The notes under the pieces are model-generated. The model did not search any database. It was not told the DNA's origin and saw only the letters and a list, made by a program, of their open reading frames with translations. A stretch of 64,000 nt of DNA, taken from positions 2,201,766 through 2,265,765 of the forward strand of contig LT599017.1 of NCBI GenBank assembly GCA_900079765.1. Reading direction: 5' to 3'. Positions 1-64,000 of this stretch are shown piece after piece. Both the position numbers and the translations under genes were made by a program. This DNA comes from an uncultured Eubacteriales bacterium. GTDB taxonomy: Bacteria; Bacillota; Clostridia; Oscillospirales; Oscillospiraceae. The stretch's first letter is position 1. Every line of letters begins with the position of its first letter.

Positions 1-74
1 AGCTTTTTAAATTCTCTTTCCTAATTTTTTAGCTGCAGGATACCCGGCTGTGCCACTCCCTTTGCTTTCCTGTA

Positions 75-104
75 GGGCGAGGCGAAAGCCCTCGCCGCCT
101 TTTT
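75..104 (+). terminator. Terminator-like hairpin left of addA
   Basis: Inverted repeat GGCGAGG/CCTCGCC around a short GAAAG loop, followed by GCC and five T on the plus strand. It lies just past the 3' end of addA. The T-run suits rightward transcripts entering from outside the window better than addA itself. Bases 1-74 hold no gene that can be supported. Confidence 0.5.
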
Positions 105-165
105 CCCCCGTGAGGGGAAATTCTCAAAAAACGGAAGAGAGGGACAGGGGCGGGGCAACGGGAAG

Positions 166-3100
166 TCACACCTCCACCGCGCAATCGGCGGAGAAGAACC
201 AGAGCACCCGGCGGGCAACCGTCTTCCCGGTGACCTCCTCCAGTGCCCGGGAATAGGCCATGAGCTGGGGCCGGTACTCCCCGGCCCTCAGGGAGGCCGA
301 TCGGGGCGTGACCCGGTCGGTCTTGAAGTCTACCACCGTGACCCCCGCCGCCGTCTCAAAGTAGCAGTCCACCACGCCCTGGAGGAGCACCCGCTCCCCC
401 TCCCCCGCACCCTGATAGAAGTCGGATGCGGGGAGCAGGATGGAGAACTTGAACTCCCGTTTCAGGCTGACCGCGCCCCTCAGCTCCTGGCCCAGGGGCG
501 AATCAAAGAAGGCAGAAATCTTTCCCGGGTCCACTGCCTCCCCCTGCTGGGGCGTGAGGAACTGTTTCGCCGTCAGGCGGGCGATTTCCTCCTTGATCTC
601 CTCCACCGAGCCGGTACGCTCATAATCGATGTACTGCATCACCAGATGGAGGGCGGTGCCCTTCTGCGCCGGGGTCAGGCCGAACTCTTCCTCGTCAAAG
701 CGGGGACGGCGGATGGGGGCCTCTCTGGGAGCGGGATCCCCGGCGGGCTCGGGCGCGCCCTGCGCGACCTCCACGTCCAGCTCCCGCCCCTTAAGCTGGG
801 TGGCGGTGAGCTTAGAGGGTATCTCCACGTCTCCGGCGTGGGGGTAGACCCAGTCAAAGCGCTCTGCCAGGCCCTCCAGGCCCTCCCATTCTTCGGCCCC
901 CGCCGTCTCCCGCTCTCTCCGCATCTGGGGCGCGCTCCCGTAGACCGAGCCGTCCACCCACCGGATGTCCCATGCCGGGCCGAAGTCTGCGTTCTGTGGC
1001 ACAAAGTCGGCCCCGGCGGCGGCCCGGAGCGCCGTCGCCTCCGGCCGCGCCAGCACGGGCAGGAGCACCCACTCCCCCACACTGGAGCACCCGGAGAGCA
1101 CCTGGGGCTCCACCGGGCAGGCGGCGTTCTCGGCCAGGGCCGCCAGCTTGTCCACCCCGCCCGTGAGGGCACAGGTAAGGATGAGCTTTTCCCGGGCCCT
1201 GGTCATAGCCACGTAGAGGAGACGCAGTTCCTCCGCCATCATCTCGTACTCGAGCTGCCGTGCCACGGCCCGTCTGGCCAGGGTGGGGTACTCCACCATC
1301 CGCTCGCCGTCCAGCCGCTTGGGCCCAACACCCAGCTTGGGGTGAAAGAGGATGGGCTTTTGCACGTCCTCCCTGTTCAGGCGACGCATGAGCCCTGCCA
1401 GAAAGACTACGGGGAACTCCAGGCCCTTAGAGCGGTGGATGCTCATGATACGCACGCCGCCCCCCTCGCGCCCCGGCTGGGGTACGGCAAGCTTGTCCCC
1501 TCTCTCCCGCAGGCGGGTGAGGTAGGTGAGGAAACCGAACAGCCCCTTGTGCCCCGCCCCCTCAAAACGGCGGGCCAGTTCACATAACGCAAGGAGATTC
1601 CCCTGTCTGGCCTCTCCCTCGTCCATCGCCCCGAAGACGCCCAGTAGGTTGGTCTGGTCGTAAATCTGCCATAAGAGCTCGTAGCTGTCCTTGTCCCCCG
1701 CACCAAAGCGGAGGGCGGCAAGCTCGGCGAGGAAGGCAGCGCAGTCCTCCCCGCCCGCCGCCGCCCCCTGCTCCAGCGCGGTGTAGAAATCGCCGCCGGG
1801 GCAGGCGGAGCGGAGCTGGGCAAGCCGGTCCGCGGAAAAACCATACACGGGCGAGCGCAGGGCCGAGAGGAGGGCCACATCCTGCCTGGGGTTGTCCACA
1901 ATTTGGAGCAAGGCCAGGGCCACCGAAACCTCGGTGGAGGCGAAGAAGTCTCCGCCCCCGTCGGCCTCCCAGGGGATGTCCCGTTCCCCCAACGCCCGGG
2001 CATAGTGGTGCAGGGCCGAGCCGGGGGAGCGCAGGAGGATCACCATGTCGGCGTATTTCGCCGGGCGGGTACCCCCCTCCCCGTCCGAGATGTGGAATTT
2101 CCCCTCCAACAGCTCCGAGACGCGCCCCGCAATAAAGCGGGCCTCCAGCAGATCTCGGGGCGTCTTCTCGGAGGAATCATCCTCATCGTCTTCCCCGGTC
2201 CCGCCGGACAAATCCAGGGCGTCCAGCTCCACCGCATACCAGGCATCATCCCCCGCCGGGTAGACCGCCCCCGGATAGAGGGCCTCCTCGGGTCCGTAGT
2301 CCATCTCGCCGAATTCCGTTGACATAATGTTTTCAAAAACATAGTTGGCCCCCAGCAGTACCTGGGGGCGGGAGCGAAAGTTCCTGGAGAGGGTGATGCG
2401 CCGACTCTCTCCCGCCTCAGCCTCGGTATAGGGCTTAAAGGAGCGGTACTTGCTCAGGAAGATGGTGGGGTCCGCCAAGCGAAAACGGTAGATGGACTGC
2501 TTCACGTCCCCCACCATAAAGAGGTTCTCCTCTCCTCGGGAGACGGAGGAGAAGATGGCGTTCTGCACTGCGTTGGTGTCCTGATACTCGTCCACCATAA
2601 TTTCATCGTACCGGGCGGCGTACTGGGCGGCGACGCCGCCTTCGGAGAGGAGCTTGACCGTCAGATGCTCCAGGTCGGCGAAGTCCAGTAGACCCCGGCG
2701 GGCTTTCTCGGCGGTATAGGCAGCCTCGAAGTCATTTACCAGAGAGAATAGGGCCCGCACTGCCGGGTGGACTGCCCGCAGATCAGAGAGAAGACCTTCG
2801 CTGCTATCCTCCAGCAGATCAGAGAGCTTATCGAGGCGCTTTTTACAGGCCGCCCGGATGGACTTGACCTGGGCCGCCGCCTCTGGGCACTCGTTCACTT
2901 TCTTGCTGCCCGCCCTGGGAAAGGGGACAGGCAGAGCTTCCACCGCCGCGTCCCAGCCGTTGGCCACGCCGTCCAGCAATGCCCGCACCCCCGCGATGGT
3001 AGCCGAGAGGGTAGGCGCATAGTTGGCGCTAAGGTTGGGGTCCAGGCCGCAGAGCTCCAGAGCGCAACCCAGGCGGCCCAGCCAGTACTCCCCCTGGCGG

Positions 3101-3762
3101 CGGGCGTCCTCCAGCAGGAGAGCTCCCCAGGGCGTGCCAGCCGCGTCGGTCACGCCATCCAGAGCTAAAGCCGTCTCCTGCGCCGCGAGCCAGGCGGCAG
3201 GGTCCGGGTGACTCTGCACCCGTGCACGGATATCCAGCACGATGTTCACAAGTCTTTGGTCGTCCCGCCCGGCAGACATGGTGTCCACCAAGAGAGCAAA
3301 GTCCCCATCCTCCGCAATACGCTCGTAGCGGCGCTCCAGCACCTCATCCAGGGCACGGAGCATGAGGATGCCGGCCTCCCCTTCGTCGCAGAGGCGGAAG
3401 TCGGGGTTGACATCCAGCAAATGCCCGCTCTCCCGCAGCAGATGCGCGCAGAAGGAATGGACGGTGGATATCTGGGCCTTATACACCAGGGTCTGCTGGC
3501 GACGCAGGTGGCTGTCGGCGGGGTTTTGAGCCAGCCGCTGGGACAGTTCCTCCACGATACGGCCCCGGAGCTCGGCGGCGGCAGCTTTGGTATAAGTAAT
3601 GACGAGGAAACGGTCAATGTCCAGCCCGTCGTCCTGCACGCGGGTGAGGAGCCGCTCGACCAGCACCCGTGTCTTGCCGGAGCCGGCGGCGGCGGAGACC
3701 AGCAGCGCGCCGCCCCGGTTCTGTACCACGGCGGACTGTTCAGGCGTCAACGCAAAAGGCAT
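166..3762 (-). CDS. addA: ATP-dependent helicase/nuclease subunit AddA
   Basis: AddA is the helicase-nuclease subunit of AddAB, the Gram-positive counterpart of RecBCD, which resects double-strand breaks for RecA loading in the cytoplasm. The 1198-residue protein is of normal length. Visible are Walker A (AAAGSGKT, near residue 28), a UvrD-type Walker B (MVDEYQDT), the late helicase motif LYVAMTRARE, and a C-terminal PD-(D/E)XK nuclease with VVDFKTD close to the end. The ATG has AGGAGG eight bases upstream. It follows addB by about 70 bases on the same strand, so the two form an addBA operon. No sign of damage. Confidence 0.96.
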   Translation of the reverse strand: MPFALTPEQSAVVQNRGGALLVSAAAGSGKTRVLVERLLTRVQDDGLDIDRFLVITYTKAAAAELRGRIVEELSQRLAQNPADSHLRRQQTLVYKAQISTVHSFCAHLLRESGHLLDVNPDFRLCDEGEAGILMLRALDEVLERRYERIAEDGDFALLVDTMSAGRDDQRLVNIVLDIRARVQSHPDPAAWLAAQETALALDGVTDAAGTPWGALLLEDARRQGEYWLGRLGCALELCGLDPNLSANYAPTLSATIAGVRALLDGVANGWDAAVEALPVPFPRAGSKKVNECPEAAAQVKSIRAACKKRLDKLSDLLEDSSEGLLSDLRAVHPAVRALFSLVNDFEAAYTAEKARRGLLDFADLEHLTVKLLSEGGVAAQYAARYDEIMVDEYQDTNAVQNAIFSSVSRGEENLFMVGDVKQSIYRFRLADPTIFLSKYRSFKPYTEAEAGESRRITLSRNFRSRPQVLLGANYVFENIMSTEFGEMDYGPEEALYPGAVYPAGDDAWYAVELDALDLSGGTGEDDEDDSSEKTPRDLLEARFIAGRVSELLEGKFHISDGEGGTRPAKYADMVILLRSPGSALHHYARALGERDIPWEADGGGDFFASTEVSVALALLQIVDNPRQDVALLSALRSPVYGFSADRLAQLRSACPGGDFYTALEQGAAAGGEDCAAFLAELAALRFGAGDKDSYELLWQIYDQTNLLGVFGAMDEGEARQGNLLALCELARRFEGAGHKGLFGFLTYLTRLRERGDKLAVPQPGREGGGVRIMSIHRSKGLEFPVVFLAGLMRRLNREDVQKPILFHPKLGVGPKRLDGERMVEYPTLARRAVARQLEYEMMAEELRLLYVAMTRAREKLILTCALTGGVDKLAALAENAACPVEPQVLSGCSSVGEWVLLPVLARPEATALRAAAGADFVPQNADFGPAWDIRWVDGSVYGSAPQMRRERETAGAEEWEGLEGLAERFDWVYPHAGDVEIPSKLTATQLKGRELDVEVAQGAPEPAGDPAPREAPIRRPRFDEEEFGLTPAQKGTALHLVMQYIDYERTGSVEEIKEEIARLTAKQFLTPQQGEAVDPGKISAFFDSPLGQELRGAVSLKREFKFSILLPASDFYQGAGEGERVLLQGVVDCYFETAAGVTVVDFKTDRVTPRSASLRAGEYRPQLMAYSRALEEVTGKTVARRVLWFFSADCAVEV

Positions 3763-3834
3763 GGAGTTCGCCTCCTAGAGTGTTATGATTAGAAGGTATC
3801 GTTCACATAAATATTCTCAGCACGTAAACCCATC

Positions 3835-6800
3835 TCAATCCCCGACCTGCTCCCAGAATTGCTCAGGCTTGACCTTGGGGAGCCAGCGGCGCTGATCGGT
3901 GCCGTGACCGGGTTCGAAGTGACAGGCGGTGGCATAGTCGCAGTATTTGCACGCGTTCTGCTCCGGGCCCTTCCAGAAGGGATCCGCCGTGATGGTGCCG
4001 GCGGCCAGCTCCGCGCCGATCTCGCGGAGCACCTTACGGATATGCTTGTCGAGCTTGCCCAGCCGCTCGGCGCTCACCAGAGCAGGGCCGGAGATGGCCC
4101 CCGTCTTACCAGAGACTTTGATGGGCAGGAAACGTACGCCCTCCTCACCGGGGTGCTCCATAGCCTCCAGAACCGAGGAGTCGTCCAGCACCAGGCCCTT
4201 GCGCCGCAGCTCCCGGTCTACCGCCGCACGGCGGGCCTCCTCTGTCATGGTGCGGCTGCCGGCAATTACCGCGTCGCGGGCCGGAAGGTAGAGGACCCCG
4301 ACGGGGACAATCTCCTTCCCGTCAAAGAGGGATCCTCCCTCCCGCTCCAGGGTGAAAAGGTAGAGGAGCATTTGGAGTCCCAGGCCGTTCCACACATCTG
4401 TAAGGTCAAAAGACTTGCGCCCCGTCTTATAGTCCACCACCCGCAGGTGGAGCCGTCCGTCCTTCTCCCAGCCGTCCACCCGGTCTACAAAGCCGGAGAC
4501 GCTAACCGTCACACCGTTTTGAGTAAACTCCACGGGGGGCAAGTCCTTTCCCGCGCCAAAGCCCAGTTCGAAGGCAATGGGCTTGAAGTCGGAGCGGGAG
4601 AGTTCTTCAGCCACATTGTCCACCACGGCGTAGACAGACTTTAAGAGCCGCCGGAAGAGGTACTGGAACCGGGGCGTCTCGTTCTCCAGCCCTCCCAACT
4701 CCTCCCGGACGTACTGGTCCACGATCTCTTTCGTGAGAGCGTGCAACGCTTCCCTGCTCTCCGTGGGGCGCTGGAGGACATGCTCCAAGACGTAGTGAAT
4801 GAAGGTGCCGTATTCCGGTGCCTGGAACCCGGCGATCTTGCGGGGCTCAGCCTTAAGGCCGTACTGCATGAAGTAGGAGAAATGACAGGACTTGTATTTG
4901 TCCATGCGGGAGGCCGACATAGGTACCCGCGCGCCGTAGAGCGCGTCCACGGTGGGGCGGGTCAGGCTCCCTCGCTCCAGCTGCCTGGCCAACTCCATCC
5001 GCTCCACCCGAGAGCAATACCGGGGCAGAGTCTTCAGGGCTTCTCCCACTCCCCGGTACCGGCCCGCCAGCTCCAACGCCGGGCGGGGGGCGGCAAGACG
5101 GAAGGAGCCGTCCAGCGCCGCCTCCCTCTTCAATTTCAGGTCCGGGAAGAGGGTACGCAGCTTGTGCACCAAGAAGGCGCTTCGGCGGTCCTCTCCCTCG
5201 CTGCCCAGGGTAGGCCAGGATACGGTCAGCCGGTCCGTCGGCAGGGTGCAGGTCTCGTAGACGATGGTCATCTCCCGGTACAGCTTTTCGGTAAGGGTAG
5301 GGGCCAACTCCAGCCCGTAGGAGGCCAGGAAGCTGCGATCGTCGTCGTTTAAAAGGCCGGGGGACGGGGCGGCCTGAGGGATGGAGCCATCGTCCGCCCC
5401 GACAAGGAATAGTACTTTACACTCTTTTTGGCTAAGCCGAGGCATTTCCCCCACTGTCACCCGGTCCAGTGAGGCGGGAATGCTGCCCACATCGTACTGG
5501 GAGAGAATCAATTCAAAGAGACGTCGGAACTCATCCAGCTCCATAGGACTGTCTCCCAGGAGCTGAGCGCACTGCTCCAGCGCGGTGCAGAGGATATCCC
5601 AGAGCTGGCCGTACTCCTGGGCCAAGGCGGGCTCTCCCCGTTCTTGGAGGGTGGCAGTACGCTCCTGAAGACACCGGGGCAGGCCCACCGCCTCCGCAAA
5701 TGTGTAAAGCGCTTTCGCTTGCCCTCTCCCTGTCTTTTCTGGATTCTTCCGCAAGGCCTCCAGAGGCTCCACCACCCGGCGGCGGATGGCATCCAGCCGT
5801 ACCAAGAGTTCTTCGTCCTCCGGGCCGAGGGGCAGACCGTACCCACGGGGGTGCATGGTCCAGGGGGACTTCTGGGTCCAGCGTGAGCCCTTAAGATCCC
5901 ACTTAAGAGCGTAGTTCTCGAGTAAATCCCGCTCCTCGTCTTTTAGGTCGGTGAGGCCGGTTTTGAGGTACCGGAAGAGGTCGTCGTACTGATATCCCCC
6001 GGCCACGACAGCCAGAGCCGAGATGACGAGGGAGAAGACCGGCTTTTGAAGTACATCGCTCATACCGGAGCGGAAGATAGGAATGCCATACCGTGGAAAG
6101 ATCATGTCGATGAGGCCGCCGTAGGCATCCATGCTGCGGGCGGCTACTGCGACATCCCGGAAACGGTACCCATCCTCCCGGACCAAGCGCAAAATCTCCG
6201 CCGCCGTCCACTCGATTTCAGAGTAGGGGGTATTGGCCTCGAAGAGGGCAACTCCCCCGCTCTTCCCGCAGGGGGCAGGGGCGGCGTTGAAAAGCCGCTC
6301 CTCTACCGTAGCCAGAGCGGGGGTACGGAGGCGGGCTCGGGTGCTAAGAATTTCAATTTCCTGGGAAATTTTATGTTCCCGTGCAAGACGCAAGAGGCCG
6401 TGGGCGGTGCGGCGAGCGGGAGAAAAGATGCCCGTGCCCCCGTCCGTCTCCTCCACGCCGTCGCAGGTGAGGGACACGGTAAGGCTGGCAGCCTGCCCCA
6501 TAAGCTGGGCAAGGACCAGCCGCTCCTGAGGGGTGAAGTCGGTAAAGCCGTCGATGTAGATGTCCATCCCGGCAGCCCAACGGCTCTCTTTCAGGCCTTC
6601 GGCCAGACGGGTGAGCTTGTCCCTTGGGTCAGCCCCCTGACGGGCAGTGAGGGCCTCGTACGCACCGAAAATTAGAGAGAGGTCTAAGAGCTTGTCCCCC
6701 TCACGCCCCAGCGCATCCTCCCCCGCCGTCCAAAGGTGTGCGGGGGTAACCTGACAGCTCTTCAACTCGTCCACCGTGGCGATGAGGCCAGAGAGGAACT

Positions 6801-7137
6801 CCGGGCGCCGGGAAGGCCTGCCATAGACCTTGAGCTGGCCGGATACCGAGCGGAGGGCAGTATACATGAGAAGGAGCCGCCCGCCCGCGTCCAGCGTGGG
6901 GGCGGCTAGGCCACCTACGACCGAGAAGACCCGGCTGGCAAGGCGGGTAAAGGATAACACCTCTGCGGAACGGGAGACCTGGTTGCCCGCGATGGCACAG
7001 AGGCGGCGTTCCATATCGTGTGAGTGCTGCTCGGGGACAATGAGAATTTGTGGTCGCTCTTCCCCAGCAGCGGAGATAGTGCGCAAAAGGGCGGTGGTCT
7101 TCCCCGTCCCCGCCCGGCCCAGCAGGAGCTTTAGCAT
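3835..7137 (-). CDS. addB: ATP-dependent helicase/deoxyribonuclease subunit AddB
   Basis: AddB partners AddA in end resection and recognises the Chi-like sequence. About 1100 residues, normal for the family. The N-terminus has a Walker A (GRAGTGKTTALL). The C-terminal nuclease carries VVDYKTG, and the iron-sulfur cysteines are visible as a lone Cys in YKSCHFSYF plus a C-terminal CKYCDYATAC cluster. The start chosen is the ATG at 7137, preceded by GAGGGG seven bases away. An in-frame TTG at 7152 would overlap that ribosome-binding site. A consensus promoter lies just upstream at 7177-7205, and addA follows. Confidence 0.95.
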   Translation of the reverse strand: MLKLLLGRAGTGKTTALLRTISAAGEERPQILIVPEQHSHDMERRLCAIAGNQVSRSAEVLSFTRLASRVFSVVGGLAAPTLDAGGRLLLMYTALRSVSGQLKVYGRPSRRPEFLSGLIATVDELKSCQVTPAHLWTAGEDALGREGDKLLDLSLIFGAYEALTARQGADPRDKLTRLAEGLKESRWAAGMDIYIDGFTDFTPQERLVLAQLMGQAASLTVSLTCDGVEETDGGTGIFSPARRTAHGLLRLAREHKISQEIEILSTRARLRTPALATVEERLFNAAPAPCGKSGGVALFEANTPYSEIEWTAAEILRLVREDGYRFRDVAVAARSMDAYGGLIDMIFPRYGIPIFRSGMSDVLQKPVFSLVISALAVVAGGYQYDDLFRYLKTGLTDLKDEERDLLENYALKWDLKGSRWTQKSPWTMHPRGYGLPLGPEDEELLVRLDAIRRRVVEPLEALRKNPEKTGRGQAKALYTFAEAVGLPRCLQERTATLQERGEPALAQEYGQLWDILCTALEQCAQLLGDSPMELDEFRRLFELILSQYDVGSIPASLDRVTVGEMPRLSQKECKVLFLVGADDGSIPQAAPSPGLLNDDDRSFLASYGLELAPTLTEKLYREMTIVYETCTLPTDRLTVSWPTLGSEGEDRRSAFLVHKLRTLFPDLKLKREAALDGSFRLAAPRPALELAGRYRGVGEALKTLPRYCSRVERMELARQLERGSLTRPTVDALYGARVPMSASRMDKYKSCHFSYFMQYGLKAEPRKIAGFQAPEYGTFIHYVLEHVLQRPTESREALHALTKEIVDQYVREELGGLENETPRFQYLFRRLLKSVYAVVDNVAEELSRSDFKPIAFELGFGAGKDLPPVEFTQNGVTVSVSGFVDRVDGWEKDGRLHLRVVDYKTGRKSFDLTDVWNGLGLQMLLYLFTLEREGGSLFDGKEIVPVGVLYLPARDAVIAGSRTMTEEARRAAVDRELRRKGLVLDDSSVLEAMEHPGEEGVRFLPIKVSGKTGAISGPALVSAERLGKLDKHIRKVLREIGAELAAGTITADPFWKGPEQNACKYCDYATACHFEPGHGTDQRRWLPKVKPEQFWEQVGD

Positions 7138-7176
7138 AGCGCATCCCCTCAATCTTTTTTAGTCTAATCTGCTGTT

Positions 7177-7205
7177 ATTATATCATTTGAGGCAGGCAGG
7201 CACAA
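7177..7205 (-). promoter_or_regulatory. Sigma-A promoter of addBA
   Basis: On the minus strand TTGTGC, a 17-base spacer, then a perfect TATAAT. The -10 is about 40 bases upstream of the addB start. Confidence 0.7.
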
Positions 7206-7233
7206 CTCCCAGAGTCCGGGATGGCCTCGATGC

Positions 7234-7269
7234 AAAAAAGGAGCCGCCCAATCAAGGACGGCTCCCGGG
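7234..7269 (-). terminator. Terminator of the cell wall hydrolase gene
   Basis: On the minus strand GGAGCCG and CGGCTCC pair around a 12-base loop and are followed by six T. It lies directly after the stop of the SleB-like gene and before the addB promoter. Confidence 0.85.
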
Positions 7270-7277
7270 TCTTACTA

Positions 7278-8069
7278 TTACCCGTAGAACGCGTGGCCGC
7301 CAATGACGGCCAGAAGGGTCTTGTTGCGGGAGGCCCAGCAGGACTTGCCCACGCCGTTAAAGTAGAGCGCACCGGGAACCGTGACGGCCCCGTCCAGGCA
7401 GAGCTTGGCGGCGACGATACTCTCGGCATTAGGCGTGGAGTCAGTGGCACCGGGAAACTGGTTTTTCTGGTAGATCACCTCGGAGACCGTGTCGGGGAAA
7501 CCGGAGGTCTTTGTTCGGTTCAAAATCACATTGCCCACGGCGATCTTCCCGGCCAAGGGCTGGTTGCCGCTCTCGTGGCTGATGACGCGGGCCAGGAGAT
7601 CCAGGTCCACGGAGTTATAGAACTGGTCGCCGGAGAGGATGGGGGTGCCGCCGGAGGTAAATTCCACCGCACCAGTCCATGTGATACCGGCCCCCAGAGC
7701 CGCAGCCAACGTCCGGGCGGGGACCAGTGTGTCCCCCGTGTCGTCCATCTTCACGCCGCCGGGAACATAGAGGTAGCGTCCATTGGCTACCAGGTAGGAC
7801 GCGCCGATACGGGCCGAAAGGGTAAGGTCCTCTGCGCGGGCCACCAACTGCCCGTCCTCCCAGGTGATGACCGCGTCGGGCCGGAGGGCCAGGGTCACAC
7901 CATAGAGAGAGATATAGGTTGCGCCGTCGTAAGCAACGGCAGAGAGGTGCTCCAGAGCTATGCCGTCCACGGCGACTGCGACGGAAACAGCGGCTGTGTC
8001 GGCGGCCCGAGCCGTCGTGCCCAGGGTCAAGGCGAGGCAGAGAACGAGGCAGAATATCCGTCTCTTCAA
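7278..8069 (-). CDS. Secreted cell wall hydrolase, SleB/CwlJ type
   Basis: A predicted secreted peptidoglycan hydrolase of about 263 residues. The N-terminus is a signal peptide (KRR, then a hydrophobic stretch, then a TTARAAD cleavage region). Next comes a copper amine oxidase-like N-terminal domain of the type common on clostridial surface proteins, then a SleB-type hydrolase_2 domain (VISHESGNQPLAGKIAVGNV, NRTKTSGFP) with its catalytic Glu in the HESGNQ segment. The start is inferred as the TTG at 8069, with GGGAG eight bases upstream; longer frames run through a structured GC-rich region. It could act in spore cortex lysis or vegetative wall turnover. TGTAAC repeats just upstream are shared with the CAP-domain gene at 58159. 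Confidence 0.85.
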   Translation of the reverse strand: MKRRIFCLVLCLALTLGTTARAADTAAVSVAVAVDGIALEHLSAVAYDGATYISLYGVTLALRPDAVITWEDGQLVARAEDLTLSARIGASYLVANGRYLYVPGGVKMDDTGDTLVPARTLAAALGAGITWTGAVEFTSGGTPILSGDQFYNSVDLDLLARVISHESGNQPLAGKIAVGNVILNRTKTSGFPDTVSEVIYQKNQFPGATDSTPNAESIVAAKLCLDGAVTVPGALYFNGVGKSCWASRNKTLLAVIGGHAFYG

Positions 8070-8108
8070 AAGTCCCACTCCCAGCTTGTTTCCATTCGGA
8101 AACCAATT

Positions 8109-8145
8109 TGTTACCGGTTTGTAACCATTGTAACCCATTTGTAGC
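8109..8145 (-). promoter_or_regulatory. Direct TGTAAC repeats upstream of the hydrolase
   Basis: Read on the plus strand: TGTTAC 8109-8114, TGTAAC 8120-8125, TGTAAC 8129-8134, TGTAGC 8140-8145, with periods of 11, 9 and 11 bases. They end about 40 bases before the TTG start. The 11-base period resembles WalR (YycF) boxes (TGTWAH-N5-TGTWAH), but the binding protein is not known here. Confidence 0.5.
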
Positions 8146-8199
8146 TGCATTGCAAGAGGAACTTTTGTCGAGCGAAGAAGCGCGAAAGCGTGCGGAGCA

Positions 8200-8283
8200 G
8201 GCGGATAGCGACGGAGCGGAGCGGAATCCGGGAACACCCGGAGGGTGTGTACGGATTTTGCGCAGTCGGAGAAGCTATCCGCC
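8200..8283. repeat. Nested inverted repeat between trpB2 and the hydrolase gene
   Basis: The 308-base gap between these genes holds no ORF that can be supported. It does hold nested complementary arms: GGCGGATAGC (8200-8209) with GCTATCCGCC (8274-8283), AATCCG (8225-8230) with CGGATT (8252-8257), and ACACCC (8234-8239) with GGGTGT (8243-8248). No T-run follows on either strand, so it is not a plain terminator. It may be a structured transcript region or a dispersed repeat. Confidence 0.5.
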
Positions 8284-8377
8284 GTCGCGCAGCCGCCGCA
8301 GCGTGACAGCAAGAAACGCCAAGCCGCGGAGCAGGGAGATAAGTCACGGAGCGACGGGCCGCCGCTCCCCACGTGCC

Positions 8378-9760
8378 TTAGATATTCTCATTCTGGGGGA
8401 TGTCCGGGAGGGTGTCAAAGCCCTTCTGGAGCTCTTCATCGGTGGGGATATGGTCGGTCATGGAGCCGGTGAGGTAGGCGTCATAGGCTGTCATATCGAA
8501 GTAGCCGGTGCCGGTGAGGCCGAAGAGAATAGTCTTGGCCTCGCCGGTCTCCTTGCACCTGATTGCCTCATCAATGGCGCCCTTGATGGCATGGGCCGAC
8601 TCGGGAGCGGGGAGAATAGTCTCCCGCCGGGCGAAGAGACAAGCGGCCTCGAACACGTCGGTCTGCTTATAGCTGACGGCCTCCATGTACCCGTCGTGGT
8701 AGAGCTTGGAGAGGATGGGGCTCATACCGTGATACCGAAGGCCGCCTGCGTGGTTGGCGGAGGGGATGAAACCGGAGCCCAGAGTGTACATCCGGGCAAG
8801 AGGGGTGACCTTGCCTGTATCACAGAAATCATAGGCGTACTTGCCCCGAGTAAAGGAGGGGCAGGAGGCGGGCTCCACCGCCACGATGCGGGGGTTACGT
8901 TTGCCGGTGAGCTTATCCTGCATGAAGGGGGCAATCAGGCCGCCCAGGTTGGAGCCGCCGCCTGCGCAGCCAACGATGATATCGGGGTACTCACCCATCA
9001 TCTCCAGGGCAATCTTGCTCTCCAGGCCGATGATGGACTGGTGCAGGAGAACCTGGTTGAGGACGCTGCCCAGAACATACCGGGTGTTCTCCCCGGTAAC
9101 GGCCTTCTCCACCGCCTCGGAGATGGCACAGCCCAGGCTGCCGGTGGTATCGGGGTTTTCAGCCAGAATCTTTCGTCCCGCCTCGGTGAGTAAGGAGGGC
9201 GAGGGGGTGACGTTGGCGTTAAATACGTTCATGGCGATGCGGCGGAAGGGTTTTTGTTCGTATGAGACCTTGACCATGAACACGTCCAGGTCCACGCCAA
9301 AGTAGCCGCAGGCCTCGGCCAGGGCAGTGCCCCACTGGCCCGCGCCTGTCTCGGTTGTGAGGCGGGTGATGCCCTGCTCCTTGGCGTAGTACGCCTGGGC
9401 CACGGCGGAATTGAGCTTATGGCTGCCCGAGGTATTGTTGCCCTCAAACTTATAGTAGATTTTCGCGGGGGTGCCCAGGGTCTTTTCCAGGTCATAGGCC
9501 CGGATGATGGGAGCGGGACGGTACATCTTGTAGATGTCCTGTACAGGCTCGGGGATGTCGACGTAGCGGGTCTTGCCGTCCAGCTCCTGGTGGGCAAGGG
9601 CCTTGCAGAAGATGGGGTACAGCTCCTCCTCCGCCATGGGTTGGAGGGTGCCGGGATTGAGGAGGGGGTCGGGCTGCTCGGGCATGTCGGCCCGGAGATT
9701 ATACCACTGTTTGGGCATCTGCTCCTCGGTAAGATACAGGCGGTGGGGGATCTTGTTCAT
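8378..9760 (-). CDS. trpB: TrpB-like PLP-dependent tryptophan synthase beta subunit (TrpB2 type)
   Basis: Makes L-tryptophan from indole and serine with pyridoxal phosphate. At 460 residues, with an extended N-terminus, it matches the TrpB2 class, which works without tight TrpA contact. The PLP lysine is in GSHKLNS (residue 115), and the phosphate-binding glycine loop is visible as GCAGGGSN. The ATG at 9760 has a purine-rich site (AAGAAAGGATG) upstream. No other trp gene is nearby. The long leader carries a T-box with a TGG specifier, so expression should rise when tRNA-Trp is uncharged. The role is more likely indole salvage than the classic alpha2beta2 enzyme. Confidence 0.92.
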   Translation of the reverse strand: MNKIPHRLYLTEEQMPKQWYNLRADMPEQPDPLLNPGTLQPMAEEELYPIFCKALAHQELDGKTRYVDIPEPVQDIYKMYRPAPIIRAYDLEKTLGTPAKIYYKFEGNNTSGSHKLNSAVAQAYYAKEQGITRLTTETGAGQWGTALAEACGYFGVDLDVFMVKVSYEQKPFRRIAMNVFNANVTPSPSLLTEAGRKILAENPDTTGSLGCAISEAVEKAVTGENTRYVLGSVLNQVLLHQSIIGLESKIALEMMGEYPDIIVGCAGGGSNLGGLIAPFMQDKLTGKRNPRIVAVEPASCPSFTRGKYAYDFCDTGKVTPLARMYTLGSGFIPSANHAGGLRYHGMSPILSKLYHDGYMEAVSYKQTDVFEAACLFARRETILPAPESAHAIKGAIDEAIRCKETGEAKTILFGLTGTGYFDMTAYDAYLTGSMTDHIPTDEELQKGFDTLPDIPQNENI

Positions 9761-9785
9761 TGTCGCTCATCCTTTCTTGATTTGG

Positions 9786-10084
9786 GCAACAAAAAAAGCC
9801 GTTGCCCTAGAATTTCTTCTGGGACAAAGGCCAAACCTCTGCGGTACCACCCGGATTGACGCCGCTATACGGCGGCGCCCACTCACTTTTCCGTGCCCAA
9901 CAGCACGTGCTCCCCTGATAACGGGCAGAGTCCCCGTCTGGCTACTTGAAAAAATCTTTCGCCATACACCCTCGGAAATCCATTCACCCTGCCGCTTACC
10001 TGCCGCGATCCCACCACCCGCGGCTCTCTTTGAGGCGATTTGCAAGGCTACTCCTCTTCTTCATCGGTTTTACAATTTTTAGTT
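9786..10084 (-). ncRNA. T-box leader (tryptophan-type) of trpB2
   Basis: The leader between promoter and gene has T-box hallmarks on the minus strand. Near the 5' end are GAAGAAGAGGAGTAG and an AGAGAGC segment of stem I. A specifier region GAA-TGG-A (TGG = Trp, 9980-9982) follows. The conserved antiterminator bulge sequence GGGTGGTACCGC is at about 9841-9851. Last is a hairpin around GTCCCAGAA/TTCTAGGGC followed by seven T (about 9788-9833), acting as terminator. A second TGG lies a few bases downstream, so the exact specifier triplet is inferred, but both read Trp, which agrees with the downstream gene. Confidence 0.9.
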
Positions 10085-10090
10085 TGAGCC

Positions 10091-10120
10091 ATTATACGCG
10101 CGGATCGGGCAATTTGTCAA
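10091..10120 (-). promoter_or_regulatory. Sigma-A promoter of the T-box/trpB2 unit
   Basis: On the minus strand a perfect TTGACA, an 18-base spacer and a perfect TATAAT. The start of transcription would fall near 10084. Confidence 0.85.
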
Positions 10121-10210
10121 GGGGAAATTTTAATGGCCCTATTTTTTTGAGGGGGCTCCCTGCAGGCCGCCTCCCTACTGCCATTGGGGGGCGCAGCCCG
10201 CGGGGGGAAT

Positions 10211-10244
10211 CGAAAAAACGGGGCCCGCATCTCTGCGGGTCCCG
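10211..10244 (-). terminator. Terminator of guaB
   Basis: On the minus strand CGGGACCCGC and GCGGGCCCCG pair around a short loop and are followed by six T, 13 bases after the guaB stop. Confidence 0.9.
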
Positions 10245-10256
10245 CTCAGTTCAGTT

Positions 10257-12552
<2,296 letters not shown>

Positions 12553-12588
12553 AAAATCACGGCCTTTTCAAAATACGGGGCTAGGGCG

Positions 12589-13197
12589 TCAAGCCCGCCC
12601 ATGGATGAGCAGGGTGTCCTTACAGCAGATATCGTCGATATCACTGGCGGTGGCGGCGGGGATGCGCAGGGCCGCGCCGCAGTCGGCGCAGATGAGATCA
12701 ATGGAGCTGTAATTTACCTGTACCTTCCACCGCTTGGAACCGCATGCGCAGGAGACGCCGCCCCGCTGGGCGATGTCCTTGATTTCGGAGAGGACCTCGT
12801 GCATGACGATATCGTCCAGAAAGGATCCGTGCTCCCCCGCGTCGTGCTCCAGCTTGTCCACCGCCTCCTCCAGCCGACGCATGGCGGCATAGACCGGCTC
12901 GGCCTCCCCTGCGTAACAGCAGTCGAGGCCGGAGGCGGCACAGGAAAAGGCCAAAGCCTTTTCGTGCAAAAAAGCCTTGGAAGAGCAGGAGACAGTGTGC
13001 TCCTCCTGGCAGAAGAGACATGGGACGCTCAGCTTAGCCCGGTCCCCAGTCAGTTCCACCCGGAGGGCGGACTTGCCGCAGGGGCAGGGCAGGGTATTGG
13101 GCGCGGCCGCAAGCTGGAAGACGCTGCGATCCACGATTACGCTCTGACGACAGGAGGGGCAAATATAGGCGAGGGTGCGGCTGGTTTCTTCCACCAT
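12589..13197 (-). CDS. Cysteine-rich zinc-ribbon protein, CpXC-like
   Basis: A 202-residue cytoplasmic protein of unknown function. Three Cys-rich knuckles are visible: YICPSCRQ near residue 12, PCPCGKS near 37, and SVPCLFCQEEHTVSC near 58. A second set, SCACGSKRW and LICADCG, lies near the C-terminus. The N-terminal half resembles CpXC-type domains, but the match is by motif only. A helical segment lies between the two sets. The start chosen at 13197 has GGAGG seven bases upstream. It precedes the acyl-ACP thioesterase gene by 36 bases on the same strand. Confidence 0.65.
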   Translation of the reverse strand: MVEETSRTLAYICPSCRQSVIVDRSVFQLAAAPNTLPCPCGKSALRVELTGDRAKLSVPCLFCQEEHTVSCSSKAFLHEKALAFSCAASGLDCCYAGEAEPVYAAMRRLEEAVDKLEHDAGEHGSFLDDIVMHEVLSEIKDIAQRGGVSCACGSKRWKVQVNYSSIDLICADCGAALRIPAATASDIDDICCKDTLLIHGRA

Positions 13198-13235
13198 GAT
13201 GGGCCTCCGGATTTTCATAAATAAAGGATAAGTCT

Positions 13236-13264
13236 AGTATAGCTCAAAATCCCACGTTTGACCA
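13236..13264 (-). promoter_or_regulatory. Candidate promoter of the Cys-rich gene
   Basis: On the minus strand TGGTCA, a 17-base spacer and TATACT, about 40 bases upstream of the start codon. The -35 is a weak match. Confidence 0.45.
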
Positions 13265-13289
13265 GCATATCCACGCACAAAATGCGTAC

Positions 13290-13318
13290 TCATATTTTTT
13301 ACCGTTTTGTTCAAACTA
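13290..13318 (+). promoter_or_regulatory. Candidate sigma-G promoter of spoVAD
   Basis: TCATA, a 17-base spacer and CAAACTA resemble the forespore sigma-G pattern (-10 near CATACTA). Transcription from here would begin near 13325, leaving a short leader with GGAG ahead of the ATG at 13356. Inferred from pattern and from the known forespore expression of spoVA genes. Confidence 0.4.
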
Positions 13319-13355
13319 AGGAGCGACAACCAGTATGAGAATGGAGCGAGAGCGT

Positions 13356-14369
13356 ATGACGACAAAAAAGCTGGGCAAGCAGACTGTGGCGCTGGGTATC
13401 CCCCCGTCTATCGCGGGGTTTGCCAATGTGGTGGGCAAGAAAGAGGGGGATGGCCCGCTGGCGGGTAGTTTCGACCACATCGAGCAGGACGACAGCTTTG
13501 GCGAGAAGAGCTGGGAAAAGGCCGAGAGCGCCATGCAGAAAATGTCCCTCTCCAGCGCCCTTGACAAGGCAAAACAGCCAGCGTCCAAGATGGACTTTCT
13601 CTTCGGCGGCGATCTTTTGAACCAGTGTATCGGTACAGGTTTTGCCGTCCGCGGGCTGGACATCCCCTTTTATGGCATCTATGGGGCCTGCTCCAGCATG
13701 GCGGAGGGCCTGTCCCTGGCGGCGCTGATGCTGGATGGCGGCTTTGGCGAGTGGACGGCGGCAGTGACCTCCTCCCATTTCTGCTCCGCCGAGCGGCAGT
13801 ACCGCACGCCCCTGGAATACGGCGGGCAGCGCACCCCCACCGCCCAGTGGACGGTGACGGGGTCGGGGGCCGTGGTGCTGGCCCGGGAGGGCGAGGGACC
13901 CTACGTGACCCATGTGACCACCGGCAAAATTGTAGATAAGGGCATCAAGGACGCAAACAATATGGGCGGAGCCATGGCCCCCGCCGCCTACGCCACCATC
14001 ACCGCCCATCTGGAGGATTTAAACCGCAAACCCTCCTATTACGATCTGATCGTCACCGGCGATTTAGGGCGGCTGGGGAAAGAGATCGTACTTGACTTCT
14101 TTCACAGGGATGGGATGGAGCTGGGCAACTTTGATGACTGCGGAACCCTCATCTTCGACTTGAAGGGCCAGGACGTGCACTGCGGCGGGTCGGGCTGCGG
14201 CTGCTCGGCGGTGGTGCTCACTGGGTTTTTGCTCAACGGAATGCGAGAGGGCAGATGGAAGAACATCCTATTCTGCGGCACCGGAGCCCTCCTCTCTCCC
14301 ACCTCTACCCAGCAGGGAGAGAGTATCCCGAGCATCTGCCATGCCGTCGCCATATCAACGCAGAAATGA
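13356..14369 (+). CDS. spoVAD: Stage V sporulation protein AD
   Basis: Part of the SpoVA channel in the spore inner membrane, which takes up and later releases dipicolinic acid. SpoVAD is the thiolase-fold component that binds dipicolinate. The 337-residue protein has LGKQTVALG at the start, GIYGACSSMAEG around the former thiolase cysteine, and CGGSGCGCSAVVL near the C-terminus. An upstream in-frame ATG exists at 13335, but the ATG at 13356 matches the family N-terminus better. spoVAE follows after 10 bases. No spoVAC precedes it, whereas the usual order is C-D-E. Confidence 0.93.
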   Translation: MTTKKLGKQTVALGIPPSIAGFANVVGKKEGDGPLAGSFDHIEQDDSFGEKSWEKAESAMQKMSLSSALDKAKQPASKMDFLFGGDLLNQCIGTGFAVRGLDIPFYGIYGACSSMAEGLSLAALMLDGGFGEWTAAVTSSHFCSAERQYRTPLEYGGQRTPTAQWTVTGSGAVVLAREGEGPYVTHVTTGKIVDKGIKDANNMGGAMAPAAYATITAHLEDLNRKPSYYDLIVTGDLGRLGKEIVLDFFHRDGMELGNFDDCGTLIFDLKGQDVHCGGSGCGCSAVVLTGFLLNGMREGRWKNILFCGTGALLSPTSTQQGESIPSICHAVAISTQK

Positions 14370-14379
14370 GGAAATAAAC

Positions 14380-14748
14380 ATGGAAGTTTTCTGGGAATAC
14401 GGGCGTGCCTTCCTCTGCGGGGGAATTCTCTGTCTCATCGGGCAGCTTTTAATCGACAAGACCCCTCTGACCCCGGCCAAGATACTGGTGACCTATGTGG
14501 TGTCCGGCGTGATTCTGGGTGGGCTGGGGCTCTACAAATACTTGGTGGAATGGGGAGGCGCGGGAGCAACCGTGCCGCTAACGGGCTTTGGTTACCTGTT
14601 GGCGAAGGGTGTGGAAAAGGCCGTCACCGAGCAGGGTGCCATCGGCATCCTCACCGGAGGCGTTACCGCTACGGCTGGAGGCATTACGGCGGCCATCTTC
14701 TTTGGTTATTTGGTGGCTGTTATCTTTAAGGCAAAACCGAAGGCATAA
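14380..14748 (+). CDS. spoVAE: Stage V sporulation protein AE
   Basis: Membrane component of the SpoVA dipicolinate channel in forespores. At 122 residues it is almost entirely hydrophobic, with about three to four membrane segments (AFLCGGILCLIGQLLI, ILVTYVVSGVILGGLGLY, then a C-terminal AIFFGYLVAVIF followed by KAKPKA). The ATG at 14380 lies 10 bases after the spoVAD stop, with GAGG between. SpoVAC and SpoVAE are related membrane proteins; the order after spoVAD supports SpoVAE. Confidence 0.88.
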   Translation: MEVFWEYGRAFLCGGILCLIGQLLIDKTPLTPAKILVTYVVSGVILGGLGLYKYLVEWGGAGATVPLTGFGYLLAKGVEKAVTEQGAIGILTGGVTATAGGITAAIFFGYLVAVIFKAKPKA

Positions 14749-14840
14749 GGAATCGTGGGTGACCACAGTTCGCCCTACGGATTTACTTTCATTGGGCCGC
14801 CCGGGCCAGCAGCTTTATAACTAAAAAACTTATACTAAAA

Positions 14841-14875
14841 GACCAACGGACGCGGCTTTGCCGCGTCCGTTGGTC
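14841..14875. terminator. Bidirectional terminator between spoVAE and the phosphoesterase
   Basis: A near-perfect 15-base-pair stem (GACCAACGGACGCGG with CCGCGTCCGTTGGTC) around a short loop. It is flanked by T-rich sequence for both directions and serves two convergent genes. Confidence 0.88.
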
Positions 14876-14881
14876 TCATTA

Positions 14882-16852
14882 TTATCCCCGGTAGCTCTTG
14901 TAGCTCTTGACCAACCTACGTTTTCCCCTACGCCTTTTTCGGGTGACAACTTGATAGACGATGAAGACGATCAGCGCCGTAAAGAGAAGAACGATGCCCA
15001 GGGTCAGCAGGGTGACCCAGTTGGGCGACTTTAGGAGCTCAATGGGATTTAAGCTGTCGATCCGGGTCTTGCGACCCTCGGGGCCGGAATAGCGAACGGG
15101 CACACGGGGCTCCCCATCCTCCGGCGGGAAGGACTGAAGATAGGTGGCGACGGCGTACCACTCCTTCAGCTCGCCGCCATCGGGCAGATGGATGATGTAG
15201 TCCTCGTAGTCGGTGATGGGGCTGCCCTGAGCGTCCTTGGGCGTGACCTTCAGGATGCCGAACGACTTCTCGGTCACCAGGCCCAGCATTTGGCTGGAGT
15301 AGAGGTTGGTGACCACCCGGTAGAGCTTACCGTCCCCCAGGGGCTTACGGGTTCCGTCGGTGAGGAGGAGCGAGGGGTCCGTCATGCGGTTGAAGAGCAT
15401 ACGGTTCATGTTAAAATCGTACCGCACGCCGGAGCTGTAGAGCTGGGCACCCGAAAAGATGGGTCCCACCGAGGGGTCTACCTCCAGGACATTTTTGATC
15501 TCCGCGCCGGTGAGCCACACGTCGATGAGGGGATAGCCCGGCGTGCCATCGGCCCCCGAGCCGATGGAGCTGACATCAAACACGTTGGAGACCGTGATAT
15601 CCCCCTCGGGGAAGGAGGCACGGATAACGCCGGAATTCACAAAGGCCGCCGCGATTGGGGGTGTGTTCTTCCCTTTCTCGGCTTGCTGTACGGCATAGAT
15701 GTAGGCGTCGGTAATGAGGTTGCCTAAGCTGTCTTCCTCCTGCTCGATGGCAAACTGAGAGGCAGGGGTAAAGTCAAAGGGTGTGCGGGCAAGGACCTGA
15801 TCGAAGGTCATGCCAAACCGGGATAGATAGTCCTCCTCTACTAGTGCCTTGTAACCGGCGACGGTGGCGGCCATGGCGGGGTCGTCAGCCACGGTCTCGT
15901 TGATGGGGATGAGCTGGTAATCCACCACAGTGTTCTTCCCCGCCGCGTCCTTGGAGATGGTGAGCTTACCTAGGTTGTTGCAGTACTCCCCCACGCAGCC
16001 TATAATGGTGTTATTGACGATTTTGGGCGCGGAGAGGGTGCTGTGAGTGTGTCCCGAGACGATGAAGTCAATGCCGTCCACCGCATTGGCGAGCTGCTCG
16101 TCCTCCGACTTGGCAGGGTCCTTATTAGTACCGCTGTGAGAAAGGCAGACGATGAAGTCATAGTCCTCCTTCGCCTGAATTTCAGCCACGACGCGCCGGG
16201 CGGCGGTCTCGATGGGCTCATACACCATACCTGACATAGGGGCGCAGTCGTCCGCGTCCTTGCCCATGAGGCCAAAGACCGCGAAGCGGACACCGTCCTT
16301 CTCAATCATGGTGTACTCGGTGACGCCGTAATCCTTCAGGGCCTTGACCACATTGTAGTCGGTGTCGCGGCTTTTGGGAGTGGTGTAGTTGGCCTGGACG
16401 ATTTGGGGCAACGGATCGCCGCTTTCCATTGCGGCGTTTAGCATTTTTGCAAGGCCGTCGCTCCGGTACTCAAATTCATGGTTGCCCAGGGTGGTCACAT
16501 CAAAGCCCATGGCGCCGAGGCTCTTGAGCTCGGTCGCTTGGGTGGTGTACACCGTCTGGAAAAGGGAGCCCATGGAGAAATCGCCCCCGTCCACCGTCAG
16601 GGTGGGCAGGCCCTGGGCCGCGGCGGTAGACCGCTGCTGATCCAGCGCAGTCTTCAGCCGGGCGAAACCGCCGAACTCACCTCCTCCCTCCTTGGGCGCG
16701 GGCAGGAGGTGGGAGTGCATGTCATGGGTGAAGAGAATGGTGGCCTGCTTGCTCTCCCCCTCCCCCACCGCCTGAGCTGCCAGGGGTAGGAGATTCAGAA
16801 TCAGCAGGGCGGACAGGAGAAGTCCGGCGGCGCGCATTACAATTCGTTTCAT
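14882..16852 (-). CDS. Membrane-anchored bifunctional metallophosphatase/5'-nucleotidase
   Basis: Predicted extracellular nucleotide phosphoesterase of the UshA/CpdB type, likely for phosphate or nucleoside scavenging. About 656 residues. Order: signal peptide (KRIVMRAAGLLLSALLIL, then AAQA), calcineurin-like metallophosphatase domain with FTHDMHSHLLP, TLGNHEFEY, and a SGHTHST metal-binding motif, then the 5'-nucleotidase C-terminal domain. At the C-terminus is one membrane helix (VTLLTLGIVLLFTALIVFIV) followed by a strongly basic tail (RKRRRGKRR), so it is anchored rather than released. The ATG at 16852 has GGGGG upstream; a longer frame lacks such a site. Confidence 0.9.
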   Translation of the reverse strand: MKRIVMRAAGLLLSALLILNLLPLAAQAVGEGESKQATILFTHDMHSHLLPAPKEGGGEFGGFARLKTALDQQRSTAAAQGLPTLTVDGGDFSMGSLFQTVYTTQATELKSLGAMGFDVTTLGNHEFEYRSDGLAKMLNAAMESGDPLPQIVQANYTTPKSRDTDYNVVKALKDYGVTEYTMIEKDGVRFAVFGLMGKDADDCAPMSGMVYEPIETAARRVVAEIQAKEDYDFIVCLSHSGTNKDPAKSEDEQLANAVDGIDFIVSGHTHSTLSAPKIVNNTIIGCVGEYCNNLGKLTISKDAAGKNTVVDYQLIPINETVADDPAMAATVAGYKALVEEDYLSRFGMTFDQVLARTPFDFTPASQFAIEQEEDSLGNLITDAYIYAVQQAEKGKNTPPIAAAFVNSGVIRASFPEGDITVSNVFDVSSIGSGADGTPGYPLIDVWLTGAEIKNVLEVDPSVGPIFSGAQLYSSGVRYDFNMNRMLFNRMTDPSLLLTDGTRKPLGDGKLYRVVTNLYSSQMLGLVTEKSFGILKVTPKDAQGSPITDYEDYIIHLPDGGELKEWYAVATYLQSFPPEDGEPRVPVRYSGPEGRKTRIDSLNPIELLKSPNWVTLLTLGIVLLFTALIVFIVYQVVTRKRRRGKRRLVKSYKSYRG

Positions 16853-17000
16853 GGTATCCCCCCATTTTTTGATGACAGGGCTCCAAGCGCTTTTTCGGCT
16901 ATTATACTTTATTTTCATTTAAAAAGGAAGAGGGTATTATGGAAATTCACCATTTGGGCTGGCGCGGCACAAAATGGGAAAGGTCAGATTAAAATCGTTC

Positions 17001-17029
17001 TTGACAGGTCACCGGTCTTCTGGTATACT
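17001..17029 (+). promoter_or_regulatory. Sigma-A promoter of infC-rpmI-rplT
   Basis: Perfect TTGACA (17001-17006), a 17-base spacer and TATACT (17024-17029). Transcription would start near 17036, giving a leader of about 170 bases before infC. Confidence 0.92.
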
Positions 17030-17035
17030 GTCACG

Positions 17036-17204
17036 GAACAATAAAGCAGGAACGGTACCCCCGTCCTCACCTCCAGCCTTGGGCGAAGAGGTCAACATTG
17101 AGCAAGCGGGCGCTCTATGGCGCTCGGTCTGCATGTGTGGATTACGGGTACCGGTTCGGTAGCCGTATTTTTTTGCGGCCAATTGGAACTGGAGGTGCTT
17201 TCGT
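17036..17204 (+). ncRNA. infC leader with attenuator hairpin (L20-leader type)
   Basis: The long leader ends in a hairpin, ACGGGTACCG (17144-17153) with CGGTAGCCGT (17157-17166), followed directly by ATTTTTTT. This is a terminator before the gene. In low-GC Gram-positive bacteria the infC-rpmI-rplT leader is an L20-sensing attenuator. The operon order here is the same. The L20-binding fold upstream of the terminator was not verified base by base. Confidence 0.75.
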
Positions 17205-17765
17205 ATCAGCAACAAGGGTCATCAACTCAATGAGGAGATTCGCGACAAGGAGGTCCGCCTCGTCGGCGAGGACGGCGAGCAGCTGGGCATCATGTCCGCG
17301 CGAGAGGCGCTGGAGAAGGCGGCGGAGCAAAGCCTTGATCTGGTGAAGATCTCCCCCACCGCAGTCCCCCCCGTGTGCAAGCTCATGGACTACGGCAAGT
17401 ATCGGTTTGAGCAGCAGAAACGGGAAAAAGAGGCGCGGAAGAACCAGCACGTGGTTGAAATAAAAGAGGTGCGCATGTCTCCGGGCATCGACGTGAACGA
17501 CTTCAACGTCAAGCTCCGCAACGCGCAAAAGTTTTTGGCCGAGGGCGACAGGGTCAAGGTCACCGTCCGTTTCCGCGGGCGTGAAATGGCCCACACCGAC
17601 ATCGGCAGGGGTTTGCTGCTCAAATTTGCCGAGCAGTGCACCGAGGTGGCCACACTGGACAAGGACCCCAAGCTGGACGGTCGCCACATGTCCATCTTCC
17701 TCTCCCCCAAGGTCGGCAAGGACGCCAAGGAAAGCAAAAAATCCGCTCCCCCCACCGGGGAATGA
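17205..17765 (+). CDS. infC: Translation initiation factor IF-3
   Basis: IF-3 binds the 30S subunit, checks start codon pairing and prevents early 50S joining. 186 residues with the usual two domains: the N-domain begins near LNEEIRDKEVRLVG, then a Lys/Arg-rich linker (QKREKEARKNQ), then the C-domain (EIKEVRMSPGID, VTVRFRGREMAH). There is no in-frame ATG, GTG or TTG between a TAG at 17160 and the ATG at 17292, which is inside the conserved N-domain. GGAGG at 17191-17195 is nine bases ahead of an ATC at 17205, so ATC is the likely start. AUU/AUC starts are the known autoregulatory device of infC. Confidence 0.95.
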   Translation: MSNKGHQLNEEIRDKEVRLVGEDGEQLGIMSAREALEKAAEQSLDLVKISPTAVPPVCKLMDYGKYRFEQQKREKEARKNQHVVEIKEVRMSPGIDVNDFNVKLRNAQKFLAEGDRVKVTVRFRGREMAHTDIGRGLLLKFAEQCTEVATLDKDPKLDGRHMSIFLSPKVGKDAKESKKSAPPTGE

Positions 17766-17791
17766 AACAGTAAGTAAAGGAGATCACCAAC

Positions 17792-17995
17792 ATGCCTAAG
17801 CTCAAATCCCACAGCGGCGCCAAGAAGCGTTTCAGCTTCACCAAGTCCGGCAAGGTTAAACGCGCCTCCACCAAGCGCCGCCACCTGCTCAATGGCCACG
17901 GCAAGACCACCAAGCTCAAGAGAAGCCTCCGCGGCACCGCTTACGCGGACTCCACCAACGTCGCCGCGATCAAGCGCATGCTCCCCTACAAATAA
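17792..17995 (+). CDS. rpmI: 50S ribosomal protein L35
   Basis: 67-residue basic protein of the large ribosomal subunit. Family features are [14 protein letters not shown] at the start, a Lys/Arg-rich body ([11 protein letters not shown]) and the C-terminal [14 protein letters not shown] precedes the ATG. It lies between infC and rplT, the conserved order. Confidence 0.97.
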
Positions 17996-18032
17996 CTCTA
18001 AACCCACTCACAATATAGGAGGCTAATCTACA

Positions 18033-18389
18033 ATGGCTAGAGTCAAAGGCGCGATGATGACGCGCAAGAGAAGAAATAAGATCCTTAAGCTTGCCAAGGG
18101 CTACTGGGGTGCCAAGAGCAAGCATTTCAAGATGGCGAACGAGCAGGTCATGAAGAGCCTGAAGTACGCCTACACCGGCCGCCGTCTGAAGAAGCGCGAT
18201 TTCCGTCAGCTCTGGATCGCCCGCATCAACGCCGGCTGCAAGATGAACGGCATGAACTACTCTACCTTCATGAACGGCCTGAAAAAGGCGAATATCACCA
18301 TCAACCGCAAGATGCTCTCCGAGATGGCCATCAGCGACAAGGCCGCATTCACCCAGCTCACCGTAATCGCCAAGAGCAAGCTGGCCTAA
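18033..18389 (+). CDS. rplT: 50S ribosomal protein L20
   Basis: 118-residue large-subunit protein needed for early 50S assembly. It is also the expected feedback repressor of this operon through the leader. Starts [15 protein letters not shown], with [12 protein letters not shown] and [17 protein letters not shown], all hallmark segments. AGGAGG lies ahead of the ATG. Last gene of the operon. Confidence 0.97.
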
Positions 18390-18402
18390 ATTACGTCCAT
18401 AT

Positions 18403-18436
18403 GAGCGCCGCTCCCTCCGGGGAGCGGCGCTTTTTT
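18403..18436 (+). terminator. Terminator of infC-rpmI-rplT
   Basis: GAGCGCCGCTCC and GGAGCGGCGC form a strong hairpin followed by six T, just after the rplT stop. Confidence 0.92.
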
Positions 18437-18664
18437 GTTGATTTCAGGGGATGAACGGCCCAGCCTGCGGGAATGCTAACTTATAATGGGGGCTCAATCC
18501 ACCTTATGAGCATGTCCTTTGTTCCATGTCAGATTTTAATCTAATTTTTAATATTATATTATATAGTATTTCTCTTGATTTTATATAATCCCATGTGCTA
18601 GAATATCGCTAGAATGAATCCCGCTCAAATACACGGCTTTCATCAGGGAAAGGGTGGATTAAAT

Positions 18665-19414
18665 ATGGATGAAATCATCATACCCGAGCCTGGCAACGGG
18701 CCGGTTCTCCAGAGCAAGGCAAAGGCGCGGAAGCGACCCGAGGAAAAGGGCCGCGACCCCTACGACGGCCTGCGCCCTTGGTCCGCCATAACCCATGGAG
18801 TGGGAGCCGTCCTCGCCGTTCTGGGCACCGTGCTCCTCCTGGTGCGGGCCATCGCCCTGGGGGCGAACCCCTGGCATCTGGTCTCTTTTGGCGTGTATGG
18901 CGCGTCCATGATTGGGCTGTACACCGCCAGCACCCTGTACCACTGCCTGAACACCAGCGTCCGGGGGCGCATCGCCCTGCGTAAGTACGACCACACCTCT
19001 ATCTATTTCCTTATCGCCGGGACTTATACCCCCATCTGCCTCGTAGGCCTGCGCACAGTGGGGGCCTGGGGCTGGACGCTCTTTGGAATCATCTGGGCCC
19101 TGGCCCTGGGCGGGCTGGCACTGACGATGGTTTGGATCAACTCTCCCCGCTGGATGACCTCAGGCATCTACCTCTTCATGGGCTGGATGGCACTGGTGGC
19201 CCTCTATCCCCTCTATCTGAGCGTAGGCTGGAAAGGGCTCTTCTGGCTGCTGGCGGGCGGTATCCTCTACTCGGTGGGCGGCGTGATGTACGCCCTCAAG
19301 TGGCCTGGCCGGAACAATCCCCGGTTTGGCTGCCATGAGATTTTCCATGTGTTTATTGTCCTGGGCAGTATCTGTCACTTCCTTCTCATGTACCGGGTTA
19401 TCGTGTTTTTGTAA
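18665..19414 (+). CDS. Hemolysin III / PAQR family membrane protein
   Basis: Seven-helix integral membrane protein of about 249 residues. A hydrophilic Lys/Arg-rich N-terminus of some 40 residues is followed by seven membrane segments. The PAQR metal-site residues are visible: STLYH after helix 2, YDHTSIYFLIAGTYTP with Asp and His, and HEIFHVFIVLGS near the C-terminus. Bacterial members are linked to membrane homeostasis or stress rather than to haemolysis. The ATG at 18665 has GGGTGG upstream; an in-frame ATG at 18614 has no ribosome-binding site. Monocistronic with a terminator shared with trmB. Confidence 0.88.
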   Translation: MDEIIIPEPGNGPVLQSKAKARKRPEEKGRDPYDGLRPWSAITHGVGAVLAVLGTVLLLVRAIALGANPWHLVSFGVYGASMIGLYTASTLYHCLNTSVRGRIALRKYDHTSIYFLIAGTYTPICLVGLRTVGAWGWTLFGIIWALALGGLALTMVWINSPRWMTSGIYLFMGWMALVALYPLYLSVGWKGLFWLLAGGILYSVGGVMYALKWPGRNNPRFGCHEIFHVFIVLGSICHFLLMYRVIVFL

Positions 19415-19424
19415 GTTGACATAA

Positions 19425-19457
19425 GAAAGAGCGCGAACCTATTGGTCCGCGCTCTTT
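19425..19457. terminator. Shared terminator of the hemolysin III gene and trmB
   Basis: AAGAGCGCG and CGCGCTCTT pair around a loop that contains the trmB stop codon, with T-tracts on both sides. It serves both convergent genes. Confidence 0.8.
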
Positions 19458-20122
19458 TCCGTTTCACTTTCTTTTGAAACAGGCAGCTCGCTCATGATTG
19501 CCACACAGCGGTTGATGGCGGTGCCCAAGTTGTGGAACTTCTCCTCGTAGTCGGTCATCACACCCTGTATACCTTGGGCGTGCAAGTCTCTGGTGACCTC
19601 ACTCAACGTAAAGCCCGCCTCTGGGAACTGGGTCAGGGACCACTCGAATAGCGGCGCGTTATCGGTCTTGAAGTGGATCTGTCCCCTCTCCCCCAGCACC
19701 TGGCGGTAAAGTTTCAGGAAGTTAACATAAGTCAGCCTCCGTTTGGCGTGCCGGTTGGTGGGCCAGGGATCACAGAAGTTGATGTAGATGAGGTCCACCT
19801 CGCCTGGGGCAAAGTAGTCGGTCAGCTTGGCGGCGTCGGCGTCCACAAAGAAAGCATTGGTGAGGCCCATGGCAGTCACTCGCTCCATGGCAATGACCAT
19901 GGCGTCGGGCACTCGCTCCACCGCGATGAAAAGGACGTCGGGGTTCCGCGCGGCGGTCTCCGCGGTGAAACGGCCTTTGCCGCAGCCCAGCTCCAGCCGG
20001 AGCTCCCTGCAGCCGGGCATTAGCTCCCGCCAGCCACCCCGGCGCTCCTCCGGGTCCCGGATCAACGTAGCGGCGCACCGCTCCATCCGGGGGATCAGAT
20101 TGGTTTTTTTGCGCATCCTCAT
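19439..20122 (-). CDS. trmB: tRNA (guanine-N7)-methyltransferase
   Basis: Makes 7-methylguanosine at position 46 of the tRNA variable loop using S-adenosylmethionine. 227 residues, normal. The SAM site is LRLELGCGKGRFTAE, followed by FIAVERVPDAMVIAMER and the family signature DPWPTNRHAKRRLTY. The C-terminus has the TDYEEKF segment that contacts tRNA. The start ATG at 20122 has GAGGAG upstream. It is convergent with the hemolysin III gene and divergent from the tRNA-Pro promoter. Confidence 0.95.
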   Translation of the reverse strand: MRMRKKTNLIPRMERCAATLIRDPEERRGGWRELMPGCRELRLELGCGKGRFTAETAARNPDVLFIAVERVPDAMVIAMERVTAMGLTNAFFVDADAAKLTDYFAPGEVDLIYINFCDPWPTNRHAKRRLTYVNFLKLYRQVLGERGQIHFKTDNAPLFEWSLTQFPEAGFTLSEVTRDLHAQGIQGVMTDYEEKFHNLGTAINRCVAIMSELPVSKESETEKSADQ

Positions 20123-20190
20123 GGCGATTGCTCCTCGCTTACAAAATCCTCTGTATCATACCACAAGCGGCGGTTTTCTGTAAAGAGTTC

Positions 20191-20219
20191 TTGCATTTTC
20201 CCGGGAATTATCTTATACT
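20191..20219 (+). promoter_or_regulatory. Promoter of tRNA-Pro
   Basis: TTGCAT, a 17-base spacer and TATACT, about 85 bases upstream of the mature tRNA. Confidence 0.7.
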
Positions 20220-20240
20220 AATAAAGTTGCTATCTTAGCG

Positions 20241-20277
20241 TAGCGAAGTTTGATATCGTGTGCGGTTTGGGAACTGG
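20241..20277 (+). other. Degenerate tRNA-Pro-like 5' fragment
   Basis: TAGCGAAGTTTG matches the D-arm region TAGCGCAGTTGG of the intact tRNA downstream at 10 of 12 positions. GGTTTGGGAACTGG matches its anticodon arm GGTTTGGGACCAGG at 12 of 14. No T-arm or acceptor follows. It looks like a decayed copy of the 5' part of tRNA-Pro in the leader of the real gene. Confidence 0.4.
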
Positions 20278-20303
20278 CGCGAAACGAGCACAAAACTGAA
20301 TAT

Positions 20304-20379
20304 CGGGGTGTAGCGCAGTTGGTAGCGCGCCTGGTTTGGGACCAGGATGCCGCAGGTTCGAATCCTGTCACTCCGACCA
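20304..20379 (+). tRNA. tRNA-Pro (anticodon TGG)
   Basis: Complete cloverleaf: acceptor CGGGGTG with CACTCCG (one G-T pair), D-arm, anticodon arm CCTGG-TTTGGGA-CCAGG with anticodon TGG, T-arm with GGTTCGAATCC, discriminator A and encoded CCA. Its 3' end is the likely integration site for the island that follows. Confidence 0.97.
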
Positions 20380-20387
20380 TTTCTCCT

Positions 20388-20416
20388 TGAAAAACCGCTT
20401 ATTTAGGCGGTTTTTC
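20388..20416 (+). terminator. Terminator of tRNA-Pro
   Basis: AAAACCGC and GCGGTTTTT pair around a loop and end in a T-run, ten bases after CCA. Downstream, 20417-20674 has no gene. It holds a strong GC-rich inverted repeat (ACGGCGGCGG with CCGCCGCCGT, 20488-20515) flanked by copies of CCCTAAC/GTTAGGG, which could belong to an attachment-site arm region. Confidence 0.85.
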
Positions 20417-20674
20417 TGCGTTTTACGTTTGGATTTCAGAGCGTCATCCCAAATTGATTTGCCCGGTTAGGGACGAGAAATATTTTACGGCGGCGGAAAA
20501 AATCCCGCCGCCGTAAGCGCAAATCCCTAACCCATCCCTAACGGGGTCAAAAATTCGATATTAGGTGTTTGGTTCGATGATTACGTTGTGGAATCAGAGA
20601 TTTTTCGTTATAATGATGGCAGTCCTAAAACTGACGGCAATTATAAAAGTTTATCTTTTGTGAGTGAGGTAATT

Positions 20675-21214
20675 ATGAGTTTAACTGAAACCAGCCGGTT
20701 TATCAGTTTGATACTGCGGCACAAACCAGAAACCATTGGGATCATGCTTGATGAGCACGGGTGGGCCAATGTGGATGAATTGATTGCCGGCGTAAATACG
20801 AGATATCCGCTGGATATCAAAACACTTGAGGAAATTGTAAGCATTGATGACAAGCAACGCTACTCCTTCAATGAGGACAGGACGCTGATCCGCGCAAATC
20901 AGGGGCACTCGATATCTGTGGATGTTGAATTAAAGGAGACAGCGCCTCCGCAATTTCTTTGGCACGGCACGGGTGAAAAGTACACGCAGTCTATCGAAGC
21001 GCAGGGGCTTCTTCCCAAATCGCGTTTGTATGTCCACCTGTCCAAAGACGAAGCCACAGCACACAGGGTTGGTTCCAGACACGGTAAGCCTGTCATTTAC
21101 CGTGTCCTGAGCGGCGCCATGTTCAGTGACAGATTCAAATTTTACTGCTCAGTAAACGGAGTGTGGTTGACAAAAGCCGTCCCGGCACCGTATCTCCAAA
21201 GCTGTTCACATTGA
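20675..21214 (+). CDS. kptA: RNA 2'-phosphotransferase, Tpt1/KptA family
   Basis: Transfers an internal RNA 2'-phosphate to NAD, releasing ADP-ribose 1'',2''-cyclic phosphate. 179 residues. The catalytic tetrad positions are visible: LRHKPE with Arg15 and His16, IRANQGHS with Arg73, the LWHGTG His97, and an Arg in HRVGSRHGKPVIYRV. The winged-helix N-domain has LDEHGWANVDELI. The ATG at 20675 has GAGG six bases upstream; a longer frame is unsupported. No tRNA ligase partner is near. It is the first gene of the island. Bacterial KptA roles are unclear; RNA repair is an inference. Confidence 0.88.
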   Translation: MSLTETSRFISLILRHKPETIGIMLDEHGWANVDELIAGVNTRYPLDIKTLEEIVSIDDKQRYSFNEDRTLIRANQGHSISVDVELKETAPPQFLWHGTGEKYTQSIEAQGLLPKSRLYVHLSKDEATAHRVGSRHGKPVIYRVLSGAMFSDRFKFYCSVNGVWLTKAVPAPYLQSCSH

Positions 21215-21327
21215 AATTAGCGGCGCACAGTATTGAAGCGGTAGGGGTTCGTGATGTAGAGGCATGCAAAGGTACAGTGCTCGTCTTCTCAGCAAATAAT
21301 AACACAGGTTGCTCTGGAGGGTTGCTT

Positions 21328-21888
21328 ATGGACGAACTATTGAAGTTCTCTAACCGGGCGGAGTTTCGGGCATGGTTGGTGGAACAGTGTCTCACCAGCG
21401 GCGGCGTGTGGCTGCTCTTTGGCAAGGTGGGCGGCCCCAAGACAATTACAGCAAATGATGCCCTTGAGGAGGCTCTCTGCTTCGGCTGGATTGACGGACA
21501 GATGCAGAGTCTTGATGATAAGACGTATAAAAAATATTTCTCCCGGCGGCGGGAGAACAGCAAGTGGTCGGAGAAAAACAAGGCGCTGACCGAAAAGCTG
21601 GAACAGCAGGGCATCATGACCGACCACGGCAGAGAAAAAATAGCCGAAGCCAAGCAAAACGGACAGTGGAATGCCGCCAAGACACCGACTGTGACAGACG
21701 AGCAGATTAACGCCGTAGCAGAGCTGCTGCGGGCATATGAGCCCGCCTACACCAATTTTCAAGCCATGCCGCCATCGATCAAGAAAACCTATACGCGCGC
21801 CTATCTGGATGCGAAAACAGAAGCCGGACGGGAAAAGCGGTTGGCGTGGATGGTGGACAGGCTGAATCAGAACCTAAAGCCCATGTAA
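21328..21888 (+). CDS. YdeI/OmpD-associated family protein
   Basis: A 186-residue protein of the YdeI family, often annotated as a bacteriocin-protection protein; biochemical function unknown. Family segments include EALCFGWIDGQ, YFSRRRENSKWSEKNK, and a C-terminal AYLDAKTEAGREKRLAWMV. The start is the ATG at 21328 with GGAGGG upstream. A longer frame from 21163 overlaps kptA and is rejected. It lies in a run of small cargo genes on the plus strand. Confidence 0.8.
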   Translation: MDELLKFSNRAEFRAWLVEQCLTSGGVWLLFGKVGGPKTITANDALEEALCFGWIDGQMQSLDDKTYKKYFSRRRENSKWSEKNKALTEKLEQQGIMTDHGREKIAEAKQNGQWNAAKTPTVTDEQINAVAELLRAYEPAYTNFQAMPPSIKKTYTRAYLDAKTEAGREKRLAWMVDRLNQNLKPM

Positions 21889-21984
21889 GCGGAGGGTACA
21901 TATCCTGTCATCACGTCGCACGGAAAATCAAGAACGCCGGTCACCGGACTGGTAGAATCATCACATACGGAAGGAGGTTTGAAG

Positions 21985-22860
21985 ATGGATTGGATTACGG
22001 GGATACAGCGCTCCCTTGACTACACAGAGGCGCATTTGACCGAGAAAATCGACTATGAGGCTGTGGCGAAGCAGGCTTATTCGTCAGCTTTTCATTTCCA
22101 GCGGATGTTCAGTATGCTCTGCGGATTTTCTCTCGGCGACTATATCCGTATGCGCCGTTTGGCGCTGGCTGCCGAAGACTTGCTGTGCACCGGCGATAAG
22201 GTCATCGACATTGCACTCAAGTACGGCTACGATACCCCCGAAAGCTTCTCCCGCGCATTCCAGCGGTTTCATGGCATTACCCCAACCGAGGCGCGCCGGG
22301 GCGGTACCATCAAATCCTTTTTCAGACTATCCGTAAAACTGATTTTATCGGGAGGCAGTACCATGGACTACAGAATTGAAAAGAAAGACGCGTTCAGAAT
22401 CATCTGCAAGAAAAAGCAGGTCACCAAGCCCCAAGGGGACACCGCCGCAGAGGAAATTTCGGCATTCTGGAACGAGTGCACCAAAGACGGCACAATCGAG
22501 GATATTTGCAAATATGGTCGCTTTGACAATCTGGGCGGCGTGCTGGGCATCTGCTTCTCCGGGGAGATGGCGGATTCCGGTTTCCCTTACGGTATCGGCG
22601 CGGAGTACAATGGTGCACCCCTTCATGGAGAAGCGCTGGAGATTCTGGATATTCCCGCATACACCTTTGCGGTATTCCAGTGCAAGGGCCCGATGCCCGA
22701 GGCATTCAAGACCACCTATCAGCGCATCGTCACCGAGTTCTTTCCCCAGAGCAACTACGAATACGGCAATGGCGTGGAGCTGGAGGTCTACCCCTCCGCA
22801 GAGGTGTCCAACCCGGATTACACCTGCGAAATCTGGATTGCGGTGAAGGAGAAGAAGTAA
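21985..22860 (+). CDS. AraC-family regulator with GyrI-like effector domain (copy 1)
   Basis: 291 residues. The N-terminal ~105 residues hold two AraC helix-turn-helix motifs (SSAFHFQRMFSMLCGFSLG; YGYDTPESFSRAFQRFHG). The C-terminal half (from MDYRIEKKDAF) is a GyrI-like small-molecule-binding domain with YGIGAEYNG and NYEYGNGVELEVYPS. Probably a ligand-responsive regulator or drug-binding protein. The ATG has GGAGG seven bases upstream. A close paralog, with a matching upstream region, lies at 54291-55166. Target genes are not evident. Confidence 0.87.
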   Translation: MDWITGIQRSLDYTEAHLTEKIDYEAVAKQAYSSAFHFQRMFSMLCGFSLGDYIRMRRLALAAEDLLCTGDKVIDIALKYGYDTPESFSRAFQRFHGITPTEARRGGTIKSFFRLSVKLILSGGSTMDYRIEKKDAFRIICKKKQVTKPQGDTAAEEISAFWNECTKDGTIEDICKYGRFDNLGGVLGICFSGEMADSGFPYGIGAEYNGAPLHGEALEILDIPAYTFAVFQCKGPMPEAFKTTYQRIVTEFFPQSNYEYGNGVELEVYPSAEVSNPDYTCEIWIAVKEKK

Positions 22861-22967
22861 GGAAACTCGAACTTTATGGGCTGGGCAGTGAATCACTGTC
22901 CAGCCCATATTTGTTGCCAATCGGATGCCTTGACTTATATTCTATTTCCTGTTTGGCGTTTTGTAAA

Positions 22968-23546
22968 TCAAAAAGATTTTTCCATCTCCTGATAAACAAA
23001 GCAATCGGAAAGATGGTCATTCACCATGCCGATAGCCTGCATAAACGCATATAGAATGGTTGATCCGACAAACTTGAACCCCATTTTCTTTAGATCCTTA
23101 CTAATTCGATCCGAGAGGGGGGTGGTTGCCGGCACATCCTCAATGCGTTCCCAATGTCCTATAATTGGCGTGTTATCCACATAGCGCCATATGAACGCAT
23201 CAAAACTCCCGTGCTTTTCCGCAGCCGCCAGAAAGGCTCTGGCATTGGTGATGGCGGAATTGACTTTCAGACGGTTCCGGATAATGCCCTCGTTTTTCAT
23301 CAGCTCCTCAATCTTTGCTTCGCCGTAAAGAGCCACCTTTTTCGGGTCAAATCCATCAAAGGCCTCCCGGTATGCTTCCCTTTTCTTGAGTACGGTAATC
23401 TATGAGAGCCCCGCCTGCATTCCTTCCAAAATGAGCATTTCAAACAGCTTATTGTCATTATGGACCGGCCGTCCCCATTCGTGATCGTGATAATCCATAT
23501 AAATGGGAATATCTCCGGCCCAAGGGCATCGGGTTTGTTTATTCAT
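22968..23546 (-). pseudogene. tag: DNA-3-methyladenine glycosylase I, interrupted by one stop codon
   Basis: Tag removes 3-methyladenine from alkylated DNA. The reading frame is intact from ATG at 23546 to 22968 except for one TAG at 23400-23402. N-terminal part: RCPWAGD, HDHEWGRPVHNDNKLFEML, EGMQAGLS. After the stop: ITVLKKREAYREAF through FVGSTILYAFMQAIGMVNDHLSDC, which includes the zinc-binding His and Cys. The stop replaces the Trp of the conserved GLSW motif, one base change from TGG. Either a recent nonsense mutation or read-through; no frameshift is seen. Confidence 0.88.
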
Positions 23547-23752
23547 ACTGTTTTCTCCAATCGAGCGTGATCCATAATCATTTCTAATGAACCATTTCAT
23601 ATCGAACATATTGTAGCATGGGATGTGGCTTTTGAGAAGCTGTATCCTCAAAATGCATGCAAACGTGGCAGAATTGCCAGCTTTAATTGGTAGTCTTTCT
23701 TCTGGAAAATGTCTATACTTTACTTATACTCAAACCAAAGGAGGCCTCAGAA

Positions 23753-24214
23753 ATGGAGCTGGGCAACAATTTTTTCAATGCCAGAAAGAAGAGCGGATTG
23801 TCACAGGAGGAAGTCGCAGAAAAACTGGGCGTCAGCAGACAGACAATCTCAAAATGGGAGCTGGGTGAAACCCTTCCCGATATACGCCAATCCAAGAAGC
23901 TTTCTCTTTTGTATCACTTGCCCTTGGATAAACTGATTGACTTTGACCTGGATGTCCAGGAGATACAGGAAGTCATTGATAAGACGAGTGAGGAAGTCCA
24001 AAATAAAGTGGATTGGACGAAGGCGTGGGGAAAGAAATACCCGATCCTTACGACCTATCAAAAAGAAGTGGACACACATTTTTACGCCGTTGGATTAACC
24101 GCTCTGTTAGATGAGTTAAAGAAGAAATACGGCTATGATGAAATGGACGCTTTCCTTGTGCTAAAAGATATTTTGGCTGCTCTTTGGAAAAAGAAGAATA
24201 CGCCAGACCAGTAA
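23753..24214 (+). CDS. XRE-family transcriptional regulator
   Basis: 153 residues. The N-terminal helix-turn-helix (residues ~5-58) has SGLSQEEVAEKLGVSRQTISKW and LPLDKLIDFD. The C-terminal ~90 residues are charged and helical with no known domain. The ATG at 23753 has AGGAGG upstream; a longer frame is not needed. It ends at a strong bidirectional terminator shared with the convergent integrase gene. Target unknown. Confidence 0.85.
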   Translation: MELGNNFFNARKKSGLSQEEVAEKLGVSRQTISKWELGETLPDIRQSKKLSLLYHLPLDKLIDFDLDVQEIQEVIDKTSEEVQNKVDWTKAWGKKYPILTTYQKEVDTHFYAVGLTALLDELKKKYGYDEMDAFLVLKDILAALWKKKNTPDQ

Positions 24215-24254
24215 ACAGCAAGGGAGACGCGAAGTGCGTCTCCCTTGCTGTTTA
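24212..24254. terminator. Bidirectional terminator between the XRE gene and integrase
   Basis: An 18-base-pair perfect stem (AAACAGCAAGGGAGACGC with GCGTCTCCCTTGCTGTTT) around GAAGT. It overlaps the stop of the XRE gene and ends four bases before the integrase stop. Confidence 0.88.
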
Positions 24255-24257
24255 TCC

Positions 24258-25511
24258 CTACATCGCCTGTGCAAAAGGGATGATCTTGCATTCACTCTCC
24301 AACGTGGATTCCGGTGCGTTCGATGTCGGCTCTGGCGGCTCTGGCTCCGGAGTTGTTGCCGCCACCCCCTCCATAAACCCGCCGATCTTGTCCGCCGCGC
24401 TCTGCTGCATCTGATGGGTCACATGGGTGTAGGTGTCCAGCGTGAATCCTGCGGAGTAATGTCCCAGCATGCTTGCCAGAGTCTTGGCGTCCACGCCGCT
24501 CTGCATGGCGAGAGTGGCGAAGGTGTGTCTGAGATCGTGGAACCGCACGCCGGTATCAATCCCCGCGGCCTCCAGCAGCTTTTTGTGAATGCGCCCGATG
24601 GACTCGGGACTCCAGTAGGTACCGGTCTTGGGGGACATGAACATCAGGGGGCTGTCAGGGTGGCTCTCATGCTCGGCGATGAGCAGCTCCACCGTTTGCT
24701 GTGGTACCGCCACCTTGCGGATGGAGTTCTGCGTCTTAGGCTCGGACACCACCAGCTCGCCATCCTGCCGGGTCACCTGCTTATTGATTGTGAGGATGCG
24801 GCTTTCCGCGTCCAAGTCCTCCCACAGCAGGGCCAGCAACTCGCCCCTGCGCAGGCCGCTGGTCAGCGCCAGATAGAAGATGGGCAGCACACCGTATTGC
24901 TCGGCTTCTCTCAGATACGCGCCAACCTGTTCGGGCGGGATGATCTTCATCTCCGCCCTCTCCTTTTTGGGGATGCGGCAGTTGTCGCAGGGGTTGTACG
25001 GGATCAGCCGCTCCTTCACCGCCTGCTGCAGGCAGTTGTGGAGCATCATGTGGAGCCCCCGCACATAGCTACCCGAGAGGGACAGGTCGGTGGTTTTCCC
25101 AAAGCGCTTGACCCGGCCGCCCGTCTTGGTATCGTTGTACATCCGCTGAATTTGGAGCGAGGTCAGCTGCCGCAGCTTGACGGCTCCGATGGCAGGGATG
25201 ATGTGATTCTCAATCGCGTTGTTGTAATTATAGGCCGTGCTGGCGCGGATGTTGGGCCTGCTGTAGGTCTCGAACCACAGTCGGCACCACTCGGCCACCG
25301 TGTATTCGCCGGTGTGGTTGATTGCCAAGCCTCGGTTGTCCAGAATGGCCCGCTTCAGCTTTTCTTTGCACTCGGCCTGGGTTTTGCCGGACACACTCCG
25401 CTGAATCGCCCTGCCGGTGGCGGGGTCCACCCCCACCGTGTAACGGCCCTCCCAGTGGCCGTTTGGCTTCCTGCGGATGCTCCCCTCGCCGTTTGCGCGT
25501 TTCTTGCTCAT
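24258..25511 (-). CDS. Tyrosine recombinase / integrase
   Basis: Site-specific integrase of an integrative mobilisable element. 417 residues: an N-terminal arm-binding domain (NGEGSIRRKPNGHWEGRYTVG), a SAM-like core-binding domain, then the catalytic domain with TSGLRRGELLAL (first Arg), HDLRHTFATLA (His and second Arg), MLGHYS (second His) and TLDTYTHV (Tyr nucleophile). All catalytic residues are present, so it should be active. It is downstream of the excisionase-like gene at 25566, the usual order for such elements. Its likely target is discussed with tRNA-Pro. Confidence 0.93.
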   Translation of the reverse strand: MSKKRANGEGSIRRKPNGHWEGRYTVGVDPATGRAIQRSVSGKTQAECKEKLKRAILDNRGLAINHTGEYTVAEWCRLWFETYSRPNIRASTAYNYNNAIENHIIPAIGAVKLRQLTSLQIQRMYNDTKTGGRVKRFGKTTDLSLSGSYVRGLHMMLHNCLQQAVKERLIPYNPCDNCRIPKKERAEMKIIPPEQVGAYLREAEQYGVLPIFYLALTSGLRRGELLALLWEDLDAESRILTINKQVTRQDGELVVSEPKTQNSIRKVAVPQQTVELLIAEHESHPDSPLMFMSPKTGTYWSPESIGRIHKKLLEAAGIDTGVRFHDLRHTFATLAMQSGVDAKTLASMLGHYSAGFTLDTYTHVTHQMQQSAADKIGGFMEGVAATTPEPEPPEPTSNAPESTLESECKIIPFAQAM

Positions 25512-25565
25512 AAGACCGCCTCCTTTGCAACACCAACATATACCACAGAAGAGGGAAGATAGCTA

Positions 25566-25784
25566 TCAATATCTCTCGTCCTTTTTGTCCGCCTGTGCAT
25601 TGATCCACTCCATAAATTTGTCCCTGGGGACAATGATGCGGGAGCCGAGGGTGATGGTGGGGAAATCCCGCCGCCGAACGATTTCATAGGCGTGGGCCAG
25701 GCCGATGCCCAACACGTTGGAGACATCGGGCACGGTCAGCATCAGGGGCAGATCGTCAAAAGATTTGTATCTAGATTTCTTCAT
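25566..25784 (-). CDS. Excisionase-like helix-turn-helix protein
   Basis: 72-residue MerR/Xis-type DNA-binding protein: MLTVPDVSNVLGIGLAHAYEIVRRRDFPTI is the helix-turn-helix, followed by SRIIVPRDKFMEWI, the typical wing. Likely directs excision with the downstream integrase 54 bases away. The start is taken at 25784; the longer frame overlaps the relaxase 3' end. Confidence 0.82.
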   Translation of the reverse strand: MKKSRYKSFDDLPLMLTVPDVSNVLGIGLAHAYEIVRRRDFPTITLGSRIIVPRDKFMEWINAQADKKDERY

Positions 25785-25816
25785 GCAGTGTCCTTCCTGC
25801 CTTCCCGCAGGAAGGC

Positions 25817-25847
25817 CTTTTCTTTGATTATTGCGGCGCAGATTTTG
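25817..25847 (+). repeat. Dispersed repeat, copy 1
   Basis: CTTTTCTTTGATTATTGCGG followed by CGCAGATTTTG. Nearly the same sequence occurs at 52243-52273 and 52494-52524. This copy sits between the excisionase-like gene and the relaxase stop. Role unknown. Confidence 0.6.
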
Positions 25848-25854
25848 GCGCCGA

Positions 25855-27801
25855 TCACATCGACATTGTCCAATTCTGTTCCTCATGGTCGTCTTGCTTA
25901 TGCCCTTGGGCCATTTTCTTTTCCATTAGCTTTCTGCGAAGCTTACGGTCAATCTGCCCACCCGCTGGAGGGGATTTGGGCAGAGAGTGGTCACGGAATA
26001 TCCCCGCCATGTGGTGGAGCAGGCGGGTGATCCCGAGCATGGTGCTTGGCTCCCGGAACTGATCCAGACGGTCAAGAAAGAATTTGGCGTATTCGTTGCC
26101 CTGGTCGGCGGAGAAGGTCAGCCAGTGTTTGGCAAGCTCCCTGTCCTGCGGAACTTCCCGCCCCATCAGATAGAGCTTGCCCAATGTGTATTGGGCAAAC
26201 TGATTCCCATCCTCCGCCGAGCGGTTCAGATAGTCCATCGCCTTGGGCACATCTTTTTTGACAACCTCGCCTCGCAGATACTCTTTCCCAAGGCGATAGG
26301 CGGCGTAGTGACTGCCGTTTTGGGCTGCCACTTCCATCCAGCGCATCCCCTCGGCTGGATTACGAACCTCCGCATCATCAGAGAGAAACAGCTTGCCCAA
26401 GGCATATTGGGAGGCCGCAACCTCCTGCGCCGCCGCTTTCAAAAACCACTCCTTTGCCATTACCATATCGGGAATCACCACGGTACCGTCCCGGTAGAGC
26501 TTACCCATCTGGTGCTGAGCGTAGGGATAGCCCCGCTCCGCCGGCTGGCGCATCTGCTCCACGGCATAGTCTCGCTCGTCCAGCGAAAGGCTCTCATCGT
26601 GGATGATATTGCGCATTTGTCGGTAAAGCTCCGCTGTGCGGTACATATTTTCCGGTTCGTCCACCGTCCCTATTGCCTCATCCTCGAAGGAAATTTCCCC
26701 CAGTCGAATGCGCTCTGCCTCCTGAATCACCGCGTTCTGAATGGCTCGGAACTCATTTTGTTTGGAAAGCGGGAGGCGGCGCACGGCCTCCCCGGTGTAG
26801 TAGCTCTGCACCTGTCCCTGCAGCTCCAGCCATTTGTCATAGCATTTCGCCACCGCAGGCAGGCGCTCCATCTGGTCGACAATCTCATCTGCCAGCGCCT
26901 TGAGTGGCTTTGGCAGGTAGCCGTACTGCTTCTTTCCCTTTACCGTTTCCAGCCGCCGTGCCAACTCCAACAGGAGTTTTTCCGCTTGGGGATGGTCGCA
27001 CAGGCCGCGCGCCATTTCCCGCGTCAGCTCCAGCATGGCCTGCCGTGCCTGCTGTACCAGCTCGTCACGGGAGGTGGTTTTTTGCTCGTACAGGTGCAGC
27101 ATCTCCTGATGGAAGATATCGTTGGTGAGCTTGGAGCGGATGTGCCGGATGCCATCGCGGGTCAGATAGCCTTGTGCGGGATCCGCCGACCAGGCCATCA
27201 TATGCACATGAGGATGCCTGCCCTCATCATGGAACGCCGCGTACCAGTGGAAGTTTTCCGGCGGTATTTTCATTGCATCCGCGATTTCGTTGCGATGCGC
27301 TTTCAGAAGATTGCGCCACACCCCGGCACTGTCGTAGCCAAGTCTTGTCGCGTCCTCCCGCCGCAAAGAGATGATATGCGTCCAAACATTCCCGGTGTAG
27401 CCCTCCAGCTCGCCCATGGCCTTCACCAAATCCACGGCGTCTTTGTCGCCGAACAGTCCGTGTTCCCCCAACCGCTGGGCGCCGGGGCGGGTTGCAATAT
27501 AGCTCATATACACATCCGAGCGGCCGGCGGCGTCCCAGTTCATTTCCAACGCTGCGGTGATGAAGGCGGAGGCGGCCGCCCCGGTGTGGGCCGCCTCGTA
27601 GTCCTCATACTCGAATAAGTCCTTGCTGTCCCGGAAGTCACGGACGATTTTTTCGATGAGCTGCTCCTGCTTTCGTGTCGCCGGGCGACCGTCGGGGACA
27701 CGCTGGACGTTCTCACGGGTGGCGATATATTGCAGGTACCCGCTGACCTTGCCGCTACCGTCGCACTTGATATAGGGACACTTGAGAATCAGCTTTGCCA
27801 T
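25855..27801 (-). CDS. MobP3-like relaxase with C-terminal Sel1 repeats
   Basis: Conjugative relaxase that would nick the element's transfer origin. 648 residues. It begins AKLILKCPYIKC...YLQYIATRE, typical of the MobL/MobP3 group in Clostridia. The HUH metal motif is HDEGRHPHVH at residues 191-200. From about residue 428 to 590 there are Sel1-like repeats of ~36 residues (ASQYALGKLFLSDDAE, YAAYRLGKEYLRGE, FAQYTLGKLYLMGRE), which are protein-interaction modules. The gene directly abuts the ribbon-helix-helix gene upstream. No coupling protein or mating-pair genes are in the window, so the element is mobilisable rather than self-transmissible. Confidence 0.88.
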   Translation of the reverse strand: MAKLILKCPYIKCDGSGKVSGYLQYIATRENVQRVPDGRPATRKQEQLIEKIVRDFRDSKDLFEYEDYEAAHTGAAASAFITAALEMNWDAAGRSDVYMSYIATRPGAQRLGEHGLFGDKDAVDLVKAMGELEGYTGNVWTHIISLRREDATRLGYDSAGVWRNLLKAHRNEIADAMKIPPENFHWYAAFHDEGRHPHVHMMAWSADPAQGYLTRDGIRHIRSKLTNDIFHQEMLHLYEQKTTSRDELVQQARQAMLELTREMARGLCDHPQAEKLLLELARRLETVKGKKQYGYLPKPLKALADEIVDQMERLPAVAKCYDKWLELQGQVQSYYTGEAVRRLPLSKQNEFRAIQNAVIQEAERIRLGEISFEDEAIGTVDEPENMYRTAELYRQMRNIIHDESLSLDERDYAVEQMRQPAERGYPYAQHQMGKLYRDGTVVIPDMVMAKEWFLKAAAQEVAASQYALGKLFLSDDAEVRNPAEGMRWMEVAAQNGSHYAAYRLGKEYLRGEVVKKDVPKAMDYLNRSAEDGNQFAQYTLGKLYLMGREVPQDRELAKHWLTFSADQGNEYAKFFLDRLDQFREPSTMLGITRLLHHMAGIFRDHSLPKSPPAGGQIDRKLRRKLMEKKMAQGHKQDDHEEQNWTMSM

Positions 27802-28203
27802 TTACACCTCGCTTCCCCGGCGGGCGTGCTGCTCCAGGCTCAGCCTGCCGTTGGTCGCTTTAACGTTGGTAACGCTCCTGCCGCGCAGCCGGCGCAGGCT
27901 TTCTTCGTCCGCCTCAAGGCTTTCCGCGAGGAGACTCAAAACCATGTCCAGCTCCACCGCCTGCTTGAACATCAGCGAGGTAAGCCGGTCTTGGAATACC
28001 CCCAGCCGCCCCTCGATAACCGAGCTAACCGCCTGAGGGAGCACCGCCCCGGCCTGTTTCGTATGAAGACAGCCCAAGTAGTGCCGGATGGCCTTTTCGA
28101 TAAACTCCGTCCGGCTGGAGCAGCCGTCTGAGGCATAAATTCTGTCAATCTCCTCCCGCAGCTCCGGGGGCAGATACAGCGCAAATTTCTCCTTTTTGCT
28201 CAT
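27802..28203 (-). CDS. Ribbon-helix-helix mobilisation accessory protein
   Basis: 133 residues. The N-terminal ribbon-helix-helix fold has KFALYLPPELREEIDRIY and SRTEFIEKAIRHYL. The remaining ~80 residues are helical and probably bind the relaxase. It ends one base before the relaxase start, so the two are translationally linked. By position it is a MobC-like accessory factor that binds the transfer origin. Confidence 0.8.
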   Translation of the reverse strand: MSKKEKFALYLPPELREEIDRIYASDGCSSRTEFIEKAIRHYLGCLHTKQAGAVLPQAVSSVIEGRLGVFQDRLTSLMFKQAVELDMVLSLLAESLEADEESLRRLRGRSVTNVKATNGRLSLEQHARRGSEV

Positions 28204-28380
28204 TTCATCTTCCTTTCCGGGGCTTGACCCCGCTTAAAATTCTACTGTTGTGGCCTTTCTGCAGATTCTGACCGCAAGCGCCTCTTTTTTCTCTGTTTTT
28301 GACCCCTGTCTGGATTCCCGTGAAACGCCCGCACTGCGGGTGTTTGTGGCTGGGCGGGTGCCGCTGGCGGCTCCAGCCTT
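28204..28380. other. Intergenic region, candidate transfer origin
   Basis: Upstream of the mobilisation pair lie two inverted repeats: CGGGG-CTTGA-CCCCG near 28218-28232, and a nine-base-pair arm ACGCCCGCA/TGCGGGTGT at 28325-28343. Transfer origins usually sit upstream of such operons. No nick site is recognised. Confidence 0.35.
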
Positions 28381-28980
28381 TTATCCTGCTTTTTCCTTCG
28401 CCTCCCGTTCATCCTCCGAAACCGCTTCGCTGGGCTTCGACAGGAATTCATTTGTCCTCCGCTCATCCTCCGAAACAGGCTCAACGTCGCCTGTTTCGCC
28501 CCGGATGGGGTTGGGGCTCGATTCCTTGTCCAAAGGGGCACACAGCGGCTTACAGTGGCTCCTGTGCGGGAGCTTTTCCAGCCGCTCAGCTATGCGTTGC
28601 TTCTCCGCATCTTCCTCTACCTTACGGAGTTGCCGTACATAGAACATCTCCACCGCAGCCTGAATGGGTCGAATGGTGTAGAGCAGGCTGCCGTTCATGG
28701 GCCGCCCGTCTTTGCGGCGAATCATGGTTGCCTCGGTGGAGATGAGTCCCTTCTCCTCCAGCGCCACAACATTCTTTCGCACCGTGTTGGAGCTCATCCT
28801 CACCGCTTTGCCGATTGTTTTGTAGCTGGGGTGGCATTGGTAGGTTTTCCTGTCCTCGATGGAGAGCAGGTAACCGTAGATGGCGATTTCACCGGCCTCC
28901 AGACCGAGGTGGTAAATCTCATTGGGAACCGGGAAGTAGTTTTTGATTGGGTCGCGCTTGGGCCATCGGTTGTACTTCAA
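28381..28980 (-). CDS. Winged-helix protein, replication-initiator-like
   Basis: 199 residues. The N-terminal ~110 residues form a helix-turn-helix module of the type found in plasmid and element replication proteins (NYFPVPNEIYHLGLEAGEIAIY, YKTIGKAVRMSSNTVRKNV, LEEKGLISTE). The C-terminal third is low-complexity and rich in Glu, Ser and Arg. Likely an element-borne regulator or replication protein; no ATPase or nuclease motif is seen. Confidence 0.68.
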   Translation of the reverse strand: MKYNRWPKRDPIKNYFPVPNEIYHLGLEAGEIAIYGYLLSIEDRKTYQCHPSYKTIGKAVRMSSNTVRKNVVALEEKGLISTEATMIRRKDGRPMNGSLLYTIRPIQAAVEMFYVRQLRKVEEDAEKQRIAERLEKLPHRSHCKPLCAPLDKESSPNPIRGETGDVEPVSEDERRTNEFLSKPSEAVSEDEREAKEKAG

Positions 28981-29056
28981 ATTACATCTCCTCTCTTTTC
29001 CGCTTTATTCACTTACCGCTTTTGCAATCATATTTTTCACATCCCCTTTTGCTTGA

Positions 29057-29085
29057 TTGATTTTCTTTTCTCTATCTGGTACAAT
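29057..29085 (+). promoter_or_regulatory. Promoter of the 29174 gene
   Basis: TTGATT, a 17-base spacer and TACAAT, about 90 bases upstream of the start codon. Confidence 0.6.
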
Positions 29086-29173
29086 GAGCATAGCATAGCG
29101 GAAAAGAAGTTTCAATAGTTCCGGACTGTAATGGGTAAATCCAAAAAGTCTATCGGATACAGAAGGGCGTGGT

Positions 29174-30220
29174 ATGATGGCGGATTATTTTGATCGATTC
29201 TCTGTCCTCTTTGGCAAGGGCGAAGTGTTTGTGAACGGCAAGCCGTTACCTTTGGGACAGTGCGCCACCGATATTTTGAACCTGAACGATCAGGTACTGA
29301 ACGAGATCAATCAGCGCATCAATGCGTTCATGCCCTCGATAGCGACCTTGCTTCAAGAAAAAACAGACAGCGCCGCTTGCTCCGCGCAGGAGAAACTGAA
29401 CGCTGTCTGGGATTTGATTTTTACGATGCCTCTCTATCGGGAGCTATCTATGGATTTGGAGACAAGCCATCAGCTCCTGCAGCTCATGTTTTCCGACAGG
29501 GCAAAGTGGGACGAGGTTCTGGATATTCATTCCGAGGGCCACGCCATGTTCGAACAGTTTCTGAACGGGCTGGAGTACTTTCCGGAGAGCCTCCGCAACT
29601 TCCGTGGGCAGGTAGTTGGCATACTTGAGCTATACCTCGAACCACTGAATCGGCGGAGCATTGATGCTTATGCGGCGGCTTACGCGCGGTACTTTACCGA
29701 TATGGCGGCGGCTGGGATATTCTTTGCCGAATCGGAGTTCGAGCAGAGCTTCCCCACTCAGGTGAAGTTTGTTCCCATTGCACACCCCACCATGGACGGC
29801 AAGGTCATCCTGGCGGAGAAAGCGGAGTTCTCTTATCTCTCGCACTTCCTCTACACAGACTTCTATCGCGGCCTGATGGCGGGCAACACACCACGCCGCT
29901 GCCACAACTGCGGGAAGTATTTTCTGCTCACCGAGGGCTACAACACCTGTTACTGCAACAATCTTGCGCCGGGCGAGACAGAGCGCACCTGCCGCAAGGT
30001 GGGCGCACATCGGAAGGAGGCAAAAGAAAGGGCCTCCGCCACTCCCGCCCAGCGGGAGTATGCGAAGGCCTATAATCGCTTGAAAGCGAGAAAGAACAGG
30101 AAAAGGATGAACTTGGATGAGTGGAACGCCGCCGTTGCGAAGGCTCAGGATCTGAAAGGGCAGGCGGAGCGGGGAGAAATAAGCAATGAGGAACTGCGTA
30201 GGCGGTTGCAGGAGCTTTGA
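29174..30220 (+). CDS. DUF6076-like protein with Cys cluster
   Basis: 348 residues, not assigned a function. The first ~220 residues are mostly helical with no catalytic motif. Residues ~240-280 carry a Cys/His cluster (RRCHNCGKYF, YNTCYCNN, RTCRKVGAHR) that looks zinc-binding and resembles CGNR-type fingers. The C-terminus is a charged helix (AYNRLKARKNRKRMNLDEWN). Such proteins are common on clostridial mobile elements. The DUF6076 name is from recognition of the overall pattern, not a search. It is the only rightward gene between the mobility and defence modules. Confidence 0.55.
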   Translation: MMADYFDRFSVLFGKGEVFVNGKPLPLGQCATDILNLNDQVLNEINQRINAFMPSIATLLQEKTDSAACSAQEKLNAVWDLIFTMPLYRELSMDLETSHQLLQLMFSDRAKWDEVLDIHSEGHAMFEQFLNGLEYFPESLRNFRGQVVGILELYLEPLNRRSIDAYAAAYARYFTDMAAAGIFFAESEFEQSFPTQVKFVPIAHPTMDGKVILAEKAEFSYLSHFLYTDFYRGLMAGNTPRRCHNCGKYFLLTEGYNTCYCNNLAPGETERTCRKVGAHRKEAKERASATPAQREYAKAYNRLKARKNRKRMNLDEWNAAVAKAQDLKGQAERGEISNEELRRRLQEL

Positions 30221-30346
30221 TTGCTGTTGGGCTTTTCTTTGGTTATAGCGAGGCAGAATACAGCTTGGTTCAGACGTTGGATACGGTTTGGCCTATATCA
30301 TATTTTTAGATAAATCTTGCAGATATCTATTTCGTAATTGTATGGA

Positions 30347-32164
30347 TTATAGAGCCTGGTAATACGCTTCAATTTTTGCAGCCATAAGCTTGCGCCTCTC
30401 TGCAAGGAAAGACTCGTAATGTTCAACGTTCATGTTGAAAATACTTTCTGGCACACAATTTTGCGTGAGGTTTGTAGTCAATACATCAATGCTCGTAATG
30501 TTTCCAAATTTCATTTCACCACCATTGCATTGAGCATATGCTGTTTGAAAATAGTCGCATGGGGCTTTGTCTCCGATAGATATATTGACCTGCGTGTCAA
30601 GATAGATATAATTCGCAATCTGGTTATACTTTGTTTTTTCTTTAATACCATTGCTTTTCAGATAGTTCCGAGGAAAAATGTGGTGCACATCACCCATAAC
30701 CGTTACAAGATCAGCTACTTTGGTCCCATTCAAAAACAATGAATTGTCACCATTAAAAATCTGCGCTGCAATAAAAGTGTTATATGCCGGGGTATTGGTT
30801 GAGGATGTTTCCAGATTTTGCACAAGCCCAATGCGCCAAAATGATTCGGACAAAACGGCAGCTTCTATTTCTCTGAAATAAGCTGTAAATCCTTTCTCCG
30901 CTATGCTTCTTAAATCCCTGTCCATGGCAGTCTCAGGAGAGCCAATGTATCTGCCCGTCAATGTGGACATGACGAACCATTTTTGAACACAACGCTTAAT
31001 CTGATTTTTTGGTATTTCGCTGCCAAGACTTAGTAAGAGATATAGCGTGTACGCAAAATCAAGCGTCATCTGTGAGTTAAGTAGTTTTTCAGATATGAAG
31101 CCGGCGCCTTTTATGGCGAGTACAAAGTTTGAAAAGTTGAATTCATTTACAAAGTGGAGTGCGCCGTTTTTGAGTTTGGCAAAGGATTCTTCGGCAATGG
31201 ATTCTTTATAATTGCGTGTAGCGAAATCCCGTCCTGCAAGCAAACTGACAAGGTCGCCCAATTTGCCCCGGCCAAACTGATGCATGAAGGAAACGCGAAG
31301 CATATCGCCGTAATCCGGATTATAAATTGATTCCTTGTCGTTCTTCAGCCACCTGATTTTGGAGGCGTATTCGGATGCCATAAATGAAGAGTCTTTCTCG
31401 ACATGGGGATAGAACTCCGGTTTAACAGCAAGGTGGCAAAAGTAATCTACCGCCTTGCGAAGCATATTTCCTCCATATTTCTCGTCTGCGGCAATTTTGG
31501 ACATGGCAAAATCTGATTGACTAAGCGCCTTGCCTTGAGAGTTGATTCGAATAAAAATTTCGGTTACTTCATCAATACCAAGCTGATAGGCAAGCTCAAT
31601 CACACCGATCTGCCGATTTGCTATGGATTTCAGCTGCGTAAGAGAATCGTCAATTGCATCAACATCCGCCTCCGGATTTGAAAGGATGTACGCATCCTCA
31701 AAGGCCCTATTGCGAAACGCAGGATTGAAAATTTCAGAGATATCCGGTATCCATTTCTTGTCTTTCAAATGCGAGGCGTCCTGCACGGCAAATTGCTTGG
31801 AAGCTTCCGTTTCCATAGGATTAAAAGCAATTTTTATTCTTCCGGAATTGAAGTCCTCATCCAGCACTTCCTTGCCGGATATGGCGGCCATGAGCGCGGT
31901 TACCCTCTGCTGGCCATCAATCAATATCTTTTTCCCTTCGGAACTTCCACCATCCTTCGTCTTAACAGATGGGTTCTTCCAGATAATCAGATATCCTGTT
32001 GGATAACCATGATAGAGCGAATCGATCAAATCGCGCACCTGGCTGCGCTTCCAGACAAATGGCCGCTGAATTTCGGGGATAACAAACGCTCCTGCCTCGA
32101 TAAAGCCGAGGATAGCGCTGATGGGATATTGCGTTACCGAATACTTCTCTCCTTGCATTGCCAT
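30347..32164 (-). CDS. DUF262 / DUF1524 protein, GmrSD-like nuclease
   Basis: 605 residues. The N-terminal DUF262 (ParB-like) domain has FVIPEIQRPFVWKRSQV and LIDGQQRVTAL with the DGQQR nucleotide motif at 83-87. The C-terminal part holds a DUF1524/HNH-type motif, VHHIFPRNYL. Proteins with both parts include GmrSD, a type IV system that uses NTP to cut modified phage DNA. It starts seven bases after the hsdR stop, so it is the last gene of the restriction operon and probably its arm against modified DNA. Its actual substrate is not shown by sequence. Confidence 0.85.
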   Translation of the reverse strand: MAMQGEKYSVTQYPISAILGFIEAGAFVIPEIQRPFVWKRSQVRDLIDSLYHGYPTGYLIIWKNPSVKTKDGGSSEGKKILIDGQQRVTALMAAISGKEVLDEDFNSGRIKIAFNPMETEASKQFAVQDASHLKDKKWIPDISEIFNPAFRNRAFEDAYILSNPEADVDAIDDSLTQLKSIANRQIGVIELAYQLGIDEVTEIFIRINSQGKALSQSDFAMSKIAADEKYGGNMLRKAVDYFCHLAVKPEFYPHVEKDSSFMASEYASKIRWLKNDKESIYNPDYGDMLRVSFMHQFGRGKLGDLVSLLAGRDFATRNYKESIAEESFAKLKNGALHFVNEFNFSNFVLAIKGAGFISEKLLNSQMTLDFAYTLYLLLSLGSEIPKNQIKRCVQKWFVMSTLTGRYIGSPETAMDRDLRSIAEKGFTAYFREIEAAVLSESFWRIGLVQNLETSSTNTPAYNTFIAAQIFNGDNSLFLNGTKVADLVTVMGDVHHIFPRNYLKSNGIKEKTKYNQIANYIYLDTQVNISIGDKAPCDYFQTAYAQCNGGEMKFGNITSIDVLTTNLTQNCVPESIFNMNVEHYESFLAERRKLMAAKIEAYYQAL

Positions 32165-32170
32165 CCTCCA

Positions 32171-35077
32171 TCAATAATACATTTCGATGTAACTATACGC
32201 CTTGTCGAAGATGTCCTTATCTTTTAGTTTATATTTAATCCAAATCACGCTCCGCAGGGCTTTGGTGACTTCTTGCTTTCCCGCTGTGGTGTTTTGCCAA
32301 CCGTCGAAACGCACGATTTTGACAATAGCGTCGATGTCGGAGACAATCCGCTCCACTATAATCGGCGTGTTTGGGTTCTTTATGCTGTTGAACAGTTCGG
32401 TCAATGCCGCCTTGCCTTTGTCAATCTCCTTTTCCGGTACATATTCCTTTTCGGCTTCCGCGGCCTCTTTGGCGAGTTCAAGCAGGAGTTTCAAAAACTC
32501 TATGCTCGATACAAGCCCTTGCTCGTGCCGCTCTCGCAAATCCTCAAGTCGCTCGCCAAGTCTGACGAACTTGTCGTCCTTGCCATGCTTGCGGATTTTC
32601 GCTACAAGGTCGATTTCAATTTCCTTGATTTTCTTTTTACCCTCTTTGTTATGTTCAAAGAAATCGTCAATCAGGTCCGCGTCCAGCTCGAGAATGTCTA
32701 TGTCCTCGCGGACATTTTCCACACTCACATTCTGGTGAACCAGTTCTATGGTCTTCGCACCCAACGCTGCCCAAATCAAGCCCCCGCGCCCGTCAGTCGG
32801 ACGAACCGACTCATAGACCTTGGTCAACCATAGATAATCGGCGCGGTACGGAGACAGAAAAGAATCCGGCGACAATGCTTCATAGGCACGGCACAGCACT
32901 TTATAGTCCGCGCCGAACTTGTCTTTTTCTTTTGAGGTTGGAAGACACTCCTGCGCTGCCATAAGCCCCTCCCAACCTTCGACGGTACGGTCAACGCCGT
33001 TGAAGAAGGACAGGCACTTGGCCATCAATGTCGGGAATTGTTTTTTCACCTCGGCGATATTCGTTATCACTTGCTGTACGTTCTTCTCGTCAAAATCCAG
33101 AGCCTTTGCCACATCATCAAATATCCCGATATAGTCCACAATCAAGCCGTGGGACTTCTCCTGCCCATAAACGCGGTTGGTGCGGCAGATTGCCTGCAAC
33201 AGCGTATGGTCTTTCATTGGCTTATCGAGGTACATCACCTGCAAAATTGGCGCGTCAAATCCCGTGAGCAACTTGGATGTGACGATGACCAGCTTCAACT
33301 CGCTGTTTGGCTCGCGGAAGTAATCGAGCAATTTTCCCTCTGCGTCACGATCACGGCGATAGTCCTTATACCGCCCCTCTTTGTCATTGTTCGTATCCAT
33401 TACAATGGTGGTGGCATCCTCACCGAGCAACTTATCAAGTTGTTTCTTGTATAGCAGGCAGCACTCACGGTCGTAGCAGACCACTTGTCCCTTAAAGCCG
33501 TTTGGCTCTATCTTCTCACGAAAATGCTTGGCGATGTGTTCGCACACCCTGCGTATGCGCTCTGGCGATTTCATGATTGCTTCCATCTTTACGCGTTTGG
33601 CAAGTTCTGTTTTCTCGTCTTTGGTCAGGCTTTCGGTCATTTCGTCAAATGCCGCGTCAACAATGTCCTGATTGACATGGAGGTCAACCGGCACGGCTTC
33701 AAAGTGGAGTGGAAGCGTGGCGTTGTCGCGGATGGAGTCGGAGAACGAGTAGCGACTCATATAGCCCGACTTATCCTCGGTCGCGCCAAAGGTAAAGAAT
33801 GTATTTTTATCCGTGCGGTTAATCGGAGTACCCGTCAACCCAAAGAAGAAAGCATTAGGCAGAGCCATTCTCATTTTCTCACCGAGGTTGCCTTCTTGGG
33901 TGCGGTGCGCCTCGTCCACCATAAGAATAATATTGTCACGGGGATTGAGTTCTCCATCCACCTCACCAAACTTGAATATGGTTGTAATGAGGATCTTTCG
34001 CATATCGCCCTTAAAGAATGCGACCAGGTCTTCTTTGCTGGATGCCGATTGCAAGTTTGGAATATCACTAGCATTGAACGTGGCGGTTATCTGGGTTTCA
34101 AGATCGATACGGTCGTCCACAATGACTACGGTCGGATTTCTAAGTTCCGATGTCATGCGTAATTTCTGCGCGGCAAATACCATCAGAAGCGACTTGCCAC
34201 TCCCTTGGAAATGCCAAATCAACCCCTTTTTCGGATATCCCGCCTTTACACGCTCCACAATGAGATTCGCGCCTTCAAACTGCTGATAGCGGCAGATGAC
34301 CTTATACTTGCGGTAACGTTTATCGGTGGCAAACAGCGTAAAGAACTGGAAGATGTCCATCACCTTGTCTGGAGTGAACATATCTCCAACGCTTCGCGCA
34401 ACATCGGCGAGAGTACCCTCGTGCTTATTGCGGGCAGTATGCCACGGGCCCCATAGGTTGATCGGCATACACACCGAGCCGTAGCGGTAGCATTTGCCTT
34501 CGGTAGAGAAGTTGAAAACATTCGTCACGAACATCTGCGGTATGCTTTTCTCATAAGCGGAAATATCGCCTGCTCCATCAAGCCAAGTCACGGCATTGCG
34601 TGTAGGTGTCTTCATTTCGCCGATTGCCACAGGGAATCCGTTGATAAGCACCACAACGTCAAGCCGCTTGCCGCCGTCGTCTTTCGGAAACACCCACTGG
34701 TTTGTCACGGTATAGCGGTTTAACGCCAACGCCTCTTTCGTTCCCGTTCCAAAGAAACGAATCGGAATCATCCGCCCGTCCTTGCCAAAGGGGAATGAGT
34801 TCTCCTCAAAGACCAGTTTCTTGAACCGCTCGTTCTGCGCCACAAGGTCGTGTGGCTGGACGGTCAAAATCAGAGAGCGCAGCTTATAAATAACCTCATC
34901 GGCGCGGGCGGGCTGTTCTGCGATTTCGGGGTTGAGTCTTATCAATGCGTCACGGACAAACGGCTCGACCAGTACGTCTGAATGGCGACGCGGTAACTGA
35001 TCGGCGGGGATATACTCCCAACCGTTTTTTGCAATGGTGTCCACCACTAATTTTTCAAGTTCAGTTTCATTAAACAT
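32171..35077 (-). CDS. hsdR: Type I restriction enzyme, R subunit
   Basis: Motor-nuclease of a type I restriction system: it translocates unmethylated DNA and cuts at a distance. 968 residues. The N-terminal PD-(D/E)XK nuclease has RLDVVVLINGFPVAIGEMK (Asp140, Glu154, Lys156). The SF2 helicase has Walker A QGSGKS (~291-296), DEAH in VDEAHRTQEG (~388), then SKLLTGFDAP and ICRTNR. The ATG at 35077 has GGAGG upstream; an in-frame start at 35098 is possible. It overlaps the hsdS stop by eight bases, showing one operon. Confidence 0.95.
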   Translation of the reverse strand: MFNETELEKLVVDTIAKNGWEYIPADQLPRRHSDVLVEPFVRDALIRLNPEIAEQPARADEVIYKLRSLILTVQPHDLVAQNERFKKLVFEENSFPFGKDGRMIPIRFFGTGTKEALALNRYTVTNQWVFPKDDGGKRLDVVVLINGFPVAIGEMKTPTRNAVTWLDGAGDISAYEKSIPQMFVTNVFNFSTEGKCYRYGSVCMPINLWGPWHTARNKHEGTLADVARSVGDMFTPDKVMDIFQFFTLFATDKRYRKYKVICRYQQFEGANLIVERVKAGYPKKGLIWHFQGSGKSLLMVFAAQKLRMTSELRNPTVVIVDDRIDLETQITATFNASDIPNLQSASSKEDLVAFFKGDMRKILITTIFKFGEVDGELNPRDNIILMVDEAHRTQEGNLGEKMRMALPNAFFFGLTGTPINRTDKNTFFTFGATEDKSGYMSRYSFSDSIRDNATLPLHFEAVPVDLHVNQDIVDAAFDEMTESLTKDEKTELAKRVKMEAIMKSPERIRRVCEHIAKHFREKIEPNGFKGQVVCYDRECCLLYKKQLDKLLGEDATTIVMDTNNDKEGRYKDYRRDRDAEGKLLDYFREPNSELKLVIVTSKLLTGFDAPILQVMYLDKPMKDHTLLQAICRTNRVYGQEKSHGLIVDYIGIFDDVAKALDFDEKNVQQVITNIAEVKKQFPTLMAKCLSFFNGVDRTVEGWEGLMAAQECLPTSKEKDKFGADYKVLCRAYEALSPDSFLSPYRADYLWLTKVYESVRPTDGRGGLIWAALGAKTIELVHQNVSVENVREDIDILELDADLIDDFFEHNKEGKKKIKEIEIDLVAKIRKHGKDDKFVRLGERLEDLRERHEQGLVSSIEFLKLLLELAKEAAEAEKEYVPEKEIDKGKAALTELFNSIKNPNTPIIVERIVSDIDAIVKIVRFDGWQNTTAGKQEVTKALRSVIWIKYKLKDKDIFDKAYSYIEMYY

Positions 35078-36254
35078 CGTGCCGTTCCTCCTGTTCATAC
35101 TGGGTTTTCCAATGCTCTAAGGCTCCAAAGAGCGGGGTCATCATCATGGTCGCAGATTGTATCGCCGCTTTGGTCGCTTCCCATGCGACAAATTTTGATT
35201 TGTCGGCCTGCCGGACGAAGTCTGCGAAGCGGGTTTGGAGGGAAAGCGGGGGGACCTGCACCAGCAGCCCTTTCAGCTTTTCGCCCGTCAAGTGGGCGAT
35301 TGTCGCGCTTGAGACCAGTCCATCAAAGTTGGTCATAGTTGCTTTCTGATACATAACCCAAGCCAAGTATTCAGGGATGCAGGCACCTTGATGACATCTA
35401 ACACGGTGAATAGCCTTTTGGAAAAAGCAATCTTCTATTTCGTTCTTCCAAATAGCTGTCCGGCCAACTTCGCCGCCCTCACAAACAAGCAAATCACCGT
35501 ACTTAAGGGCAAATTCGCCTCTGTCCACCTCGTCGAAATCCATCACATTTAGCTTTTCCAAGTCAAATTTAAACCATTGAACATTAAAATTCGCAAGATA
35601 CGGAAAGCGATTCTTGCCTGTCTGCTGCTTTGCGTCCAACATCTTGCCAAGCCGTGTACCAGCTATCTGGTCAAGGCGTTTCACGTCCCACCCTTTATTA
35701 TTCATAACCGGATCCCCAAACATCTCGACAAATTGAGACTTCACAAGGTCGTCGGTTAACGAAATCAGCCTTTTATAGGCATTTCTCGTCTCAATCATCG
35801 CCCAGAGGACTTCTGCAAGCGAATCTTGTTCATCAAGCGGCGGCAGATTGAACTCCAACTCCTTTAATGCGCTCCAGTTTATAGTAGGCGAAAGCGAACC
35901 GACCGAAATCTTTATTGCTGCATCGAGAAAATAGTCCGAAGCGATGAACAATGGAAAGAACCGCTCAGTTACAACGCCCGTTTTCGGGCGAAGAACCATC
36001 CCGTGGGCGGAGAAAATCCCGTCGAATGGAGCGATTGCCACTTTTTTCTGATAGGCTCGTCGTTTGCCGAACAAAACATCTCCCTTTTTCATCAGTATTT
36101 TTTCGCCAATTGGGGCGATCTCCGAGCCGAATCGTGTTACGGTCAAATTTCCGCTGTCGAGATGTTCAAGGCCCAAGTATATGTCTTTATCAGCCGGTGT
36201 CGGTTTCTTTTTTGCCGTGCTGTTGACGGCGATGTCACCAAATTTATGCCGCAT
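35070..36254 (-). CDS. hsdS: Type I restriction specificity subunit (hsdS, copy 1)
   Basis: 394 residues. Two target-recognition domains, each followed by a conserved helical spacer. The first half ends NLPPLDEQDSLAEVLWAM and SQFVEMFGDPV; the second ends VPPLSLQTRFADFVRQ. The recognition domains differ strongly from copy 2 at 37371, while the spacers are nearly identical at DNA level (35189-35232 matches 37439-37482). The C-terminus differs from copy 2. GAGAGGAG precedes the ATG. It is complete, so both specificity genes can be used. Confidence 0.92.
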   Translation of the reverse strand: MRHKFGDIAVNSTAKKKPTPADKDIYLGLEHLDSGNLTVTRFGSEIAPIGEKILMKKGDVLFGKRRAYQKKVAIAPFDGIFSAHGMVLRPKTGVVTERFFPLFIASDYFLDAAIKISVGSLSPTINWSALKELEFNLPPLDEQDSLAEVLWAMIETRNAYKRLISLTDDLVKSQFVEMFGDPVMNNKGWDVKRLDQIAGTRLGKMLDAKQQTGKNRFPYLANFNVQWFKFDLEKLNVMDFDEVDRGEFALKYGDLLVCEGGEVGRTAIWKNEIEDCFFQKAIHRVRCHQGACIPEYLAWVMYQKATMTNFDGLVSSATIAHLTGEKLKGLLVQVPPLSLQTRFADFVRQADKSKFVAWEATKAAIQSATMMMTPLFGALEHWKTQYEQEERHDV

Positions 36255-36332
36255 GGCGTAGTTCTCCTCTCACAATGGATTTGGAAAACTCGCCATTTAC
36301 AGGGTCATTGACAAATTGAGAATTGCAAACAG
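36255..36332 (-). other. hsdS-like leftover between recombinase and hsdS
   Basis: Translating the gap in one frame gives NSQFVNDPVNGEF then SKSIVRGELRHA, which echoes the conserved SQFVEMFGDPV spacer of both hsdS genes. It has no start of its own and ends in TAA next to the hsdS start. It may be a fragment left by recombination or part of a recombination site. Confidence 0.4.
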
Positions 36333-37310
36333 CTATGCAAGGAATTTTCGGTGTGAAGCCTTCACATTGCTCTGGTTCACCATTGCATACTGGAGCGTAG
36401 TGTCTACGCTGGTGTGACCAAGAAGCTGCTGCACCTGCTCAATCGGCATACCTTTGTCGATAGCTACAGTCGCAAGCGTCCTGCGGAACTTGTGTGGGTG
36501 GACCCTTTCAATGCCGAGCCTGCGGCCCAATTCCCGAAGCCGTATCTCAATACCGCTGATTTGAAGCCTGTTGTGCGGCGATTGAAGTGATACGAACAAT
36601 GCCGGGTTATCATCAGTTCTGCCGTTTAGGTAATTCTGCAAGTGGATTTTCGTCCGAGCATCGAAGTAGACCTTGCGCTCCTTGTCGCCTTTGCCGAAGA
36701 CCACGCACTCGCGGTTGTTGAAGTCAATATACTTTCGGTCGAGGTTGACCAGTTCGCCAACGCGCATACCTGTAGAGGATAACAAGTCAATCATCGCAAG
36801 GTCGCGTGTAGTTTCGGTGTGGTCGCGCATAATCTCTAAATCCTCGTCGGTGTACGTCTCTTTTACGCTTGTTCCCGTCTTGACCTTGTGAATGCGACGA
36901 ACGGGGCTTTTGAGGATGCAGTCCTCCTCTTCAAGCCAAGAAAAGAGACTCGACAGGATACGCCTGATGTTGTCCATCGTCACTTTGCCCGCGCCACCTT
37001 CGCGCTGGTATTTATCCAGGTATTGCCGCAAGTCGTCCGTCGTGATGTGTTTGACAGACTTACCGATGCCAGAAAACATATTCTTCAGGGTAGATTCGTA
37101 ATAACGGAGCGATTTGTCCGAACACCCCTCCACGCGCTTGGCGGCTATAAAATTCGCAAGATACTTCGCATTACTTTCCTCCCCAAGAGGTTCAATCGCC
37201 GTGACCCCTCGCAAGCGGCGCGACAGCACTTCGTGAAGCTTTTCCATCTGCGCATTGTCCAATGTGCCGAGCATGTCCAGCTCTATAGCTGTTATAAGTC
37301 TGTTATCCAT
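36333..37310 (-). CDS. Xer-like tyrosine recombinase inside the hsd operon
   Basis: 325 residues. The core-binding domain has YLANFIAAKRVEGCSDKSLRYYESTL; the catalytic domain has SSTGMRVGELVNL (Arg), HPHKFRRTLATVAIDKG (His, Arg), QQLLGHTSVDTTLQYAMV (His, Tyr). All active-site residues are present. It sits between two hsdS genes on the same strand. Recombinases in this position, such as PsrA/CreX types, shuffle hsdS target domains to switch methylation specificity. The 60-base gap upstream and 78-base gap downstream are the largest in the operon. Confidence 0.9.
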   Translation of the reverse strand: MDNRLITAIELDMLGTLDNAQMEKLHEVLSRRLRGVTAIEPLGEESNAKYLANFIAAKRVEGCSDKSLRYYESTLKNMFSGIGKSVKHITTDDLRQYLDKYQREGGAGKVTMDNIRRILSSLFSWLEEEDCILKSPVRRIHKVKTGTSVKETYTDEDLEIMRDHTETTRDLAMIDLLSSTGMRVGELVNLDRKYIDFNNRECVVFGKGDKERKVYFDARTKIHLQNYLNGRTDDNPALFVSLQSPHNRLQISGIEIRLRELGRRLGIERVHPHKFRRTLATVAIDKGMPIEQVQQLLGHTSVDTTLQYAMVNQSNVKASHRKFLA

Positions 37311-37370
37311 TTTGTTTCCTCCTAAATATTGTGTTGGAATTAATATCCTCAGAGGAAACGCTATTGTATT

Positions 37371-38516
37371 TTATCCCAATCGCTCCCTCACGAGAGCTTT
37401 ATACGCTGCCTCCAGTTCCTCAAGAGTGCGGTTCAGTTCAAATTTTGATTTGTCGGCCTGCCGGACGAAGTCTGCGAAGCGGTTTTGGAGGGAGAGTGGG
37501 GGTAATTCGATCTTTATACCTTTTAGTTTGGTGACATTCGTTCCTGCCATTATTGCGCCTTGGCTCACCAATTCAATCTGCCTTGTAACAGCAGGGCTAT
37601 AATGAAGCTGGGCGATTAAAAAAACAGGATTAACCTTTTCGCTATTTACCCGAATCCTAAGCACATCGGAATGGATTATTCCTTCTGTTAACGACTGTGG
37701 GAAGAGGGCACACGTTCCAACATTACCTTTACGCGACATTGCAATATCGTCAGGTATCAAGGAATACGTTCTAAGCTGTTCGGCTTTTTCCTCTGCCAGA
37801 TAATCAGTAGGTTCTTTCTGAAACGCAGAATTAACTTGTGGAATGGCATATACAGGGACACCTTCTCTCTGATAATCGGCATTTCGAAGTTGTGTCCCAA
37901 ATGGACCGCACTTAATGTCGTCAGATGACTTACAAGCTTTTGTAAGCGGAACTCTATTCCATTTGGAATCGTTTATACCATCCCCAAACATCTCGACAAA
38001 TTGAGATTTCACCAATTCATCGGTCAGTTTTAGCAACTTTTTATAGGCTTGGCGGGTCTCGTCGAATGCCCAAAGCACCTCTGCGAGGCGGAGTTGCTCA
38101 CCCATTGGCGGCAGATCGAACTCGAAGTCACGCAAATGCTCCCATTTTACACGAGGCGAGAGCGAACCTGCCGACTTTTCAACGGAAAAGTCAAAGAAGC
38201 GGTCGTTCTGAATGATGAACGGCAGTAACCCAGGAGCGAGTGCATCGGCCTTTGCCGCAATCACCGTGATGTCGCCAGAGCAGATACCATCGCAAGGCGC
38301 AACCGCAGCCTTTTTCAGGTAAGCCCTACGCCGTCCGAACAGCACCTGTCCCTTGCGAAACATCTTGCTGAATGTGTTCTCAGTGTCCACGGTCCATTCG
38401 GCAAGGCTTACCTCTTGCGGCGCTAAATGTTCCAAGCCGACAATCGGAATTCCGCTTTGACTACCCTTATACGTTTCACGGCTCTCGACCGCAACATCTC
38501 CAAGTTTAACTCTCAT
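37371..38516 (-). CDS. hsdS: Type I restriction specificity subunit (hsdS, copy 2)
   Basis: 381 residues. Starts MRVKLGDVAVES, with two target-recognition domains and the spacers LPPMGEQLRLAEVLWAF, SQFVEMFGDG and LPPLSLQNRFADFVRQADKSKF. The C-terminal helix continues FELNRTLEELEAAYKALV, the usual full-length ending. The start at 38516 overlaps the end of hsdM by 11 bases; a longer frame is rejected. Shares a 26-base block (37981-38006 and 35713-35738) and a 44-base block with copy 1. Confidence 0.92.
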   Translation of the reverse strand: MRVKLGDVAVESRETYKGSQSGIPIVGLEHLAPQEVSLAEWTVDTENTFSKMFRKGQVLFGRRRAYLKKAAVAPCDGICSGDITVIAAKADALAPGLLPFIIQNDRFFDFSVEKSAGSLSPRVKWEHLRDFEFDLPPMGEQLRLAEVLWAFDETRQAYKKLLKLTDELVKSQFVEMFGDGINDSKWNRVPLTKACKSSDDIKCGPFGTQLRNADYQREGVPVYAIPQVNSAFQKEPTDYLAEEKAEQLRTYSLIPDDIAMSRKGNVGTCALFPQSLTEGIIHSDVLRIRVNSEKVNPVFLIAQLHYSPAVTRQIELVSQGAIMAGTNVTKLKGIKIELPPLSLQNRFADFVRQADKSKFELNRTLEELEAAYKALVRERLG

Positions 38517-40089
38517 CGCCCGTACCTCCGTCTTTATCGTCCCTCGCAGTTGACGAGAATTTCTCGGCAACTGAACCCACACCCGGCCCACCTTCTTTGA
38601 CGATATTTTGGGGGCCGCCTATTTCACCTCCAAGCAGGGATGCAAGTTCTTCATAAGCCGTATGTGCGTCAAAGCAGCGTTCTTTCCAAGCGTCAAGACA
38701 TTCGGAAAAGGAGCGGGTATCTTTGGTTTCCTCCGCGACGACCTCTTTCACGTAGAGTGGGATGGAGAGCGAGAAGTTGTTCTTTTCGGCATCCGCTATT
38801 GTTATCACGGTGGCAAAGCCCTCTATGTCATCGTAGTTGTCGAAGGCTCTCGCAATTTTCCTTATATGTCCATCCTCCAGCCACGACTGTGCGCTTTTGC
38901 GCGTCACTTCGCTCAAGGCGTTAATCAGCAGAACTTTCCCCCGCCTGTCTGGAGCTTTACTTGTGCGGCAGATGACAATACACGCTTCCATCGGCGAGTT
39001 AAAGAACAAGTTGGGACCTAAGCCGATCACACATTCCACCAAATCCGACCTTATCAGCTTCTCTCGCAGGGCGTTTTCCTCTGCGCGGAATAAAACACCG
39101 TGCGGGAACAGGATAGCGCACCTGCCTGTTTTTGGGTCAAGGCTTTTGAGTATGTGCTGAAAGAAAGCGTAGTCGGCGCGTCCCTGCGGCGGTGTGCCGA
39201 GAAAGTTGCGCCCATATTTATCTGCCGCAAATGCCGCCTGATTCCATTGTTTAATGGAGTACGGCGGATTGGCTACCACGATATCAAACGTCCGGAGTTT
39301 CCCATTGTCAATAAACGCGGGGCTCGTCAGTGTGTCGTCGTTGACTATCTCAAAATCCTTCACGCCGTGCAAGAACAGATTCATCCGCGCTATCGCAGAG
39401 GTCAGCGCGTTTATCTCCTGACCATAAATTCTGACATTTCGCCACTCCTTGTTCTGGGCTTTCAAGTAGGCAATCGCTGAAATCAGCATACCTGCGCTGC
39501 CGCAAGTCGGGTCATATATGCTTTCACCGGACTGAGGCTTCAGTATCTCCGTCATGAGATGAACGACGGTGCGGTTGGTATAGAACTCCTGCGCCGTATG
39601 TCCGCTATCATCAGCGAACTTGCGGATAAGATATTCATAGCCCTGACCGAGCTCGTCCTCGGGGCAGTTGGCGATAGAGAGCGTGAGCGTGGAGAAATGC
39701 TCAATCAAATCTTTCAGCAGCTCGTCCGTCAGACGCTGTTTATTCGTCCAAGCACCATCTCCAAACACGCCCTGTAATTTTTCTATGTTTGCGCGTTCTA
39801 TGGCTCGGAAAGCGTCCACTATCGCCACGCCGACATTCTCGGCTACACTTCGCACATCACGCCAATGATAGCCATCCGGCACATCGAAGCGGTGGTTCTC
39901 AGGGAAATCCTCGCCATACTCGGCAAAAGATGCGGCACGCTCTTCATCGTAAACATCGCAAATCCGTTTAAAGAACAACAGCGGAAATATGTACTGCTTG
40001 TACGCGCCTGCGTCAATATGAGTGCGAAGCAACACCGCCGAGCCCCAAAGGTAGGTCTTCAATTCATCGAGGGTAATCCGTTCAGCCAT
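38506..40089 (-). CDS. hsdM: Type I restriction DNA methyltransferase, M subunit (second)
   Basis: N6-adenine methyltransferase subunit, 527 residues. The N-terminal HsdM helical domain has YIFPLLFFKRICDVYDEE. SAM motif I is DPTCGSAGML (193-202), and the catalytic NPPY is at 274-277. A C-terminal helical region (~430-527) would contact HsdS. It overlaps the upstream fusion gene by eight bases and hsdS by 11. It is divergent from the fused HsdM in sequence, so this is not a recent duplication; the two may each pair with one hsdS or form a mixed M dimer. Confidence 0.94.
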   Translation of the reverse strand: MAERITLDELKTYLWGSAVLLRTHIDAGAYKQYIFPLLFFKRICDVYDEERAASFAEYGEDFPENHRFDVPDGYHWRDVRSVAENVGVAIVDAFRAIERANIEKLQGVFGDGAWTNKQRLTDELLKDLIEHFSTLTLSIANCPEDELGQGYEYLIRKFADDSGHTAQEFYTNRTVVHLMTEILKPQSGESIYDPTCGSAGMLISAIAYLKAQNKEWRNVRIYGQEINALTSAIARMNLFLHGVKDFEIVNDDTLTSPAFIDNGKLRTFDIVVANPPYSIKQWNQAAFAADKYGRNFLGTPPQGRADYAFFQHILKSLDPKTGRCAILFPHGVLFRAEENALREKLIRSDLVECVIGLGPNLFFNSPMEACIVICRTSKAPDRRGKVLLINALSEVTRKSAQSWLEDGHIRKIARAFDNYDDIEGFATVITIADAEKNNFSLSIPLYVKEVVAEETKDTRSFSECLDAWKERCFDAHTAYEELASLLGGEIGGPQNIVKEGGPGVGSVAEKFSSTARDDKDGGTGDES

Positions 40090-42496
40090 TCACATACCCT
40101 CCTTTTACAAGCAGTTCACTCAGACGTTCTTCAGCGGCCTTGGCGGTTGCAAGCGCATTAACAAAGTCTGCTCGCACCTCGGCGGGTGAGATGGTTTCCT
40201 TTGCCGCCTTTTCGATATAAACACCCGCGGAGAGCGTGTGGTCTTTTGATCGCAGATCATCAAGGGTCACAACCTTTGCCCGTTCGATAACGTCGGTATA
40301 GTCGGCGCACAGCTTGAAAACGTCGTTTACATTTTCCTCAGTCATAATGTTTTGCGCCCGCTGTGCTGTGTATATTTGTGAAGCGTCTACGAGGCATACT
40401 TTCCCGATGTGGTCGGCGGGCTTGTTGTTGTTCAGCACAAGAATACACGCCGACACACCTGTGGAATAAAACACGCCGCTCACAAGGGTTATAACGTATT
40501 CGAGTTTATCGCTCTCTATCATCTTCTTGCGGATTTCGCCCTCTTTGCCACTACGAAACAATACGCCTTGCGGCAGCACGACGGCGAGCCGGCCGTTTTT
40601 CGCGTCCATTGACTTCACCATGTGCTGAAGCCACGCAAAGTCGGCGTTGCTGTCGGTCGGGCTTCCCCATAGGTTGCGTCCGTAGACATCGGACGAAAAC
40701 TGCTCTGCTCCCCACGCTTTCAAGGAAAACGGAGGATTGGCAATCACGCAATCAAACGTCCTAAGCTGACCGCGATATAGGAAATGTGGTGAGCGAAGCG
40801 TGTCGCCTTGTGCAATATTGAAATCCCTCGCTCCGTGCAAGAACAAGTTCATTCGTGCAATAGCGGAGTTGGCGAGATTCTTTTCCTGCCCATAAATGCG
40901 ACCATAAGTCTGCTTATCATCTTGCATATAACGAATAGCTTCTATGAGCATACCGCCGGTTCCTGCCGCAGGGTCATACACGGTTTCGCCTGCTTTTGGA
41001 GCGAGCAGCATAACAAGTAGTTTCACTATCGTGCGCGGGGTATAGAACTCGCCTGCGTTCTTTTTGGAAAGGTCGGCGAACTTCTTTATGAGATACTCGT
41101 AAGCGTCACCCATCACATCGGCGGAGTAGTTTTCGTTGCCGACCTTAATTTTGGACATATGCTCCACAAGATCCTTCAGGCGTTCGTCGGACAGTTTGCC
41201 TTTATCCGTCCACACGGCGTCGTCAAAACTGGAAAAGACACTGGACAAAGTTTCGGGATTTGCGCGTTCAATGCCGCTCATAGCGTCAACTATCGCCTTG
41301 CCGACGTTTTCGCTTTGCTCGCGCACATCATTCCAATGGCAACCGTCAGGAATAATGAAACGGTGGTTTTCGGGGAACGCGGCGTATTCCTCATCGCCAC
41401 CGCTTTCCTCTAAAGCCTTGGTGGTTTCCTCATCATATACATCCGACAACCGTTTGAAAAACAACATCGGTGTGACGTAGCTTTTGTATTCGTCTTGATT
41501 AATGGGGCCTCGCAGGATATTGCATGCCTCGAACAAATGCCGGAACAGCCGCTCACTTGTGGTTTCCTCGTGGGCGGTGAAACTGGATGCATAGTCATCA
41601 TCCGCGGCAGATAGGGCTGACTGCATAGCTTCTTCGCGGGTTTCAGCTTTCATTGTGCGCTTCTTTCCGTTTACCTTTATGGATTTGCCGCCGTTACCCT
41701 TTTCGAGTGCAGGCGGATATTTGCTCTCAAATGTGTTCAGTATCCCGAGCAGACGCTCATCAAGGAAAGTAAGTGCGTGTTTCCTAATCTCCGTTGGTAT
41801 ACCGTAGTAGGCTTCGGCGATACCGCCAGTAATCGCAGCAAGTGTATCGCTGTCCCCGCCAATGGAGATAGCATTTCGAATTGCGTCCTCAAAAGAGGAT
41901 GATTCCAAGAATGCCATAATAGCCTGCGGCACAGTATCTTGGCAGGTTTCATTGAATGTATAGCTTTCGCGGATTCCGTTAAGTGTGAAGTTCATCGGGT
42001 AGTAGTGCTTATTCACATAGTCACGGATTTCAAGGATGTTGCTCCCCGTTCGCGCAAGGAATATGCAGATAGCCGTTGCTTCCGCACCCTTGATACCTTC
42101 GAGATGGTTATGCGTTACCTCCGTAACCTTGCGCGAAAGGAGAGCAGCTTCGTCAAGCGTACTCGCAGCAAAACCGCAAGCCGAAACACGCATCGCAGCC
42201 CCGTTTCCGAAGCTGTTATAGGGCTTAGGATTTTCTGAGTACATCCACTGCCGGAACATACCGCCGTAGCCGCAGTTCGGATACGGGCGACCAACCTCCT
42301 GCATTGCCTGGATCGCAAAGTCGCCAAGGTTATCGTAATTGCCGTCAAACGCAAGCAGAGCCTTAGCAACAGCAAGGCTCATCACGCTGTCATCCGTGAA
42401 TTCGCAGCGATAGGTAAGAAACTCGAATTCTTTCGTTTTAATATTGTTCCACTCGAAGCGCGAGCCGACAATATCGCCTATGATTGCTCCGAACAT
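40082..42496 (-). CDS. ADP-ribosylglycohydrolase-HsdM fusion methyltransferase
   Basis: 804 residues in one uninterrupted frame. Residues 1-~260 are a complete DraG/ARH-type ADP-ribosylglycohydrolase: GAIIGDIVGSRFEW, the magnesium-binding TDDS (34-37), and GGDSDTLAAITGG (213-226). A linker of ~50 residues follows. Residues ~314-804 are a full HsdM with PMLFFKRLSDVYDEE, SAM motif DPAAGTGGML (508-517) and NPPF (587-590). First gene of the operon, with AGGAGG ahead of its ATG. Domains and catalytic residues are seen. That ADP-ribose removal acts on DNA, the restriction complex or an invader's modification is inference. I do not recognise this fusion as a described system. Confidence 0.9.
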   Translation of the reverse strand: MFGAIIGDIVGSRFEWNNIKTKEFEFLTYRCEFTDDSVMSLAVAKALLAFDGNYDNLGDFAIQAMQEVGRPYPNCGYGGMFRQWMYSENPKPYNSFGNGAAMRVSACGFAASTLDEAALLSRKVTEVTHNHLEGIKGAEATAICIFLARTGSNILEIRDYVNKHYYPMNFTLNGIRESYTFNETCQDTVPQAIMAFLESSSFEDAIRNAISIGGDSDTLAAITGGIAEAYYGIPTEIRKHALTFLDERLLGILNTFESKYPPALEKGNGGKSIKVNGKKRTMKAETREEAMQSALSAADDDYASSFTAHEETTSERLFRHLFEACNILRGPINQDEYKSYVTPMLFFKRLSDVYDEETTKALEESGGDEEYAAFPENHRFIIPDGCHWNDVREQSENVGKAIVDAMSGIERANPETLSSVFSSFDDAVWTDKGKLSDERLKDLVEHMSKIKVGNENYSADVMGDAYEYLIKKFADLSKKNAGEFYTPRTIVKLLVMLLAPKAGETVYDPAAGTGGMLIEAIRYMQDDKQTYGRIYGQEKNLANSAIARMNLFLHGARDFNIAQGDTLRSPHFLYRGQLRTFDCVIANPPFSLKAWGAEQFSSDVYGRNLWGSPTDSNADFAWLQHMVKSMDAKNGRLAVVLPQGVLFRSGKEGEIRKKMIESDKLEYVITLVSGVFYSTGVSACILVLNNNKPADHIGKVCLVDASQIYTAQRAQNIMTEENVNDVFKLCADYTDVIERAKVVTLDDLRSKDHTLSAGVYIEKAAKETISPAEVRADFVNALATAKAAEERLSELLVKGGYVNG

Positions 42497-42570
42497 AATC
42501 GGTCGCCTCCTGAATCAGCGTTATATATCATCCTTTAATTTTGCCTCCACGTATCTATTTGTCCCCTGTG

Positions 42571-42819
42571 TTAACGACCTTGTTCATCGGTTTGCTCCAT
42601 GCACATTTGCTTGATATCCTCGTACACCCATGTGGTGACGCGCCGGCTTTCGAACAACATCTTTTGCTTTTGGCTCCGATTAAGCGCTTTTGATAGCTTG
42701 CGGATTTCCTTATCGGTGACATTCTCTTTGCCCAGTGCTTTCAGCGCCTGAATGATGAGTGCGGTCTGATAGAAAATCCCAATTACTTCGTTTTTATTAT
42801 CCGTATGCTTGAATTTCAA
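42571..42819 (-). pseudogene. C-terminal remnant of an AbiEi/DUF6088-like antitoxin
   Basis: 82 residues from a possible TTG start with GGAG five bases upstream. The open frame continues upstream to 42879 without a start (YIWLYVSDGPYKTYEADGVA), then a TAA. ALKFKHTDNKNEVIGIF and ALIIQALKALGKENVTD resemble the C-terminal part of DUF6088 (type IV AbiEi-like) antitoxins. No toxin partner is present. It is probably a relic, or a small protein of unknown function. Confidence 0.45.
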
Positions 42820-42934
42820 CGCTACTCCGTCAGCCTCATAGGTCTTATAGGGCCCATCGCTGACATACAGCCAGATGTATTAATATAAATGTGGAATGGC
42901 GTTTGTTGCACACAATGACTGATCATTTTCCTTT

Positions 42935-45775
42935 TTAATTTCCTTCTCCACGCTTTATGGGAATCATATTTTTACATACATCATCTTTGTTGAAATAATT
43001 GGTACAGCCATAAAAGACGCTTTTGTTTTTAGAATTTTTCTTTACAATCATGTATCCATCAGCGCATTTGGGGCATTTGAAGATATCATGCGGTTCTACC
43101 CGGTCATTGGTCATAAAGTCGCAGACTTCGGGATCGTTTGTGCACAGATAGAGCTGTAAGCCATAGTTTTTATTAAACTCATATTTCAGCGGAAAACCGC
43201 ACACAGGGCACCGAAGACTGAATAAATCTACGGTTTCCATGTTCATGTTTTCGGGATGCGGTAGGTTATAGTCCTGGATAAGTTCTATAAGGAAACGGGA
43301 TGGCTTCTGCTGGGGCGAGGCAATATAGACGCGATTTTTGGTGCGTGTAAGTGCCACATAAAACAGCCTGCGCTCCTCGGCAAAGGGCATACTGGTATCC
43401 TCGTAGGTAACAAGCTTCATGATAGGGTCGTCCTCAATCTGGCACGGGAACCCAAATTTACCTTCAAACATATTGATAAGGATGACATTATCGTATCCGA
43501 GGCCCTTTGCGCTGTGCGCTGTCATAAAGGTCAGCTCCGCCTGCGGATATTTGACGCAACGCACCTTGTTTCCTGGCAGCTCAAAAAACAGCTTTGTGTT
43601 GCAGAGCTTGTCCATGTCGTAGTTATACCGACCAATAAGTAAGATAGAAGATTTACTGCCGTATTCAGTTAGTATTTTTCCAATGGTATCCTCGACGATA
43701 TTTGCCAGAGCGATCATGGGCTTGAAACTGTCATCAAAAGGCACTATAGTGACCGGGTCGGCAAGGTGCTTTGGAGAAATGAGCTGCTTCTTGATTTGTG
43801 ATACGTTTTTTTGCACAAATCCACCGGCAATATCAATGAGCTCCTGAGAGTTTCGATAGGTGTGTGTGATTTTCAGTTCTGTGCCAGAGCCCATTAGTTC
43901 CATAAACCGAGTAAACAGACTAATGTCAGAGCCTGCAAAAGCATAAATGGATTGCCAGTCGTCACCGACCGCCACCACTTTTGCATGCGTAATCTCCGAA
44001 AGTCGCTTGGTTAGATTGAAACGCTGCCGGGCGATGTCTTGAAATTCATCGATAATGATGTATTTGTATTGCAGTCTGATGCCTTGCTTTTCGATTTCAT
44101 CCAGATAAAAATGAGCGTCATTGATCATATCTGCAAAATCGATTTGGTTACGGGAACGCAGTGTATCTTGATAGTAGGTGTAAACCTGCTCAGCAATGTC
44201 TAAAAACAGCAGAGTCCTTGCATTATCAGTTTTAGCACGCAGCACATCAAAACCGTCTTGGGTATAGCCTGTCGTTTTATACTGCTCGATAAACTTCATC
44301 AAAAAAACGATGAGTTTATAAACATATTTATCTTTCCCTGTCTCAACCAGCTTTTTATAAACTTCGGTCAGGTTGCGGGGATTTAGAATAAAGCCTTCCC
44401 GCTCCAGTGTCTCCTCGAGATGCTCCAGCAGGGAGCGCCTGTCACGATAAAAAGCCCATGTTTCCAAAAGCGTTGTTCCATACTTTTTATGCAGATTTCT
44501 CTTGTCGGAAATTGTATGCTTATAGCGGGCAATTTGTTCCGGAGTAAAGATGGTACTATATCCACTTTCAGAAAGAGCATAATGTTCCAGATAGGCCATG
44601 TGTTCGCCTTGCCTAATACAAAAATCTGGCGTGTACTTTTTCCTTGCGCCTTTGATCTCATGGGGATATACGCTCTCATATTCGTAATCTAAGCCATTTA
44701 GATACAAGAAGTTTGCAATTTGAACTTCTTGAACGGAACGCAAATACTCTCCGGTAATGGTCTTTGTTTGTCGACTGCGTTGATGCGCAACCTTTTGTAC
44801 ATATTCTCCAAGGCTGCTCTTGATCGTTTCATAATCCAGCGCAGCTTTCCTGAGATGATATTCATTAAGAGAGCTATATTCAAAAACATCAGCTCCCAAG
44901 TCGAAGTAGTACCCCATGAATAGCACAAGATTGCGCATGAGGGCCTTATTTTGAAATACTGCTTTCTCCAGCATTTCAAAAATAATTTTATAGGCAGAGA
45001 AGTTGACTTCGGGGGGAACATCGTTAAAACGCTTTACAATCTCATAGGCAAAAGAGTGAAAGGTGCAGACTTTAGCTGGTATCTGCAAGCCTTTATTGAT
45101 GCGCTCCTTTAGCTCGCCAATCGCCTTGTTAGTATAAGAAATGACGATGATATCCTCTGGGGAGATCCGCTGCTTGTCCACCAAATACTTGACCTTGGCT
45201 GCCATGGTGGTGGTTTTTCCAGCTCCCGCACCGGCGACCAGCAGACAATAATCATCGTCTGTAACGACAGCTCGACGCTGTTCGTCGTCCAGCTTGATTG
45301 CCGGATCAATATCTTTCAAGATATTGTCAAAATATTCTTTGTTGTCAGAAACCCGCTCGTCTACATAATGCTCGTTGTGAGCATCAATGTCGCGGGCGAG
45401 CGTTACATATTTGCGTAGAAAAGAAGCTGCAAGCTGAATATCTACCCTGAATTTTGACGCATTGCTGCGCACATATTGGAAGATCAGGTCGTTACTTAAC
45501 ATAGCATAACAGGTCGCATAGGAATCCAGCATACGCGATTTGTCTCCGGAGGTGATGTAATTATTTTTTCCAAATGCCACAATGTAGTCTCGATCAAAAG
45601 ATAGGATTAGGTTGGGCAAATTTTTATAATCTACAGGTATGTCTACCAGCGGAGCGTCTTTGAGATTATCCGTCTCTGCTGCAGCAAAATATTTCGAGGG
45701 TAATCCGCAATGTGGACAAAAATCCGCCCTATCAGAAATTTGACATTTACACTCTGGGCAGGTAATCATTGGCAT
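42935..45775 (-). CDS. UvrD/Rep-like helicase with terminal zinc ribbons
   Basis: 946 residues. N-terminal zinc ribbon (CPECKCQ, CPHCG), then SF1A helicase motifs: VAGAGAGKTTTMAAKVK (Walker A), IIIDEFQDIARQRF (Walker B), VGDDWQSIYAFAGSD, and LFYVALTRTKNRVYIA. Between helicase parts is a nuclease-like segment (YTPDFCIRQGEHMAYLEHY) as in helicase IV-type proteins. The C-terminus has two zinc clusters (RCPVCGFPL...YLCTNDPEVC; CPKCADGYM...YGCTNYF) like topoisomerase I tails. It follows a small helix-turn-helix gene by 15 bases in an operon. Base composition is more AT-rich than the core. Likely accessory DNA repair or defence. Confidence 0.85.
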   Translation of the reverse strand: MPMITCPECKCQISDRADFCPHCGLPSKYFAAAETDNLKDAPLVDIPVDYKNLPNLILSFDRDYIVAFGKNNYITSGDKSRMLDSYATCYAMLSNDLIFQYVRSNASKFRVDIQLAASFLRKYVTLARDIDAHNEHYVDERVSDNKEYFDNILKDIDPAIKLDDEQRRAVVTDDDYCLLVAGAGAGKTTTMAAKVKYLVDKQRISPEDIIVISYTNKAIGELKERINKGLQIPAKVCTFHSFAYEIVKRFNDVPPEVNFSAYKIIFEMLEKAVFQNKALMRNLVLFMGYYFDLGADVFEYSSLNEYHLRKAALDYETIKSSLGEYVQKVAHQRSRQTKTITGEYLRSVQEVQIANFLYLNGLDYEYESVYPHEIKGARKKYTPDFCIRQGEHMAYLEHYALSESGYSTIFTPEQIARYKHTISDKRNLHKKYGTTLLETWAFYRDRRSLLEHLEETLEREGFILNPRNLTEVYKKLVETGKDKYVYKLIVFLMKFIEQYKTTGYTQDGFDVLRAKTDNARTLLFLDIAEQVYTYYQDTLRSRNQIDFADMINDAHFYLDEIEKQGIRLQYKYIIIDEFQDIARQRFNLTKRLSEITHAKVVAVGDDWQSIYAFAGSDISLFTRFMELMGSGTELKITHTYRNSQELIDIAGGFVQKNVSQIKKQLISPKHLADPVTIVPFDDSFKPMIALANIVEDTIGKILTEYGSKSSILLIGRYNYDMDKLCNTKLFFELPGNKVRCVKYPQAELTFMTAHSAKGLGYDNVILINMFEGKFGFPCQIEDDPIMKLVTYEDTSMPFAEERRLFYVALTRTKNRVYIASPQQKPSRFLIELIQDYNLPHPENMNMETVDLFSLRCPVCGFPLKYEFNKNYGLQLYLCTNDPEVCDFMTNDRVEPHDIFKCPKCADGYMIVKKNSKNKSVFYGCTNYFNKDDVCKNMIPIKRGEGN

Positions 45776-45790
45776 AGGATATTCCTCCGC

Positions 45791-45970
45791 TTACTGTGTT
45801 TTTTTAGGAGTTTTTCTCGCATCCGCCGGCTTCTCGGCGTCCTTCGGAATCGCCCATGCTTTGCCAAACTTGGTCAGTCCCGGAATACGACCCTCGTTGC
45901 AGAGCACCTGTACACGACGGCGGGTAATGCCCCATTTTTCTGCTGCTTCTACGATTGATATATAATCCAC
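45791..45970 (-). CDS. Small helix-turn-helix protein
   Basis: 59 residues if it starts at GTG 45970, which has GGGGTG nearby. DYISIVEAAEKWGITRRRVQVLCNEGRIPGLTKFGKAWAI is a MerR/excisionase-type DNA-binding fold, with a short basic tail. It immediately precedes the UvrD-like helicase in the same direction. Probably the regulator of that pair, or a directionality factor for the recombinases at 46332-48013. Confidence 0.75.
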   Translation of the reverse strand: MDYISIVEAAEKWGITRRRVQVLCNEGRIPGLTKFGKAWAIPKDAEKPADARKTPKKTQ

Positions 45971-46000
45971 AGTGTTCACCCCATAATGATATAGAAAAAC

Positions 46001-46020
46001 AGCCCTTATAGGGCTTTCTT
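46001..46020. promoter_or_regulatory. Hairpin in the leader of the HTH-helicase unit
   Basis: AGCCC and GGGCT pair around TTATA, with T-rich sequence on both sides. On the minus strand it falls inside the predicted 5' leader, between the promoter at 46119 and the GTG start, so it could attenuate the operon. It could also end rightward transcripts. The rest of 45971-46331 holds no gene I can support. Confidence 0.45.
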
Positions 46021-46118
46021 TGGTCGTCGTAGTTGGCTGCCATCCGAAACGGTACAGGCCCTTACAGCTTTGCACCGTCTTTCGACAGCTTTGCTAATTA
46101 TTCGCGCAATACAGTTAC

Positions 46119-46147
46119 AGTATATACCATTTGACGAACAAACGCAA
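46119..46147 (-). promoter_or_regulatory. Promoter of the HTH-helicase unit
   Basis: On the minus strand TTGCGT, a 17-base spacer and TATACT, about 150 bases upstream of the GTG start. Confidence 0.6.
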
Positions 46148-46331
46148 TTCAAAAGTGGGAATTCTGACCAGTAATCGGTGCACCGTATTTTAACGAAACA
46201 TCGGTTATCATATTTCGACTTTTGTATCTGGCATCGTCACCTTTTCAAGCGCGCCGTATTTCTTTGTTTATTGCGACTCAAGTTTTGCGGGGCATCCCAT
46301 ATTGGTTTTGTAGTTCGGCCACTTCCGTTTC

Positions 46332-47303
46332 TCATAACTTTAACAGGCCACCCAGCTGATCAGAAGCCTTTGCCAACGCTTCTGAAGGCACTTCAACAGC
46401 AGGTACTTTTGCCTTCTTCCGACTTTTCCACGGCAGATACGGCGCATAGTTCTGTCGAGTCATGTAGATGCGGGAATGGCCGAGCATTTTGGCCAACTCG
46501 CCGATTTCCATGCCACCCTGCAGGGCGAGTGCGGCGCAGGTGTGCCGCAGGTCCACGAAGCGGACATGATCCAGACCGGCCTGTTCCGTTACCCGTTTGT
46601 GTAGCAGCCGAGCCATATTGGGCGAATAGGGCCTTAGTGTGCCCGGATGCGGGAACATATAAGGGCTGCTGGGATGCTTTGTGTGCTCCTGCTCCAGCAG
46701 TTGTACCGTCTGGGGCGACAGGGAAATAGTTCGTACTCCGCCGGCATAGTCCACCAACTCTCGGCGCTCCACTGCCCGCCCCTCGTGGATGGCGAGCGTG
46801 CGTTCCTCCACATTCAAATCCGGCCACTTGAGCGCGATGAGCTCGCCCTGCCGCAGACCGGCGGTCAACGCCAACGTGAACATAGGCAGGTAGTCCAGCC
46901 GTGCGGCGGCATCCAGATAATCTTCAATCTCCAATGCGGAGAGGATATTCGCTTTTGCCGCTTTAGGCTTCGCATAGTAGAACGCTCTCGCTGGGTTCTC
47001 TTCCATCTTGCCATTTTTCATAGCCTGATCCAGACACTGTTGCAGCAGCCGATGAATGTGCCGCATGGTATCATCTCCGAGACCTGGATAATTGCTGCTC
47101 TCGGGTCGGTGGCTGCCGAAGTGCTTGCGGTTTTCCAGGAAAGCGCTGACCACTGGTTCCGTCAGTTCAGCGAGCTTCACATCTCCCAGGCCGGGCAGGA
47201 TGTGGTTTTTGAGAACATAGTCGTGGGCCGCATAGGTGGTCGGGCGTGATTTGGGCTTGTCGTAGACTTCCTGCCAATACACGACCCATTCTCGGACGGT
47301 CAT
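46332..47303 (-). CDS. Tyrosine recombinase (complete, second of a tandem pair)
   Basis: 323 residues. Core-binding domain (MTVREWVVYWQEVYDKPKSR; LKNHILPGLGDVKLAEL) and a full catalytic domain: TAGLRQGELIAL (Arg), RFVDLRHTCAALALQGG (second Arg, with Val-Asp where His is usual), MLGHSR (His), MTRQNYAPY (Tyr). The first His of HxxR is not obvious, so activity is likely but unproven. Its start overlaps the end of the truncated recombinase at 47300 by four bases, and its ribosome-binding site (GGAGGTGGAG) is inside that gene, so the two are translated together. Confidence 0.87.
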   Translation of the reverse strand: MTVREWVVYWQEVYDKPKSRPTTYAAHDYVLKNHILPGLGDVKLAELTEPVVSAFLENRKHFGSHRPESSNYPGLGDDTMRHIHRLLQQCLDQAMKNGKMEENPARAFYYAKPKAAKANILSALEIEDYLDAAARLDYLPMFTLALTAGLRQGELIALKWPDLNVEERTLAIHEGRAVERRELVDYAGGVRTISLSPQTVQLLEQEHTKHPSSPYMFPHPGTLRPYSPNMARLLHKRVTEQAGLDHVRFVDLRHTCAALALQGGMEIGELAKMLGHSRIYMTRQNYAPYLPWKSRKKAKVPAVEVPSEALAKASDQLGGLLKL

Positions 47304-48013
47304 ATCTCCACCTCCATGCACTGGCGCTGCAGGTCACGGAAAGCAATCCATGGGAGCCGGGCCTCTTCCAGAATCTTTTTGTGCAGGTAGTAAAACTCGT
47401 GGAGCCGGTACGCCTCGCCGGTCTTGGTGTTTAGAAACACAAGGGGAAGCCCGGAGGGCGGCAGGTCTTCCATCAGGGCCGCCGCCTTATCGTTGAGGGC
47501 CAGCAGGCGTTTTCCCTTGAGGATATACTGGGAGGAGACATGAAAATCGGCCCACGACAAGGTGAGTAGCTCACATTGCCGCAGGCCGCTGGTCAATCCG
47601 ATATAGATGATGGGGAGCGCACCCAGTTTCTCCGCCGCATTCAAATAGCGTTGGAGCTGCCCCAATCGCAAAGGGATGGTTTGATGTTCTTTAGTTTGGG
47701 GAACAGCGCAGATCCGTGCCGGGTTGAGGGGTATCTGCCCATCCCGACAAGCCTCATCCAGGCACCGCCGAAGGAGCAGATGGACGCACCACACGCTCCG
47801 GGCACTCAGTCCGTTTTGGACAAGCCGTTTGTAAAACGATTGGATTCTTCGGGTGGTCAGCTCGGTCAATTGCGCCCTGCCAACACCGGGAATGATGTGG
47901 TTGAAAATCAGATTTCGATAACCGCTCTCGGTATGGAGGTTCCATTGACCAACGCGCTGGATGAACCATTGCTCTGTCCATCCGCCGACAGTCATACCTT
48001 TTTCTTTCTGCAT
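47300..48013 (-). CDS. Truncated tyrosine recombinase lacking the active site
   Basis: 237 residues. Core-binding domain (MTVGGWTEQWFIQ; FNHIIPGVGRAQLTEL) and the first half of the catalytic domain with LTSGLRQCELLTL (Arg). It stops after IAFRDLQRQCMEVEI, where the HxLRH motif should be, so the His, second Arg and Tyr are missing. The ATG at 48013 has GGAGG upstream. The neat overlap with the next gene suggests it may be kept as a DNA-binding partner rather than simply decaying. Confidence 0.8.
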   Translation of the reverse strand: MQKEKGMTVGGWTEQWFIQRVGQWNLHTESGYRNLIFNHIIPGVGRAQLTELTTRRIQSFYKRLVQNGLSARSVWCVHLLLRRCLDEACRDGQIPLNPARICAVPQTKEHQTIPLRLGQLQRYLNAAEKLGALPIIYIGLTSGLRQCELLTLSWADFHVSSQYILKGKRLLALNDKAAALMEDLPPSGLPLVFLNTKTGEAYRLHEFYYLHKKILEEARLPWIAFRDLQRQCMEVEI

Positions 48014-48217
48014 TTGCTCTCCTCCTATCAGCAAGCAACAATATCACAGAAAGAGAGAAATAGCTATACGGCAATGCCAACATAAAAGTAGGCTGAGTTT
48101 TTACTCCATTCTACCGCTGCTGTACCCTGGGCGTTTACTTGCCAATCCGCTCCCCTTGAGGTAAACTAAGAGCAGCAATATGACTATACCTCGAAGAAAT
48201 AAGGAGCGGAATCGCCT

Positions 48218-48658
48218 TTGAATATGAGACGGATATTGATTGACGCGGACGGCTGTCCTGTGGTGGATGAGACCATAAAAATCGCCAAGCGATTTGGGCT
48301 GGAATGCCTGATTCTGTGCGACACCTCCCATCGCATTGAGCGGGAGAGTGCGCAGACCATGGTGTTCTCTAAGGGGACCGACAGTGTGGACTTTGCCCTG
48401 GTCAATCTGGTGCGTCCCGGTGACGTGGTGGTGACGCAGGACTATGGCCTTGCCGCCATGTGCCTTGCCCGAAGCGCCTTGGCTCTAAACCAAGACGGGA
48501 TGGAGTACACGGCGGACAACATCGATGCACTCCTGCTGTCCCGCCACACCGCGAAGAAGATACGGAGTGCCGGCGGCAGGCTGAAAGGCCCCGCCAAGCG
48601 CACGGCGGCGCAGGACAAGGCCTTTTCAGAGGCGCTCATTCAATTATTGCAGAGATAG
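48218..48658 (+). CDS. YaiI/YqxD (DUF188, UPF0178) family protein
   Basis: 146 residues, conserved protein of the UPF0178 family with a PIN-like core; function not established. Hallmarks are ILIDADGCPVVDETIKIA at the start, VVTQDYGLAAM in the middle and RLKGPAKRTAAQDKAF near the end. AAGGAG lies 11 bases before a TTG at 48218 and 17 before the ATG at 48224; the TTG is the better spaced start. Upstream is a TTGAGGTAAACT element also found before 49177. Confidence 0.87.
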   Translation: MNMRRILIDADGCPVVDETIKIAKRFGLECLILCDTSHRIERESAQTMVFSKGTDSVDFALVNLVRPGDVVVTQDYGLAAMCLARSALALNQDGMEYTADNIDALLLSRHTAKKIRSAGGRLKGPAKRTAAQDKAFSEALIQLLQR

Positions 48659-48672
48659 GTAAAGACGGCTGC

Positions 48673-48966
48673 TTACGTGATTTCACGCAAACAGCCGTCT
48701 TCATCGTTCATGATTTCAATTGCGATTCTGGCCCCCAAGCGGAAGCCCTGAATAAAGCTCTCCACCGCCGTGGTACCGTCCACAATGCTCTGGGCGTTGA
48801 CGAGGTCAAGCAGTAACTTCTTCTCTTTGCCCTCCAGCAGTTCGGTCAGCTTGCTCTCGTTTTCGGATAGGGTCTGGACCGCCCGACTATAGGCACTGTC
48901 TCTGATGAAGGAGCGTTCGTTGGGATTGATGTTGCCATAATAAAATTCCTCCAGCATCCTGCGCAT
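48673..48966 (-). CDS. Conserved hypothetical protein (DUF6809-like)
   Basis: 97 residues, helical and acidic, with MRRMLEEFYYGNINPNER at the start and ESFIQGFRLGARIAIEIM near the end. Small proteins with this FYYGN...NP pattern are frequent in Clostridia and on their elements; function unknown. The ATG at 48966 has GGGAGG eight bases upstream. Confidence 0.7.
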   Translation of the reverse strand: MRRMLEEFYYGNINPNERSFIRDSAYSRAVQTLSENESKLTELLEGKEKKLLLDLVNAQSIVDGTTAVESFIQGFRLGARIAIEIMNDEDGCLREIT

Positions 48967-49176
48967 CTGTATCACCTCCCGTCAGTGACACACAATACCA
49001 TGATTTTGAGAGGATAGCTACTATTTTTTTACATCCCCAGAAGGGCCGCCCTTGGAGGGAAACCTTGCTAACTCCGGCACCTTGAGGTAAACTGGAAACA
49101 GCAGAAAGATTTGAGATTGACACCGTCTCGTCTATGCTGTATGGCAGCCGGATGATAAATTTGGAGGACAATCGGA

Positions 49177-49530
49177 ATGAATCATGATAAAGTATACCAA
49201 ATGCGCGTTTCAAAGGTTTATCCGCTTCTCGTGAATAAGGCCCTGAAAAAGGGGCGCACCCAAAGTGAGGTGGATGAGGTCATCCGCTGGCTGACGGGGT
49301 ATGACCAAGCGGCATTGGAAAAGATTTTGGAAAGCGATATGGACTGCGCCACCTTTTTTCAAAATGCTCCCGAACTGAACCCCAATAGAAAGCTTATAAC
49401 GGGTACGGTTTGCGGGATCAGGGTGGAGGAAATTGAAGAGCCTTTGATGCAGGAGATTCGCTATCTGGACAAGCTGGTTGACGAGCTGGCCAAGGGGAAA
49501 TCGATGGAGAAAATCCTGCGAAAAGAATAA
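49177..49530 (+). CDS. DUF2200 family protein
   Basis: 117 residues. Conserved features are [30 protein letters not shown], and [28 protein letters not shown]. Function unknown; structures of the family are small helical proteins. The GGAGG upstream and the shared TTGAGGTAAACT element support real expression. First of a rightward run of cargo genes. Confidence 0.85.
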
Positions 49531-49585
49531 CCGCGGAGCTATGCCCTGTCAAGAAACCACTACGGATTTGGGAGGAGGCGCAGAT

Positions 49586-49942
49586 ATGACGGAACAGGAA
49601 CGGGCGAGCGCCCTAAAGGTTGTGACCTCAATCATCGTGCGCTGTGAGAGGGTACAGCCCAAATTTGCCCCAGGCATCTCCCAGCACACCCTGCTGAAAA
49701 ATCGCATTCAGGCGATGAAAATTGCGGAAGCTCTGCTGACCGGGCACGGTGCGGAGTCATATTCCACGCAGGAGATGTCCGCTGCCTTGGGGCCGTTGGC
49801 CTCGGTCATCCGAAAATGCGAAAAAGCCCGGTCGAAATACGAGCCGGGTACCGGGCAATATGGGCGCTATGGCGGCACCATCGGAGCCATGGAGCTGGCC
49901 CGGACACTGATTGAAAACGAGCTGTTCAGGAGGTCGTTATAA
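49586..49942 (+). CDS. Hypothetical protein with two internal repeats
   Basis: 118 residues, not recognised. It consists of two related units of about 45 residues: VVTSIIVRCERVQPKFAPG with RIQAMKIAEALL, and LASVIRKCEKARSKYEPG with TIGAMELARTLI. Helical, no catalytic motif. The ATG at 49586 follows GGAGGAGG. Its end overlaps the ribosome-binding region of the deformylase-like gene. Confidence 0.68.
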   Translation: MTEQERASALKVVTSIIVRCERVQPKFAPGISQHTLLKNRIQAMKIAEALLTGHGAESYSTQEMSAALGPLASVIRKCEKARSKYEPGTGQYGRYGGTIGAMELARTLIENELFRRSL

Positions 49943-49953
49943 TACGGGAAATC

Positions 49954-50349
49954 ATGCGGGATACCGTGTTCCTTGCCCAAAAAGCGGAGCCTGCCACGCC
50001 GGCAGACCTGCCCGTGGCGGAGGACTTGTTAGAAACTTTGGAGGTTCACAAGGATGGCTGCGTGGGTATGGCGGCCAATATGATCGGCGTCAACAAGCGC
50101 ATTATCGCCTTTGATAACGAGGGCAGTTATATGGTTATGTTCAACCCGGAGATTATCAAAAAGACGGAGCCTTACGAGACGGAGGAGGGCTGCCTGTCCC
50201 TCACCAGCACACGGAAGACAAAGCGCTGGAAGTCCATCAAGGTACAGTACCAAAACGAGAGCTTTCAGACCCGTTTCAGGACCTTCACCGGCTGGACGGC
50301 CCAGATTATCCAGCATGAGATTGACCACTGTGAGGGAGTGATTATCTGA
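49954..50349 (+). CDS. Peptide deformylase-like protein (copy 1)
   Basis: 131 residues from the first ATG. Peptide deformylases remove the formyl group of nascent proteins; this is a short divergent form. Motif II EEGCLSL and motif III QHEIDH, with the metal Cys and two His plus the catalytic Glu, are intact. Motif I reads GCVGMAANMIG, where GxGxAAxQ is expected, so the oxyanion Gln is replaced. AGGAGG (49928-49933) is 20 bases before this ATG but eight bases before an in-frame ATA at 49942; copy 2 has ATG GTT there, so the native start may be mutated. The next gene overlaps by one base. Confidence 0.82.
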   Translation: MRDTVFLAQKAEPATPADLPVAEDLLETLEVHKDGCVGMAANMIGVNKRIIAFDNEGSYMVMFNPEIIKKTEPYETEEGCLSLTSTRKTKRWKSIKVQYQNESFQTRFRTFTGWTAQIIQHEIDHCEGVII

Positions 50350-51038
50350 TGACACGAGAACTTTTTGAGATAGCGGGCGTTTCCTCCGTGCTGTACGGCC
50401 AGCCAAGCGACCAGGTCTATCTGTTTATCCACGGCAAAGGCGGCTGCAAGGAGGAGGCGGAGGCTTTCGCCGATATCGCCTGCCCGGCAGGCTACCAGGT
50501 GCTTGCCATCGACCTCCCGGCACACGGTGCACGGAAAAAGCTGCTGGGTACCTTCGACCCGTGGACGGTGGTTCCGGAGTTGCGGGAGATTATGGCTTAC
50601 GCCCAGCAACGCTGGCGCACCGTTAGCCTCCGTGCCAACAGCATCGGAGCGTATTTTGCCATGCTGGCCTTTCCGGACCTCCATAAGGCGTTGCTGGTTT
50701 CCCCGATTCTGGACATGGAGCGGCTGATCTGCGACATGATGGAGTGGGCGGGGGTCAGCAAGGAACAGCTCCAGAAGCAGGGGGAAATCCCCACTGCGTT
50801 TGGCGAAACGCTTTCCTGGAGGTATCTGACCTATGTCTGGGAGCACCCCATCCATGAATGGCACTGCCCCATCCATATCCTCTATGCGGAGCAGGACAAC
50901 ATGACTTCCCGCAAGACGGTGGACGCCTTTGTACGGCGCAGCGGGGCCAGCCTGACGGTTGTGAAAGATAGCGAGCACTGGTTCCATACGCCAGAGCAGT
51001 TGGAGGTTTTAAATCGCTGGACGCAAGAATGGGTATAG
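50349..51038 (+). CDS. Alpha/beta hydrolase
   Basis: 229 residues, small serine hydrolase fold. The oxyanion segment is LFIHGKGGCKEEA, the nucleophile elbow RANSIGAYF (Ser), an acid in ILYAEQDNM and the final His in DSEHWFHTPEQ. Substrate unknown; no lid domain. The ATG overlaps the TGA of the deformylase-like gene, so both are made together. Confidence 0.87.
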   Translation: MTRELFEIAGVSSVLYGQPSDQVYLFIHGKGGCKEEAEAFADIACPAGYQVLAIDLPAHGARKKLLGTFDPWTVVPELREIMAYAQQRWRTVSLRANSIGAYFAMLAFPDLHKALLVSPILDMERLICDMMEWAGVSKEQLQKQGEIPTAFGETLSWRYLTYVWEHPIHEWHCPIHILYAEQDNMTSRKTVDAFVRRSGASLTVVKDSEHWFHTPEQLEVLNRWTQEWV

Positions 51039-51081
51039 ATTCTCTTAAGCGTAGGGCGGTACAAAAATCGGGAGGTGCACT

Positions 51082-51450
51082 ATGACATCCGGCGAACTGT
51101 TCTTTTTTAATACCAAGCCGGAGGCGCTGCCGCTGTATGCGGCGCTTGCCGAGCGGATGCTGGCGGCGTTTCCAAACGCTACCGTGGAGGTTAAGAAAAC
51201 GCAAATCACCTTTCGGGAACGGTACGGCTTTGCCTTTGTCTCTCTCCGCAAGATGAAAGGCTGCCCGGAGGTATTTATCATCGTTTCCTTTGGGCTGTCC
51301 CACCGGCTGGACTCCCCGCGCATTCACATAGCGGTGGAGCCGTATCCCAAGCGCTGGACGCACCATGTCATTGTAGCGGATGTGGAGGAGATAGACGATG
51401 AGCTGATGGGCTGGCTGACAGAGGCCCACGATTTTGCGTTGGTGAAATGA
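51082..51450 (+). CDS. DUF5655 domain protein
   Basis: 122 residues. Matches the DUF5655 pattern: VEVKKTQITFRERYGFAFVS and ILSHRLDSPRI-like SFGLSHRLDSPRIHIAVEPYP, with a C-terminal DELMGWLTEAHDFAL. Function unknown. GGGAGG lies before the ATG. Last gene of the cargo run before a 1-kb region without genes. Confidence 0.8.
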   Translation: MTSGELFFFNTKPEALPLYAALAERMLAAFPNATVEVKKTQITFRERYGFAFVSLRKMKGCPEVFIIVSFGLSHRLDSPRIHIAVEPYPKRWTHHVIVADVEEIDDELMGWLTEAHDFALVK

Positions 51451-51539
51451 CAAGGACGACAGTTCCCCATTGGATGCATAACCGCTGCATAACCACCTGC
51501 GAAATCGGCGCAAAAGCCCCTCGAAAAGCCCGCAGGACC

Positions 51540-51770
51540 TACCCAAAACCGAGCCACATCTTTTAATATACAGACTCAATCCCATACAAAATCCCAAAAG
51601 CCGAAAGAAAGCTATGAAACACGCAGGGCCACAAAGCGCTAAAGAGTAAGGGTGGGAGTGCCACAAAGCAACAAAGAGTGCCGGAAAGTGCCCGCTGAAC
51701 GTTCAGACCGACATTTGGGAGACATATTTCCCGAATTCGAATCCTGAGGTGCGGATATTTCCCGGATAAA
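51540..51770. repeat. Duplicated intergenic repeat, copy A
   Basis: Closely similar to 57666-57882. Shared blocks include CACATCTTTTAATATACAG, CCCATACAAAATCCCAAAAG plus CCGAAAG, CAGACCGACATTTGGGA, and TTCGAATCCTG. No gene inside. Probably the end region of an integrative element. Confidence 0.75.
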
Positions 51771-52213
51771 GGCGTCAAATCCTTGTATATCAACAGATTT
51801 GACGCATTTTTTTGCTCTAAAAACCCTCTATCAAACCTATCCCAAACGGGATTAGTGTTTTACACAGAGCCAAACTTCAACAGAAAGCACGGGAAAACAT
51901 ACAAAAACAGGTTTTATCCCCAAAAACACCGCGCGACACACTTCCCGGCTGTTGCAGCAGGATGGTGCATAAAACATTTTGGGAAATGGCAACATACAGG
52001 TCGGGAAAAACCTTGATGAACCTGGGTATATTATTGGTCGGGAAGTCGAAAAAATGGATAATTGGGCATGAGGAAGGCATAGCCCCCACAGGCCTTACAA
52101 CAAGGAGAATCGCGAGGCTCGGTTTAATGAATGGCACCTATAGAAGAGTGGATAATATCCATTTGATTTGCCGAGATAAACCTAAAAAATCTTGTTTCTA
52201 TTGTAACTACATC

Positions 52214-52250
52214 AGCCCTCTGAAATCATTGATTCCAGAGGGCTTTTCTT
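52214..52250 (+). terminator. Rightward terminator
   Basis: AGCCCTCTG and CAGAGGGCT pair around a 13-base loop and run into a T-rich tract. No gene upstream on this strand could be supported, so it may end an unrecognised small transcript. Confidence 0.65.
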
Positions 52251-52273
52251 TGTTTATTGCAGCGCAGATATTG
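52243..52273 (+). repeat. Dispersed repeat, copy 2
   Basis: CTTTTCTTTGTTTATTGCAG then CGCAGATATTG; three differences from copy 1 at 25817. Confidence 0.55.
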
Positions 52274-52493
52274 ATAAGGTAGAAACAACTACTACCAATA
52301 TCTCTGAGTGTCTCGGAAACTTTGACATTTTAAATTGTGGTATCTCTGCGCTTTTTCCATTGCCTCCGAAAAGGCCGTTGTAGCCCTCTTTTGTTGGCGT
52401 GGAGCGCGCTATAGGCGGGCTTGCTGCCATGTAGGCGCCAAAAGTTCAATTTCCATATGCGCTGGCAGCGACGCCGTGTACTCTCAATCCGCC

Positions 52494-52524
52494 CTATTCT
52501 TTGATTATTGCGGCGCAAAATTTG
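52494..52524 (+). repeat. Dispersed repeat, copy 3
   Basis: CTATTCTTTGATTATTGCGG then CGCAAAATTTG. It overlaps the 3' end of the DJ-1/PfpI gene. Copies 2 and 3 enclose about 220 bases. Confidence 0.55.
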
Positions 52525-53149
52525 AAGATGGCAGTGTTTGCATGAGGGCGTAGAAATATTCAGGCTTGCCGGTGCTGAAGTATGCATACCAGGCTTCCAG
52601 CGTGGCGGCATGGAAAACGCCTAAACGCTCGATGATTTGCTTTGCCCACAGCAAACCGCCAGTGGAGCCTGCGGTAATCAGGTTGTGGTCAGAGACTGAT
52701 GGCTGGTCGATATAAAAGCTTTGCCCCTTATAACCGGGGGCAACCATCTCAAGGAATCCCGGCCCGTTGCTGGTATGCGGACGGTTATCCAATAGGCCAG
52801 AGCCCGCAAGCGCAGCGGTAGCTCCGCAGATTGCGCATACCATAGCGCCCGCCGAGAGAAATTCACCTGCTTTTTTGAGGATCGCGCCATGCTTCGGGTC
52901 GCTCCAGGTATTTGCGCCCGGCAACAGCAGCACGCTGGTTTTAGCCAAAGCAATGTCGTCAATCTGGCAATCCGGCACCACCGTCAGCCCGCCCATCGTA
53001 TGAATCGGCTCTTTAGAATCACTGACCGTTTTCAGCGAGACCTGCGATGCGTGCTTTTTGAAAAAACGGCCGGAATTCAACTCCGAAGTAACATACCCCA
53101 GTTCCCAGTCGGCTAAGGTATCCAGAACGTAAACATAGATCGCAAACAT
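52505..53149 (-). CDS. DJ-1/PfpI family protein
   Basis: 214 residues, glutamine amidotransferase-like fold. The nucleophile elbow is AICGATAALAGSGLLD with the Cys; the earlier VLLLPGANTWSD carries the acidic segment. Members act as chaperones, deglycases or regulators; which applies is unknown. GGAGG precedes the ATG. The last codons overlap dispersed repeat copy 3. It is divergent from the WYL regulator 115 bases away, which probably controls it. Confidence 0.87.
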   Translation of the reverse strand: MFAIYVYVLDTLADWELGYVTSELNSGRFFKKHASQVSLKTVSDSKEPIHTMGGLTVVPDCQIDDIALAKTSVLLLPGANTWSDPKHGAILKKAGEFLSAGAMVCAICGATAALAGSGLLDNRPHTSNGPGFLEMVAPGYKGQSFYIDQPSVSDHNLITAGSTGGLLWAKQIIERLGVFHAATLEAWYAYFSTGKPEYFYALMQTLPSSNFAPQ

Positions 53150-53264
53150 AAATTACCTCCATTTTCATTGTGTTTCTTACGGACTTATTGTACCATGTAA
53201 TTGCTGACAACAGCGTGGCAACAATCCGCAATCAAAAAAAGGAATTTTAAAGGGCGGTCATCAG

Positions 53265-54194
53265 ATGAAGGTGGACAGACTTGTGAGCATCATTATGATA
53301 CTCCTTGAAAAAGAGCGGGTCGGCGCGCAGGAGCTGGCGGAGATGTTTGAGGTCTCTCCCCGCACAATCTACCGCGACATCGACGCGATCAATATGGCGG
53401 GGATTCCTGTCCGCTCCACCTCAGGCGTGGGCGGCGGCTTTGAAATCATGCAGAAATACAAGCTTGATAAAAATGTTTTTTCAACCGCTGATCTTTCCGC
53501 CATCCTGATGGGGCTTTCCAACCTTTCCAATGTGATACGTGGGGATGAGCTGGTAAACGCGCTTGCGAAGGTCAAGAGCTTTATCCCCGCCGACCGGGCA
53601 AAAGATATTGAACTCAAAGCAAATCAGATCTGCATTGATTTAAGTCCGTGGATGGGCAACCGCAATCTACAGCCGTATTTGGAAATCATCAAAACCGCCT
53701 TGCAGCAAAGCAGGCTGCTTTCTTTTGAATACGCGGACCGCCATGGGAATAAGACTGTGCGAACAGCCGAGCCATATCAGCTTGTGCTGAAAAGCAACCA
53801 CTGGTATGTACAGGGGTATTGCCACAAAAGAAATGCGTTTCGCTTATTTAAGCTATCCCGCATGGCAAATCTGCAAATGGAAGAGAAAATTTTCACGCCG
53901 CGGGATTATGAAAAGCCACAGTTGGATTTTGCTGACATTCTGGAAACCATGCAGACATACATCAAAATTCGTATCCACAGGTCAGTTATGGACAAGGTGC
54001 TTGATTATTGCGCTTATGAAAGCTTCTCCACCGATGGTGATGAGCATTACACTGTGAACTTCCCCTTCATTGAAAACGAATATTACTATGATATTCTTCT
54101 GAGCTTTGGGGATAAATGCGAATGTTTGGAACCGCCGCATATCCGTGCGGAAATAAAACGGAAAATACAGGATATCGCCGCCATATACGCGTGA
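53265..54194 (+). CDS. YafY-like HTH-WYL transcriptional regulator
   Basis: 309 residues. N-terminal winged helix (VGAQELAEMFEVSPRTIYRDIDAI), a middle linker and a C-terminal WYL domain with KSNHWYVQGYCHKRNAFRLFKLSRM, then a WCX extension. WYL domains sense ligands such as nucleic acids or nucleotides and are frequent in defence and stress loci. Divergent from the DJ-1/PfpI gene, so likely its regulator. The ATG has a weak purine site ahead. Confidence 0.9.
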   Translation: MKVDRLVSIIMILLEKERVGAQELAEMFEVSPRTIYRDIDAINMAGIPVRSTSGVGGGFEIMQKYKLDKNVFSTADLSAILMGLSNLSNVIRGDELVNALAKVKSFIPADRAKDIELKANQICIDLSPWMGNRNLQPYLEIIKTALQQSRLLSFEYADRHGNKTVRTAEPYQLVLKSNHWYVQGYCHKRNAFRLFKLSRMANLQMEEKIFTPRDYEKPQLDFADILETMQTYIKIRIHRSVMDKVLDYCAYESFSTDGDEHYTVNFPFIENEYYYDILLSFGDKCECLEPPHIRAEIKRKIQDIAAIYA

Positions 54195-54290
54195 ACAATT
54201 CCCTGATACCCTGACACAACACCGCACGGAAAGTCATGAGACTGCCGGTGAACTGCGATAGAATGATGGCATACGGAAGGAGGCGGAAGG

Positions 54291-55166
54291 ATGGATTGGA
54301 TCACGGGAATCCAGCGGGCGCTGGACTATACCGAGGCGCACCTCACAGGCGAGGTGGACTATGAAGAAGCGGCGAGAGAGGCCTGCTCGTCGGCATTTCA
54401 TTTCCAGCGGATGTTCACCATGCTCTGCGGCTTTACGCTGGGCGACTACATCCGAATGCGCCGGCTGGCTCTCGCCGCCGAGGACCTGATGCGCACGGAC
54501 GACAAAGTCATCGATATCGCATACCGTTATGGATACGACACGCCCGAGAGCTTTTCCCGTGCATTTACCCGCTTTCACGGTGTCACGCCCACCCAGGCGC
54601 GGCACGGCGGGAGCGTCAAATCCTTCTCCCGGCTCTCCGTAAAACTGATTTTATCGGGAGGAACGACCATGGATTACAGAATCGAAAAGAAAGACGCATT
54701 CAAGCTCATCTGCAAAAAGAAGCAGGTCACCAAGCCTCAGGGCGACACCGCCACGGCGGACATCTCCGCGTTCTGGAACGAGGTCGGCGCAGACGGTACG
54801 ATGGATAAAATCTGCAGGTACGGCAAGTTCGACACCTATCATGGCGTGCTGGGCGTCTGCTTCAGCGATGAGATGGCGCTCTCCGGCTTCCCCTATGGCA
54901 TCGGCGCGGAGTATAACGGCGCGCCTCTGACCGACAAGGAACTGGACATTGTTGAAATTCCGGCCTACACCTACGCGGTGTTTACCTGCCGCGGCAAAAT
55001 GCCCGATGCCTTCAAAGGCACCTACAAGCGCATCTGCACAGAGTTTTTTCCGCAGAGCAACTATGAGTACGGCCAGGGTGTGGAGCTGGAGGTCTACCCC
55101 TCGGCTGATACCCAGAACCCGGACTATACCTGCGAGATCTGGATTGCGGTCAAGGAGAAAGCGTAA
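54291..55166 (+). CDS. AraC-family regulator with GyrI-like effector domain (copy 2)
   Basis: 291 residues, collinear with the protein at 21985-22860 and very similar over the full length (SSAFHFQRMFTMLCGFTLGDYIRMRRLALAAEDL shortened here to its core SSAFHFQRMF). AraC motifs occupy the first ~105 residues and a GyrI-like domain the rest (YGIGAEYNGAPL, NYEYGQGVELEVYPS). The upstream region with ATACGGAAGGAGG is also shared, so whole gene units were duplicated. Ligand and targets unknown. Confidence 0.87.
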   Translation: MDWITGIQRALDYTEAHLTGEVDYEEAAREACSSAFHFQRMFTMLCGFTLGDYIRMRRLALAAEDLMRTDDKVIDIAYRYGYDTPESFSRAFTRFHGVTPTQARHGGSVKSFSRLSVKLILSGGTTMDYRIEKKDAFKLICKKKQVTKPQGDTATADISAFWNEVGADGTMDKICRYGKFDTYHGVLGVCFSDEMALSGFPYGIGAEYNGAPLTDKELDIVEIPAYTYAVFTCRGKMPDAFKGTYKRICTEFFPQSNYEYGQGVELEVYPSADTQNPDYTCEIWIAVKEKA

Positions 55167-55229
55167 GGGCGAACAAAAAACGATAGGCGAAGCGGAAGTT
55201 CCCGCTTCGCCTATGTTTTTGCCGTTTTC

Positions 55230-56108
55230 TTATTCCTTCTTGACGGCTTTCAGCTCGATGTATCCGCGCTCGCCGCGCGGCTCCAGCTGGATGCGGGGAT
55301 TCACCTCGTCCCAGACATAGCCGATGGCCGACGGCTCGTACCGATCCATCGCCGATTGCAGCGCTTCAATCGCCTCACAGTAGTCCTCCTCGGCGAAGGG
55401 CTCGCCCTGAAACATGAGGTAGGTCGCCGCGGGCAGGTCGATGACGTCAAAGCCCTCCGGCACTGGGCCGTTATAGTCGGCCGGAACCTCCACGCCCTGC
55501 ACATACTCCGATTTCCCGGCCCGGCACTGCTCCGGCAGCCACAGGCACACCGGCTCGCCGCAGAGGGACTTCATGCTGGCGAGCACACCCCAAACATCGC
55601 AGCCGACCTCCTCGCAGTAGGCGAAGTAGTCCGCTGCTTTTATGCCGCGCCTCACGAGGACCTTTCGCGAGGGCTTCTCCACCGTCTGGATGAAAATGCT
55701 TTTTACGTTTTCCATCGTCTGTTTCTCCTTCTTTCTCGCTTCCCGAAATTTGACGCCGTAAGCGGTGAACAGAGGGAGCGGAACAGGGCGCAGAGCGTAC
55801 TCTTTCGGATTACAGCCAAATTCGCGGCGAAAGGCCCGCTGGTAACCGTCCACACTCTCAAAGCCGAGGTCGTAGGCCGCGTCGATCACACGTAGCTTTT
55901 CATCCCGCAGCCGCAGCGCGGACTTGGAAAGCCTCAGCCGCCGCAGGTAGTCGGCGGGCGCAAGCCCGGTCAGCTCCCGGAAGATGCGCGCGGCATACCA
56001 CGGTGAAAAGTGAGCCGCCTCCGCCAGCTGCGTCGGCGTGATCGGCTCTGCGAGATGGGCTGCGATATAGTCCTGCATCCGCTGGACAGCCAGCGTTTTC
56101 TCGTCCAT
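55230..56108 (-). CDS. AraC-family regulator with effector-binding domain
   Basis: 292 residues. AraC DNA-binding domain at the N-terminus (TPTQLAEAAHFSPWYAARIF; AYDLGFESVDGYQRAFRREFG) and a GyrI-like domain from about residue 130 (KVLVRRGIKAADYFAYCEEVG; YIELKAVKKE). Only distantly related to the two GyrI-like paralogs. It is divergent from the deformylase-like copy 2. GGGAGGGAA lies before the ATG. Confidence 0.86.
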   Translation of the reverse strand: MDEKTLAVQRMQDYIAAHLAEPITPTQLAEAAHFSPWYAARIFRELTGLAPADYLRRLRLSKSALRLRDEKLRVIDAAYDLGFESVDGYQRAFRREFGCNPKEYALRPVPLPLFTAYGVKFREARKKEKQTMENVKSIFIQTVEKPSRKVLVRRGIKAADYFAYCEEVGCDVWGVLASMKSLCGEPVCLWLPEQCRAGKSEYVQGVEVPADYNGPVPEGFDVIDLPAATYLMFQGEPFAEEDYCEAIEALQSAMDRYEPSAIGYVWDEVNPRIQLEPRGERGYIELKAVKKE

Positions 56109-56288
56109 TCCGTTTCCCTCCCTTCCAAGAAGATTCTAACACAGGCACACCCATGTTTCTCGATGTTTCTTGCGCAGTAGTATCTATGACCATATCACAG
56201 AAGGCGCGGAATCGCTACGGAAAGAAACTGTAAATTTGAGAAAATTCATGGTATGATGAAAAAAGTAAACGCAGGGAGGATCTTTACC

Positions 56289-56699
56289 ATGGTTCGTGAG
56301 ATCATGCGGGACAAGCTTTTTCTTTCGCATTCCTCCGCCCCGGCGACACCGGAGGACATTGCGACGGCGGACGATCTGCTGGAGACGCTGATGGCGCACA
56401 AGGACGGTTGCGTGGGCATGGCAGCCAACATGATCGGCGTTGCCCGCCGCATCATTGCTTTCGACAACGACGGGCAGTACCTGGTACTGTTCAACCCGGA
56501 GATTCTCAAAAAGTCCGGCCCCTACGAGGCGGAGGAGGGCTGTCTCTCCCTCGACGGCACCCGCAAAACGAAACGCTGGCTGTCCATAAAGATAAAATAC
56601 CAAAACCGGGAATTCCAGATGCGAATCAAGACCTTTACCGGCTTTTCCGCCCAGATCATCCAGCACGAGCTCGACCACTGCGACGGGATTTTGATTTGA
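56289..56699 (+). CDS. Peptide deformylase-like protein (copy 2)
   Basis: 136 residues, starts MVREIMRDKLFLS. Motif II EEGCLSLDG and motif III QHELDH are intact; motif I is GCVGMAANMIG, lacking the usual Gln as in copy 1 at 49954. The two are about three-quarters identical by eye. GGGAGG lies before the ATG at 56289; a longer frame from 56253 has no ribosome-binding site. An extended -10 (TGGTATGAT) lies about 40 bases upstream. Whether it deformylates proteins or another substrate cannot be told. Confidence 0.84.
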   Translation: MVREIMRDKLFLSHSSAPATPEDIATADDLLETLMAHKDGCVGMAANMIGVARRIIAFDNDGQYLVLFNPEILKKSGPYEAEEGCLSLDGTRKTKRWLSIKIKYQNREFQMRIKTFTGFSAQIIQHELDHCDGILI

Positions 56700-56729
56700 G
56701 CAGCGGTCAAATTGCGAAGGGAGAACACC

Positions 56730-57479
56730 ATGGAGCCTGATTTTATCAACCTGACGGCGGAGAATCTGCCATGCGAGCACCTCTGCTGCATCATCCGCAG
56801 CAAGAAGCCCCATCCGGGAGTGGAGGCCAAGCGCCGGTGGCTGAAGGAGCGCCTTTGCGAGGGGCATGTTTTTCGCAAGCTCGACGCCAAAGGCACGGTT
56901 TTCATCGAGTACGCGCCGCTGGAAACGGCGTGGGTGCCCGTCCTCGGCGACAATTACCTGTACATCTACTGCCTGTGGGTCTCCGGCGAGCACAAGGGCA
57001 AGGGCTGCGGCAGGGCGCTCATGGAATCCTGCCTCGCGGATGCCCGCGCAAAGGGCAAATCCGGTGTCTGCATGTTGGGCAGCAAAAAGCAGAAGAGCTG
57101 GCTTTCCAATCAGTCCTTTGCCAAAAAATTCGGCTTTACGGCTGTGGACGAGACGGCGAGCGGTTACGAGCTGCTGGCGCTCTCCTTCGACGGCACCGTG
57201 CCGCGCTTTGCGCCCGGCGCGAAGCGGGAGACCATCGACGCGCAGGAGCTGACGGTCTATTACGACCTGCAATGCCCGTATATCCCCCAGTGTGTAGAGA
57301 TGGTGCGGCAGACCTGCGCGGAGCGGGGCGTGCCAGTTTCGCTCATCGAGGTGGACACCCTGCAAAAGGCGAAGAATCTGCCCTGCGTGTTCAACAACTG
57401 GGCGGTCTTTTACAAGGGCAGATTTGAGACGGTCAACCTGCTCGACGCCGCGTATCTGGAGCGGATTCTGAAACGGTGA
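56730..57479 (+). CDS. YoaP-like GNAT acetyltransferase
   Basis: 249 residues. The GNAT domain (residues ~1-150) has the acetyl-CoA loop VSGEHKGKGCGRALMES and FAKKFGFTAVDET. The C-terminal ~95 residues resemble the YoaP domain with a thioredoxin-like start (TVYYDLQCPYIPQCVEMV, CPYIPQC) and FNNWAVFYKGRFETVNLLD. GGGAG precedes the ATG. It follows the deformylase-like copy 2 by 30 bases, so they likely share a transcript. Substrate unknown. Confidence 0.87.
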   Translation: MEPDFINLTAENLPCEHLCCIIRSKKPHPGVEAKRRWLKERLCEGHVFRKLDAKGTVFIEYAPLETAWVPVLGDNYLYIYCLWVSGEHKGKGCGRALMESCLADARAKGKSGVCMLGSKKQKSWLSNQSFAKKFGFTAVDETASGYELLALSFDGTVPRFAPGAKRETIDAQELTVYYDLQCPYIPQCVEMVRQTCAERGVPVSLIEVDTLQKAKNLPCVFNNWAVFYKGRFETVNLLDAAYLERILKR

Positions 57480-57665
57480 AACCCGAAAACTGTTATAAAG
57501 CAAGAGCTTCAGGCGTTTATTGATTCCGACGATGGAAATATCAATGGTGAGGAAGATTGGTGTGAACAATTTGTTTCCCACTGGTAAATCTAAGTGGATA
57601 TTCCCGTTGCATAACTACCCCATAAAATATTGAAAATATGTAGAAAACACTGCCTTGTGCCGTCC

Positions 57666-57882
57666 AAAATACCTCCCAAAACCGCACCACATCTTTTAAT
57701 ATACAGAATCCATCCCATACAAAATCCCAAAAGCCGAAAGTACTCAGCGAAACAGAAAGTGCCAAAGAGTTCAAATACTCGGTTAGGGATGGAGCGAAGA
57801 GTGTCAAACGGTTGCAAACACTGCTGGCTGAAGGCTCAGACCGACATTTGGGATAAAGAGAACGAAGTTCGAATCCTGTCAC
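57666..57882. repeat. Duplicated intergenic repeat, copy B
   Basis: Second copy of the repeat at 51540-51770. The first ~75 bases match almost base for base; the middle differs; CAGACCGACATTTGGGA and TTCGAATCCTG match again at the end. Confidence 0.75.
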
Positions 57883-57890
57883 CTTGGCCA
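57867..57890 (+). other. tRNA 3' end fragment, candidate attachment site
   Basis: GTTCGAATCCTGTCAC is identical to bases 20356-20371 of tRNA-Pro. It continues to CTTGGCCA where the tRNA has TCCGACCA. There is no 5' half. Followed by a hairpin terminator at 57894-57932. This is what the far end of an element inserted in a tRNA gene looks like. Confidence 0.6.
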
Positions 57891-57893
57891 AGA

Positions 57894-57932
57894 TAAGAAG
57901 ATAGCCCGTCCATTTGGCGGACTGTCTTCTTA
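57894..57932 (+). terminator. Hairpin after the tRNA 3' fragment
   Basis: TAAGAAGATAG and CTGTCTTCTTA pair with an inner CCGTCC/GGCGG stem. Its place right after the tRNA-like end suggests it was a tRNA terminator. Confidence 0.6.
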
Positions 57933-58097
57933 TGCGTTAAACTCTATTTAAATGCAGTATATAACCAGCCAACCAGTTTCTGTTTCCGCCTCAGAAGACA
58001 GCCCCCAAATCCTGTTAAATGAAGAGACGGAAAATAGCTGCCATACAGTGCAGATCGCCTATGAGATATAGCTGGTTATATCTACCGCTTGAAATTG

Positions 58098-58134
58098 GTT
58101 GCAAAAGAGTTACAATGTGGTTACAAAGGTTACA
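58098..58134 (+). promoter_or_regulatory. Direct GTTACA repeats upstream of the CAP-domain gene
   Basis: GTTGCA 58098-58103, GTTACA 58109-58114, 58120-58125 and 58129-58134, with periods of 11, 11 and 9. They end 24 bases before the ATG. The same repeat unit and spacing occur upstream of the SleB-like gene (8109-8145). Confidence 0.5.
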
Positions 58135-58158
58135 AATTTTGAATGGAGGTCTCAAAAA

Positions 58159-59019
58159 ATGAAACGAAGAATTGTTGTTGTTATCTGTACGCTTGCCTTA
58201 ACCCTCGGCTTGGCTGTACCGGTATCCGCGGCGACGACGCCAGTTAGTTGTGTAGAAAGGACTGAAACGAATTCCCGCTATTTACGTTTTGATTCCGTTT
58301 CTCTCATCAATAGCCTAAGGACTGGTAAATCTAACAGCTGTTTTGATTTATGGCAAAGTCTGCTCACCTGGCTGAACAAGGACTGCAACGCGCAGCCTGA
58401 GACCCCAAACAAACCGGAAGTCCCAGTTGAACCGGAAACTCCAATCGAGCCGGAAATCCCGGCCGAGCCGGAAACCCCAGTCGAGCCGGAAACCCCAATC
58501 GAGCCGGAAACCCCGGTCGAGCCGGAAACCCCGGTCGAGCCGGAAACCCCGGTCGAGCCGGAAACCCCGGTCGAGCCGGAAACCCCGGTCGAAGTCACTC
58601 CCCCTGTTGAGACTCCCGACGAATCCACTGAGCAGGGCGATACTTTCAGCGCCTATGCCCAGCAAGTCTTGGTCTTAGTAAATGAACAGCGCGCCGCAAA
58701 CGGTCTTTCGCCCTTGACCCTCAGCAGCGGTTTATCCACCGTAGCTCAGGCTAAGGCGCAGGACATGAAGGATAACAAATATTTTAGCCACACCAGCCCT
58801 ACATATGGTTCGCCATTTGATATGATGAAAACCTATGGCATAACTTATAGAGCCGCCGGCGAAAATATCGCAATGGGCTATGCAACGCCCCAAGCCGTTG
58901 TAAATGGCTGGATGAATTCCTCCGGGCACCGGGCAAATATTCTCAATGCAAACTATACTCAGATGGGAATAGGCTACGTTGAGAGCGGAAATTACTGGTG
59001 CCAAATGTTTATTGGCTAA
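58159..59019 (+). CDS. Secreted CAP-domain (SCP/YkwD-like) protein
   Basis: 286 residues. Signal peptide ([19 protein letters not shown], cleaved near VSAATT), a spacer, ten P-E-x-P-x-E hexapeptides (residues ~86-145) that form a rigid stalk, then a CAP domain: [56 protein letters not shown]. The CAP His and Glu residues are all present. Such proteins act at the cell surface or in spore coats; activity unknown. GGAGG precedes the ATG at 58159. Shares an operator-like repeat with a wall hydrolase gene. Confidence 0.9.
58414..58593 (+). repeat. Tandem 18-base coding repeat
   Basis: Ten units of CCGGAAACCCCGGTCGAG or variants inside the CAP-domain gene. The last five are identical, so unit number may vary by slippage. 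Confidence 0.93.
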
Positions 59020-59100
59020 AAAGCGCGTTTAATTTACGAGTGAAGCTCGCAAACCATGATATTATAAGGTTTCTACAACCCCTATAATTTCTCTCCGACT

Positions 59101-59144
59101 AAAAAGACATAGCTTTCCGCTAAAGGAAAGCTATGTCTTTTTTA
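59101..59144. terminator. Bidirectional terminator between CAP and DEAD-box genes
   Basis: AAAGACATAGCTTTCC and GGAAAGCTATGTCTTT pair around GCTAAA, with A-tract and T-tract on the two sides. It serves the two convergent genes. Confidence 0.9.
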
Positions 59145-59230
59145 CTGTAGAAAAACATAATATTATGAGTGTAAGCCTGTGGTCTGTATCACCATCAGTA
59201 CAGCCGTCCTATAGTTCGCCGTATTGAGTC

Positions 59231-60985
59231 TTACCCTTCAAAATCAGGAATCTTACGTTTCCGCCGTGTGGGTCCTGACGAACGCGCCGCGTTGCATTTG
59301 GTCACAAGCTGCCCGGAAAATTGGGCAGCTTTCGAGGCCTTGCGCGGCCGGCGGGCCTCACTCCACGCCTGATCGGCAAGGCGGACTGTCCTAGTATTCT
59401 TGCCACAGATTTTGCAGTCTCGCATGGACGCTACCACACCGTCTACCCGGTTTTCGGGTATGCTAACCACCGAATAGTCAGGATAAATCTCAATTTTCCC
59501 GACCTCTTTGCCCGAAATACCTGAGCGCTCGGTAATTGCTCCTACCAAGTGTTTGGGTTCTACTCGGTTGGCCGAGCCGATATCTACTACCACGTCGGTA
59601 AATGAGACGAGAGAAGTCTTGACCGGACGCTGATCCGCCTCCCTGCGCACCTCACGGTTAAGGGGGACGATGATTTCCTCAGGCAACTCCTTGTCGGGGT
59701 AGTGGATACTCAACAGTGCGGCGGCAATGCGTTCGGGCGTATAACCGCGCTCAGTAAGCTGTGCAACCATGCGTTCATAGCCCGCTCCAGCTCCGCGTTC
59801 TATTGCTTCGACCACGGCCTCAACATTCCTCTCGTGCTCCCGCGCTTCGATCTCCTTCTGCGTAGGCAAGCTGTCTTGCCGTATCTCTGCCTTGACCGCT
59901 CGGGACAGCTCCCGCAAGGCGTTCATCTGCCGCTTGCCAGAGAAGAGTGTGATGGAGCTGCCTGATTTCCCCGCGCGCCCGGTACGGCCAATGCGGTGGA
60001 TATAGTATTCCGTATTCATAGGAATATCATAATTAATGACGTAGTCCAAATCGCTGACGTCAATGCCACGGGCCGCCACGTCGGTGGCGATGAGAATCGC
60101 CACGCGCCCACGCTTGAATTCGCTCATCACACGGGTACGCTGTACCTGTTTTAAGTCACCGTGGATACTCTCAGCGCTGAAGCCGTGGTTGTTCAAGTAC
60201 TCCCCCAGCTCATCGACCATGCGTTTCGTATTGCAAAAAACCAAGGCCCGGTTGGGTTTATGAAACCGCAGCAGCAGATTGAGCGCCTCCATCTTTTTGC
60301 TGACAGGTGCCTCTACGCAGCTCTGATCAATTTGCTCCAATGTCACCTGGCTCTTGTTGATTTCTATGGTCTGGGGATCTCGCTGAAAGGTCTTAGCGAG
60401 GCTCAGAATAGCGGGGGGCATTGTGGCGGAAAAGAGAACAGTCTGACGCTCTTCTGGCGTATCACGCAAAATCGTCTCAATGTCCTCCTTAAAGCCCATG
60501 TTGAGCATCTCGTCGGCCTCATCCAGAACGATTATCTTTAAATGCTGCAGCTTGATGGTACCGCGGCGCATATGGTCCATCACTCGGCCCGGAGTACCCA
60601 CAACGATGTTGGCCCGTCTGAGCTGGATAAACTGCCGCTCCATATTTGCGCCGCCATATACCTCCACCAGCCGAATGCCGGGCAGAAAACGGGCGAGCTT
60701 GCGGATCTCCTCCCCCGCCTGCTGGGCTAATTCCCGTGTGGGACAGAGAATCAGCACTTGAACCGTGGGTTTCTCAGCACTGGTATCAATGACCTCCAGC
60801 GCAGGAATGGCAAAGGCCGCTGTCTTGCCCGTCCCGGTCTGGGACCTAGCTATCACATCAGCTCCGCTGCATATGAGCGGGATCACCTGCTCCTGAATTG
60901 GGGTGGCGCGGTCGAACCCCATCTCCTTTACAGCCTTCTCGATTCGGGGATCAAGCTCCATTTGGGAAAATTGCACGTCTGACAT
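59231..60985 (-). CDS. DEAD-box RNA helicase (CshA/DeaD-like)
   Basis: ATP-dependent RNA helicase for ribosome assembly, RNA decay or cold growth. 584 residues. Motifs: Q motif (GFDRATPIQEQVIP), QTGTGKTAAF, PTRELAQQ, LDEADEMLNMG, FSATMPP, ATDVAARGIDV, HRIGRTGRAGKSG. A C-terminal DbpA-like RNA-binding fold (residues ~455-525: SFTDVVVDIGSANRVEPKHLVGAI) is followed by CKICGKN and a basic tail. The ATG at 60985 has GGAG five bases ahead. The leader carries a terminator that can also pair with the ribosome-binding site. Confidence 0.93.
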   Translation of the reverse strand: MSDVQFSQMELDPRIEKAVKEMGFDRATPIQEQVIPLICSGADVIARSQTGTGKTAAFAIPALEVIDTSAEKPTVQVLILCPTRELAQQAGEEIRKLARFLPGIRLVEVYGGANMERQFIQLRRANIVVGTPGRVMDHMRRGTIKLQHLKIIVLDEADEMLNMGFKEDIETILRDTPEERQTVLFSATMPPAILSLAKTFQRDPQTIEINKSQVTLEQIDQSCVEAPVSKKMEALNLLLRFHKPNRALVFCNTKRMVDELGEYLNNHGFSAESIHGDLKQVQRTRVMSEFKRGRVAILIATDVAARGIDVSDLDYVINYDIPMNTEYYIHRIGRTGRAGKSGSSITLFSGKRQMNALRELSRAVKAEIRQDSLPTQKEIEAREHERNVEAVVEAIERGAGAGYERMVAQLTERGYTPERIAAALLSIHYPDKELPEEIIVPLNREVRREADQRPVKTSLVSFTDVVVDIGSANRVEPKHLVGAITERSGISGKEVGKIEIYPDYSVVSIPENRVDGVVASMRDCKICGKNTRTVRLADQAWSEARRPRKASKAAQFSGQLVTKCNAARSSGPTRRKRKIPDFEG

Positions 60986-61074
60986 AGGTCTCCTCGTTTC
61001 CAATTAAAATTACAAAAGAAAAAACGAGGATCAGCTCCTCGTTTTACACTAAACCGATATACAGCTACATTATT
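60986..61074 (-). promoter_or_regulatory. Attenuator / RBS-switch leader of the DEAD-box helicase
   Basis: In the minus-strand RNA a perfect ten-base-pair hairpin, AAAACGAGGA-gctga-TCCTCGTTTT (61045-61021), is followed by a T-run, a terminator inside the leader. Twenty-odd bases later AAACGAGGAGACC contains the ribosome-binding site (60987-60999), a repeat of the hairpin's first arm. TCCTCGTTT can therefore pair with either copy: terminate, or hide the ribosome-binding site. Confidence 0.7.
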
Positions 61075-61080
61075 TTTTTA

Positions 61081-61109
61081 ATTTTAGCACAGCAATATTC
61101 TTTTGTCAA
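61081..61109 (-). promoter_or_regulatory. Sigma-A promoter of the DEAD-box helicase
   Basis: On the minus strand TTGACA, a 17-base spacer and TAAAAT. Transcription would start near 61074, giving a leader of about 90 bases. From 61110 to 61590 there is no gene I can support. Confidence 0.8.
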
Positions 61110-61592
61110 ATATCTGCTGATGCGCGAATTAGTTTATTCGGACCATCTCAGCACTGCTTTTTAAGAAATGACTAGATTTTGATGGAAATATCGCTTGCCG
61201 ACTGCCTTAAATCATTAATATCTCTAGTCTCTCCTAAATTTATAATTTCACTCTGGCCAAACAAAATCCAGTAACCACAATCGTTGCCGGATTTTTATTA
61301 GGCTTGGCATAAGTTCTCTTATCTCCAATGTTATCGTTGAATCGGGCATTTCAGCTCCCAGCACTTCACACTCTTGTATCTCTATAAGAATCTGCTGCGG
61401 ACTGCGTCCTAAAAAATATGCCATCTACATTTTCAATGTTCTTGGTCGTCAGCTTTATCTTAAGCCTTTGAGCGGTTTTTTTCGTTGGGAATATCGGAAT
61501 ATTCAAGAATCTACTACAAAGCGGATTCCTTTCCGTGCTGTCCAAAGATACGGTAGATGGTTACTTGTAGCCACATAGAAGCATAGTATGGC

Positions 61593-61615
61593 ATGAAAAC
61601 ATGCTATGTTTTCAT
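61593..61615. promoter_or_regulatory. Palindrome upstream of the YmaF-like gene
   Basis: ATGAAAACAT-GCT-ATGTTTTCAT, a perfect ten-base arm pair 26 bases before the start codon. It has the form of an operator for a dimeric repressor. Confidence 0.5.
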
Positions 61616-61641
61616 AAATAAATATTGGGGGTATTTATACC

Positions 61642-62019
61642 GTGGAATTTATGGAAGCTATAAATTGCTGTCAGCAATGTAAGTGTTGTCAGTGTGACCC
61701 ATGCCAACAAAGGCACGTTCACGAGGTTTTGGGCAGTGTAATGATTGCGGAGCGCGAGGAGGATCCACACAACCACCGATTTGCAACGGTAAGCTGTGAA
61801 GCAATCCCTTTATGGAATGGCGACCATGTGCATGAAATTCGATTCCGCACCGATTTCTACGAAAATCATTTTCATGAATTCGCAGGCAAAACCGGAGGCG
61901 CGATTGATGTAGGCGGAGGACGGCACGTCCACTTTATCGAATCGCAAACAAATTGCGAAGATGATCATTTCCATCTTTTTAGAGTAGCAACCTTAATTGA
62001 AGATCCAATCGGAGATTAA
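61642..62019 (+). CDS. YmaF family His-rich protein
   Basis: 125 residues. N-terminal Cys-rich segment (CCQQCKCCQCDPCQQ) then repeated His pairs: RHVHEV, DPHNHRF, DHVHEIRF, NHFHEF, RHVHFIES, DHFHLF. This spacing is typical of YmaF-like proteins and suggests metal binding or a spore coat role; function is not established. The frame opens with GTG at 61642 with GGGGG 11 bases upstream; ATG at 61651 is an alternative. A near-perfect palindrome lies just upstream. Confidence 0.85.
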   Translation: MEFMEAINCCQQCKCCQCDPCQQRHVHEVLGSVMIAEREEDPHNHRFATVSCEAIPLWNGDHVHEIRFRTDFYENHFHEFAGKTGGAIDVGGGRHVHFIESQTNCEDDHFHLFRVATLIEDPIGD

Positions 62020-62161
62020 GTGAACTAAAATGGATAGCTGTCGCTAATCAAGCTATTCAGGCCCTGTAGCGACCGCTATAGGGCTATACTTACGAAATAT
62101 GCTGGACGCCAGGTTTTTCTATCCCCTTATTGCGGGATGAGTGAAAAAAGAAAATTATAAA

Positions 62162-62203
62162 GAGAACCGCCCCTGAAGACGGCTTCCTTGGTGGCGGTTC
62201 TTT
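62162..62203. terminator. Hairpin downstream of the YmaF-like gene
   Basis: AGAACCGCC and GGCGGTTCT pair around a 23-base loop with a T-rich 3' side. It could end the ymaF-like transcript or the convergent CPBP gene. Confidence 0.5.
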
Positions 62204-62254
62204 ATTATGCTTATTACCATAGTCTTCTATGCCTCCATAACAAGTGCAAAACAA

Positions 62255-63049
62255 TTATTTAAGTTTAGCATTCTTACGAGTAACGAATATATTAATCGCA
62301 ATTGAGACGATAATCACCGCACAATCGTATATCAACAATATCTTGCTGATAGGAAAAGTGGCAAATATCCTCCATTCGTATAGAGCGCCAATGGCGTTCC
62401 CCCAAGCATGAAACATAACACATGCAATTGTGCTCTTCGATACTTTATAAATAGCGGCTAATGCAAAGGCATTAACGGTCAACTGAAGTGAATATGGTAT
62501 AAGATCGTAGCTCGATTGATTGGAAAAGCTAATAAACCATAGCGGGACATGCCAAGCAAACCAAACGACAGATACGATTAGCACGGCTGGAATATATGAT
62601 ATCCTCTTTTCCAACGCTGGCTGTAAAAAACCGCGCCAACCAATCTCCTCATAACCACCGCCCAATATCATAAGCGGCACTGCCGGAATGATGATATACC
62701 AAGGGTAGTCTGTGCGTTCACCTGCCAATATTGCCGCAATTAGCAAGGCAATAGAAAAAGCCGCCGTGACTATTACTGCTTTTTTTATGTTTGTGGTGTG
62801 GAAAATACGTCTTATAAATTCAGATATCCCACACACGTCACCGTGTCTTTTAAGTACTATATATGTGGCATAAAGTGGCGAAGCACCCCCTATGATAGTA
62901 CTTATAACGGTATTGATATTGCTCCCCAAAGAGCCGGACAATATACCAGTCTGCTCACCAATTATACTTATCGCATAGCTGATACTATTGATTAATAACG
63001 TCCATCCAAGATACTCCCAGACAGGGGCTTGCTTATCTTGATTCCACAT
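62255..63049 (-). CDS. CPBP family intramembrane metalloprotease
   Basis: 264 residues with seven or eight membrane segments. The CPBP (Rce1-like) motifs are complete: GGGYEEIGWRGFLQP (the Glu-Glu and Arg), VVWFAWHVPLWF (His) and MFHAWGNAIG (His). Such proteins process prenylated or bacteriocin-like peptides or act in immunity; no bacteriocin gene is seen nearby. AAGGAG precedes the ATG. Confidence 0.9.
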   Translation of the reverse strand: MWNQDKQAPVWEYLGWTLLINSISYAISIIGEQTGILSGSLGSNINTVISTIIGGASPLYATYIVLKRHGDVCGISEFIRRIFHTTNIKKAVIVTAAFSIALLIAAILAGERTDYPWYIIIPAVPLMILGGGYEEIGWRGFLQPALEKRISYIPAVLIVSVVWFAWHVPLWFISFSNQSSYDLIPYSLQLTVNAFALAAIYKVSKSTIACVMFHAWGNAIGALYEWRIFATFPISKILLIYDCAVIIVSIAINIFVTRKNAKLK

Positions 63050-63242
63050 ATTAACTCCTTCAGATTATGTAAATATTTAGCAGTACTAGACTTGTAATTA
63101 TACCACATCTCCATGCCCGTGCATAGGGCAACAAATTATCTGTGGCAGCCGGGATGATACGCGCCGGCCTGCTCTTTTTCGGTTTACTCTCCCACCTGCG
63201 CAGGCTGTGTTCCCGGGGGAAATGGTAAGCGTATCATGCATA

Positions 63243-63283
63243 GAAACCCCCGCCACTCGGAGAGGCCCGAGTGGCGGGGGTTA
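63243..63283 (-). terminator. Terminator of the membrane protein gene
   Basis: A perfect 16-base-pair stem (AACCCCCGCCACTCGG with CCGAGTGGCGGGGGTT) followed by a short T-run on the minus strand. Confidence 0.88.
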
Positions 63284-63313
63284 GCAGAATATTTTAGTTT
63301 ATCAGTGGCAGGC

Positions 63314-63904
63314 CTATAACGTCAAAAAAATCCACCACCCCGCACAGGCCAATATCGCGCCGATAATACCTGCAATGGTATCGATCATAGTATCCACAAG
63401 ACCGGGCGGCTGGATAGCCTTCTTGGGCTGATGATTAACGACGCGGCTGTGCTTTTGCCAATGCTGATGGTCAGTGTGAAAAACACTGTCGCTAAGGAAC
63501 TCTAAGACCTCCCAAACCTCGTGCAAGGCCAAGGATAAGGCGAAACTAAACACCAGTCTGCCAGCAAGGCCGACAGCTAATTCCTTTTCGGTCAACGACA
63601 TTCCGAACCCGAAAAATAGTATTCCGGAAAGGAAGTGGATGCTTCTGTCCCACCATGGATATAAATCATAATATTTGTAGCCTGCCCCGAGATAAACAGC
63701 CATAAATATAACAGTCGGAAATAAGAATCCCGTCAATGCGTTAATTTGAATATGAACCAGGCTAAGAAGCCAAGGCACAAAAGTAAGCGCTATCACAACT
63801 GCTGCTGGGACAAGCTTTTTATAGTCACGCCTAAACAATTGGATAATCATTGCAACTACCAGTATTGCCTTAATCAGGTTAACATAAAAGAATAGAAAAT
63901 TCAT
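63314..63904 (-). CDS. Integral membrane protein, DUF2238-like
   Basis: 196 residues with about six membrane helices. Conserved charged groups lie between them: YPWWDRSIHFLSG, ALHEVWEVLEF and PPGLVDTMIDTIAGIIGA, a pattern like DUF2238 membrane proteins. Function unknown. The start at 63904 has GAGGTGAG upstream; a longer frame adds a hydrophilic stretch without a ribosome-binding site. Bases 63905-64000 show no other gene. Confidence 0.72.
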   Translation of the reverse strand: MNFLFFYVNLIKAILVVAMIIQLFRRDYKKLVPAAVVIALTFVPWLLSLVHIQINALTGFLFPTVIFMAVYLGAGYKYYDLYPWWDRSIHFLSGILFFGFGMSLTEKELAVGLAGRLVFSFALSLALHEVWEVLEFLSDSVFHTDHQHWQKHSRVVNHQPKKAIQPPGLVDTMIDTIAGIIGAILACAGWWIFLTL

Positions 63905-64000
63905 GCCGCTCACCTCTATGCCATCTGTTACTTTACTATTAGCATATCCATTTTTACATGGTTCTTGTATCACCCGGTTCAATAAGTAAGAATAAGCATA

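Follow-up and report, generated by a model that had tools for sequence, protein, structure and literature searches.

A conserved premature terminator in the leader of a clostridial DEAD-box RNA helicase gene probably acts as a transcription attenuator

Introduction

In Escherichia coli, the gene cspA, which encodes an RNA-remodelling protein, has a cold-responsive leader. The leader of the clostridial DEAD-box helicase gene described here differs from it in having neither an Rfam match nor a predicted temperature-dependent refolding. It resembles rimP-leader and other terminator-only attenuators, in which a short conserved terminator likewise occupies the interval between promoter and gene without a larger sensor domain (PMC2965389), although the stems differ (ACGRGG/CCYCGU in the helicase leader, GGGc/gCCC in rimP-leader), as do the genes. 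Among operons for RNA-binding proteins, 14% had predicted attenuators in the analysis of Naville and Gautheret (2010; PMC2965389), who proposed self-regulation; helicases are not mentioned in the text of that paper. In the vmlR leader of Bacillus subtilis (PMC9226507), a terminator and a hairpin sequestering the Shine-Dalgarno (SD) sequence are found in one leader, as is the case here. However, vmlR has an upstream ORF, an antiterminator and an anti-antiterminator, none of which was found in the helicase leader, and the SD pairing of the latter is not conserved. The product of crhR in Synechocystis, an RNA helicase that responds to cold, controls its own expression, partly via the stability of transcript and protein, and the excerpted text of that report describes no leader terminator (PMC3485376).

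Results

The window, i.e. the whole stretch of 64,000 nt that was analysed, comes from an uncultured Eubacteriales bacterium. The helicase encoded on its minus strand contains the Pfam domains DEAD, Helicase_C, DbpA RNA-binding and DeaD-dimerization and is similar to both CshA and DbpA, yet stays under the curated cut-offs of both. An earlier note on this DNA had correctly delimited the leader, from the deduced start site to the base before the ATG (Table 1), and had proposed a terminator hairpin within it. This hairpin is indeed present downstream of a good promoter, and homologues keep it with compensatory changes. It comprises 10 pairs and the 5-nt loop GCTGA (61045-61021) followed by a U-rich tail, which corresponds to the G+C-containing stem, short loop and U tract of an intrinsic terminator, and it lies, as a premature terminator does, between promoter and ribosome-binding site (RBS) on the same strand, with the start site deduced from the promoter. 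The RBS copy AAACGAGGAG equals the 5' arm over 10 nt, so that either can pair with the 3' arm. That these pairings exclude each other, as the note had also stated, is seen in the sequence and in folding for the window's genome. The match between 3' arm and RBS amounts to 9 Watson-Crick pairs, or 11 when G-U is included.

Table 1. Features of the helicase locus (window positions) and loci of the separate leader RNA at paralogous genes
Feature	Position	Strand	Remark
DEAD-box RNA helicase gene, C-terminal DbpA-type RNA-binding domain, 584 aa	59231..60985	-	ATG at 60985
Predicted promoter TTGACA-17-TAAAAT, TG before -10, 11/12 consensus matches	61081..61109	-	Similar promoter-like site at equivalent place in homologues
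Leader RNA, about 89 nt	60986..61074	-	Start site ~61074 deduced from promoter
Segment 1, TCGGTTT	61051..61057	-	TCG kept in nine closest leaders
Segment 2, terminator 5' arm AAAACGAGGA	61036..61045	-	Sequence and stem covariation
Segment 3, terminator 3' arm TCCTCGTTTT, complementary to RBS as well	61021..61030	-	Sequence
U-rich terminator tail TTCTTTTG	61013..61020	-	Sequence
Segment 4, RBS AAACGAGGAG	60990..60999	-	In homologues only its GAGG fixed
Paralogue leader RNA loci	L177-L204, e.g. L179:1501-1576 (+), L177:1501-1578 (-)
Further paralogue leader RNA loci	L007, L010, L011, L014, L015, L016

No Rfam family matches the helicase leader at the gathering score; the only matches in the window are a tRNA and a T-box leader (RF00230, 110 bits, 9817-10073, minus strand), both located elsewhere. 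Several other ideas about the leader were discarded. A leader peptide is not apparent by eye, as the window's leader lacks a start codon that would follow the 5' arm at SD spacing. Mimicry of 23S rRNA, an idea derived from the DbpA-type domain, yielded matches at merely chance level (7-12 nt), and a pairing of the start codon with the distant 5' end, predicted in a single-sequence fold, is by inspection not kept in relatives. A small ORF of 125 aa (61642-62019, plus strand) is divergent from the helicase gene and encodes a histidine-rich product with an N-terminal cysteine-rich stretch (NCCQQCKCCQCDPCQQRH). Another ORF (58099-59019, plus strand) contains a long repeat (11 protein letters, not shown), and its C-terminal part after the repeat is what we take to be a CAP/SCP-like sequence.

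Homologous genes were taken from whole genomes and GTDB contigs, and their leaders were oriented before comparison. Promoter, hairpin, U tract and RBS occur in one order in L111, L112, L114, L116, L115, L113, L003 and L117, and nine homologous leaders align over the promoter-proximal ATCG, the hairpin, the U tract and the RBS. RNAalifold found the terminator as the sole structure in these nine leaders. A covariance model built from them recovered the helicase leader of L128, a member of another family that was not part of the training set, with an E value of 3.8e-9. Its other matches in the family were weak, lie at gene ends or at unrelated genes and look like terminators of gene ends or chance matches; those in L152 and L155 resemble ordinary terminators with the same ACGAGG/CCTCGTTTT stem. 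Covariation was assessed in 11 distinct leaders with ungapped 9-mers of 5' arm, 3' arm and RBS. The terminator stem is paired in 96% of the cells, with two-sided changes at 3 pairs and 7 compensatory cells, and 0 of 500 shuffles equalled the real alignment in pairing, compensatory cells or covariation score. This test is somewhat favoured by the manual layout of the arms, which was made in view of the hairpin. Conservation at the same gene and compensatory changes, as expected of an attenuator, are thus both found. The promoter-like site, the terminator, their order and the conservation and covariation in orthologues can be read directly from the aligned leaders.

One finder was applied to orthologues, genome genes and paralogues alike. 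Among the DEAD-box orthologues of the taxonomic order, 21 of 28 have promoter, terminator and RBS one after the other, compared to 8 of 273 sampled genes of the window's genome, the helicase gene included (p about 4e-20 by Fisher's test), and to 1 of 20 DEAD-box paralogues (p about 1e-6). These formal p-values are inflated as the orthologues are related and their counts are not independent events. Despite this kinship, the contrast between orthologues and paralogues within the same family of genomes still appears strong. The terminator is not found in some orthologues (L002, L118 and L121). Because it is concentrated in one orthologue group, selection for control is suggested. The same concentration relative to paralogues and other genes speaks against the hairpin being a mere 5' stabiliser or a fixed, unregulated brake, a view that would agree with a terminator conserved without any conserved sensor and that we hold to be unlikely. 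Helicase homologues from other Oscillospirales and from Lachnospiraceae (L130-L137, L061, L067, L044 and L060) have leader terminators with different stems at similar positions, and these differing stems suggest repeated or fast-evolving attenuation of the helicase gene. The idea that the 5' arm mimics the SD sequence and serves as a conserved decoy was rejected, with L111, L127, L128 and L139 carrying CGGGG there.

The earlier note had gone further and proposed a three-copy switch: under the influence of the helicase or of cold, the 3' arm would pair either with the 5' arm, causing termination, or with the RBS, blocking translation. Each of the two pairings can physically form, and in isolation their energies nearly coincide: at 37 °C, we calculated -12.5 kcal/mol for segments 2 and 3 and -12.8 kcal/mol for segments 3 and 4. 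In the equilibrium ensemble of the whole leader, however, the terminator hairpin reaches a probability of 0.89-0.91 and the pairing of the 3' arm with the RBS merely 0.06-0.10 at any temperature from 10 to 45 °C; the hairpin, whose loop is shorter, also forms before the alternative pairing. The suggested cold-driven shift in balance is therefore not seen, and a cold switch or RNA thermometer was rejected on the basis of this equilibrium model, which cannot speak for protein-driven remodelling. Moreover, both states of the switch would be 'off'.

Comparison with relatives separates the two halves of the proposed switch: the terminator is conserved and covaries, whereas the pairing of arm and RBS is not conserved. 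Covariation of the latter, on which the note had staked its proposal beforehand, is absent in relatives: 81% of the cells are paired, no two-sided, compensatory change occurs, and none of the shuffles pairs less well. Permuting arms against RBSs gave a complementarity of 116 versus a mean of 114 in 16 leaders (p 0.32) and a p of 0.42 in 12 deduplicated leaders. The hand-made layout of the arms cannot explain this failure. In the g4 relatives (L003, L113, L115 and L117) as well as in L127 and L128, where the pairing is broken, the 3' arm now reads CCCC and mismatches the unchanged GAGG; the pair is lost where the 3' arm has C for U, and the A of the RBS stays. Still, the nearest relative L111 retains the match with one further G-U, and L129 has a separate 8-pair version of its own.

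The chance level of the match was estimated from random combinations of one of 227 terminator arms and one of 488 RBSs, all taken from 464 kb of the window's genome, the window included. At least 11 contiguous pairs with G-U occurred in 0.4% of the draws and 9 Watson-Crick pairs in 0.035%, a rarity that favours the switch; the runner-up among the 36 leader terminators in the 464 kb reaches 8 pairs. Scaling up the latter count gives ~285 leader-type hairpins per genome, for which about one chance match with G-U and about 0.1 with Watson-Crick pairs only are expected. Taken for one leader the match is unusual, but among the several hundred leaders of a genome it is less remarkable, and it is further weakened as evidence because it was picked by eye. 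The ACGAGG/CCTCGTTTT stem is common in terminators, which itself helps to explain how an arm comes to fit a GAGG Shine-Dalgarno sequence. Overall, the complementarity of arm and RBS most likely has no conserved role, and the three-copy switch, which we regard as very improbable, is probably a lineage-specific coincidence. An even slimmer chance is given to a double gate restricted to the small lineage formed by the window's genome and L111, in which, with the repeated AAACGAGGA, the helicase would open its own hairpin and the freed 3' arm would close the RBS. If true, the helicase would limit itself at the levels of transcription and translation.

Classical antitermination, in which segment 1 (UCGnUUU) would pair with AAACGA of the 5' arm and thereby prevent the terminator, could account for the UCG that is invariant in nine leaders, and a 6-pair segment-1 hairpin is possible in the sequence of L116. 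In the window's leader, however, this pairing is weak: its energy is -1.4 kcal/mol at 37 °C, and its probability in the ensemble does not exceed about 0.01. It is absent from L128, L129 and L139. Segment 1 is too invariant and the leaders are too few for covariation, and we consider antitermination of this kind quite improbable.

Paralogous DEAD-box genes in related genomes have a different leader, in which GAUUUGAGGUC...GACCUUGAAUC closes inner helices and which resembles a three-way junction (GAUUUGAGGUCGCGCC...GGCGUU...GGGGACCUUGAAUC). A model built from six examples and run on 370 genomes of the family detected this RNA in 28 of them, in all 28 directly upstream of a DEAD-box ORF (Table 1). 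Two-sided changes were found at 14 of 26 pairs (50 cells) and 0 of 500 shuffles were as good, with the alignment fitted to its model and covariation thus biased upward. At these loci no Rfam 15 family matches, and the RNA was neither found in the window's genome by the model search nor does it match the 23S rRNA of that genome. It is a candidate for an undescribed cis-regulatory RNA, and its novelty may exceed that of the helicase leader itself.

Discussion

We interpret the leader as a terminator-only transcription attenuator of the DEAD-box helicase gene and assign this reading a probability of roughly three in four. RNA polymerase would start near 61074, the terminator hairpin and its U tract would follow within about 60 nt, and most polymerases would stop at the U tract. 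In read-through RNAs the hairpin would remain closed and the RBS, about 20 nt downstream, would be free for ribosomes, so that the read-through fraction would set expression. Given the comparison of orthologous leaders, attenuation of helicase transcription appears well founded, and helicase output is probably throttled at the leader terminator. Termination in vivo and regulated read-through are what we infer from these sequences, 'regulated' in particular because no conserved antiterminator or ligand-binding domain was seen in the leader; a fixed low-output terminator would give the same picture as a regulated one. We tentatively suppose that the attenuator responds to an RNA-binding protein that contacts the hairpin or the U tract of the nascent RNA; the first candidates would be the helicase itself and a cold-shock protein. 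Mutants of B. subtilis in cold-shock proteins show altered terminator read-through (PMC8307031) and DEAD-box genes of the acetogen Acetobacterium bakii are reported to be cold-induced (PMC6239172), which are leads rather than evidence for the helicase leader.

A match between arm and RBS that looks striking in a single genome can turn out to carry no signal when relatives are included. Apart from a few models, little is known of how bacteria control the dosage of DEAD-box helicases. With a premature terminator conserved at one orthologue group across a clostridial order and lacking from paralogues, such dosage control becomes testable by simple 3'-end mapping.
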